DNA of 38,415 nt from a virus. This document shows positions 1-38,415 of the stretch, piece by piece (positions within the stretch are counted from its first letter, which is position 1; every line of letters starts with the position of its first letter). The stretch spans positions 1-38,415 of the IMG/VR virus record IMGVR_UViG_3300008113_000300; one strand, written 5' to 3'. Below the pieces are notes generated by a model, which was not told the DNA's origin, searched no databases, and saw nothing but the letters and a program-made list of their open reading frames with translations. The position numbers and the translations under genes were made by a program.

Positions 1-293
1 TTTGTTATTTTTTTGGCATTTGAGCTTAATTCCCATAGCTTACTAACACCGCCGGTTCTTGGTATTCTTTTCATCATGTCCGCGGGCAAATTGGCATTCT
101 TGAAAAAACTATAGACAAAAGCTGCACACCAAGGGTCACCTGGACTTATACCAACATTTTTCTGCATAGTCTCAACCTCAGGACCTTTATTAGATCCGGG
201 TGGCTTCTCCAGTGTTATTAATTTTAAAGCGCTGTCTGCTAATGCTGATATGCTCTCATTAATAAAATCATTAAAATTCTTAATTCTTCCCAT
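1..293 (-). CDS. CHAP/NlpC-type peptidoglycan hydrolase (endolysin-like), C-terminus cut by window edge
   Basis: The ATG is at 293 and the frame stays open to the window edge, giving 97 visible residues and no stop. The segment GDPWCAAFVYSFF carries the Cys of a papain-like CHAP or NlpC/P60 cell-wall hydrolase. The preceding GSNKGPEVE and following RTGGVSKLW fit the same group of peptidoglycan amidohydrolases or endopeptidases; the catalytic His should lie beyond the window. The first residues, MGRIKNFNDFINE, resemble the tag seen on other proteins in this block. That tag could mean the enzyme is packaged in the virion rather than made only for lysis. There is no signal peptide, so export would need a holin or delivery with the particle. 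Family call is firm; lysis versus entry role is open. Confidence 0.75.
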   Translation of the reverse strand, partial: MGRIKNFNDFINESISALADSALKLITLEKPPGSNKGPEVETMQKNVGISPGDPWCAAFVYSFFKNANLPADMMKRIPRTGGVSKLWELSSNAKKIT

Positions 294-310
294 GTTCTAT
301 ATATCACAAA

Positions 311-340
311 AAAAAGGACTTATAAATATAAGTCCTTTTT
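311..340 (-). terminator. Intrinsic terminator after the 86-residue gene
   Basis: AAAAAGGACTTATA and TATAAGTCCTTTTT form an almost perfect inverted repeat. Read on the minus strand, the hairpin runs straight into a T-rich tail (TTTTTTTTG). The stem contains the last codons and the stop codon of the upstream gene, which ends at 320. It should separate that gene from the cell-wall hydrolase gene starting at 293. The repeat is symmetric, so it might also work on the plus strand, but no plus-strand gene reads into it. Confidence 0.75.
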
Positions 341-580
341 CTTATCTTCCCAATCCTTATCGGTTATGGGTTTCGAATTTAAGTCCCAATTGGTATCGGG
401 ATTTATTATCTTCTTCTTCTGTTTTTTCCAATCTCCAAATGTCCAAATAAATCTATTGTAGGCTTTGCCGACAGTAGTAAATCCTGTATCCCCTGGCTGT
501 ATAGCTATGGGTGACTGCGGCGGGACATAGGAGCTTGTGTCTGCAGGATTAGATGATATCTTCGTACTTTTCTTTGTCAT
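320..580 (-). CDS. Hypothetical protein, 86 residues
   Basis: I do not recognise this protein. It is soluble-looking, starts with a basic Ser/Thr-rich stretch (MTKKSTKISSNPADTSS), has a Pro-rich middle (YVPPQSPIAIQPGDTG), and ends lysine- and tryptophan-rich (WTFGDWKKQKKK, then DKDWEDKKKDLYL). No transmembrane segment is visible. The only Met is the first residue, so the start is fixed unless a non-ATG codon is used. It overlaps the 3' end of the preceding gene by 32 bases, suggesting translational coupling. Its stop lies inside a terminator hairpin, so it is the last gene of its transcript. Confidence 0.6.
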   Translation of the reverse strand: MTKKSTKISSNPADTSSYVPPQSPIAIQPGDTGFTTVGKAYNRFIWTFGDWKKQKKKIINPDTNWDLNSKPITDKDWEDKKKDLYL

Positions 581-782
581 AGATGACAGATTCTATTTTT
601 GTTTTAGAGATCTGAAAAGTTTCGAATCCTCCGACAGTGCCGTCCATATACTCGGCAACTTTCTTTTCGCATTCGATTACTGAGTCTCCTGAAACAAGAA
701 ATTCTGATTTCTTGTAGATTGGGTCTCCAGCTTTATTAACTTCACCAGATTCAAAATTAACCTTTACTAAATAATAGCTCAT
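549..782 (-). CDS. DUF4494-like small protein, 77 residues
   Basis: The pattern YYLVKVNFES, then YKKSEFLVSGDSVIECEKKV, then FQISKTKIESVI resembles half of the Bacteroidota family DUF4494, whose function is unknown. This is recognition from memory and is tentative. The protein looks like one small alpha-beta domain with beta strands at both ends and one helix (SVIECEKKVAEYM). There is no signal peptide or membrane segment. The ATG at 782 follows an A-rich leader (CTAAAAACAATCTAC) without a Shine-Dalgarno sequence. It lies 25 bases after the histone H1-like gene and overlaps the next gene by 32 bases, so the three small genes probably form one operon. Confidence 0.6.
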   Translation of the reverse strand: MSYYLVKVNFESGEVNKAGDPIYKKSEFLVSGDSVIECEKKVAEYMDGTVGGFETFQISKTKIESVIYDKEKYEDII

Positions 783-807
783 GTAGATTGTTTTTAGCGG
801 TTATAAA

Positions 808-987
808 TTAAGCTTTTTTATTCTTAGCTTCTTGTACTTCAGTTCTAACTTCCTGAGCAAGTTTTTTTAATTCCTGCATAGCTTGTCTAACTCTAGTACC
901 AGCTGTTCCGTTTCCTTTACTGAAGAATTTTTCGGCGTCACCTTGAGTTTGCTCGATAAGAGCTTTAATTTGTTCGAATTTTTCCAT
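808..987 (-). CDS. Histone H1-like (Hc1-type) DNA-binding protein, 59 residues
   Basis: The protein starts MEKFEQIKALIEQTQGDAEK, continues FFSKGNGTAGTRVRQAMQ, then ELKKLAQEVRTEVQEAKNKKA. This matches my knowledge of the small histone H1-like proteins of Bacteroidota, with the characteristic GNxxAGTRxRxAMQxLKxLAQ block. It should be a basic, mostly helical DNA-binding protein that compacts or coats DNA. The Lys-rich C-terminus (EAKNKKA) is much shorter than in many cellular homologues. A TATAAATA element ends 20 bases upstream of the ATG, which would fit late expression and a role on packaged or replicating DNA. The RGTAGTRVR-type core makes the family call strong; the role in the phage is inference. 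Confidence 0.82.
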   Translation of the reverse strand: MEKFEQIKALIEQTQGDAEKFFSKGNGTAGTRVRQAMQELKKLAQEVRTEVQEAKNKKA

Positions 988-1007
988 GTTAAATTGTTTT
1001 TAATTTA

Positions 1008-1015
1008 TATTTATA
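1008..1015 (-). promoter_or_regulatory. T4-late-type promoter element TATAAATA
   Basis: The minus strand reads GTATATAAATATAAATT, containing an exact TATAAATA, the T4 late promoter sequence recognised by gp55 sigma. It lies 20 bases upstream of the ATG of the histone H1-like gene, in the gap after the 181-residue gene. The sequence is AT-rich and 8 bases can occur by chance; position in a rare intergenic gap is the supporting evidence. Confidence 0.45.
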
Positions 1016-1039
1016 TACTGATTTACTTAATTGTTCCGG

Positions 1040-1585
1040 TTATCTGCTTATAATAATCGATTTTTTACTAGATCCACTCTGAATTGACCAATTACTTCCC
1101 AATTGTGATATTGCTATAGACTTCATATACTCCATATACTCACCTTTACCAGAAAATTCGAGATTATCTTGCATTTCATCATACATTCTACTAATCTTTG
1201 GATTTGCCTCCAAGTAGCTATTTACACACTTAAATACAGTTTCCATAAGTCTTGATATCTCTCCACCTTCCATCTTAAACTTATCAGTATTGGTTTGTGG
1301 TATTTCCCTCTTGTCAACAGCGATATCATCTATAATCTCCGGAGATATTTTATTTATCGTCAATACGCAGTAGGAATTCTTTGGACCTTCTATTACTTCA
1401 TGATCCGAATATTTACCTATAATTAGATGAAATCCCTCCTGATTGTCGCTGCTCTCTTTATCTATATTAAAGAAATAGTGATATACATCACCGATTTTTT
1501 CCAATAGAAATGGGGATGTACCAAATCCGTCAGATTCATTCATTCTATTAATAAATTGATCGAATGATTCTACAATTTTTGTCAT
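1040..1585 (-). CDS. Hypothetical protein with capsid-targeting-like N-terminus, 181 residues
   Basis: No known fold is recognised. The N-terminus MTKIVESFDQFINRMNE is like those of three other proteins in this block and like the capsid-targeting peptides of T4 internal proteins, with a plausible protease site after NE (residues 16-17). The rest is a soluble alpha-beta protein: a beta-rich front (YHYFFNIDK, GFHLIIGKYSDHEVI, SYCVLTINKI) and a helical back (ISRLMETVFKCVNSYLEA), ending SSKKSIIISR. The gene lies 1 base after the ligase-NMNAT gene, so it is almost surely co-transcribed with it. It may be a partner or inhibitor of that enzyme, or an internal head protein. Neither is shown. Confidence 0.65.
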   Translation of the reverse strand: MTKIVESFDQFINRMNESDGFGTSPFLLEKIGDVYHYFFNIDKESSDNQEGFHLIIGKYSDHEVIEGPKNSYCVLTINKISPEIIDDIAVDKREIPQTNTDKFKMEGGEISRLMETVFKCVNSYLEANPKISRMYDEMQDNLEFSGKGEYMEYMKSIAISQLGSNWSIQSGSSKKSIIISR

Positions 1586-1586
1586 T

Positions 1587-3638
1587 TTATTGTTCGTTAT
1601 TTTTAATTTCTTCTATTTCATTATTAACTTCCTCTACAGTTTTCTCATCACCATATTCATTTAGATAATTAATAACAATAGATTCCTTTATGTCCTTGCC
1701 ATTCTGTGATGACACTAGCTGATTATAAAATGCAGAAACACCAGGAGGAACTAATTTCTTAAAACCAAGAAAGTCCTCCTCGGCTAATTTTTCCCTTACC
1801 TCGGTGCCACTACTAGATCTGGAGGTCTGTATTATTTCCATATCATCAGGAAAATCACCGCCAGCTTTTTTAAGGTAATCTGATTGTTTTTTATAGTCTT
1901 CTATTCTATCATCACCAGCAGCTATTGCTTTAGGTAGATAACCAAGCTCCTTAGACTTGCCGTAAATAACACCAAGTAATCCTCGGTCTATCATAAAAAA
2001 TCCTTGTATCTTACCTGCACTTTCCTTAACAACGGTTTCCATGTACTTTGATACAAGTTCACTGTTGAATGGGGATTTACCAGATTTATTGTGTCCGGGA
2101 TGAACCACTGCAATTACGCTAGGCAGATTGTTCTTTTCCATCATTTTCTTAACCATCTTTAGGTGTCCGTTATGAAATGGCTGAAATCTACCGATTATAA
2201 GGTTAACCTCCTCCAATTTCTTTTCCTCTTTCTCCTCTGGTTTTTTATCCTCCGTTATTTCAACGTTTGGCTTATCCTTGGTGTCTATAGTTTCTAGCTT
2301 TGATATAAACTCATTGTAAGAATAGAAGTGATCGTATTCTTCCTCTTCGTTAGCGACATCATCATTTTCTGATGTTGTGTATTCAACCTTCTTGGAGCTA
2401 AGATTATTTCTTTTGAAATCCATGAAGGATGGAATGCTAGACTCCTGTATCTTTGCAGTTTTCTTTGCTGAAACCACTCTTTCTATATCAGAGACCAATA
2501 AATTGAATTGATCTATTATACCAGCAGTTATTATACCACCAGCTCTTTTCTTTATCTTTCTGAATGAATTTAGAATAAGCTTAAATAACGACTCATAAGA
2601 ATCATCAGCTTCAAGATAACTTAAAACCCTTCTATCCTTTATTAATGGTTTATTTAATCTAAATTCTTCTTTCTTTAAATAATCAGGTTCCTGAAAATCC
2701 GCTCCCTTGTATTTGTAACCATTCTCATCTAAGAATTTAGCAAAAACATCAGATATGAATGAGATGTATCGCTGATCTTCAGTATCACCAGCAACATTAA
2801 AGCTATCAACACCTCTTTCCAATATGAAATTCATCACATCAAGCACAGTTATACCCAGAAAATCGCTAGGTTTTTCTGTGAATCTCTTTTTAGCTTTCTC
2901 CTTAGCAATCTCTGTAAAAACAGGATCAACCATTTTAGATAATATAGGCTCTGAATCAGAATCTTCCTCACCAAATCTAAATACTATACCCTCGATGGGC
3001 TTATCTAGATCAGCATTTAAAGCGCTCTCTTTAGCCTCGGGATTAAGAACACCGATAATATATCTAACAAAGCTTCTTGTCTTATATTCATTAACGAGAT
3101 CTTCAAAGGGAGTTCTAAGGAAATCTGATATGCTTTCTTTCTGCTCCTCCGATAATAGACCCTGGAAAATGATTGGTGGTCTTTCAACACCGATAAGATC
3201 TGCCCAAGTATCTAGCTTCTCTTTATTCTGTATTGTGTTTGATGGTTTACCGTCATCACTCTTTGTGTGTACATAGGAGAGAATCAGATTATTTTTAGGA
3301 AGTCTATCGTATGCGATTTCGACAGGCTGTGTATTTGAGAAATACTCCAATCCAAATTTCCATCCCCTAGGAATTTCTTTCAGAATATGTGGTGGCAAAG
3401 ATTCGATATATTGTATCGGCTTTTCATAATATTTCATTAGCGTTCTATCCACTAATGTTATCGGGTTTCTCTGATCTCTTTTATAAAAATTAAATCTTCC
3501 AGTTTCTAAGTCTCTATCAAACACAAATGCAGATCCGTCCATCTTTTCATTAACGGTCACATAAGAATTAAATAGGTTGTCTATGAATTCCTTCCCTTTC
3601 TTATTATAGATATCATATAAATGACTTATTCCTGACAT
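1587..3638 (-). CDS. Fusion of a polynucleotide-ligase-type nucleotidyltransferase and an NMN-adenylyltransferase-type domain, 683 residues
   Basis: Residues 1-250 carry the covalent nucleotidyltransferase motifs of ATP-dependent RNA/DNA ligases: motif I EKMDG (Lys32 as the AMP-accepting lysine), motif III WKFGLEYF (Glu98), motif IV IEGIVFRFG (Glu216), and a motif V candidate around Lys235. Residues 250-400 are helical, as in the C-terminal part of some RNA ligases. An acidic linker follows (about 400-477). Residues 478-640 form an HxGH nucleotidyltransferase domain: GRFQPFHNGH (His489, His492), and SSSGTEVR at 608-615 in place of the usual ISxTxxR. This second domain is closest to NadM/NadR NMN adenylyltransferases or related phage cytidylyltransferase-like proteins. 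Both active sites look intact. The start at 3638 follows a TATAAATA element. Substrates are unknown: RNA end sealing for the first domain and NAD synthesis for the second are family-based expectations. Confidence 0.8.
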   Translation of the reverse strand: MSGISHLYDIYNKKGKEFIDNLFNSYVTVNEKMDGSAFVFDRDLETGRFNFYKRDQRNPITLVDRTLMKYYEKPIQYIESLPPHILKEIPRGWKFGLEYFSNTQPVEIAYDRLPKNNLILSYVHTKSDDGKPSNTIQNKEKLDTWADLIGVERPPIIFQGLLSEEQKESISDFLRTPFEDLVNEYKTRSFVRYIIGVLNPEAKESALNADLDKPIEGIVFRFGEEDSDSEPILSKMVDPVFTEIAKEKAKKRFTEKPSDFLGITVLDVMNFILERGVDSFNVAGDTEDQRYISFISDVFAKFLDENGYKYKGADFQEPDYLKKEEFRLNKPLIKDRRVLSYLEADDSYESLFKLILNSFRKIKKRAGGIITAGIIDQFNLLVSDIERVVSAKKTAKIQESSIPSFMDFKRNNLSSKKVEYTTSENDDVANEEEEYDHFYSYNEFISKLETIDTKDKPNVEITEDKKPEEKEEKKLEEVNLIIGRFQPFHNGHLKMVKKMMEKNNLPSVIAVVHPGHNKSGKSPFNSELVSKYMETVVKESAGKIQGFFMIDRGLLGVIYGKSKELGYLPKAIAAGDDRIEDYKKQSDYLKKAGGDFPDDMEIIQTSRSSSGTEVREKLAEEDFLGFKKLVPPGVSAFYNQLVSSQNGKDIKESIVINYLNEYGDEKTVEEVNNEIEEIKNNEQ

Positions 3639-3659
3639 ATCTGTTTATTTGCTATTTAA

Positions 3660-3667
3660 TATTTATA
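3660..3667 (-). promoter_or_regulatory. T4-late-type promoter element TATAAATA
   Basis: The minus strand reads AAGTATAAATATTAAATAG, with an exact TATAAATA 21 bases before the ATG of the ligase-NMNAT gene. Spacing matches the element at 1008-1015. It sits in the 30-base gap after the Pol-beta-like nucleotidyltransferase gene, so the fusion gene may have its own late promoter in addition to read-through. Confidence 0.45.
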
Positions 3668-3668
3668 C

Positions 3669-4604
3669 TTAAGATAACTGATTTATTTCGGATGGTATCT
3701 CCAAATTTGCTCTAGTTAAATATTCTTTGAACTTTTCGATTATGGCAGATAGTCTGTCATGTAAATCGAAATCATCCGATTCTATGATTCTTAAAAGATC
3801 CTCAAAAGTTTTGACATCGTTTATATCATACTCCCTACCAAGTGCAAATTTTACAAACTCGTGAGGATTTCTTGTTACAAATCTCTCACTGCCTTCAATT
3901 TTCTTTGCATTCTTTAATCTTGCTTTGAGCTTTCCTTTATATGACTTTGTGTGCCAGAATAGACCGTCGCTTAGTATTAAAACCGGCGTATCATAGTCCA
4001 TAACGTCACCATTCTCGTCACTATCTAATATCTGTCTTCTTTCGGATAATATTGCTGCTAGAAGCCAATTACGATGTGCTGACTTATATTTACTTTCATC
4101 TATCTTATAGTTGGGTGAGTAGTATATAAATTCTGCCCATTCCATACTGGAAATAGGTATTAGATCAAGCTGAACCATACCTTTATTAGGATCTCCCTGA
4201 ATTGGCCATCCTATACTAACTATATTTAGTCCCTTAAGATAATTTATCTCAGGGGTAAATCCAAGTGCATCAGACAACTTTTTACCATCTAATAAACCAT
4301 TAATATGGGATGCAACATCCTTAACTGTTATCTGATGTTCTCTGGCAAACCATGAGCTATCAATACCAAGATCGAGATCTCCCGATGTGTCATCAGGTTT
4401 TTTCTTTTTACCTATGCTTCCTATTATAATGTACTGATCATTAGCTTTTGTTTGATCTATTCCCAATATGGGAAACAATATGGATTTTATGCTCTCAAGT
4501 GTCTTTGGAAATTCGTCCTCTCGAATTCTTCTTGCACTTTTAATAGCTGCTCCACCTTCGAAAAGCATAACAAATCTATTAAAATCTAGTACCTTATTAG
4601 GCAT
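3669..4604 (-). CDS. Pol-beta-superfamily nucleotidyltransferase, 311 residues
   Basis: The signature of the Pol-beta superfamily is clear: IIIGSIG (Gly62-Ser63), then DLDLGID with Asp76 and Asp78, and a third acidic residue in VQLDLIP (Asp147). These should bind two metal ions for transfer of a nucleotide to a protein, RNA, DNA or small molecule. The rest is mostly helical. The N-terminus MPNKVLDFNRFVMLFE resembles the possible packaging tag of its neighbours. It overlaps the next upstream gene by 8 bases and is followed within 30 bases by the ligase-NMNAT gene, so a joint role in nucleic-acid end modification is plausible. I cannot tell a tRNA-type, MNT toxin-neutralising-type or other enzyme from the sequence alone. 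Overlap start at 4604 fits coupled translation. Confidence 0.75.
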   Translation of the reverse strand: MPNKVLDFNRFVMLFEGGAAIKSARRIREDEFPKTLESIKSILFPILGIDQTKANDQYIIIGSIGKKKKPDDTSGDLDLGIDSSWFAREHQITVKDVASHINGLLDGKKLSDALGFTPEINYLKGLNIVSIGWPIQGDPNKGMVQLDLIPISSMEWAEFIYYSPNYKIDESKYKSAHRNWLLAAILSERRQILDSDENGDVMDYDTPVLILSDGLFWHTKSYKGKLKARLKNAKKIEGSERFVTRNPHEFVKFALGREYDINDVKTFEDLLRIIESDDFDLHDRLSAIIEKFKEYLTRANLEIPSEINQLS

Positions 4605-5142
4605 TCTTTCCCATTTTTTTATGATAACGCTCCATTACATCATTAACGTAATCTGTGTACATCTCCTCGTCTTTATTCTTAGGATTTGCCGGATCGTATT
4701 CTTTACCAAAATATTTTTTACCTTTAAGTACACCCGATTTATAGAATCTTTCAGCATCAGCATCAGTAACTTTCTTATTGGAAAGATTATCCATCTCCCA
4801 TTTGTCAACGATCTCTTTTTTCTTTCCTGTAAGTTCATCTTTAGACAATTTAGAAAAACTGTCCTTATTATCACCCTTCGAAAAGAAATCCGCTATAGCC
4901 GCACCCGCACCTGCTATTAATCTAACAGTGTTTGGTATAAGATTGGTTGCCATTTTAGCAGTTTTGAATGGGTCGTTATGATCATCATAATATTTGGAGT
5001 AATAGCTATCACCCATTTCCTCTTTAACTCTAGAATTTACATTTCGTAACCATCTACTAAATTTAGTTTTACCAACAGCGCCATAAACATCGCTTTCGTT
5101 AACAATTTCTTCCGTAAATTCATTAAAGGATTTTATACTCAT
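4597..5142 (-). CDS. Hypothetical protein with capsid-targeting-like N-terminus, 181 residues
   Basis: Not recognised. It begins MSIKSFNEFTEEIVNE, the best example in this window of the F-x-x-F...E tag, close in style to the T4 internal protein peptide MKTYQEFIAE. A short Ala/Gly-rich, partly hydrophobic stretch (VRLIAGAGAAIADFF, about residues 73-87) could be an amphipathic or membrane-active helix. The remainder is charged and Lys/Asp-rich, ending in MERYHKKMGKNA. A small, basic, highly charged protein with such a tag would fit an internal head protein. The ATG follows an A-rich leader and an upstream GATATATA element 18 bases away. It overlaps the nucleotidyltransferase gene by 8 bases. 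Confidence 0.62.
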   Translation of the reverse strand: MSIKSFNEFTEEIVNESDVYGAVGKTKFSRWLRNVNSRVKEEMGDSYYSKYYDDHNDPFKTAKMATNLIPNTVRLIAGAGAAIADFFSKGDNKDSFSKLSKDELTGKKKEIVDKWEMDNLSNKKVTDADAERFYKSGVLKGKKYFGKEYDPANPKNKDEEMYTDYVNDVMERYHKKMGKNA

Positions 5143-5160
5143 AATAAAAACATATTTTTC

Positions 5161-5168
5161 TATATATC
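5161..5168 (-). promoter_or_regulatory. Possible promoter element GATATATA
   Basis: The minus strand reads TTTAGGATATATAGAAAAATATG. GATATATA lies 18 bases upstream of the ATG at 5142, in the gap after uvsW. The same octamer occurs at similar distance upstream of several other minus-strand genes, so it may be a variant of the phage late promoter. Evidence is positional only. Confidence 0.3.
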
Positions 5169-5178
5169 CTAAAGAAAA

Positions 5179-6735
5179 TTAAAGTTTAACCCTGAATATC
5201 TTATAATCGAAGCACTCTTTTTTATAGATCTGCATTCTCACCTCCCCGTGCTTCATTAGGTAATTTTGATAATGGTTTGTGCTAAAGTCATCAACGAAGT
5301 CAATAACATTGACTTTATCTTTACCCTCCATCTTACGCATACCCCTACCAAGACTCTGCTTTATAAGAACTTCGCTCTTGTATGACTCAACCAAAAATAT
5401 ATTATGAAGATTATTTATTGATATACCAGTAGAAAATGTACCATAAGTTGCTACCAATATTTTATTACCTCCAGATGCCATTCTGGATTTATATTCCTCT
5501 CTTAAACTTTCATCCGTGTCACCATCAACATAGAAAACTTCCTTCTCAGCATTCTTCTCCCGAAGCTGATTCCAGATTTGCTTACCATATTCATCCTTAA
5601 CAGATTGGAAAAGAACTAATGAATTCTTAGAAGTTTTATTAATGAAATCCACGACATAATTTAAACGCTTCTTGCTTTCTATAACTAGCTTTCTTTCTAT
5701 ATTATAAAACTCGTTTCCTTCTATCTTATTATCCCCGTTTTTATTGCTATTGTTTAGTTTTATCTCAGATAGCTTATCTTTATATTCTTGCTCCAGCCAA
5801 TCCATGATAACAACTTTAATTGAAACCGGTGTAGCATAGTTATTATCAAAAAGAAAGCTAGGAGGTATCTCAACAACTAGAGGACCTAAAAATTGCTGGA
5901 TAGTAAGATAATCAGCAGTTCCTCTTTTTGTTAACGTACCCGTTAATCCAAATCTCCACCTTGAATGCATACAGTTTGCAACAATCTTCTTTATCGACAT
6001 GCTGTTTGTATGGTGAGCCTCATCGACAAAAACAACATCAACATCGTCAAAAAACTCGGAATCCTGTTTAACCAGCGATTGGAATGTTCCCATTATTAGA
6101 TCGCATCCTTCTCTTATTTTGCTTCCTCCGCCTATTTGTTGTATTTTAACACCAATTCTTTCTATACCATAATCTTCAAAATCATCGCTTCCCTGAAAAA
6201 CAAGGTTTGTACTAGGAACGATCATTAGAAACTTTTTAATTAGACCCTTTGATTTAAGATATGCAAATATCATAAAAGCTATAAGTGTCTTACCTGACGA
6301 AGTTGCAACTTCAGAAACAGAATATCTATACTTAATAAGTTTCCATGCGGTCTCTATTTGATAGTCCCTTGGTTTTTTATTTGGATCTCCACCTATACCG
6401 TCTTTAAAAAATTCATCAACCCATTCAGTAAATTCAGCTAATGTTGGATCTTTTAATACTATCTGATCCAATCCATTGATTTCCATCTTTATGCTATACT
6501 CATCGCCTATCTGCAAAAGTTCTCTCCAGAGTCCGATTGGTATTTTCCAGAATCCACCTTTTTTCTCAATAAAGCATATGTTACCATCCCATATTTTCTT
6601 CTTCACCAAGGGATGAAAATAGAAATTATGAATCTTTTTGGTTAGCGAGATGTCTATTTGTTTCTTTTCAACCTCATCTGGGGAATCCACCAGAATTATC
6701 CATTGCTGATCTTCTGAAACTTGAAATTTTAACAT
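5179..6735 (-). CDS. uvsW: UvsW-type superfamily 2 DNA helicase, 518 residues
   Basis: This is an ATP-driven dsDNA/branched-DNA translocase of the T4 UvsW type, expected to regress forks, migrate Holliday junctions and clear R-loops when recombination-dependent replication takes over. Residues 1-110 form the N-terminal accessory domain (KKIWDGNICFIEKKGGF is typical of UvsW). Motifs in order: PRDYQIETAW (Q-like), ATSSGKT Walker A at 144-150, VVFVDEAH box at 234-241, RWRFGLTGTLTK motif III, and KQSLGRGMRK motif VI near the C-terminus. Length is close to the roughly 500 residues of T4 UvsW. It follows the uvsY-like gene by 15 bases, the same pairing as in T4. No TTG or GTG alternative start is needed; the ATG at 6735 opens directly into the family N-terminus. 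Confidence 0.9.
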   Translation of the reverse strand: MLKFQVSEDQQWIILVDSPDEVEKKQIDISLTKKIHNFYFHPLVKKKIWDGNICFIEKKGGFWKIPIGLWRELLQIGDEYSIKMEINGLDQIVLKDPTLAEFTEWVDEFFKDGIGGDPNKKPRDYQIETAWKLIKYRYSVSEVATSSGKTLIAFMIFAYLKSKGLIKKFLMIVPSTNLVFQGSDDFEDYGIERIGVKIQQIGGGSKIREGCDLIMGTFQSLVKQDSEFFDDVDVVFVDEAHHTNSMSIKKIVANCMHSRWRFGLTGTLTKRGTADYLTIQQFLGPLVVEIPPSFLFDNNYATPVSIKVVIMDWLEQEYKDKLSEIKLNNSNKNGDNKIEGNEFYNIERKLVIESKKRLNYVVDFINKTSKNSLVLFQSVKDEYGKQIWNQLREKNAEKEVFYVDGDTDESLREEYKSRMASGGNKILVATYGTFSTGISINNLHNIFLVESYKSEVLIKQSLGRGMRKMEGKDKVNVIDFVDDFSTNHYQNYLMKHGEVRMQIYKKECFDYKIFRVKL

Positions 6736-6750
6736 GTCAGTTATCTATTT

Positions 6751-7194
6751 TTATTTTACCGTGGATCCTCTCAAGTAATCCTCCAGTGATATTCGACTTT
6801 TTACACCATATAGCATATGATCAACTGTCTGTATTGTTTGGTCTATGAATTTTCTGTGGCTTTCCACCAGTTCTATTTTCTCCGTGATCTCGGTAAGATC
6901 ACCTTCTATAAGAACAGTCTTCTCGGTAGAACCGTATCTAACATCATTGTTTTCTGAATAATGTCTTAACTTGTTAGCCTTATCTGATCTGTATCTTGAG
7001 GAAAGCTTAGATATAATGGATGCTAACTTATAGCTATATTCCAATAGAACCTGTCTGTTGCTAAACATATCCACCTGAGCTTTTGCTAGGGTTTTTATGT
7101 CCTTCATCTGTATAGCTAGAACCTGGACTTTCTCTTTCCACTCCGCTCTTTCGTTCTCAAATATCTTATTAAAATCTGTTTTTTCTGTTGACAT
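6751..7194 (-). CDS. uvsY: UvsY-like recombination mediator, 147 residues
   Basis: UvsY loads the UvsX recombinase onto gp32-coated single strands. The C-terminal half here matches its pattern: TEKTVLIEGDLTEITEKIEL resembles the T4 segment KTVLSADKDVLKVDTSLQYW, and TVDHMLYGVKSRISLEDYL resembles its CSGALDAIKSRGFAIKHI. The protein is nearly all helical and charged, with length 147 against 137 in T4. Its gene sits directly before uvsW, as in T4. The start codon overlaps the stop of the preceding gene in the string TAATG, a coupled arrangement. Identity is weak enough that I rely on order as well as motif; a generic coiled-coil protein is the alternative. Confidence 0.65.
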   Translation of the reverse strand: MSTEKTDFNKIFENERAEWKEKVQVLAIQMKDIKTLAKAQVDMFSNRQVLLEYSYKLASIISKLSSRYRSDKANKLRHYSENNDVRYGSTEKTVLIEGDLTEITEKIELVESHRKFIDQTIQTVDHMLYGVKSRISLEDYLRGSTVK

Positions 7195-7451
7195 TAGAAT
7201 AATTTTGGTTTGTCTTTTTTATTATTTCCGCTTCTTTTTTTAGGAAGCTCCACGGTTTTAGGTGTCTGATTTTTATTAAATTCTTTTTTAATCTTCGGTT
7301 CATCCACCGTGGGATCTCCGAAGTTTAAATCTATTTTATCCAGTCCCGTCTCTATAACCTTTATGGGAAATTTTAATTTCGGGATCTCGTCTCTCTTTAA
7401 TTCAAGCTCCCATGCATCAGTCAGATCTGAAACTGTCTTCTTGTTATTCAT
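7194..7451 (-). CDS. Hypothetical small protein between primase and uvsY, 85 residues
   Basis: Not recognised. The sequence is charged, with KTVSDLTDAWELELKRDE at the front and a Lys/Pro/Asn-rich tail (VELPKKRSGNNKKDKPKLF) that could bind nucleic acid. I chose the ATG at 7451 because it overlaps the primase stop in ATGAATAA, an 8-base overlap typical of coupled phage genes. An earlier ATG at 7481 would add MMYSTLDILS and overlap the primase gene by 38 bases. Its place within the recombination operon suggests a role with UvsY, UvsW or primase, comparable to the small accessory ORFs beside uvsW in T4. Confidence 0.6.
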   Translation of the reverse strand: MNNKKTVSDLTDAWELELKRDEIPKLKFPIKVIETGLDKIDLNFGDPTVDEPKIKKEFNKNQTPKTVELPKKRSGNNKKDKPKLF

Positions 7452-8508
7452 TGATAAAATATCTAAGGTCGAGTACATCATTTGTAAAGTAGTTATCTAA
7501 TCTCTTAATTTTCTTTCCTGTTGTTCTTAAATGGACAACGAGATCATTCAGATCCCATTTCCTATTTTTGCTTATATTATTCTCTTCCAGAAATTTACCC
7601 CAGTTAAAAACAGTGTGACCTTTACTTAATAGATCCATGGTTTTTTCTATCCCGGATTTATCCCAGTCATACCAATATTGTATATTATCAACTTCAAATG
7701 GGAATTTATTCTCCAACGAGCATAAACCCACTGAATTTTGCCAAAACCACGAATCCATGGGTCCTTCGAATATTGTTATCGTATTGGAGAAATCTAAAAC
7801 ACCCACACCAAATACATGGGATATTGGGTCTACCGCTCTGGCTTTTTCTAAAAATTCAGCATCAGTTACCTTTAGAAGCTTCTCATATATACCGCTTAGT
7901 TTATATGTGAAGTATTTCGGGGAGCCTTTTATAGCATTCATATTTCTAACCTGGAGTCCTATTATCTTATCGTCGGGTGTAAGATTGAATAGAAACAATC
8001 GTTCTCTCCTGTTGTCCCATGCAAGTTTCTTGTCTGTTTTTTGGCTTCTTCTGGTTACGTATCTTTGTATTTTAGATCCCCAGACTTCCTCGAGATTTAA
8101 CTGGCTCATAAACTTTGATCTATCTATAAGTATATCGCTTATGTCATTATCAAAGAAATAACTTATATCAACCTTTCCGTAAACATTCCTTCTCTTTCCC
8201 TTGTTCTCCTCCAGTATGCCCCTTACTTCTTCCCTCTCATCACCAGTAAATTTATTGTATAATGCGAAGTCTTTGAAAAAGGAAACAAAATCTTTGAATA
8301 TACCACATCCTCCATTGTAACATTTATAAGCTAGAGTATCAAGATAAAAATTTCCTCTCTTCTTTCTTGCATCATGAGAATCCCCACAATATGGACAAGA
8401 GAAATTTAATCTGGTTCCTGCCTTATAGATTATCTGTTTGGCTGGGTTACCCGAAAATTCCTTAGCTAAAGCTAATCTTATTATATCTTCTACTTTTTCT
8501 GGTTGCAT
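7444..8508 (-). CDS. DNA primase, T4 gp61-type, 354 residues
   Basis: Primase makes short RNA primers for lagging-strand synthesis with the replicative helicase. An N-terminal zinc-binding domain is visible as CPYC (Cys38, Cys41) and KCYNGGC (Cys63, Cys68). The catalytic Toprim domain shows IFEGPMDSW (Glu248, Asp252) and the metal-binding YDWDKSG (Asp281, Asp283). Length is close to the 342 residues of T4 gp61. The protein lacks a helicase domain, so a separate gp41-type helicase is expected elsewhere. The ATG at 8508 is only 13 bases after a strong terminator for the upstream ssb gene, so its transcript is either read-through or starts within ssb. Confidence 0.85.
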   Translation of the reverse strand: MQPEKVEDIIRLALAKEFSGNPAKQIIYKAGTRLNFSCPYCGDSHDARKKRGNFYLDTLAYKCYNGGCGIFKDFVSFFKDFALYNKFTGDEREEVRGILEENKGKRRNVYGKVDISYFFDNDISDILIDRSKFMSQLNLEEVWGSKIQRYVTRRSQKTDKKLAWDNRRERLFLFNLTPDDKIIGLQVRNMNAIKGSPKYFTYKLSGIYEKLLKVTDAEFLEKARAVDPISHVFGVGVLDFSNTITIFEGPMDSWFWQNSVGLCSLENKFPFEVDNIQYWYDWDKSGIEKTMDLLSKGHTVFNWGKFLEENNISKNRKWDLNDLVVHLRTTGKKIKRLDNYFTNDVLDLRYFINE

Positions 8509-8521
8509 AGGAATAAAAAAA

Positions 8522-8548
8522 GGGGCAGTTCTTCTAAGGAACTACCCC
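8522..8548 (-). terminator. Intrinsic terminator between ssb and primase genes
   Basis: On the minus strand the stem GGGGTAGTTC pairs with GAACTGCCCC around a 7-base loop, then runs into TTTTTTTATT. The single imperfect position is a G-U wobble on the minus-strand RNA but an A-C mismatch on the plus strand, so the hairpin is built for minus-strand transcripts. It begins 16 bases after the ssb stop. Confidence 0.88.
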
Positions 8549-8564
8549 CATTATTGTTTATCTA

Positions 8565-9554
8565 TTAAAGATCGTTATATAGATCCTCTAAAGACGATGA
8601 ACTATTGCTTGATTGAGATGAAGATTCCTCCCTCTCCACGTGACCAGCAACTTTAGTTTGATTCACTTCAGCATATAATTCAGATTCTGAATTTTGCTTA
8701 GCTGCAGGAGCTGATTGTTGCACAGGAGCTGATTGGGTTGGAGCTGGTCTAGAGCTAGAAGTAGCAACACCTCCAACAATCTCGTTAATAAGTCTTTGCT
8801 CAGGAACTGTGTTCTTGATAACGGTGATAACTTTTTCAGTTACATCATCGTCCCAATCCTTATAATCAAAGCTAGTTAGATTTTTAGGACCTTCGTTTAA
8901 GTAAGTTAATACCGTATCCATGTCCTCTTTGGTTTTCTTCATTGGAGCACCATTAACTCTAATTGATGTTTTCTCTCCAACGAAAGAGCAAAGATCGTAG
9001 TTGTTCCACTCTCCAACTTTTCTAACACTTACTGCAAACTCACGTCCTTCGAAAAGATCAAATGGGTTACATGCATCACCATATTCTGGCTGTAATTGTG
9101 CCTCTATCATATCATTCAATTTCTTACCGAATTTGAAGATCATGATTTTACCCTCCAATTCAGGTTTGTTTTTATCCTGTACGATTTGGATAAGGGAATA
9201 GAAATCCTCTTTTCTAGCAAATTTCTTAGATAACTCCTGATCAGCAGCAGAGTGTGAATTCTTAAGTTTCCAGAAAAGATCTTTTAGAATAGATTTTTTA
9301 CCCACTGTTGAAGGGCAATCTACAGAAAAACCATCACCTGATACAGGATCATTCAAGTACACATAGTATTTGTGAACTTTAGATTTTGATGGTTCAGCTG
9401 GGTTTGGTACGAATCTAATTAAAGATTTGTAAACTCCGTCCTTTCCGTCTTCCGGATAAGGTTTGTAAAATTCAAGGTCTTTTCCACCACCTTGTTGAGC
9501 GGTTTTCGTTACGAACGCTTCTGCGTCCAAATTGAAGATGTCTAAATTACTCAT
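8565..9554 (-). CDS. Single-stranded DNA binding protein, T4 gp32-type, 329 residues
   Basis: gp32-type SSB coats single strands during replication, repair and recombination and contacts the polymerase, primase and UvsY machinery. The core block DFYSLIQIVQDKNKPELEGK followed by IMIFKFGKKLNDMIEAQ is characteristic of the OB fold of gp32 proteins. The C-terminus is a Ser/Glu-rich acidic tail (REESSSQSSNSSSSLEDLY) preceded by a Pro/Gln/Ala-rich linker, as expected for partner binding. The zinc site looks reduced: only His61 and Cys80 are present where T4 gp32 has His64, Cys77, Cys87 and Cys90. Length is 329 against 301 in T4. A repeat-rich A-tract leader precedes it, and a strong terminator follows it. 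Confidence 0.87.
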   Translation of the reverse strand: MSNLDIFNLDAEAFVTKTAQQGGGKDLEFYKPYPEDGKDGVYKSLIRFVPNPAEPSKSKVHKYYVYLNDPVSGDGFSVDCPSTVGKKSILKDLFWKLKNSHSAADQELSKKFARKEDFYSLIQIVQDKNKPELEGKIMIFKFGKKLNDMIEAQLQPEYGDACNPFDLFEGREFAVSVRKVGEWNNYDLCSFVGEKTSIRVNGAPMKKTKEDMDTVLTYLNEGPKNLTSFDYKDWDDDVTEKVITVIKNTVPEQRLINEIVGGVATSSSRPAPTQSAPVQQSAPAAKQNSESELYAEVNQTKVAGHVEREESSSQSSNSSSSLEDLYNDL

Positions 9555-9628
9555 AATTGTTTTTTAATTTTAATTTTTACTTTTTGTTTACTTTTTGTTT
9601 CTCTTGATTTTTGATTTATTTTTGATTT
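9555..9628 (-). promoter_or_regulatory. Repeat-rich unstructured leader of the ssb gene, possible autogenous operator
   Basis: On the minus strand two tandem pairs of 11-mers precede the ATG: AAATCAAAAAT twice (9607-9628) and AAACAAAAAGT twice (9579-9600), followed by AAAATTAAAATTAAAAAA. The region is nearly free of G and C and cannot fold. T4 gene 32 has a comparable AU-rich repeated leader on which gp32 assembles to repress its own translation. The first pair overlaps the stop codon of the isomerase gene. Operator function is inference. Confidence 0.5.
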
Positions 9629-10215
9629 ATTAATTTTTCCTCTATCATGTTGATCAAGGAATGTATTATTTTTATATGTAGTTCTTGTATACGATCCGCA
9701 TATCTATTTGAAGGGGTTTTTATGAAAACATCCACTAAGTCCTCGTAGTCGACTTGTAAATCGCCCTCACAGTCGGATGTAAGAATAACAACCATCATAT
9801 TCTTTCTTCTAGCCTCTAGACACCCGCAAATGATGTTCTCGGAATTACCCGATGTGGTAATACCAAAGAAAACGTCTCCTGAATTTCCTAGAGCCTCAAT
9901 GTATCTTGAAAAAATGTGTTTGAATCCATAATCATTACCCACACATGTGATATGGGATGGATCCGATATAGAAACTGCTGCTAGGCCTTTTCTATTATTT
10001 CGATATCTTCCACTAAGCTCCTCAGCAAAGTGCATAGCATCACACATAGATCCCCCATTTCCTGCGGAGATGATCTTGTTTCCTGATTCTAAAGATGTAA
10101 TGATTATTTCGGCTGCCTCTACTACCGAGTTTAGATAATCGGTGTTTGTAGAAAAATCTCTTAATATATCAGAGGCTTCCTGTAAGTGCTGGTTTAAGAT
10201 TTCCTTTAATTCCAT
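9616..10215 (-). CDS. gmhA: Sedoheptulose-7-phosphate isomerase (GmhA-type), 199 residues
   Basis: GmhA converts sedoheptulose 7-phosphate to D-glycero-D-manno-heptose 7-phosphate, the first step to ADP-heptose or GDP-heptose. The sequence follows E. coli GmhA closely: GNGGSMCDAMHFAEELSGRY (metal/catalytic His62 and Glu66, matching His61 and Glu65), then ITCVGNDYGF, ITTSGNSENI (phosphate loop) and YADRIQELHIKIIH with the catalytic His180. Length 199 against 192. The active site looks complete. It overlaps the resolvase gene by 47 bases and has an AAAGGAAAATT ribosome-binding region before its ATG. The context is replication, not glycan synthesis; no other heptose gene is in the window, so later steps would need host or distant phage enzymes. 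Confidence 0.88.
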   Translation of the reverse strand: MELKEILNQHLQEASDILRDFSTNTDYLNSVVEAAEIIITSLESGNKIISAGNGGSMCDAMHFAEELSGRYRNNRKGLAAVSISDPSHITCVGNDYGFKHIFSRYIEALGNSGDVFFGITTSGNSENIICGCLEARRKNMMVVILTSDCEGDLQVDYEDLVDVFIKTPSNRYADRIQELHIKIIHSLINMIEEKLINQK

Positions 10216-10885
10216 AATTTTCCTTTAATTCTTTTAATTCTTCTTTTAAATACAATGTTATCCAAGTTGCGTCCACGATATCATCAATTGGTTTGTTAAC
10301 CACCTTAGATGGTGTTATCCACTCGGTCTTGTTGATTTCTAATATATTACTGAAGTTTATCAAATTTGTTTCATCTTCTCTGAAATTACAGAGAACATTA
10401 TATAATTCATCCTTCTTAGCATTTCCTTTAATTGCGAACTTCTTTATCGATGTTGGTGAAAATACATGAAATTTCTCGACACCTATTCTATCTATTATTC
10501 TCTTTCTAAGTAGTGCTGTTGCCATAGATATGTCTATTAGTGCATTACCATTAGATGAGAAGCTTAATCCCTCCATAGCAACATAGAAATCATTGTCGCC
10601 CATGATCTCCAATATATTATCCCATAAGGTATCAACTATTTCCTGGAAATAAACTATCTTTATTCTTTCCCTACCAGTGTAATCCTCTGGTAGATCCTTT
10701 TTATCGATAAAGTATAATTTAAAATCATCCTCAGAATCAAGTATTGAAAAAGGCTTCTTAGCATTTTTCATAAGGGATTCGGGTTTTCTGTCAGATCTTG
10801 TTAAAGATCCCCATATGTAATTACCATTTTTAAAACAACAAAAAGCAGGGGAATTTAATGAAAAGTCTATTCCGACTAAATTCAT
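10169..10885 (-). CDS. RuvC-like Holliday-junction resolvase, 238 residues
   Basis: The RNase H-like fold is marked by VGIDFSLNSPA (Asp7), YVAMEGLSF (Glu105), a basic junction-binding stretch FSPTSIKKFAIKGNAKKDE, and IDDIVDATWI (Asp202/Asp205). These four parts occur in RuvC-type resolvases in this order. It would cut branched DNA made during replication and recombination before packaging; in T4 endonuclease VII (gp49) does this with an unrelated fold. No gp49-like gene is in the window. Length exceeds bacterial RuvC (about 170) through an insert near residues 30-80. The gene begins an operon with gmhA and ssb. The family call is good, the exact substrate less so. Confidence 0.72.
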   Translation of the reverse strand: MNLVGIDFSLNSPAFCCFKNGNYIWGSLTRSDRKPESLMKNAKKPFSILDSEDDFKLYFIDKKDLPEDYTGRERIKIVYFQEIVDTLWDNILEIMGDNDFYVAMEGLSFSSNGNALIDISMATALLRKRIIDRIGVEKFHVFSPTSIKKFAIKGNAKKDELYNVLCNFREDETNLINFSNILEINKTEWITPSKVVNKPIDDIVDATWITLYLKEELKELKENYGIKGNLKPALTGSL

Positions 10886-10902
10886 AAATGTTTATTTAGG
10901 GA

Positions 10903-11139
10903 TTAAATACTCGCGCTTACCTTCTGTCCTGTACTTCCTGTGTAACCATAAACCTTAGAAAGTTTATCGTAACATTTTTTCATCTGATCGTCAGATAAAC
11001 AGTTTACAATGTCATTTAAAACTCTTTGATCATTACCAGAAGCAGCAACCAATAGGTTTTTCATATGATCTTTCTCGCTATATAAAGCCTGACCATATTT
11101 CATTTCATTCAATTCTTTTAAGTTTGTAAATGTTTTCAT
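10903..11139 (-). CDS. Hypothetical protein, 78 residues
   Basis: Not recognised. The start MKTFTNLKELNEMKYGQ loosely resembles the possible capsid-targeting tag of the left-hand block (F near residue 4, E at 12), but lacks the second Phe. The rest is a small helical protein (NDIVNCLSDDQMKKCYDKLSK) with two Cys and a Gly/Ser/Thr tail. It is preceded by an A-rich leader (AAACAAAACAACAAT) and a GATATATA element 19 bases upstream, so it may open the replication operon that follows. Confidence 0.6.
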   Translation of the reverse strand: MKTFTNLKELNEMKYGQALYSEKDHMKNLLVAASGNDQRVLNDIVNCLSDDQMKKCYDKLSKVYGYTGSTGQKVSASI

Positions 11140-11158
11140 ATTGTTGTTTTGTTTAATG

Positions 11159-11166
11159 TATATATC
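11159..11166 (-). promoter_or_regulatory. Possible promoter element GATATATA
   Basis: The minus strand reads AATAAGATATATACATTAAAC, with GATATATA 19 bases before the ATG at 11139 and immediately after the stop codon (TAA) of the upstream gene. It marks the change from structural to replication genes, a sensible place for a promoter. Support is positional and by recurrence. Confidence 0.35.
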
Positions 11167-11715
11167 TTATTTAGCTTCTAAAACTATATCTATATAGTTT
11201 GCTTTAAAGCCAACATTAAATGATGTTGGTTGTGGTGCATTAGAAGTATACGATAACTCCAATTCCGAGAATGAAGTTAATATAACCTCCTGGAATTTTA
11301 GTGAAGTAACTATATTTCCCTCGTTGTCCATTATTCTAACTGGTAAATCCTGTATAAATACCTGTGGATTCTCAAAGTTTAAAAAATGCAATATCGTATC
11401 AAGCATTATAAAATAATTTATAAATCCATCAACAGTTTTAAATTGAATTTGAAATTCCTTGGCAAATAATTCCTGGACAGGTGTAGAACTTTTATAATTT
11501 ATCTTTTTACCCAAGTTTCTTACTTGCTCAACGCTATCCATAGTCATACTAGGAAATCCTATCGATCTTATCGTGCTATTTATATATTGTGCAACAGTAT
11601 CAAAAGGTATAGGCTGCTTCTTTAAATATGGCATATATTTATCAACAACGGTATCCGGAAAGAATCCCCTCGGAAATACGAAATAAAAACTATTAGATTT
11701 TGGGTTTAATAACAT
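11167..11715 (-). CDS. Putative tail-tube-fold virion protein, 182 residues
   Basis: A small beta-rich protein. The pattern VQELFAKEFQIQFKTVDGFI, then VRIMDNEGNIVTSLKF, then ILTSFSELELSYTSN, ending FNVGFKANYIDIVLEAK resembles the fold of tail-tube and tube-initiator proteins (gp19, gp54 type): an early strand, a helix, a kinked strand pair and a closing strand. This is by shape of the sequence, not clear identity. It follows a 780-residue structural gene by 43 bases and is the last of the large structural operon. Alternatives are a neck or tail-completion protein. Confidence 0.5.
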   Translation of the reverse strand: MLLNPKSNSFYFVFPRGFFPDTVVDKYMPYLKKQPIPFDTVAQYINSTIRSIGFPSMTMDSVEQVRNLGKKINYKSSTPVQELFAKEFQIQFKTVDGFINYFIMLDTILHFLNFENPQVFIQDLPVRIMDNEGNIVTSLKFQEVILTSFSELELSYTSNAPQPTSFNVGFKANYIDIVLEAK

Positions 11716-11758
11716 TATACTATTATTGGATTTATTTTATTGTTCTATCGAGTTAATC

Positions 11759-14101
11759 TTATGGAAGTACATCTAAAACATTGGAGAATAATCCGCTACC
11801 ACCAAATCCACCTCTAAGTTTGAGTAAACTGGCTGGTGCTAATATTCCCTTAGCAGCCTTTATAAATTGATTCCTAGTTAATCCCGGATATTTTATATAA
11901 CCAGGTTTTCCTGGAGTCAAGAAATAGGTTATTATAGTTTGGTCCGCCCATTTGGTAGCTTTATACCCAGCAATTTCCGCACTTAGAGCAGCTATCAATG
12001 CTGACCCAACAAGCGAAGGTGTTGATTGACCGCCAGCAGATCCTATTGGTCCTATTCCAGATGTGGAACTTAATGGTTCCAAGTTTTTAATTATGGATGC
12101 TGGTGCTTCGATTACACCGATACCAACATTGCTGCTTGACAATGCAACAGGAGCTGCTGTTGCACCAGTTGATCCGGTAATTATATCTGCTTCACCTTGT
12201 TTTTTCCAATATCCCCAATACATAACTGAGTTAGAATTATTCGAAGGCAATAATATATTATTGGCAGGTATATTAACATAATTATTAGTCCCTTTAACAG
12301 CAGCTGATTCCGCTCTTCTTTTCGAAATAACCGCTTCCAATCTTTTCTCTAAAACATTTGATGTCACACCAGCATTAACTGAAACAACGTCCTTAGCGGT
12401 TGCTGTGCTTGTTGCTACGTTTATTGATGTGCCGTTTGTAATAAAGAATCTTCTGTCATTAATCTGCAATATTTTAGTTGCTATTGATTCGTCTATTTTA
12501 AAAGCAAGCTCGCCTAATGCAGGATTTGCTATATTCTTATCATCCAATGCAGGTACCTGTATTTTATTACCAATCGGATCAACAAAGGATATATTAAATT
12601 GTCCGGAACTACTTAGATCAATGGGAATAGGATCCGACGATGGTCCGCTCTTAACAAATTTTAGTTTGTAATAATTATCGAAAGGTGATATAGATATTGT
12701 CAGCTTACCCGTTCCATATGCGGTAACCTGTTCAGCACCTGTATCTATTTGTAAAGTGTTATTGGTAAAATTTAGGTTGTTTACTGATGCAGTAACGTAA
12801 TTTTGATCTATAAATACATTGGTATATTTAATAATCTCTTTTGGAGCTATTGTGTTTCCTGACACTGTTATCGTTGGCTGCGAGTATATTCTATTATAAA
12901 TCTTCTGTACCTGAGGAAATGTACTTAATCTAATAGGAGTTATTGACGTTCCCCATTGTCCAGGGTTAACCGAGGTGTAACTAGATATTCTAATTGTTCT
13001 GCTCTGATCTGAGTTATTTATCAGGGACATTGTGTATCTAAGGGTAAAACTAGAGGAAACCGCAGCATTTCTAACTATCGGTCTATAGTAATTTGGCATA
13101 TCGTATGCTGTTGTTTGTATAGACTGAAACCCAGATGTCTGTATTAGTGCCGCACCAATCTGCTCAAGAACCTCTATCTGATGACTTATATAATATGAGT
13201 TACCTAGTGAGTTCTGGAATAATATAAAATCCTCAACAAATCCCTCGTTATCAGTGGCATAATATTCAAAAAATTGTCCCTTTTCTGACTCCTTAATTGT
13301 TGCACCTATATTAGCAAATTGATCTTCTTGCTCTAGTGAAAGAACCGCTATTCTAGCACAGTTATATCTTAAATATCCAGCATAATCCACTGTATCTTGT
13401 ACTTGCCATGCTGTAATTCTAAGCGGAGCACCATATATAAATCCGGTACCACTCGAACTAATTAACGAGGCCAATGTTTCAGGTTTAAAAACTGCGGAAG
13501 CTGCAAGATACTTGTCATTCATATCCTTCAGATTCGGCAATTTTATCTCAAAATATTTGTCATAAATATTTGATCCTATTGTTACTGGATTTGGATTAAG
13601 ATAATAGTCTTGCTCCGTCCCCTTTTTAATAAGAATTTGTGATGCAGTAACAAATTCCAAATTCTGATCCTGATACTCAACGGACATTATTAATCCGTCT
13701 ATATTACCAAGATTGTATCCAGCTCTAATATGGTATCTAACAGTGTCATATACGACCAGGAGATTGGAAGGAAATACTATAGGTAAATCAACGGTATTAG
13801 TTAACTCCTCCGAATAATCATTAAAGGGTATAATCAGATTCGCATCAAGTGTAACAAAGGAACTTTCATTTATTCTAACAACATTATTTTCTGTAGTATT
13901 ATGTGTTATTGAATAATTCGCCGATTTATTAAAAACCTGTACAGCATTACTTCTATACCCATTTATAAGTTTATCATATCCGACCACACTGCTTCCAGTA
14001 TTAACAAAATGTGTCTCTGGTGTTGGTTGATCAGCATACATGTACTCCATTAAAAGATATGGAGTGATCTGAACGTATTTGGATGATGTAGTAAATGCCA
14101 T
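11759..14101 (-). CDS. Large beta-rich virion structural protein, 780 residues
   Basis: Not recognised by family. The protein starts MAFTTSSKYVQITPYLLMEY and is rich in Asn, Ser, Thr and Tyr with short hydrophobic strands, as in baseplate and fibre proteins. Residues about 560-620 have a charged helical segment (VLEKRLEAVISKRRAESAA). The C-terminus has Gly/Ser/Ala-rich stretches (SSTSGIGPIGSAGGQSTPS) followed by a more compact end with a helix. There is no signal peptide. Position between the spanin-like gene and the tube-like gene suggests a tail or baseplate part. A tail sheath was considered but the length and composition do not fit. Confidence 0.6.
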   Translation of the reverse strand: MAFTTSSKYVQITPYLLMEYMYADQPTPETHFVNTGSSVVGYDKLINGYRSNAVQVFNKSANYSITHNTTENNVVRINESSFVTLDANLIIPFNDYSEELTNTVDLPIVFPSNLLVVYDTVRYHIRAGYNLGNIDGLIMSVEYQDQNLEFVTASQILIKKGTEQDYYLNPNPVTIGSNIYDKYFEIKLPNLKDMNDKYLAASAVFKPETLASLISSSGTGFIYGAPLRITAWQVQDTVDYAGYLRYNCARIAVLSLEQEDQFANIGATIKESEKGQFFEYYATDNEGFVEDFILFQNSLGNSYYISHQIEVLEQIGAALIQTSGFQSIQTTAYDMPNYYRPIVRNAAVSSSFTLRYTMSLINNSDQSRTIRISSYTSVNPGQWGTSITPIRLSTFPQVQKIYNRIYSQPTITVSGNTIAPKEIIKYTNVFIDQNYVTASVNNLNFTNNTLQIDTGAEQVTAYGTGKLTISISPFDNYYKLKFVKSGPSSDPIPIDLSSSGQFNISFVDPIGNKIQVPALDDKNIANPALGELAFKIDESIATKILQINDRRFFITNGTSINVATSTATAKDVVSVNAGVTSNVLEKRLEAVISKRRAESAAVKGTNNYVNIPANNILLPSNNSNSVMYWGYWKKQGEADIITGSTGATAAPVALSSSNVGIGVIEAPASIIKNLEPLSSTSGIGPIGSAGGQSTPSLVGSALIAALSAEIAGYKATKWADQTIITYFLTPGKPGYIKYPGLTRNQFIKAAKGILAPASLLKLRGGFGGSGLFSNVLDVLP

Positions 14102-14109
14102 TTTTTATC

Positions 14110-14976
14110 TTATTTTCCGAATTGTAAAAATTTTGGTGAGTAGTGTATACCAGCACCGATATAAAATCCAGGTGTTATTCCAGTGCTTGATCCGGAAAGT
14201 CCGTATCCAACCTGTATTCCCAGACCAAATTCCTTTCTAGCAGCTTTTAAAGCTTTTCTAGTATCCGGACTATCCGTTATATCAAAAGAATTTATATCAT
14301 TGAAAGTTAGTCCAGGATAGGTTGTACTCACCCTAGTCATCATTCTTTTCGTTTTAGGATCTCTATAAATTCCAGTTGTTATGTCAATATTCTGCTCCAT
14401 CAAAAGGGAGGTTAATCCCGGAACAATGGAAGCTACATATTTAGTCGGATCTGATGGATTAGCCTGCAGATTTATAACATATGGTGTTTTCCCTGTTATT
14501 TTCAATTTATTATTTCCTGTCATTTGAGGATTATGTACAAAGTTTATTGACTCATCACCATTAGGATCTTTAACTATCGTGGATGCTACATTAACGCTGT
14601 CTCTAATCTCCGTTACCACATTAATGACCGAATTTGGCGTATTTCCTCTTCCGTTAGATTTAAGATCCAATTGCGCAATCAAATCTTTTTGTTCCTTGGA
14701 AAGTTCTGATGCTTTAAGCTCGTACGTGGCTTTTTCCTGTATTATGTGTCCCAACTCGTTCTTGATAGTTCTCACACTATCAAGTGATGCAAGATAATTA
14801 TTGTGCTCTCTTAAAGCCTCAGCTTTAGCATGGTCTGCCTCTCCACATTGTTTTAATGTAAGCATAATCATAACTACGATTACACTCAATAGGAAAAATC
14901 TATTACCGAATAGATCTGATGCCTTGCCTAGGATTTGTTTTGCCTTTCCTAGATTTTCTTTATTGATGTATTTCAT
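14110..14976 (-). CDS. Membrane-anchored, spanin-like protein with a C-terminal outer-membrane-type segment, 288 residues
   Basis: An N-terminal transmembrane helix is evident (FFLLSVIVVMIMLTL, about residues 27-41) after a basic cytoplasmic start, followed by a long helical, Glu/Lys-rich segment (about 46-105). A beta-containing domain follows, and the C-terminus GLGIQVGYGLSG plus GITPGFYIGAGIHYSPKFL looks like the last hairpin of a Bacteroidota outer-membrane barrel or DUF6808-type protein. This layout, inner-membrane anchor plus periplasmic coil plus outer-membrane-like end, suits a single-protein spanin that joins the membranes during lysis. Its neighbour is a small coiled-coil protein (17-base overlap). 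The lysis role is inference; a structural or adhesion role is possible. Confidence 0.55.
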   Translation of the reverse strand: MKYINKENLGKAKQILGKASDLFGNRFFLLSVIVVMIMLTLKQCGEADHAKAEALREHNNYLASLDSVRTIKNELGHIIQEKATYELKASELSKEQKDLIAQLDLKSNGRGNTPNSVINVVTEIRDSVNVASTIVKDPNGDESINFVHNPQMTGNNKLKITGKTPYVINLQANPSDPTKYVASIVPGLTSLLMEQNIDITTGIYRDPKTKRMMTRVSTTYPGLTFNDINSFDITDSPDTRKALKAARKEFGLGIQVGYGLSGSSTGITPGFYIGAGIHYSPKFLQFGK

Positions 14977-15223
14977 TTAAAATTTCTTTTTTCCATGTTA
15001 GATTAATAGGGTCTAACCTCCCTTCACCGTATTTGCTTTCCAGCTGTTCCACGAATTCGCTTTCAACCTCCCTGCACTTCTCCAATTGGGATATCAGATC
15101 AGATGACTCCGTTTCTAGCTTAGCTATATTTTCTTCAACCGATAATATCGACTGATGGATATTAACAAATTCCCTGGAAAATTTTAATATCTGTTCTCTC
15201 TCCTCTGTTGATAATTGTATCAT
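14960..15223 (-). CDS. Small coiled-coil protein, 87 residues
   Basis: Residues about 5-65 are one long amphipathic helix with heptad-like spacing (VEENIAKLETESSDLISQLE, then REVESEFVEQLESK), highly charged and without Cys except one. The C-terminal LDPINLTWKKEILNEIHQ may be a short separate helix. No membrane segment or signal is seen. It overlaps the spanin-like gene by 17 bases, so the two are probably co-translated and may bind each other. It could equally be a chaperone for the fibre protein encoded just upstream. Function is not known. Confidence 0.6.
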   Translation of the reverse strand: MIQLSTEEREQILKFSREFVNIHQSILSVEENIAKLETESSDLISQLEKCREVESEFVEQLESKYGEGRLDPINLTWKKEILNEIHQ

Positions 15224-15258
15224 ATTTATCTTTGTTTTTTATTTGTTCGTTTTTTTTA

Positions 15259-17409
15259 TTAGTCACCTATATTTGAGAAATCCTGACTAAGATATTCTTT
15301 TAAATTGTGAGATATTATGTCATCAATAACATATGTGTGTGCTTCCTCAACTTCTATTTTAACTATCTCTCCCATATCTATCCGATCCTTGCTTATTAAT
15401 GGCAGAGTTCCTGTAACTGTTTTTATTTCCTTCCCTATTTCTATATCGGTTATACGAACATATACATTATCGGAGGTTAAGAATTTATGGGTATCCGATA
15501 CAGTTACTGTTTTGTCACCTATTACTACCCTAACAATTGGCTGTATCATTATTTCTGCATGAGAGATCTTATAATAGCCCCATTCCTCCGTTTTGTCGTG
15601 TATTGTATAGATTTCTGTTCCAACTCTTAAATCTCCCGCTCTCATCCATTTACTATGATCTATCATAATCATCATATCTGGAGTAGGACAGCCACCTCCA
15701 CCTCCACCGCCGCTGGTGCTCGATGTTCCCGTTGAAACTCCCGTTGAAATCCCCGTTGAAATCCCCGTAGTAACTGAGCTGGTCTCGATACCAACGGTTG
15801 CAGAGTTTGTTAGATCTACATATCCACCTATACCTGTGCAAGTTCGATAGAAAAGCCTAGGGTTGGAGTTATTGGGATTTGCATATGCTAAATAATGCAA
15901 ATCGATGTATTTACATCTATTTCCGGGTATTTCAACAGCACTAAGAAATGAATTCGATACTAATCCACCAGTGGCAGTAAATGTGAAAATTATACCACCT
16001 ATATATTTCTCCAGGTTCTGTCCCGTATCATCAAGCATTATCCTATAAATATTTGTTTTATAAGTGTCATAAACTGGCGGTAGATTTTGAGATACTGATG
16101 CTGGAACTCTAATATAGACCCAAGGCCTATTGGATGCTGTATAGAATGTTGGTTTAATTACTATAACATTTGAATTATAATAATTGGATGCAGTTAAATC
16201 GAATACATTAAAATAGGAAGATTGAAATCCTAGACCCGATGGATATAGCGATGCTAAAACAGTTTCAGTTACTTTCTCTACAATTACTGCTTTCTTAACA
16301 TGATACGAGTAAGGTCCAGCGGTACCACCGGCTAATCCCCCAGTGGATCCAAATATGGTTTCAGCGTGTTTGGAAGTACTAATTGGTCCATATGGTTTAC
16401 CCGATAAAATTGGTCTTCCAGTAAGATCATTAAAAGAAAATGCGTTGGTAACATTAACATTAACGTCGTTCCATATACCACCCGCTAGAGATGCTGTCGC
16501 CGGAGAAATATTTAGAGAATATGTACCTGATTGAAAGGTTGATATTTTCATAGGACCCAGATGACTGAAAGCTGCTGCACTTGCAACCACATTCTGTGAT
16601 ATCAGTCTAAATATGGATCCACTACCAACTGTAGTGTTTGAATATAAATCGAAATCACCATCACCTCTAATGGAAAATGATGATGCTGATATGTTTAAAT
16701 TATTACCAAATAATATTGTTCTAGCCAGTCCGGAGTCTACTGATAGGCCAAGATATGATGTTACATTTAGTGATCCCGTTGATCTATAAATTAATCCGGT
16801 TGAAGAACCGCTGCTGTCCCATAAAAATGAAGGTACACCCGATGATATTGCACCAGACTTACCAAAACTCATTATGGGTCTGGTTGTTTGATCTGATGTT
16901 GATACCACAACCTTTGACTTATTTGGATTGGAATCGGAAGCACCCAATACTCCGTCATTTATAACCAAATTTATTAGAGGAGAAACCGCCGTATCTTTAA
17001 TACCGATAGCGTATTTTTCGGTGGATCCAGCAGGACCTAATATCCACGGGAACGATTTGAAATAAGCCGAGTTAAAGAATGAATATCCACTATAATTCCA
17101 AGCACCTGTAGTCCCCAGTGTTTTTATATCACCGTCCCCTGATGAGTTATCGACCCATACATCATAAGGTATTGACTGACTGCTTAGTGGTTGTGTTGGT
17201 TGTTTAAACCACTGATTTGCTCTGATCCCTGTTGCACCCTTTGTACCTCTATATCCGGCAGGTCCATATAGGCCAGTAGCGCCTCTAGGTCCCATGTGAC
17301 CATCCGGACCAACTCCAAAAAATAGAATCTGATTAAAATTATAGTTAATCTTTCTTACTATCTCTTTTTGAGAATCACCTTGGAAAATATATTTAGTGTT
17401 AAAGTGCAT
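15259..17409 (-). CDS. Collagen-like tail-fibre protein with C-terminal Hint (intein-type) domain, 716 residues
   Basis: Residues 1-32 hold the adaptor motif KINYNFNQILFFGVG shared with the next two fibre proteins. Residues about 33-66 are Gly-X-Y collagen repeats (GPDGHMGPRGATGLYGPAGY), followed by the shared DVWVDNSSGDGDIK...GAWNYSGYSFF module. The middle (about 110-545) is a Ser/Gly/Tyr-rich beta fibre shaft. Residues 548-563 are four TG(I/V/T)S repeats, then seven Gly, then a Hint domain from Cys574 to Asn702, and 14 more residues. The fibre should trimerise and bind host surface glycans or proteins. The Hint domain could cleave at its start and shed or expose the fibre tip. Start at 17409 leaves 3 bases to the previous gene. 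Confidence 0.85.
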   Translation of the reverse strand: MHFNTKYIFQGDSQKEIVRKINYNFNQILFFGVGPDGHMGPRGATGLYGPAGYRGTKGATGIRANQWFKQPTQPLSSQSIPYDVWVDNSSGDGDIKTLGTTGAWNYSGYSFFNSAYFKSFPWILGPAGSTEKYAIGIKDTAVSPLINLVINDGVLGASDSNPNKSKVVVSTSDQTTRPIMSFGKSGAISSGVPSFLWDSSGSSTGLIYRSTGSLNVTSYLGLSVDSGLARTILFGNNLNISASSFSIRGDGDFDLYSNTTVGSGSIFRLISQNVVASAAAFSHLGPMKISTFQSGTYSLNISPATASLAGGIWNDVNVNVTNAFSFNDLTGRPILSGKPYGPISTSKHAETIFGSTGGLAGGTAGPYSYHVKKAVIVEKVTETVLASLYPSGLGFQSSYFNVFDLTASNYYNSNVIVIKPTFYTASNRPWVYIRVPASVSQNLPPVYDTYKTNIYRIMLDDTGQNLEKYIGGIIFTFTATGGLVSNSFLSAVEIPGNRCKYIDLHYLAYANPNNSNPRLFYRTCTGIGGYVDLTNSATVGIETSSVTTGISTGISTGVSTGTSSTSGGGGGGGCPTPDMMIMIDHSKWMRAGDLRVGTEIYTIHDKTEEWGYYKISHAEIMIQPIVRVVIGDKTVTVSDTHKFLTSDNVYVRITDIEIGKEIKTVTGTLPLISKDRIDMGEIVKIEVEEAHTYVIDDIISHNLKEYLSQDFSNIGD
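15304..15690 (-). other. Hint domain at fibre C-terminus (129 residues)
   Basis: Block A begins at Cys574 (CPTPDMMIMI, with RAGDLRVGTEIYTI). Block B is VTVSDTHKFL with His641, and blocks F and G read VEVEEAHTYVIDDIISHN with His701-Asn702. These are the conserved parts of intein and hedgehog-type Hint domains. The residue after Asn is Leu703, not Cys, Ser or Thr, so true splicing lacks its nucleophile. N-terminal thioester cleavage or C-terminal Asn cyclisation remains possible. There is no homing endonuclease insert. Confidence 0.85.
15721..15768 (-). repeat. Four 12-base repeats encoding TG(I/V/T)S in the fibre linker
   Basis: On the plus strand the unit is close to CGTTGAAATCCC, in four near copies in frame, encoding TGIS, TGIS, TGVS and TGTS (residues 548-563). 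The copies are almost identical at the base level, so they look recent and prone to slippage, which would change linker length in 4-residue steps. Confidence 0.8.
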
Positions 17410-17412
17410 ATG

Positions 17413-19095
17413 TTAAGATGTTGCGTTGAATGTTGTTAGTACTCCACAGTAAGGTCCGGTTAAACCACCTCCCCAAGCTGAATAGTATACTTTATACCAT
17501 CTTCTAGTACCACTTGTTCCGCCAGTTCCTGTTATATTAACTATTGTAAATTCAACCGAAGAGGAAGCGGCAGGCAATAAAGCTATTTCTGAATTGTAAG
17601 AAGTGGATAAATTTGGCGATCCTAAAGGATCATTGGTTGTGTTCAGGCCAAGATATTTAAAGTGATTAGCTGTTGTTCGTGAATCATCACTACGGACTCT
17701 GAATGAGATGGCTTCACCATCCTCAACGAGATTTAACCATCCTCCATTGTTACCAAATGTTCCCCCAGTTGCAGGAGTCCATAAGCAAATTCCTCTTTCT
17801 CCAGCTGTTGCTGATGGTGATTTTTTTATCACGTAATCGGATCCGCTGTTTACATAAAAAAGACTAGTTGCTGATGTTGTTACTGATATGGATGGCGATA
17901 CTGTTGTCCAATTTACTGGTACACCATTATATGTTGATTGTAGGGTTTGAGTTAATGTCCTTTCTTCCTGTATAGAGTTGACCTTTTTATTCATATAGAC
18001 ATACCCGTTACCAGAAACAGAGAATAGGGTTGCTCCCGATTGGGCGCTTCTAAATAAAATAGCATCCGGATTAGAGGCTGCATTATACAGATATCTTAGA
18101 TTTCCAGCCAAAGATGAGTATGATAACAACGATAAAGGTGGGTTATTATCCAGACCTCCTGTATAGAAATTAAGAGTTGTTGGAATATTGAACTGTCCGG
18201 AAGAATATGATATATTCTTTGTACTAAATCTAGCAACTCCACTTCCAAAATCAAATATGGTATTTCCTACGGAATTTACTGTAAATGTTTGTGAGCTATT
18301 AATATAAAAATTAAACCCTGTCGACTTAAAATATACAAATCTTGATGTTGATCTAAGTTCCAAATCTGATGACGGTAGGCTAATATTTAATGAACCTCTG
18401 GTATTAAATCCAAGACCATAAACACCGTATATACCAAGGGGATCCGCTGTAGCTCCAGTTACTAGCCATCTAAATCTAGGGGTTGCTGCAGAAAATGCGG
18501 GGCCGTTAGAATATGCGGATTTACTAAATTCGAGAATATTTCTATTCGGATCTGTTCCGTTTGTCGATATTACAAATTTGGAATACTGCGGATTTGCAAA
18601 AATATTGGGTGAAGCCTGTGTTGCCAGAGTTCCCATTGCGGGATTGTCACTAATAACAACAGTATAGTTTATCGGGGTATTTGATGATAAAAAATATCCA
18701 TATTTAGATGATTCGCCCAATGATGTTGTTAGTGGACCTTTTATAGAAAAAAGATCCTGAGATTTAAGATTAAATCCATACAATGACCATGCACCATTAC
18801 CAAATTGATATACGGTGTTTGAGTTTTCTACATTTAGCCAAAAATCTCCAGAAACAGACGAAGACACACTTGGTTGACATGGACCGACGGTCCATACTGT
18901 ACCTCTACTTCCAAAATAACCGTATGATCCAACGGGTCCAGTTGAGCCTTTAGCACCATCAGGTCCAATGGGACCAATTCTTCCATAAGGTCCTCCGCCA
19001 GATGCTAGCAGACTTGCAAAATTATAATTTGCCTTGTCCGTTAGATTTGACTGGGAGTCACCATCCTCAATTCTTAATAGTTTTAAATCTGCCAT
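17413..19095 (-). CDS. Collagen-like tail-fibre protein, 560 residues
   Basis: A paralogue of the flanking fibre proteins. It has the N-terminal motif KANYNFASLLASGGG, then Gly-X-Y repeats over about residues 33-65 (GRIGPIGPDGAKGSTGPVGS), then the shared SGDFWLNVENSN...GAWSLYGFNL module. The shaft is Ser/Asn/Tyr/Gly-rich with repeated beta motifs. The C-terminal domain (about 370-560) includes GERGICLWTPATGGTFGNNG and a closing segment TIVNITGTGGTSGTRRWYK that is also similar in the 514-residue neighbour. It lacks the Hint domain. It is probably a receptor-binding or decorating fibre. The gene is 3 bases before the Hint fibre gene, so they share a transcript. Confidence 0.82.
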   Translation of the reverse strand: MADLKLLRIEDGDSQSNLTDKANYNFASLLASGGGPYGRIGPIGPDGAKGSTGPVGSYGYFGSRGTVWTVGPCQPSVSSSVSGDFWLNVENSNTVYQFGNGAWSLYGFNLKSQDLFSIKGPLTTSLGESSKYGYFLSSNTPINYTVVISDNPAMGTLATQASPNIFANPQYSKFVISTNGTDPNRNILEFSKSAYSNGPAFSAATPRFRWLVTGATADPLGIYGVYGLGFNTRGSLNISLPSSDLELRSTSRFVYFKSTGFNFYINSSQTFTVNSVGNTIFDFGSGVARFSTKNISYSSGQFNIPTTLNFYTGGLDNNPPLSLLSYSSLAGNLRYLYNAASNPDAILFRSAQSGATLFSVSGNGYVYMNKKVNSIQEERTLTQTLQSTYNGVPVNWTTVSPSISVTTSATSLFYVNSGSDYVIKKSPSATAGERGICLWTPATGGTFGNNGGWLNLVEDGEAISFRVRSDDSRTTANHFKYLGLNTTNDPLGSPNLSTSYNSEIALLPAASSSVEFTIVNITGTGGTSGTRRWYKVYYSAWGGGLTGPYCGVLTTFNATS

Positions 19096-19126
19096 CTTAC
19101 TCTTTACTGGGTCTAATTAATTATTG

Positions 19127-19134
19127 TATATATC
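19127..19134 (-). promoter_or_regulatory. Possible promoter element GATATATA
   Basis: The minus strand reads TTCTTTGATATATACAATAATT, with the octamer overlapping the TGA stop of the 514-residue fibre gene and 31 bases before the ATG at 19095. Recurrence at other intergenic sites is the evidence. The overlap with a stop codon could make it a coincidence. Confidence 0.3.
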
Positions 19135-20677
19135 AAAGAACAAAAGATCCCCCGGATCCTCCAGTCTGTCCATAAGCTAGATAAAAAACGGAGGTATTGC
19201 CTCCTGTTACTCCCCTTGCAACAGTAAATTGAACGGTGGTAGCAGCAAAGGGTAAATTTATAACACTAGTTGCATTTCCTGAGGTAGCACCCTTTCCGAT
19301 ATATCTGAATCCATCTGAAATCCCAGTCTGAACCGTATTTGGACTAAAATGAACATCTATATCTATCGATTGTCCATAGTCAAGCCCACCAGATCCTCCC
19401 CATGAATATTCGTTACCATCATATATTCCCACACCAATATAAGTACCTGTTGGCACCGATGGGTTTAAAACTATGGTATTACCATTTTCAAGTATGGCTG
19501 ATGTAACAGGTGTTCCTGGTCTTGATATGAGATACCAGTTTACTATGTTAGCTGATACTAAGCTAGTCGCACCAGGCGTGGTTGATGCATATTGTATTGA
19601 GGTCTCGTGTTTATTCGTTTTAACTTTTCCCTTCGTATCAATAAAAAATTCTTTCCCACTGGATGACTCCAGACTAACATTATATACCGAATGTGATAGT
19701 GTCCCAAACGTATCGCTCATTCTGGATGTTGTTAAACCGGATGATCCTGTTGGTCCACCCGCATAAATATAGGATGATGATGTATTGCTAGCTAAATTTG
19801 CAGCGGAATTCACAGGGGCGGAAATAGATCCAGATCCTCCGGTAACATTAATAAATGAGCTTAAGATATTAAATTGACCGTTTGGTAAATTTATATAAAA
19901 TCCACCTGTTGAATATATTCCAGAACCCGAAGTAGTTCCGTATGATATATCGGTTGATAAAGATGACGTTACGTTTAAATTATTGAACGTGGAAGTAAAT
20001 CCTCCCGAAGCTCCAATAATAAATGCACCTCCAGGAATTTGGAATATCACAGAGTTATCATTTGCATTAAAATTCTTCCACCTGAATAAAGGATGGCTGG
20101 AATAATCAGAAATTGTTCCATCCTCAAGATCGGATCTGGAAAATTCAAGTATCGGTGAATCGTTTACACTGGTATCAGTTGATATCATAAATTTAGAAAG
20201 ATTCTCGTTAAGAACACCCGATTCAGGAACCTTGTCCGCTATTATAAAAAGATAATCATCAGGAACTGTACGATCAATCATTATGGATGATCCTGTACCA
20301 CCCGATGTATATGCTGATGGCGATGATAGAAAAATATTTCCATCCGCTGCTAATGAATATCCAGTAAATACCCACCCAGCTTCGGTGAATTCTTTGATTT
20401 CACCGGTTAAACTATCAACCCAAAAATCTCCATCCACAACGGTACTCTGTAGTGGTGTGGTGGATTGAACATACCATCTTGATCCTCTCATCCCATCAGT
20501 TCCGGTCTGGCCAACAGGTCCTCTAGATCCTATAGGACCGACAGATCCAGTTGGTCCAAATAGTCCCTGTGATCCACCATTTGCCTCTATGATTTCATCA
20601 AAATTCTGATTTAATTTATCTATAACTACCGATTGAGGATCAGTATAGTTTAATGTCTGTATATTGATATTTGGCAT
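19133..20677 (-). CDS. Collagen-like tail-fibre protein, 514 residues
   Basis: First of the three tandem fibre paralogues in transcription order. It starts MPNINIQTLNYTDPQSVVID, continues KLNQNFDEIIEANGGSQG, then has Gly-X-Y repeats at about 36-67 (GPTGSVGPIGSRGPVGQTGT), then the shared DGDFWVDSLTGEIKEF...GWVFTGYSL module. The shaft is Ser/Thr/Gly-rich. The C-terminal region (about 380-514) ends in TVARGVTGGNTSVFYLAYGQ, parallel to the end of the 560-residue protein. The Gly-rich C-terminal tail TGGSGGSFVL may be flexible. It should form a trimeric fibre; the receptor is unknown. It is 7 bases after the 1847-residue gene. Confidence 0.82.
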   Translation of the reverse strand: MPNINIQTLNYTDPQSVVIDKLNQNFDEIIEANGGSQGLFGPTGSVGPIGSRGPVGQTGTDGMRGSRWYVQSTTPLQSTVVDGDFWVDSLTGEIKEFTEAGWVFTGYSLAADGNIFLSSPSAYTSGGTGSSIMIDRTVPDDYLFIIADKVPESGVLNENLSKFMISTDTSVNDSPILEFSRSDLEDGTISDYSSHPLFRWKNFNANDNSVIFQIPGGAFIIGASGGFTSTFNNLNVTSSLSTDISYGTTSGSGIYSTGGFYINLPNGQFNILSSFINVTGGSGSISAPVNSAANLASNTSSSYIYAGGPTGSSGLTTSRMSDTFGTLSHSVYNVSLESSSGKEFFIDTKGKVKTNKHETSIQYASTTPGATSLVSANIVNWYLISRPGTPVTSAILENGNTIVLNPSVPTGTYIGVGIYDGNEYSWGGSGGLDYGQSIDIDVHFSPNTVQTGISDGFRYIGKGATSGNATSVINLPFAATTVQFTVARGVTGGNTSVFYLAYGQTGGSGGSFVL

Positions 20678-20684
20678 ATTCTTT

Positions 20685-23600
20685 TTATATCTTAGTTATT
20701 CCTAGGTCAAAGAGCAGTGAATAGTTATAATTGCTCTCTAGATTATACTCAAAATTATAAATTAAATCCTTATTTTTTGTTAATTTATAATTGATCTCAT
20801 TCGAATATTCCATTTTATACCTATCTGATGATGCTATATCGCCCCTTACCATGTAATTAGGATCCATTGATTTACCCTCAGTAGTTCCGTTTTTATTTAC
20901 ATAAAGATCAAAAATATTTCCTATGTATAAAGGTGATACATTAAGATCTATATAGGTATTAACGTCATCATTTATTGAATCAGGACTTCCCACACCAAAA
21001 TCAGAAATCATATTATCTATAAATACCTGTTTTATTCCTGAGTTAAGCAGATATCTTCTTAACATTCTATCCAACCTTATTGTACCCTTTATTAGATTCG
21101 TCTCCTTGAAATATTGCCAGATAATTTCAGCATCTGGGAATATATTAGGATCTATTTTATCATAATCCACTCCGGAAAGATATGGTCCCACACTTCCTAT
21201 ACCGGTTCCTGAATTGGCAGGAGATATTTCCTGAACGGATTTTATATACGAATCTATAGAATTATTCAGTGCTGCAACGTCTGTATTACCGTTGGTTCTA
21301 GATATCTGAAGGGTTATGTAATTATCAAAATCGATAGGGTCCGGTGTCTTCATTATTTTTGATCCAAAGAATGATTTATATTCTTTCATTGATCTCGTAC
21401 CTGCCACATCAGTATATACAGAAGGACCGGTGAATTTTTGATAATAACCCGGATCCCACGAGGAAGAAAATAAATTAAAGTCTTTCTTCCATATAGGCGA
21501 TTGACCAACTAATGGATATACAGGTCCCTCCGGCAATTTTTCACTTAATGATAATATATTGCTATCGGGGGAAACCTTGCTGAATTGAAGATTTCTTGAT
21601 ATTCCAAAATATAATTTATATGGTGCAAAGTTACAATTTCTAAACGATAGATCTAAAGCAGCATATCCCGATATTTTATCAGTTTTGTCCTTATCAAAAT
21701 GTATCACTTTTCTGAATAAAGGTTCGTATCCTCCAGAATACCTAAGTAATGTTGACGGAAGATTCTGATTTGATTGAACTGTATAACCCGTAGGTGTATA
21801 TTGGCCGATTGTTTGTGGACCTCCATAATAATCGGTTATTCTTGTACCCTTCCCCTTAACTATCCTTGTTGATTTATTCAAACGAAGTTGAAAATCATCA
21901 TATTTTTCAACAGTGACAGAATTTACCTCATCCCAGATATATGTTTTATATGAGATGTATTTAGATCCTCTATTTATTCTTGCTGAGATATCAGCAGCTG
22001 ATATTCTTGTTAATATTGCATCGTAATAACTCTCGCCACCACTCTTCTGGAAAACGGGATTATTTCTGTATATGGATGCTGGTCCTACCGGGACTGTCAC
22101 CGGATTGGATGCAGAAAATGATATACTAAATGTATAGCTAGCAGCACCAGTTGCAACCTTTCCGAATTCAATATAACTAGGTCCTACTCCTATGGGCCAA
22201 GGGTATGTCGGGCTTCCCGTTATTGTAGGAGCTACAAAACTTCCAATACCGGTTGGACTTGGTCCAGAAGTTGCACCAATTGAATTCTCCGCAAAAAATG
22301 TGTGTATTTCTTCTCTAAGATCCGTATCATATGTACTGCTGGGTATATAATTTATTACACCCGGACTGATCACCGTATCTACTATACTACCGGAAGAAAG
22401 CGATAGATCCAGAGCCGAGCTTAACTTTATGTCCGCTATCTCATAATATTTTTCACCCACTGATAGCGGGTTTCTTAATTTTTCCTTATTACTTAATGAA
22501 TACAATAGCGTATAATCAAGGACTGGTGATCCACCAGTTCCACCAGTATATCCTATTGGTAAGGATTTATAATCCCTCATCAGAACATCACAAACCAATA
22601 GTATAAATTTCTGCTGAGCATTCTCTATTATTTCATATCGAACAGGATCCTGTATTATGGAGTCATCCTCCGCTATTGGTCTTAATATAGCAGCAAATTT
22701 ATAATCCTCATATCCTCTGTATTTAGGAATATACTTATCGGCAGAATTTGAATAAGCATCCGAGATATTTGATCTTTTCTTTAAGATAACCTTTACCCCT
22801 CTAAATAGGGTTTCGTAATATCCATCCGATTTATTATATTTAAACGGAGTAAACAATTCTTTTGTATATGAAGCATTATCAACGTATTGTGATTGATAAT
22901 CAGAAGGTTCCACAGTAAAATATGAATTAAGATATAGGTAATCCGAAGGATCTGCACTTCTAGCTTTATTCAAATCTATCTTTCCTGCCAGATAACTGTT
23001 TTGATTCTGCATCTGATCTACAGGAAATCCTACGGGTGGCTGTTCCAATAGGAACCACTCATGCGTAACATATCTTGCATCAGGTACGTTTTTATCCAAA
23101 CTGGGTGAAAAATTTGTCGGTGAGAATGCAGGGCTGACATTAAGTCTATAGTTGTTACCTCTAGAATCTGTACCCGAAGTGTACGCCCATTTATTTATAA
23201 AAGGCACTATCCGGGAAACATTGGCTCTCTCGGCGGTGTAGTTTTCCTGTAAATATTCATACTCGGTATCTAATTTTCCACGATTAAATATTTGCAATTT
23301 GGATGATGTGTCCGTTAGACTATTCGGAGTTAAACTTTGTATGCCTATGAAGCCGTTAAAAGCATCCAAGTCCCCATTATAACCCACCCGTGGATAGTTT
23401 GAAATGGAAGGATTATATTCAATATCGGAATACTGGGCCGGTATAACTATAAGATCCTTGAATAAATTAGGATTAGCATCAGTAAAGGATGTATATCCTG
23501 TAGCACCATAGAATATGTTGCCCTGATTATATAGAGATCCTGCATAATTTATTTGACCCTGCTTTATTACGTAGGGTATATTTTTTACTATTGTATTTGG

Positions 23601-26228
23601 TACATTTGGCTGTAGCTGAAAGTATTTATAAGTTTCCGCTGTTGGTGTATATCCATAAGGAGAACTCCAAAAATCAAAATCAAATTCCTTGGAGTCAAAG
23701 AATGTAAATACCCCAATTTTTAAATCGGGTGTCCTATATGTATTGAAAGAATTATCAGATCCTAGCTCAACAACGGGTGTAAATGGAGTGTTAAGACGAT
23801 TAGCCGAGGTTACCATAGATTCCTCGATATTAGCTACCCTAAGATACGTAAAATCATTAAATCCAATTATTTTTTTCGTTACCGTATCTAGTTGGGGAGA
23901 ATCAACATATTTTGTAACACTCGAAATAATAGAATATCCAGCAGTAGTTTTAATAAAATATCCAGGTTCCACCAATCCATCATACTCCACGGGGAATATT
24001 ATTCTAGTATTAATGCTTCTAGTACCGCCCTCAAAATAAACTGTATTGCTTATAGCGGAGGCATCGGTACCATTTATTTTAAGATAACCTGGATTAGAAA
24101 ATGTCATATAACGAGTCCATCCAGCAGCACCATCGGGATTGTTATTAAAGCTACCAGGAGAAGGTACTGGTATATTTGAGGTAGTCTGGTAGTAATTACC
24201 ATTATAGATAACTATATCGTTTATTGAATAAGCCGATGAGTTTGTCCAATTACCTCTAAACAACGAAACAAAGGATGCATAATCATCAAAAACACTGATG
24301 GAATAGTCAGTATTACCGTAGATCCCCGAATCATTCAGTCTTATGATTGTGGAATTCAAATTAACCCCAGTTTCCCATGTTGAATAATTAACTTCATCCA
24401 GCAAATTGGATAATGCTGTGGCCACATCTTCATATGTACCGTCCTTTGCATTAAAATAATAGCTCGATCCGGTAGAATAATATGAACCTGCTACCCATAC
24501 TAGAGAAGAAGAAAAATCATCAGCACTAACAATATCATACCTCTTTGATCCCTCCTTCTTTTTACCGTTAGGCCAATATATCTTAAATGTTAAGGGTGTA
24601 TTAAGATCGTAGTTCTTAGTAAATTCTATTTCACAATATGCTTTACCTGCTGAGGTAGCTCTCGTTCCTGGTATTGTACCAACTTTCTGATCTGTCCCCG
24701 TGAAATTAAGTAGATCGACATTCGTGTCCTGAAGAAGAACGTTACCTGATGTTGCTCCTGAAGATCCGTATATAACAAATCCACCGGTAGCTGGATCGAA
24801 TGGGCCATAAGAAACATCAGGGATTGGATTATTAGATGGATCAAATAAAACAAGATCCTTAGACCTACCCAGATTGTAAAAATTGTCATATTTATCTGTT
24901 AGGTAGAATATTTTATTACTATCTGCTGTTGCTGCATTAACGTCCCAAGATCCAGGAAGATATCCGCTGGCTCCTTCATAAAATAATCTAACCCCATTTG
25001 AAGCGGTTACTCCATATGGTGTGTTGTCATAATAATATCCGAATGAATTTCTAGATGGCTTTGGTAAATCATTGTTGCCTGGCATGTTTCTATATTCATA
25101 AAATGCATTACCATCCAATCTTAGAGATGCCATATCATTTCTAGATACATAGAATCCCATATATCTGTTTATGGTATACATATCGGAATCATCATCATCG
25201 AATAGAAATTCCATATTAAGAAGATTCGGACAAACTATGCCATTTCTAGAAAATCCGGATGTTACATAAGATTCAAAATCCATCATCTTATCCGAGGAAT
25301 CCCCCGAGTAATAGGTAGATAATATCTCACCCTTTCTTGTATAGATACCATCCTTAACTGAAACCCCGTTGAAATAGGTGTATGCATTAGGACCAAAGCT
25401 AACATCTATGGGTGATTTAGAAAATTGGGGGTCATTAAATATTGATCTAATATATTTTCCTATCTTTGTATTTTCGCCAATATCGAATGTTTTAACTATA
25501 GTAAGATTTGGTAATATTTTTTGTGTAAACAATGTGTTTATATCATTACTCTCCTCAAGATATTCTAGCTCGTTGTAGATAACAACTTTACCCGCACCAC
25601 TTATTATTGTATATGTATTATATGCGCTATTACCGGTAAATATATCACCGCTAGCTAAAACTATATCGTTACCTGAAGGATCCTTACCGTATATTATCTT
25701 AAAGTCTTCCTCACTATAATAATCCTTGATTATTTTGTAATTAACACCCGAAGATATCGTGGTATAATTCTTTGAATATGGATAAGCAATTGGTCCAGGA
25801 ACTTTGAATATAACAAAATAGTCTGGTATCTCGTTTTTTATCCAGAGCGGTGCAAAATAGCTAAATGATTCACCATAATTCTTATCCGCTAATGGTGATG
25901 CCCCGCTTGCATAATAGAAATCATATTGTTCAGAATACTCTTTAACTATTTGTCTTGCACCTCTGGTAAATTCACCTACCTGAAATATAGTACTATAAGG
26001 GGTTTGTCCCTCATCAAAAAAGTTAAATAGGTCCAGGGAAAAGCTATTTTCCCCAGTAATATTAAATGCCTTAAATCTATTATCACTTAATGTCGGGTTA
26101 ACGCTCATAGAATTAAAGTTAACCTCACCGCTGGAATCAACAGTTATTCTAAAATTCCCGGTTAATTTGGGATTTGTTCTTATAACTGAAAATGATGAAT
26201 TATAATCAAAAAGCTTTGCTCCGGACAT
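20685..26228 (-). CDS. Giant virion structural protein, 1847 residues
   Basis: Not assigned to a family. The composition is typical of phage baseplate or tail-spike components: very rich in Tyr, Asn, Ser, Asp and Gly, with many short beta strands, few long helices, and no signal peptide. The first 150 residues look compact (IRTNPKLTGNFRITVDSSGE, later NYGESFSYFAPLWIKNEIPD). Around residues 540-640 there is a domain with FKIYWPNGKKKEGSKRYDIV. The C-terminus is charged with Asn/Tyr repeats (NYKLTKNKDLIYNFEYNLES). It is the largest gene in the window and directly precedes the fibre genes, so it could be the platform carrying the fibres. Expected in the virion; exact role unknown. Confidence 0.7.
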   Translation of the reverse strand: MSGAKLFDYNSSFSVIRTNPKLTGNFRITVDSSGEVNFNSMSVNPTLSDNRFKAFNITGENSFSLDLFNFFDEGQTPYSTIFQVGEFTRGARQIVKEYSEQYDFYYASGASPLADKNYGESFSYFAPLWIKNEIPDYFVIFKVPGPIAYPYSKNYTTISSGVNYKIIKDYYSEEDFKIIYGKDPSGNDIVLASGDIFTGNSAYNTYTIISGAGKVVIYNELEYLEESNDINTLFTQKILPNLTIVKTFDIGENTKIGKYIRSIFNDPQFSKSPIDVSFGPNAYTYFNGVSVKDGIYTRKGEILSTYYSGDSSDKMMDFESYVTSGFSRNGIVCPNLLNMEFLFDDDDSDMYTINRYMGFYVSRNDMASLRLDGNAFYEYRNMPGNNDLPKPSRNSFGYYYDNTPYGVTASNGVRLFYEGASGYLPGSWDVNAATADSNKIFYLTDKYDNFYNLGRSKDLVLFDPSNNPIPDVSYGPFDPATGGFVIYGSSGATSGNVLLQDTNVDLLNFTGTDQKVGTIPGTRATSAGKAYCEIEFTKNYDLNTPLTFKIYWPNGKKKEGSKRYDIVSADDFSSSLVWVAGSYYSTGSSYYFNAKDGTYEDVATALSNLLDEVNYSTWETGVNLNSTIIRLNDSGIYGNTDYSISVFDDYASFVSLFRGNWTNSSAYSINDIVIYNGNYYQTTSNIPVPSPGSFNNNPDGAAGWTRYMTFSNPGYLKINGTDASAISNTVYFEGGTRSINTRIIFPVEYDGLVEPGYFIKTTAGYSIISSVTKYVDSPQLDTVTKKIIGFNDFTYLRVANIEESMVTSANRLNTPFTPVVELGSDNSFNTYRTPDLKIGVFTFFDSKEFDFDFWSSPYGYTPTAETYKYFQLQPNVPNTIVKNIPYVIKQGQINYAGSLYNQGNIFYGATGYTSFTDANPNLFKDLIVIPAQYSDIEYNPSISNYPRVGYNGDLDAFNGFIGIQSLTPNSLTDTSSKLQIFNRGKLDTEYEYLQENYTAERANVSRIVPFINKWAYTSGTDSRGNNYRLNVSPAFSPTNFSPSLDKNVPDARYVTHEWFLLEQPPVGFPVDQMQNQNSYLAGKIDLNKARSADPSDYLYLNSYFTVEPSDYQSQYVDNASYTKELFTPFKYNKSDGYYETLFRGVKVILKKRSNISDAYSNSADKYIPKYRGYEDYKFAAILRPIAEDDSIIQDPVRYEIIENAQQKFILLVCDVLMRDYKSLPIGYTGGTGGSPVLDYTLLYSLSNKEKLRNPLSVGEKYYEIADIKLSSALDLSLSSGSIVDTVISPGVINYIPSSTYDTDLREEIHTFFAENSIGATSGPSPTGIGSFVAPTITGSPTYPWPIGVGPSYIEFGKVATGAASYTFSISFSASNPVTVPVGPASIYRNNPVFQKSGGESYYDAILTRISAADISARINRGSKYISYKTYIWDEVNSVTVEKYDDFQLRLNKSTRIVKGKGTRITDYYGGPQTIGQYTPTGYTVQSNQNLPSTLLRYSGGYEPLFRKVIHFDKDKTDKISGYAALDLSFRNCNFAPYKLYFGISRNLQFSKVSPDSNILSLSEKLPEGPVYPLVGQSPIWKKDFNLFSSSWDPGYYQKFTGPSVYTDVAGTRSMKEYKSFFGSKIMKTPDPIDFDNYITLQISRTNGNTDVAALNNSIDSYIKSVQEISPANSGTGIGSVGPYLSGVDYDKIDPNIFPDAEIIWQYFKETNLIKGTIRLDRMLRRYLLNSGIKQVFIDNMISDFGVGSPDSINDDVNTYIDLNVSPLYIGNIFDLYVNKNGTTEGKSMDPNYMVRGDIASSDRYKMEYSNEINYKLTKNKDLIYNFEYNLESNYNYSLLFDLGITKI

Positions 26229-26259
26229 ATATTGTTTTTATAAAAATTTATTCTACTAA

Positions 26260-27090
26260 TTAAACTGCACTAAGTCCGCTGTCAAAGTTAGGTGCAACAA
26301 GGGTATCATTCTTATATGATCCACTGATCTGTACGTCGAATGAGAATGTATCCTCATTCTGGACCTGAATATCTATACCAATTTTCTTAGTGTATGTTAT
26401 GTTTGTAAGATTTCCTGATTTTCTCCATCCACCAATATATCCAGCTTTATCAACCGCTCTAAATTGGAAAACAAGAGGTATATTAATAGCATTTGAATCA
26501 CCTTCCATAAGTGTTCTGGTTGAAAGGGATGTTGTTCCCTGCACTTGTGTTGATGATCCTGATGCTGGACCTAAATAAAGATATGATCCGCAAGAGAATT
26601 TACCAATTAGATATTCGTCATTTGAAGTGAATCCAAGTTTATCTGGATACATTGTGTCAAATATAGCTGCAGTTGCACCTGTTGCAAATGTTACCGGTGT
26701 TCTATATTGTTGTTGTACCCAATAGTAATCTAACGTGGTATCACCCCAGAAAGTCTGGGTATGTCTAAATGGAGGATACACCTTACCATTAGTAGCAAAT
26801 GGTTTAACTAATGTTGGATAATCAACAAAGGATGCTGTGTTACCAACTGAAATTAGATATGGATGTGTCTTATCTATGCAGAATTCTGATATAACGCCAC
26901 CACCGTTAGGAACTGCACCCGTATATGTACCATTCCATACACTCGAACTAGACGAACCGGCAACACCCGCTGGTGTTTGGGCAGGATCGTAAGGTATCAT
27001 TATCGTACCATTCTGAGGATATGTTCCGGCTATACCAAAATTAGTTCGATGCAAATGGCGGTGCCTGTCTGAAGTACTGATTATTAACAA
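26260..27090 (-). CDS. Virion structural protein, probably a frameshifted extension of the 908-residue gene
   Basis: This frame has no ATG near its front. The longest version starts with TTG at 27090, inside the 3' end of the upstream gene, and overlaps it by 50 bases; the first ATG is at 27000. A +1 shift at the upstream stop (AAC TAA T) would join PPFASN to NFGIAGTYPQNGTI and give one protein of about 1170 residues. The domain itself is compact and beta-rich with Trp/Tyr-rich segments (TQTFWGDTTLDYYWVQQQYR, IPLVFQFRAVDKAGYIGGW). It ends in a strand-rich segment. Either programmed frameshifting, a separate gene with a TTG start, or a base error in the assembly would explain the arrangement. 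Confidence 0.6.
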   Translation of the reverse strand: MLIISTSDRHRHLHRTNFGIAGTYPQNGTIMIPYDPAQTPAGVAGSSSSSVWNGTYTGAVPNGGGVISEFCIDKTHPYLISVGNTASFVDYPTLVKPFATNGKVYPPFRHTQTFWGDTTLDYYWVQQQYRTPVTFATGATAAIFDTMYPDKLGFTSNDEYLIGKFSCGSYLYLGPASGSSTQVQGTTSLSTRTLMEGDSNAINIPLVFQFRAVDKAGYIGGWRKSGNLTNITYTKKIGIDIQVQNEDTFSFDVQISGSYKNDTLVAPNFDSGLSAV

Positions 27091-29767
27091 TTGAGGTATC
27101 AGCTAATACCAGAGATGATATTGATATAGGACAGTCACCATATCTAAGGTTGCTATCATATCCAACAGGATAAGTCTGGCCGCTTGGTAGAGTTGATGGT
27201 ACCTGCTGTGAAAGTCCTCCTGGCATGCTTGACGCTAATTCAACGGATGATGCTTTATTATTATAAAGTTGAACGCTATATGTGAATGATGCGATTTTAC
27301 CAGCATCCGCAGCAAGCGGATCTGAAAATATGTCGCTATAGAAACCTGAAACTATTTTAACGGTTGATCCCCTAGAAACTTTAATCTTATTGCTGCTTGC
27401 ATCTACTATGTAAACTTCAAGTACACCCTTAGCTGTAGATATTTGTGCAGAAAGATTAGCTATTTGATTCTGAAGCTCCGTTATTTTATCAAATAAATTT
27501 ATTACTGTTCCCGCACTATTATAAAATCCACTCGCTATACCAATTGCGTCGTGATAATATGTCTTATCGCCGGAAGTAAACTGTTGTGATAAATGGGCTG
27601 GTAATCCCTGTGAATCTAAAGTTCTTTGAACTTTAACTACTGCTGCATCTTCATTGTTCTGTTTAAGTGTATTAGAAACCCCTTCGACTGTAAGATTATC
27701 AGGGAATGATATGGTAACAGATTGAGAATATTCTGAGGTCAACGGATTTTCTGGCCAGCCAGCTTCCGATATTGCTGAGATCTGAATCTCAACTTTTTCC
27801 CCCTTGGTTATAGCGATATCAAGCTGATTTATGTTTTGAACGTTAGCATCAGATGTCTGTTCATCAGCCCAAACATATACACCTCTTGTAGAATCATAAA
27901 CTTTCTTCCTAATGTCAGTTTTATACTCTGTCCAATTAGAAAATGCAGCATTTTTTGCCACACCGTCATTATCGATGAACTCAATTTGCTCGGATGGCTG
28001 TGATGAACCGCTATCGTTTAGATATCTGTATTTAACAGAGAATTGTATAACCTGCTGAGGTCCCGAAGTCGGATCGATTTTGGGAGCAGGAAATGGCCAA
28101 AATCCTCTAACTCTATATTTGGGAGGTGTAATTATTTGTGGTACGTCCTGTACTAAAACACTTACTTCATCAACTAAAGATGCATAAAGCTGAGCTTTTT
28201 TGGTTCTTTCGTCTATTAAACTATTAAGATTAGCCTTGATGGAAGCTATATTGATCCCTCTAGGTGATGTTAATGGACTTTCGATAATATAATCCAATCT
28301 TCTCGAACCAAAAAATCCTCCTCTATTAAATTCTTCACCATCAATACCCTGAAATATTGAAGGAGCTGCATAAGTATCTGATCTCGATAATCCGGTATTT
28401 AACTGTAGCCTGGTGTCATTGATTGCTTCATCAAGAGCATCAATCTCACTCTTTAAAGAAGTTTTAATGTTAAGCTTATCAGAAACAACCTTAACCGATG
28501 TTGATTGTGTTACTTGTTTGTTTATCTGCACAACCTTAAAACTACTTTCCGTAAGAAGAGGAGCATCGGGTTTAAGTCCCTGTATTGCTGGAATTTTATT
28601 CTCCTTAGCAGCACCAAGAAAAACTTTACCCAAATCTGCAACTTCCGTTAGATAGTACCTTTCCAGAGTTACTAATTCGCCGCTTGAATTTTTTGTCTGT
28701 AATTCATTACTCCAGAAAACAACCCCAGTTGACCAGCTTGCGCTAACTATGTTAAAATTATCATCTATAGTTTTAAAGAAAACCCCCTGTCTCTCGTCAT
28801 ATCCAACATTTACCTGAACATATCTAGGTCCAAAATCAGTTGATGATATGGATAAAGAATTTGCACCTATCTGAATGGGTTGATATCCCGAAATTCTTTT
28901 CGCTTGAAACGATGCCTGATCCCTATCAATTGATGTTATCTTATATAAACTTCCGTCCTGTGTAGCAACCTGATCATTAACATTTAATGATTTTCCATCC
29001 TTAACATCAGTAAGCGTATCAGTATAATTTAACTTATCTAGTTTATAATTTCTTCTTAATTCCTGAACGGTAGCACCATTCTGATCCGTTACTGAAACAG
29101 TATCATCATAATAGCTAAGCACACTGAAATTACCGATGTATCTAATTGTTCTTAATGGCAATTGTATTATATCCTCATCAACAAAATAAGATATCCCGTT
29201 ATCGGCCAAAGCCTGTATATACTGGTCATATGTTAAATCATTCCTTCCCTTAAGTTCCCTATCAAAATAAGCTTTCTGAACTTCTGTTGTGGTATTTGCT
29301 ATTATTCTCTTAACTACTATCCTATCAGCAGCATCCGATATCTGACCGGTTACATTTATATTAATATAAAGTAGAGGGCTTAGAAAGCTTTCGAAAAACC
29401 AATTATCCTTAACAGCAAAAGTGCTAGGAACTCCCAGATTGGTTAGTGGTCTAGGTTCTCTTAGTATATCATATTTGAAAACTTGTGAATAAGTACCATC
29501 AGGATTTCTGACCGTGGCTGAGGTATCACCTATTCCTGCAAGGGATCTTATATTGTTGTCAAGTCTTTGGATCTCACCCCTTAGAAATCCATAAGAAGGT
29601 ATATTTGCGTTCTTTGGTAATCCCTGTTCATCCAGTACCTCTATGCTTACCGTATTATTAGTAGAAACAGCAACTTCGTTTAACCCATTGATTATTTCTA
29701 ATGAATTTTTCTGCAGTCTTAAAAACTGTGCTACTAAAGAACTTATTGAATTTTGTGTTCCTGCCAT
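27041..29767 (-). CDS. Large virion structural protein with fibronectin-like region, 908 residues
   Basis: No exact family is recognised. The N-terminus (SISSLVAQFLRLQKNSLEII, then YGFLRGEIQRLDNNIRSLAG) is helical and may trimerise. A second helical region lies at about 440-530. Residues about 550-680 look like a fibronectin-type or Ig-like module (QFSVKYRYLNDSGSSQPSEQ, then VEIQISAISEAGWPENPLTS). A short coiled coil follows (LFDKITELQNQIANLSAQIS). These are features of baseplate wedge or long fibre-base proteins. The final residues run into the next gene by 50 bases in another frame, which suggests a frameshift fusion. Start is ATG at 29767 with AAAGGAA in the ribosome-binding region, one of the few here. 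Confidence 0.7.
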   Translation of the reverse strand: MAGTQNSISSLVAQFLRLQKNSLEIINGLNEVAVSTNNTVSIEVLDEQGLPKNANIPSYGFLRGEIQRLDNNIRSLAGIGDTSATVRNPDGTYSQVFKYDILREPRPLTNLGVPSTFAVKDNWFFESFLSPLLYININVTGQISDAADRIVVKRIIANTTTEVQKAYFDRELKGRNDLTYDQYIQALADNGISYFVDEDIIQLPLRTIRYIGNFSVLSYYDDTVSVTDQNGATVQELRRNYKLDKLNYTDTLTDVKDGKSLNVNDQVATQDGSLYKITSIDRDQASFQAKRISGYQPIQIGANSLSISSTDFGPRYVQVNVGYDERQGVFFKTIDDNFNIVSASWSTGVVFWSNELQTKNSSGELVTLERYYLTEVADLGKVFLGAAKENKIPAIQGLKPDAPLLTESSFKVVQINKQVTQSTSVKVVSDKLNIKTSLKSEIDALDEAINDTRLQLNTGLSRSDTYAAPSIFQGIDGEEFNRGGFFGSRRLDYIIESPLTSPRGINIASIKANLNSLIDERTKKAQLYASLVDEVSVLVQDVPQIITPPKYRVRGFWPFPAPKIDPTSGPQQVIQFSVKYRYLNDSGSSQPSEQIEFIDNDGVAKNAAFSNWTEYKTDIRKKVYDSTRGVYVWADEQTSDANVQNINQLDIAITKGEKVEIQISAISEAGWPENPLTSEYSQSVTISFPDNLTVEGVSNTLKQNNEDAAVVKVQRTLDSQGLPAHLSQQFTSGDKTYYHDAIGIASGFYNSAGTVINLFDKITELQNQIANLSAQISTAKGVLEVYIVDASSNKIKVSRGSTVKIVSGFYSDIFSDPLAADAGKIASFTYSVQLYNNKASSVELASSMPGGLSQQVPSTLPSGQTYPVGYDSNLRYGDCPISISSLVLADTSIVNNQYFRQAPPFASN

Positions 29768-29789
29768 TTCCTTTGGTTATTTAATTTTA

Positions 29790-31991
29790 TTAATTGTTGG
29801 TTAAGCTTCTACCTATTATATCAACCTGGAATTCCAAATTGTTTTCATCGATACAAACTATATCCAAAACTGGCTTATATCCTTGTGTTTCAAATATATC
29901 GTTATCCAAAGTGATTATACTAGTTGAATAACTAACAGTACTTGGATTAGAAATTGGATATTTACCCTGTGAATTTGTCAATACATTAATGAAGTATTGA
30001 CCCGGATAAACAATATCACCGAATGATAATCTAAATCTCTGTCCATTCTTCCAGTTTGCAGGATTATCATTTATTCTTATTGTTAAGTCGCCTGTTAGCG
30101 TTAGTGGATTTCCGTTGTTTACGTGTTTAAAGTAATTAGAGAATCTAAGTAGATTTATTTCATTATTACCGTTTTGAGTAAGCGTTCCTTTACCCATATC
30201 GTTACCAATAGTAAAATCCTGATTTATGCTGTTAACAGTAACCTCGTTAGGAGTTGATCTATCTAAAGAAATTCCGCTCCCCTGTTTGAAAAGATCCAAA
30301 TTATAAGACACTTCCACGCTTGTCTGGTTATTGATTATGGCTCTAACCATATCATAATTCTGATTGATGAGACCCATTATGGAACTTGTGTTATTGAATA
30401 ATGCCTGGTTTGCTGCTAATGATTGTTCCAATCCTGTTATTCTTCTATCCAAATTAGCTGCGGTTTGGGATGAAAGCGTTATATTCTCCAAATTAGTGAC
30501 TCTATCACTCAGATTGATGAAATCAACTGAGGCATTGTTTAAAGTTGCGCTAGCGTCTTGTAACACATTCATAGCGTCCATGAACATGGATAAAGAGAAA
30601 GGAGAATAGTCATTTATAGCTTGCTCTACTCCAGTCTGATCTATATCAGTATCAAATTTTAAATTTATCTTAAATCCGTATGAATTACCATTTAATTTAG
30701 TGACCGGATTAGGTCTATGTTTTGGTAGTCTAGGAATAAAGATGTCCCCGCTAGATGTATTAACATCATCTAGGAATAAAACTCCATATAAGTTCGTAGC
30801 TACGTCAGTAGGAATAGCAGGATCGTATACATCATAGTAGATTAATACTGCGTTAAACTCAAAGTCTGAGGCACCTGCGGTAGAGTTAAACTCCTCCAGC
30901 GTAGATATAGTGGGATCTGATATTATACCCTGATATGAATTAGGATTGAAATCAATACCTATCGAATCAAGCTTACTTCTGATGTACGTTAAACTATTAG
31001 AATTATCAGTCTTTGTTAGTATATAGTTGGAAGGATCGACAAAAGATGAGTCGGTAAAATATGTGTTTGCAGTATCTCTTGGAGAATACCAATTACCCGC
31101 GATTGATGATGCGCTAACACCAGTATCAATATATGATGCAGTAGGTACTCCAAGAACATCGTCATCGAAAATTGCTAGATTCGTTAATCCGCTTGGATTT
31201 GTCTCATCATAGTTTCTTCCAACCAGATATTCATCATTTAATGGGTTGTTTGGATTATTTGTCCATTGATAATCAGGATAGTAGTTCTTATCTGTTATAT
31301 TTTTAAAAAGAACATAGGGTGTGTTACCATCTTTCGTCGGAACGTAAACATAAACCTCCGAATAAGTGTTGGTAGAATTTTTTACCGAGTTTACTATATC
31401 CAGATTACCAACATATTGAACCACCCTATTATAATAACCTCCAGTCATACCATATGCACCGGTTGTTCCACCTGTTGCATCACCCTCGGTATATCTTTTT
31501 TGCGTAACCGGTAGACCATCAACAGTTGTAACAGTTGTCTGATTCAATGTAGGAACCACCTCATTTGAATCCGCTCCTCTAAATCTTATTGCTCCGAGCT
31601 CTCTAAGCCATTTAAAGAAAATTCTTTCCGATATATTTTGCTTTAGAGTTGAGTCATATTCATCTGTTGCCGTTATGGTTGACTCCAGATTTAAACAGTA
31701 ACTCTGAAAACTTTGCGAGAAATCGATATTACCATCACCCGTTATTATATTTCCCGTTGCATTAGCCCAATCAAGAAATGCACTGTCAGGCCCATTCAAT
31801 CTTATGAAATTATCCTCAGATCCGTTTGATGAATTGTTTATATCAGGAAGATTCAAAAGAGCAAACTTCGAGAATCTAAATTTATTAACCGAATTATTGA
31901 ATGTGAAAGAAAGATCTTCCGCCGAAGATGAGAATGTGTAGAATGTACCACCCTGAACTTGTAAAGGTCTTATAAATGGGGTTTTTGCCAT
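29790..31991 (-). CDS. Virion structural protein, 733 residues
   Basis: Not recognised. It starts MAKTPFIRPLQVQGGTFYTF, with mixed beta-rich domains up to about residue 470. A helical coiled-coil region follows at about 475-560 (VTNLENITLSSQTAANLDRR, then ITGLEQSLAANQALFNNTSS), and the C-terminus is a beta domain of about 150 residues (LTGDLTIRINDNPANWKNGQ). The coiled coil preceding a beta domain is what one expects of a trimeric baseplate or fibre-connector protein. It lies 22 bases before the 908-residue gene and 18 bases after the small fibre-like gene, so the group is one operon. Confidence 0.65.
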   Translation of the reverse strand: MAKTPFIRPLQVQGGTFYTFSSSAEDLSFTFNNSVNKFRFSKFALLNLPDINNSSNGSEDNFIRLNGPDSAFLDWANATGNIITGDGNIDFSQSFQSYCLNLESTITATDEYDSTLKQNISERIFFKWLRELGAIRFRGADSNEVVPTLNQTTVTTVDGLPVTQKRYTEGDATGGTTGAYGMTGGYYNRVVQYVGNLDIVNSVKNSTNTYSEVYVYVPTKDGNTPYVLFKNITDKNYYPDYQWTNNPNNPLNDEYLVGRNYDETNPSGLTNLAIFDDDVLGVPTASYIDTGVSASSIAGNWYSPRDTANTYFTDSSFVDPSNYILTKTDNSNSLTYIRSKLDSIGIDFNPNSYQGIISDPTISTLEEFNSTAGASDFEFNAVLIYYDVYDPAIPTDVATNLYGVLFLDDVNTSSGDIFIPRLPKHRPNPVTKLNGNSYGFKINLKFDTDIDQTGVEQAINDYSPFSLSMFMDAMNVLQDASATLNNASVDFINLSDRVTNLENITLSSQTAANLDRRITGLEQSLAANQALFNNTSSIMGLINQNYDMVRAIINNQTSVEVSYNLDLFKQGSGISLDRSTPNEVTVNSINQDFTIGNDMGKGTLTQNGNNEINLLRFSNYFKHVNNGNPLTLTGDLTIRINDNPANWKNGQRFRLSFGDIVYPGQYFINVLTNSQGKYPISNPSTVSYSTSIITLDNDIFETQGYKPVLDIVCIDENNLEFQVDIIGRSLTNN

Positions 31992-32009
31992 TTTGCTGTT
32001 TTATTTTTA

Positions 32010-32918
32010 TTATACGGTTACATTAGCTGCAGATAAAACCACCCAAGATCCATTTTGCGTAGCTTGACCCTGTCCAACTCTAGGTTCCCATTGTAAAGTT
32101 ACGGATGATCTGTATGACTTATTCTGACTTACTACTAAACCGCTAGTTGAATATCCGCCATATGATGCAGAAGTATTAAATCCTGTGTAGTATGAAGTGG
32201 ATCCAGTAACTCCAGCATAGATATAACCAGTAGCAGCAGAGGTATTAACAATAGTAACTCTAGTTCCTTGTGGTATATTCGGTAATGTTCCACCAACGGG
32301 TGCAACACCATCAGCAACCTTCATATAGAATCCTGTTGGTCCACAATTTGCATAAATCACGTCCTCCAAACCTGTCACAGTATAAGGTGAATTCACTGAT
32401 GTTAGTAGTCCACCTCCACCGATACCTGATGCACTTGATGGGAATGGTGTACCAGCAGTTCCTGCTGCATACTTTGTGTTCTGACTTATTACGTGACCCT
32501 GGACACCAAGTACGTTAGCTGAGTTAAATGTTGTTCTTCCGTTAAAAGAAGCTGTACCACCAGCAACAAATACCGATTGGGTTCCTAATGTAACGACGGA
32601 ATTTGCAATTAAAGCTCCAGAAGCTGTGAATGTTGTGGTTTGTACATCAACGAAGGAAGCACCGCCTATAGCATTGAGTGATGTCAGAGAAGCTCCGGTT
32701 GATGGTAGTGAGATTGAATCAAATTTACCTATCTTTGCCTGTACTCTTCCTGTGGAAGCGTTAGATAGATCAAGAATACCGTTTATAGTATCAATTCCAA
32801 ACACGGTTACGTAGCCATTTATCCAGTTTTGTAATATTAAAAAGTTGGAGTTAAGGGTTACTCTAGATCCAGATATCGAATCTGATCCTAAAATTTCATT
32901 AATGTTTACAGTTGCCAT
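32010..32918 (-). CDS. Small fibre-like virion protein, 302 residues
   Basis: The N-terminus GSRVTLNSNFLILQNWINGY recalls the KxNxNF adaptor motif of the three collagen-like fibres, though there are no Gly-X-Y repeats. The middle is Ala/Ser/Thr/Val/Gly-rich with alternating hydrophobic residues (IGGASFVDVQTTTFTASGAL), like a beta-helix or shaft. The end has YRSSVTLQWEPRVGQGQ and closes WVVLSAANVTV. It is likely a short fibre or cap subunit. It opens the structural operon that runs leftwards, with an A-rich leader and a GATATATA element 30 bases upstream. Confidence 0.65.
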   Translation of the reverse strand: MATVNINEILGSDSISGSRVTLNSNFLILQNWINGYVTVFGIDTINGILDLSNASTGRVQAKIGKFDSISLPSTGASLTSLNAIGGASFVDVQTTTFTASGALIANSVVTLGTQSVFVAGGTASFNGRTTFNSANVLGVQGHVISQNTKYAAGTAGTPFPSSASGIGGGGLLTSVNSPYTVTGLEDVIYANCGPTGFYMKVADGVAPVGGTLPNIPQGTRVTIVNTSAATGYIYAGVTGSTSYYTGFNTSASYGGYSTSGLVVSQNKSYRSSVTLQWEPRVGQGQATQNGSWVVLSAANVTV

Positions 32919-32948
32919 TTTCTTTTTTATTTGTTTTTTAAAGCGAAA

Positions 32949-32956
32949 TATATATC
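32949..32956 (-). promoter_or_regulatory. Possible promoter element GATATATA in the divergent intergenic region
   Basis: The minus strand reads GACGATGATATATATTTCGC, with GATATATA 30 bases before the ATG at 32918. The core ATATATAT is symmetric, so a plus-strand promoter for the phoH unit could share it. This 239-base gap between divergent genes is the most promoter-like region in the window; a possible 57-residue ORF fills much of it. Confidence 0.4.
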
Positions 32957-32979
32957 ATCGTCACAGACAACACTTAAAT

Positions 32980-33153
32980 ATGGAAGGACAAAAAATCAAA
33001 CTTCATAAAAAACGCTTTATTGATATATCTTTAAGCGCAAAATCCTTGATTTATTCCAATAAAAATCCAGAAAATACCAATAATTTTTTTACCAAATCCA
33101 ATAACCACCCGAATTGTATTAAATCGGAGTGTTACTACCTAAAAATAAAATAA
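32980..33153 (+). CDS. Possible small basic protein upstream of phoH, 57 residues
   Basis: An ATG at 32980 opens a frame of 57 residues ending 4 bases before the phoH start (TAATAATATG). The product would be very basic and Asn/Lys-rich (MEGQKIKLHKKRFIDISLSA, then TKSNNHPNCIKSECYYLKIK) with no known domain. The tight spacing suggests translational coupling with phoH, and the frame fills nearly all of the divergent gap. It could equally be an untranslated leader, since AT-rich sequence gives Lys/Asn-rich frames by chance. Confidence 0.35.
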   Translation: MEGQKIKLHKKRFIDISLSAKSLIYSNKNPENTNNFFTKSNNHPNCIKSECYYLKIK

Positions 33154-33157
33154 TAAT

Positions 33158-33919
33158 ATGGCAAACAGAAAGAAGAGAATCACTGACGAAGAGTTTTACG
33201 AAACCTTCCCACCGGGGTATCAACCTCAAAACGGATCAAGACTTGATCTGCAAAAATTGAGGCTAGATTATAAGTATAAAAACGAAAGTCAGAAAAATCT
33301 TATGAATCTAATAAATGATAATAAAATAACGATAGCAGCAGGTCCCGCAGGAACAGGTAAAACATATCTTGCGTGCGCTCAAGCTTTAAAACTTTTAAAA
33401 AGTGATCCTAGATTTAAAAAAATAATTCTTGTTAAAAGCGTAACTGTTCTTGAAGGCGAAGAAGTTGGATTTTTAAAAGGTGATCTTAAGGAAAAGATGC
33501 TGCCGTTTACCATTTCATTTCTGGATAACTTTCAAAAAATTATTGGAGAAGGACTAACCCAGATCATGCTGGATCAGGGATTCATTGAAGTTTTACCACT
33601 AGCTTATATAAGGGGTAGATCAATAGACAACGCAATTATTATTGTTGATGAAGCTCAGAACATCACTCAGAAAAATATGAGGTCGACAATGACAAGAATT
33701 GGTACAGACACCAAAATGATAATCACTGGTGACACCAAGCAGATCGATATGAAAAACACCAAGCTTTCATCACTGGATCTTGTTGTTAAGCTGTTTGAAA
33801 ATAAGAATGATATAGGTACAATGAGTTTCAGTGTCAATGATATCGTTAGAGATCCGATTGTGAAATTGATCGAAGAGACATTCGATGAATGGGAAGATAA
33901 CTCTAAAACAGGTAAATAA
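33158..33919 (+). CDS. phoH: PhoH-like P-loop ATPase, 253 residues
   Basis: The PhoH domain covers residues about 45-240: Walker A AGPAGTGKT, the VKSVTVLEGEEVGFLKGDL segment (as in PhoH, usually with EAGExLGFLPGD), Walker B AIIIVDEAQN, and ITGDTKQID. PhoH proteins are ATPases linked to RNA handling (helicase-nuclease partners in bacteria) and are widespread in large phages; the phage role is not settled. The first 45 residues are a basic, Lys/Arg-rich extension. This is the only clear plus-strand gene. It ends against the oppositely directed 1370-residue gene, with only a hairpin between them. The ATG at 33158 follows AAAATAATAAT, an A-rich leader. Confidence 0.9.
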   Translation: MANRKKRITDEEFYETFPPGYQPQNGSRLDLQKLRLDYKYKNESQKNLMNLINDNKITIAAGPAGTGKTYLACAQALKLLKSDPRFKKIILVKSVTVLEGEEVGFLKGDLKEKMLPFTISFLDNFQKIIGEGLTQIMLDQGFIEVLPLAYIRGRSIDNAIIIVDEAQNITQKNMRSTMTRIGTDTKMIITGDTKQIDMKNTKLSSLDLVVKLFENKNDIGTMSFSVNDIVRDPIVKLIEETFDEWEDNSKTGK

Positions 33920-33928
33920 AAATTAAAA

Positions 33929-33956
33929 AGAACGGATTAAGAAATTAATCCGTTCT
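33929..33956 (-). terminator. Intrinsic terminator between convergent genes
   Basis: AGAACGGATTAA and TTAATCCGTTCT form a perfect 12-base stem around a 4-base loop. On the minus strand it is followed by TTTTTAATTTTT, so it ends transcripts of the 1370-residue gene. The stem contains the last codons and stop (RTD, TAA) of that gene. On the plus strand the tail is AAATGTTGC, not T-rich, so termination of phoH there would be weaker. Confidence 0.85.
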
Positions 33957-36900
33957 AAATGTTGCATCGGGATTATTAGGTATAACAACTTCAGATCCAA
34001 ATTGAGGTTGTTCACCTCTGAATAAGGATTCCTGCTCGATCATCATATCCTTAGCAAGCTTTTGTGCCTGATAATCCCTTCCATAGAAAGGTTCTGGTTG
34101 TCCATAATCGAACGAATCAACTTCATCAGGATTCTTATCATCAGGTCTTTTAATCTTGTGATCAATAACCTCGATATAACCAGGCTTAGCTGTCATATAG
34201 ACATTACCCATAGAATCCTCCACACTATTGTATATTGTGAAATTTCCAGCAATGCTGAATGTGTATATAAAATAAGGACTACCTTTTACATTCAGTAACT
34301 CATCTCCAGTTTTAGAATCGCTTAATATCCAATTATTATTTTGTTTTCCATATAGATTGGAAGCGTAGTTGTTAAATACCACCGTCGATAGTATTGGTAC
34401 TTGCATGCCCATGTCTGTTGAATGTACATCGCACCATGTCCAAGCTCCTGATCCAGGTCTTGATATAATATTACCGAGATTGATACCCAATTCAGGCTGA
34501 TATTGTTTTGTTAGTAATGAGAATGCTGATTTTGGATTAGACTGATAATAGCCACTCCCGGTAACACCCGTCCTATTTACAGCGTTTACAAATAGATTGC
34601 CTTCGGCATCACAATTAGCAGAAAACGCATCAACCTCAACGGTATGGTTATATCCACCGGTTCCACCAAAATTTATACCATCCAATATTTTTCCACTGCG
34701 ATTTGTTTTTATAATATTAGTTCCTGTAACACCGGCAGCACCCAAAGAAATTCCATATATCATGTAATACTGATCGTCAAGTATTGGTCCACCGGAATTA
34801 AGGTTCACGTAACTTGTATTTTCAAAATCAAGATCGATAGAAAATATTGATTTCGAAACTGCTTGCTCCGTTATATTTGCGGTTAGCAAATATGTGGTTC
34901 CTGTTGATCCAGCTACAAAGGCATTACCAAAATAGCTTCCTGATCCGCCGAATATGGTTGTAACGTAATATGTGGAATCATCCTTACTAGCTGCTGGTAA
35001 ATTATATGCACCGCTCGAATACCCGTCGGATATAAGAGCTCCAGTTACACCAACACCGGCCTTATTCATTATTATATAATAGGGCCTATCTGATCCTGTC
35101 GCTGATATCCCAATTCCACCCATAGTAAATGATCTATCAACATATCCAGTCACTAAAGTTGTATTATCTCCTCTTAGAGATTTTACAGATCCTATTTGAC
35201 CGCTAGCAATTTTTAAAGCTCCGACTGGTGTGAAGTTAAGGCTCTCCGATGTTATGGTAGATAATAGAGAAAAATCATCAACTGATAATCTAACATACGA
35301 GAATACAGTATCCTGGTTAAATGCATAGAGTGTATTTCTATTGCTCTGTGCAATATAATCGGTCGTAAAAAATCCATCATTTGTTCTATTCCACAGATTT
35401 TTCAGAGTTGCAAATCCACCAAGTGGACTTCCGTCCATACTATTCCAGCTCTCCGAATTGTTTATAATTAGATTTATGGAATATCTAGTAACATCCAGTT
35501 TTATTTGCTTATCACCATCCGAATGACGCATAACAGCGGCTCTTGGAAAATGTCTAAATCCGGTGGTTCTAAAATACTTACGTGCCGCGGAATTGTAGTC
35601 ATCGTAATTGATTAGAGGTGCCAATGAAGATACACCACCAAGATCACCATTTATTTTAGTAACAAATAGTCCTATGGATTGGACATCTTTTTTTATACCA
35701 ATTTCCCATTGATTTAGGGTATTAGTCATATATTGTAGATTCCTTACCATCGGATAGGTATTTGGTGTATAATCATATCCATTAATAACGAATACAGCAC
35801 CGACGAAATTTCCAATGGTTCCAGTAGCTCCAGACATGTATGTAACGTTGAATCTTAACCCTCCAGTGAATGTCGATATTCTATCTATTCTATAATAGGC
35901 CTCAGCCAAACCTGAGGGTGAATTCCAATATAGTCTTAATGTATTTCCTGTTACAAGCGCATCAAGTCCCGCACTGATGTTACCAGAGGTAAAGGAAGTA
36001 TAATTTATTGATATGTATGTTACATCCTGATATAGTCCAGAAGAATTTAATGTCTTCATATCAAAATTACCGGAAGATGGAGGATTTACTGTATTAAAGG
36101 ACCAGGTATCACTAAATGTAGGTACTGGTGATGCTGGATCATATATCCATGTATATGATCCGGATGTTAATCCAGTTATATAAGGATTGGTTACACCTAT
36201 AGGTGCTCCAGTAGGTCCACCCTCAAAAAGATCATTTAGTAATTCGATTGAATCCCATACATAATCACCATTTTCTATAAATCTTTTAAACTGTCCGGTA
36301 GCAACAATTGAGGATCCATCAGGGGAAGGTGCCAGATCTTCTATTGTTGTCCAGTGACCCCTGAAGGGTAGAATTGAATCAACTATCCCTTTTTCATTGT
36401 AGCAAGTTATAAATCCCATTGATCCCGCACTAGTGGAAGTGGAAGGGACAATATTGGTTGCTCTACCACCTAATGTTGGATTTTGATTCGATAGCGAAGC
36501 TATATCATTGTTGTTATAGTAACCGAAGTTTGCATTCGTGTTTCCTGTTATGTACCCACCAACATAGTATTTGGTACCAAATTGTGTTTTTATACTAGCT
36601 GATGAAGTGATATAGATAGCACCTGTAGCACCATAAGAGTCAATTGCTCCTATAGTTATGTTGTCTGCCCAATTATAATCAGCTATCGATTCAACTAAAA
36701 CTTCCTCCTCATACGATGGAATTGGCCAATTGTCCCAATATGGTTGTTTACCAGCCCTACCATCAGCAATGTCACTAAGTTCCGTAGTTAAAAATAGATT
36801 TCTTGGATCAAGTCCTGGAAACTTATACTTTAGAAACTCATCCTGATAGTTTCTCCATTCCGGATATTCCCATGTGTATTTATTAATCTTAGGAATAGCT

Positions 36901-38057
36901 GGATTTATTTCTGGCTGATCTGGTGTAAAATAAGTGAAGTTCCATCCCGTTGCTCCTTCATATTTAGATGAGCCATAAACATGAGGAATGTCATAGTCAA
37001 AATCGGAAAGATAGTTATAACAAAGAACCCAAAGTCCATCCTCATAAACAACCGAATTATTCTGAGTTATGTTGTGTTCGACAAGTTTTATATCAAGTAC
37101 ATTATCATTAGCAATCCCATCGACTGCTGATGTGTGCTGTGTGAAACTTACACCGTTGAAGTGCCAAAGACCCGTCCCTAAATTCAGTTCACCATCACCT
37201 GACGAAAAGAAAACGTGGCCATTTGGTCTGGATTTAACTTTTGTAACTGGACCTGTAGCTACGGGGTAATTATAGAATTCAGTTCCATCAAAGAACGATA
37301 GACCAACGTCCGTTCCTATCCATAGATTTCCATCCTCGTCGAGGTCAATAGAATAAATATTATCCGATATTATTCCGCTTGTCTTCGTGTTATAAACCTG
37401 AGCTTGTTTTATTATGTCAAATCCACCCAGAAGAGTCTCTTTCTCTAATGTACCCTGGGGTATTGTAAAAAGACCCTCCGATGTTGCAACATAATAGAAG
37501 TAGTCCTTACCATCATATCCCTTGGCTATTATATCATAGATATGTGGCCAAGCGTAGCCGGGAACGGTTTCTCTCCACTCTTCGGTTTCAATCAGATAAT
37601 AGAAAAGCCTACCACCAGTAACTCCATTTATCTGAGTGTATCCGGTAGTTCCTGTTCCACCTATACCATTAAGTGGAGTAGCAAAGGCGAGAATATCATC
37701 CCCGTATGGGCAAGCATAAATATGGGAGATTTCCTGTGGTTCAGTAAAACTACCAAGATCAGAAAATGTCCAGCTATCACCTATACTAACATCATTGCTA
37801 TCAATATAGAAAACCGCATTCTCATTAAGTCCCGATGTTGGTCCTTCAGCGCATCCAACCCATACTCTATCTTCGGGATCTATTGATATTGATCTTGTGT
37901 CTAAGAAATAAGGTGCTCCACTAGGAACCGCAGAATTTGAGTAATTGTAATATTCCCATGTATTTCCATCAAATCTTCTTAGATCCTGTCCTGATCCCCA
38001 AACATAGAATTCGGAATCTATATCAATTTGATTCATTATTAAATAGTAGCTTGCCAT
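33945..38057 (-). CDS. Large virion protein with regulator-type beta-propeller repeats, 1370 residues
   Basis: Residues about 15-320 contain repeats like those of the periplasmic propellers of Bacteroidota hybrid sensors: VWGSGQDLRRFDGNTWEYYN (19-38), SIDPEDRVWVGCAEG (58-72), and SIDLDEDGNLWIGTDVGLSF (236-255) followed by FDGTEFYNY. In sensors this fold binds carbohydrate; here it may bind host surface glycans. The rest is beta-rich, Gly/Ser/Tyr/Asn-dominated, with further propeller- or shaft-like domains, and a charged C-terminus (DHKIKRPDDKNPDEVDSFDY). No signal peptide is seen. It is last in its transcript, ending in a terminator hairpin. The leader contains AAAAACAAAAAGTAAAC, like the ssb leader. 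Confidence 0.75.
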   Translation of the reverse strand: MASYYLIMNQIDIDSEFYVWGSGQDLRRFDGNTWEYYNYSNSAVPSGAPYFLDTRSISIDPEDRVWVGCAEGPTSGLNENAVFYIDSNDVSIGDSWTFSDLGSFTEPQEISHIYACPYGDDILAFATPLNGIGGTGTTGYTQINGVTGGRLFYYLIETEEWRETVPGYAWPHIYDIIAKGYDGKDYFYYVATSEGLFTIPQGTLEKETLLGGFDIIKQAQVYNTKTSGIISDNIYSIDLDEDGNLWIGTDVGLSFFDGTEFYNYPVATGPVTKVKSRPNGHVFFSSGDGELNLGTGLWHFNGVSFTQHTSAVDGIANDNVLDIKLVEHNITQNNSVVYEDGLWVLCYNYLSDFDYDIPHVYGSSKYEGATGWNFTYFTPDQPEINPAIPKINKYTWEYPEWRNYQDEFLKYKFPGLDPRNLFLTTELSDIADGRAGKQPYWDNWPIPSYEEEVLVESIADYNWADNITIGAIDSYGATGAIYITSSASIKTQFGTKYYVGGYITGNTNANFGYYNNNDIASLSNQNPTLGGRATNIVPSTSTSAGSMGFITCYNEKGIVDSILPFRGHWTTIEDLAPSPDGSSIVATGQFKRFIENGDYVWDSIELLNDLFEGGPTGAPIGVTNPYITGLTSGSYTWIYDPASPVPTFSDTWSFNTVNPPSSGNFDMKTLNSSGLYQDVTYISINYTSFTSGNISAGLDALVTGNTLRLYWNSPSGLAEAYYRIDRISTFTGGLRFNVTYMSGATGTIGNFVGAVFVINGYDYTPNTYPMVRNLQYMTNTLNQWEIGIKKDVQSIGLFVTKINGDLGGVSSLAPLINYDDYNSAARKYFRTTGFRHFPRAAVMRHSDGDKQIKLDVTRYSINLIINNSESWNSMDGSPLGGFATLKNLWNRTNDGFFTTDYIAQSNRNTLYAFNQDTVFSYVRLSVDDFSLLSTITSESLNFTPVGALKIASGQIGSVKSLRGDNTTLVTGYVDRSFTMGGIGISATGSDRPYYIIMNKAGVGVTGALISDGYSSGAYNLPAASKDDSTYYVTTIFGGSGSYFGNAFVAGSTGTTYLLTANITEQAVSKSIFSIDLDFENTSYVNLNSGGPILDDQYYMIYGISLGAAGVTGTNIIKTNRSGKILDGINFGGTGGYNHTVEVDAFSANCDAEGNLFVNAVNRTGVTGSGYYQSNPKSAFSLLTKQYQPELGINLGNIISRPGSGAWTWCDVHSTDMGMQVPILSTVVFNNYASNLYGKQNNNWILSDSKTGDELLNVKGSPYFIYTFSIAGNFTIYNSVEDSMGNVYMTAKPGYIEVIDHKIKRPDDKNPDEVDSFDYGQPEPFYGRDYQAQKLAKDMMIEQESLFRGEQPQFGSEVVIPNNPDATFRTD

Positions 38058-38087
38058 CTATATCTTTAGTTTACTTTTTGTTTTTAA

Positions 38088-38415
38088 TTATACGCCTCCA
38101 CCTATTCTCCATCCCCTCAAATAGCTATCCTTTGTCGGATAAATGAACGGAAGACTACATATTGAGTTAAATCCGAGCCATGAATTCCAAAATGCTTTGT
38201 TTCCGATTGGACCGGATGATGATGTTATATTTCTGTCAGCGGAAAAATAACCCTGTCCATCAACATTATTATCCCAGCTAGGTCCCCAGTTAACTTTTAC
38301 GCTTTTTATATTTTGCCCGTCCAGAACGGTTCCAGTGTCATAAACAAATGGATCCTTAACATACAGTCTAATCCCCGGAAAATTTAAGGAGTCATATTGT
38401 TTTGCTGCAGGAAGT
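38088..38415 (-). CDS. C-terminal part of an unknown protein, cut by window edge
   Basis: The frame enters from the right edge (first full codon at 38414) and ends at TAA 38088-38090, giving 108 residues. The segment is Trp/Gly/Asn-rich and beta-like (VKVNWGPSWDNNVDGQGYF, then WLGFNSICSLPFIYPTKD, ending YLRGWRIGGGV). The tone is that of a phage structural or receptor-binding protein. It is 30 bases upstream of the 1370-residue gene and likely co-transcribed with it. No family can be assigned from the fragment. Confidence 0.55.
   Translation of the reverse strand, partial: LPAAKQYDSLNFPGIRLYVKDPFVYDTGTVLDGQNIKSVKVNWGPSWDNNVDGQGYFSADRNITSSSGPIGNKAFWNSWLGFNSICSLPFIYPTKDSYLRGWRIGGGV

Follow-up and report, generated by a model that had tools for sequence, protein, structure and literature searches.

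Phages are usually taken to make their enzymes of RNA repair and NAD salvage after infection. The internal head proteins IPI-III and Alt of phage T4 carry a capsid-targeting sequence that is cut by gp21 (available portions of PMC9026906 and PMC3012670). In this sequence residues 4 and 7 act in targeting while residues 8 and 10 serve processing, and gp21 cuts after L/I-X-E (available portion of PMC9026906). ART, Macro, NADAR and Nudix proteins are head-packaged NAD/ADPr enzymes for which injection has been argued; the available text of PMC9503650 bases their packaging on fusion to MuF, portal or capsid-protease domains, or on gene context, and that text gives no description of NadM or NadR as packaged. 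RlaP and other Pol-beta nucleotidyltransferases (NTases) belong to phage RNA repair, according to the available part of PMC7824862.

The window analyzed here, i.e. the whole 38,415-nucleotide stretch of the virus record IMGVR_UViG_3300008113_000300, encodes a 683-aa protein (P0001; 1587..3638, minus strand, as are all features below) in which an Rnl2-like nucleotidyltransferase is joined, across a linker, to a HIGH-type nucleotidyltransferase of the GRFQPFHxGH adenylyltransferase kind. The plus-strand reading of 1587-3638 was rejected, as it has stops throughout. A sequence-only reading of this DNA had called both domains, held their pairing to be unusual, and proposed a search for other phage proteins with both. 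The call and the judgement were correct: one scan of viral contigs found relatives of the fusion at 78 loci (72 complete ORFs and 6 truncated by contig ends), and the fusion is thus real and conserved rather than a sequencing artefact or a chance join. Scanning again, this time with the ligase alignment, gave 329 matching relatives, the best 80 of which were listed. Megablast of window bases 1-25000 against a phage collection found no near-identical DNA. Of 21 phage records with matches, the 6 that matched the ligase part are uncultured. Our searches of the open-licence PMC literature turned up nothing that we recognized as a description of the fusion or of a packaged NMN adenylyltransferase (NMNAT).

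Residues 1-245 (2904..3638) make up the ligase-like domain, with Lys32 in EKMDG (motif I, KxDG), Glu98 in KFGLEY (motif III), and Glu216 in IEGIVF (motif IV). The Pfam family RNA_ligase (PF09414) covers residues 26-223 of the single protein at 1.5e-3, below the family cut-off, and matches 26 of 35 aligned members at E ≤ 0.1 (best 5.8e-7). Weak matches to Peptidase_U32 in 8 of the 35 (best 2.3e-4) were set aside, being unsupported by the fold. Because the profile of this part gave nothing meaningful against PDB sequences (the top hit, at E 0.92, was an unrelated enzyme), we used structure prediction. The AlphaFold2 model of residues 1-409 (pLDDT 86, pTM 0.79) has T4 RNA ligase 2 as its best PDB match (Foldseek 1.5e-7), and VIA aligns it with 2hvr, the same enzyme, at Z 12.1 over 190 residues and 3.5 A. 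The predicted model thus has the fold of ligase-family nucleotidyltransferases and not an unrelated one. The matches span residues 1-255 and hardly cover the mainly helical part that follows in the model (residues 246-394; 2457..2903).

Among distinct relatives, the motif I lysine is retained in 50 of 57 and lost, as ENLDG, in 7 (one of them truncated), and both glutamates are kept in most. Typically, ligase motif V carries two lysines (KxK). Here the second position is valine in all 56 distinct relatives that reach the motif, and we therefore call the domain RNA-ligase-like and do not assign it to the Rnl2 family, from which it also differs by its fusion to another enzyme and by the loss of Lys32 in part of the family. 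Ligation is the presumed activity of this part. The earlier statement that both active sites look complete holds for the residues it named, all of which (Lys32, Glu98, Glu216, GRFQPFHNGH, and SSGTEVR) are where it placed them, but not for motif V, nor across the family.

The second domain (residues 478-640; 1719..2207) has GRFQPFHNGH at residues 483-492, with HxGH at 489-492, and SSGTEVR at 609-615, i.e. HxGH and SxGT..R together with the Q-P-F-H motif. Pfam CTP_transf_like matches residues 481-582 over its cut-off (8.3e-7), there are matches to PHROG 395 and 3041 ("cytidyltransferase"), and a profile against PDB sequences finds the archaeal NMNAT-type MJ0541 (8.3e-8) and the NMNAT 2qjt (1.4e-6). 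HxGH is retained in 44 of 52 distinct relatives. The domain resembles NadM and the archaeal enzymes in both motifs and in its best matches among PDB sequences and NCBIfam; it differs from them in having no Nudix partner and in scoring far under the curated NMNAT cut-offs of NCBIfam (NF002243, 36.4 bits vs 127; TIGR01527, 28.8 vs 181.2). As such, we name it NMNAT-like, with NMN as its presumed substrate.

In the disordered stretch between the domains, an [IV]xE-S site is retained together with a pair of FxxF blocks. IQE/S (residues 397-400, 2439..2450; the slash marks a predicted cut) is the first predicted prohead-protease site, on the basis of its conservation, its likeness to the T4 motif, and low pLDDT (<50 over residues 395-409 in the AlphaFold2 model); [LIV]xES precedes block 1 in 47 of 52 complete distinct proteins vs a mean of 2.4 after shuffling that ignores relatedness. 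Block 1 (IPSFMDFK, residues 402-409; 2412..2435) is capsid-targeting-like, its FxxF is found by regular expression in 52/52 of these proteins, and in 5 of 6 capsid loci it resembles the N-terminus of the gene following the capsid gene. Block 2, also capsid-targeting-like (FYSYNEFISKLE, residues 438-449; 2292..2327), lies upstream of the NMNAT-like domain and has its FxxF in 50/52 by the same search, L051 and L052 being without it. A possible second cut site ahead of that domain is ITE (residues 461-463; 2250..2258), for which conservation is weaker ([LIV]xE in the interval in 44/52 vs a shuffled mean of 31.4, relatedness again ignored), and IKE/S (residues 650-653; 1680..1691) may be cut in the C-terminal tail: [LIV]xE[SGAND] occurs in 24 of 25 proteins with a tail of at least 12 residues, against 8.2 in shuffles that likewise ignore relatedness.

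Block 2 stands where stand-alone NTase relatives of the second domain have their N-terminal leader. FxxF leaders occur in 16 of 19 such relatives (by regular expression, at least one being false) and in 0 of 10 kinase-NTase proteins, so capsid targeting appears to accompany this NTase even when unfused. The Stenotrophomonas and Xanthomonas matches are stand-alone, and the two of them that were read, from Moby and X1, have no leader. Among distinct proteins of the P0001 family itself, 33 of 39 bear an FxxF-type motif (YxxY) at the N-terminus and 0 of 39 a cut site, and in the AlphaFold2 model the N-terminus is part of a helix; the FxxF and cut-site elements sit between the domains and do not form an N-terminal leader. 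The linker does not stand out when scored with a motif matrix that was trained on N-terminal leaders: the family median of the best internal score is 7.2 vs 4.2 in other long proteins (90th percentile 9.1), and the best scores often fall elsewhere in the protein. This result counts against packaging, as does the internal position of the targeting-like element, unlike that of T4 leaders.

The conserved [IV]xE-S and FxxF elements of the linker point, as sequence motifs, to capsid targeting and prohead-protease cutting. The T4 internal head proteins, as described in the available portions of the papers cited above, share with P0001 the FxxF grammar, their L/I-x-E cut site has a predicted counterpart in P0001, and Alt is also an enzyme. 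Large related records hold the matching machinery: of 10 such records, 9 have the T4-type (gp21, S77) prohead protease PF03420 and 9 the gp23 capsid PF07068, the window being a separate 38-kb record. Eight records have a leader-tagged stand-alone NTase, and PF03420 is present in the two longest of these. Aligned with T4 gp23, the capsid N-terminus matched too weakly to place a cut site there. Unlike the T4 proteins, P0001 has its targeting-like elements inside a two-enzyme chain, with packaging a prediction, and because these elements are internal we do not class it as a T4 internal head protein.

On balance, P0001 is probably a virion cargo polyprotein, cut in the prohead and delivered with the DNA in the manner of a T4 internal head protein. 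Its FxxF elements would draw it into the prohead core, where the T4-type protease would cut after [IV]xE and so separate the ligase-like and NMNAT-like parts into two internal head proteins. Both would be delivered with the DNA, alongside a likewise packaged Pol-beta-fold NTase and two more proteins that bear leaders. They could then act in the cell ahead of phage gene expression, end-repairing and sealing RNA, such as tRNA that a host defence has cut, and restoring NAD. In being an NAD-related enzyme with proposed injection, P0001 resembles the head-packaged NAD/ADPr enzymes, as far as the available text on these goes. We found no virion proteomics on these proteins; the term "mass spectrometry" is absent from the Ps15 paper.

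Neighbouring genes carry similar leaders. An N-terminal FxxF plus [LIVM]xE[SGANDE] is present in 38/39, 37/39, and 33/45 distinct proteins of three flanking families, and in 0/44, 0/48, 0/42, 1/46, 0/35, 0/39, and 1/41 of seven other neighbouring families. The second and third of the three include two 181-aa proteins with capsid-targeting-like leaders, FNEFTEEIVNE/S (4597..5142) and FDQFINRMNE/S followed by DGFG (1040..1585), the latter of which, in L018, forms one reading frame with the ligase protein. A protein start truncated by the window end (3..293) has the leader FNDFINE/S, and a leader of this kind is found in 4 of 5 distinct relatives. Adjacent to P0001 is the Pol-beta-fold NTase (3669..4604), with an N-terminal leader of residues 1-16 (FNRFVMLFE/GG; 4557..4604; pLDDT <50 for residues 1-17). 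E16-G17-G18 is invariant (32/32). The Phosso and Lak-C1 homologs have no leader and start at the G17 equivalent, where a cut at E16/GG would leave the mature end, with no in-frame start codon upstream.

A Pol-beta-like fold is assigned to this neighbour on the VIA score of its predicted model (Z 9.8) and a GS..DxD..D motif read by eye, since Foldseek alone gave no significant match (best 0.015; 0/121 at E ≤ 0.001). Like the RlaP-type NTases, as the available part of PMC7824862 describes them, it has this fold and motif and adjoins a ligase-like gene; unlike them, it bears a leader and has no relevant Pfam, PHROG, or NCBIfam match, and it is not placed in the RlaP family. Of 63 loci in which the ligase lysine and HxGH are intact, 62 have it in the flank, as against 0 of 9 with degenerate HxGH; these loci amount to few clades (L059 has only 638 bases upstream). 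The Pol-beta alignment had no match in 15/15 records (12 from NTase-lacking loci plus L081, L150, and L160). Such an empty result is no evidence by itself, but as a profile the alignment found the NTase in 66 other loci.

These neighbours also bear on a reading that we consider rather unlikely, in which P0001 combines RNA ligase and NMN adenylyltransferase in one chain, is synthesized inside the infected cell and serves there in repairing RNA and salvaging NAD, and the linker motifs are docking sites for something else. The retention of the motif I lysine and of HxGH in most distinct relatives is consistent with it, as are the finding of PF04095 (NadV/NAPRTase family) genes among the large records (6 of 10) and the Pol-beta-fold NTase in the flank, which in Phosso too adjoins a ligase-like gene. 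However, it leaves unexplained the conserved E-S and FxxF elements as well as the leaders of three neighbours and of the stand-alone NTase relatives. A separate RNA ligase, matching much better, is present in 10/10 large records searched, which argues against this reading and, together with the missing motif V lysine and the clades without Lys32, HxGH, or both, counts against the cargo polyprotein as well. The sequence-only reading had likewise pictured an enzyme acting in the cell; it had the domains right but overlooked the linker. Its proposal of RNA repair with NAD rebuilding is compatible with the co-occurring NTase and PF04095, but it stays conjectural given the better ligase and the degenerate clades.

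In the ENLDG clade, Lys32 is replaced by Asn, Glu98 and the motif IV glutamate are changed, and HxGH is degenerate, while the protein is still full-length and retains [VI][EQ]ES and both FxxF blocks; the linker is therefore held independently of catalysis. Three more fusions (L159, L160, and L162) have EKLNG and NNGH, L169 has lost motif I and kept HxGH, the L051/L052 group has a degenerate HxGH but intact ligase motifs, in LR756500 both sites are degenerate, and four phages of 635-735 kb have ligase-like proteins without the motif I lysine. Some clades that lost one or both active sites retain much of the linker signature. All but the L051/L052 group could suit a protein of the head core or of head assembly in which enzyme folds serve a mainly structural role, as scaffold or chaperone, with catalysis secondary or lost. 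T4 Rnl1 offers a precedent, having a non-catalytic role in the tail fibre. We find this reading improbable, as both motif sets are kept in most distinct relatives and their retention tracks the neighbouring NTase, which together indicate catalysis.

Both domain types employ ATP/AMP chemistry. Their presence on a single chain could mean that they share one substrate, e.g. to join, cap, or decap NAD-capped or adenylated RNA, but this is very improbable, given that the linker evidence favours separation after packaging and that HxGH is degenerate in the L051/L052 group although its ligase motifs persist. The sequence-only reading had named such RNA ends as a possible role, and no specific support for this emerged here.

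Returning to the packaged polyprotein, we put forward, tentatively, the possibility that giant phages make a virion-borne RNA-repair and NAD-rebuilding kit in this form, countering defences before phage gene expression. An RNA ligase and an NMN adenylyltransferase would be produced in a single chain that carries a capsid-targeting segment in its interior, separated by the prohead protease, and injected with the Pol-beta-type NTase against tRNA-cutting and NAD-draining defences. If so, pre-loaded enzymes would place counter-defence at time zero, and phages would have a polyprotein strategy in which sites for the maturation protease lie on either side of an internal targeting segment. The leader grammar, once confirmed, would allow candidates for injection to be listed for giant phages from sequence alone. 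In one record about 70 of 571 ORFs (400 kb) carry the leader, a count inflated because the matrix was trained on the same leaders. Since the carriers are so many, with an adenylate kinase and a CHAP protein among them, the leader may mean something else. Untrained checks give an enrichment of about two- to threefold, one of them 0.119 vs 0.063, i.e. only about twofold.

The fused protein lies on the minus strand of the window (3638 to 1587; 683 aa), and the plus strand has no open frame across this interval. A scan of viral contigs reveals fused relatives at 78 loci, i.e. 72 complete ORFs and 6 truncated at contig ends; a second scan, using the ligase alignment as query and covering the best 80 of 329 relatives, overlaps the first. 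For motif counts, 79 records including the window represent 57 distinct proteins. Motif I reads EK[MI]DG in 50 of these and ENLDG in 7, and 44 of the 52 that extend into the second domain keep an intact HxGH. The seven ENLDG proteins also have altered motifs III and IV, and six of them are long enough to include the second domain, where HxGH and SxGT are both degenerate, while L051 and L052 combine a degenerate HxGH with retained ligase motifs. Deep fusions include L164 (981 aa, both motifs retained), L159, L160, and L162 (EKLNG and NNGH), and L169 (motif I lost, HxGH retained). L164 has ~350 extra residues after the NTase domain, including a GEGD..EVKG stretch that by eye resembles a nuclease. 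The fused form in LR756500 (462 kb) is degenerate at both sites, and in four phage records of 635–735 kb (L082, L083, L085, and L086) the ligase-like protein stands alone, lacks the motif I Lys, and has an F-rich motif near the C-terminus. A 623-aa protein of an uncultured phage in BFVD takes its name from a cytidyltransferase-like domain; the rest of it matches the ligase model, and we infer from name and length that it is a fused relative. The fusion is real, conserved, and widespread in giant T4-type phages.

The sequence-only reading had proposed a ligase-type domain joined to an NMN adenylyltransferase, and its active-site motifs are all found at the residues it named. The first domain is borne out by a predicted structure: a model of residues 1–409 (32 sequences; pLDDT 86, pTM 0.79) has T4 RNA ligase 2 as its best PDB match (Foldseek 1.5e-7; VIA Z 12.1 over 190 residues, 3.5 A), followed by matches that include Naegleria RNA ligase and trypanosome REL1, with fold matches spanning residues 1–255, ahead of a helical part. 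At E<=0.1, PF09414 hits 26 of 35 family members; Peptidase_U32 gives weak hits to 8 of 35. Across 10 whole records, PF09414 detects 9 fused homologs (about 1e-6 to 3e-4), missing the degenerate one of LR756500, and in all 10 it detects a second RNA ligase (1e-24 to 1e-30). The second domain holds up in part: its nearest relatives are archaeal and NadM-type NMN adenylyltransferases, but because scores fall far under curated cut-offs, NMN is only the likely substrate.

The interdomain linker is variable in both length and composition, yet three short elements are retained. Among 52 complete distinct proteins, [IVTA]xE[SQ] precedes block 1 in 49 (IQES, 397–400, in the window), block 1 (402–409) carries FxxF in 52, often as I/L/V-P-S-F-x-D-F, and block 2 (438–449) is present in 50, often as S-Y-N-x-F-I. 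Shuffles, which ignore relatedness, give the expected counts: 2.4 for [LIV]xES ahead of block 1 (observed in 47 of 52), 31.4 for [LIV]xE from block 2 to the NTase (observed in 44 of 52), and 8.2 for [LIV]xE[SGAND] in C-terminal tails of at least 12 residues (observed in 24 of 25; in the remaining 27 proteins the tail is shorter or absent, and L018 was set aside). L018 carries a further in-frame fusion, to the next leader-bearing gene (855 aa), possibly through a stop lost to sequencing error. Residues 395–409 have pLDDT below 50 in the 1–409 model.

These elements resemble the leaders of T4 internal head proteins, which, according to PMC9026906, comprise 10–19 residues, with positions 4 and 7 of IPIII serving targeting and 8 and 10 processing, and gp21 cleaving after L/I-X-E. 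A T4-type prohead protease and gp23 are each present in 9 of 10 related records, whose capsid N-terminus has a conserved SLNE-SAGAYN stretch. At 5 of 6 capsid loci, the gene after the capsid gene has x-P-S-F-x-x-F at its start or within ten residues, the same words as block 1. A head-packaged polyprotein is the most likely reading, at moderate confidence, with packaging, cleavage, and both enzymatic activities as predictions.

N-terminal FxxF plus cut site is also found in three conserved flanking families (38/39, 37/39, and 33/45 distinct, some of the 45 having shortened predicted starts), and seven other neighbour families have 0/44, 0/48, 0/42, 1/46, 0/35, 0/39, and 1/41; sets of 2 (0 with leader), 5 (4), and 22 (0) were left off this list, as was the fused protein, whose own N-terminus has FxxF plus cut site in 0/39 and an FxxF-type motif alone in 33/39. 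In the neighbouring Pol-beta NTase (3669..4604, minus strand), E16-G17-G18 is invariant (32/32), and residues 1–17 are the sole stretch of its model under pLDDT 50. Homologs from Sinorhizobium phage Phosso (annotated start, M-GGAAFK) and Lak-C1 (predicted ORF, M-SGMAIK) lack a leader and begin where the mature end is predicted, with no in-frame start codon in the 16 and 4 codons, respectively, between the upstream stop and these starts. These leaderless homologs are the best single support for the putative cut site of this neighbouring NTase.

Stand-alone NTase-domain relatives also open with leaders, e.g. MKHVKLFEQFINE-A and MNYIKTFESFIFE-A on other viral contigs. The survey, drawn from the best 80 of 138 matches, covers L147–L202 (49 distinct by ends). 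Among these best 80, a regex for leader plus cut site hits 16 of 19 short stand-alone proteins, 0 of 10 kinase-NTase proteins, and 0 of 6 others, and interdomain FxxF occurs in 14 of 14 fused proteins (L185 being an ordinary cut one, and L149 and L157 repeating first-scan contigs L063 and L061). By eye, the L193 leader is a false positive in which the regex caught FQPF, L176 has its leader downstream of an inner Met, L180 carries FxxF alone, and L197 resembles a truncated kinase fusion. Leader-bearing L172 is about equally near phosphopantetheine adenylyltransferase and NMNAT. Among 8 records whose stand-alone NTase is leader-tagged, the gp21-type protease PF03420 is present in the two >150 kb and absent from the six of 20–109 kb; it is also present in 1 of 4 further records searched. 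An unfused capsid-targeted NMNAT-like enzyme thus very probably exists, and block 2 lies where its leader would be expected once fused. Three proteins of 1440–1948 aa (L183, L186, and L199), with FQPFHxGH near residues 936–997, look by eye like phage polyvalent proteins.

Other results weigh against the capsid-targeting reading. A trained motif matrix does not pick out the linker. In 400 kb of record G002 (L099–L118), ~70 of 571 ORFs score as N-terminal FxxF leaders (1.2 expected) with this matrix, which was trained on these leaders; untrained enrichment is about two- to threefold. The G002 leaders are like T4 capsid-targeting sequences, but they may carry a second meaning, since leader-bearing ORFs (Pfam matches for 5 of 10 tried) include an adenylate kinase, an RNase_T exonuclease, a RimK-type ATP-grasp, a MoxR-like ATPase, and a CHAP protein. 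For the polyprotein reading, the clade degenerate at both sites still has the E-S site, block 1, and block 2; this argues that a head-cargo role would be more constant than catalysis and that activity can be lost.

The Pol-beta NTase, assigned on VIA Z 9.8 (Foldseek alone is non-significant, 0.015), flanks 62 of 63 loci with intact ligase Lys and HxGH (records, not distinct proteins; 6 cut loci set aside). It flanks 0 of 9 loci with degenerate HxGH, among them L059 with just 638 bases upstream, and is found in 0 of 15 whole records behind loci lacking it, mostly fragments from few clades and non-independent. In the jumbo phage Phosso (L283:4806-6858), a ligase-like ORF with EKLDG (PF09414 at 0.085 only) overlaps the Pol-beta-type NTase gene; both are annotated as hypothetical. 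This association and overlap would fit end repair and sealing, for which RlaP (PMC7824862) offers a comparison, with NAD supply alongside, a PF04095 gene being present in 6 of 10 records.

Elsewhere in the window, a virus record of 38 kb, PHROG names DNA helicase, primase, single-strand-binding, RuvC-like, tail-tube, and PhoH-like genes. A SIS-domain/GmhA-like protein (9616–10215; named by eye, PHROG 14703, function unknown) lies between the RuvC-like and single-strand-binding genes, and the protein at 15259–17409 has, by eye, collagen-like GxY repeats near its start and an intein/Hint-like C-terminal segment, from CPTPDMMIMIDHSKWMRAGDL to HTYVIDDIISHN.
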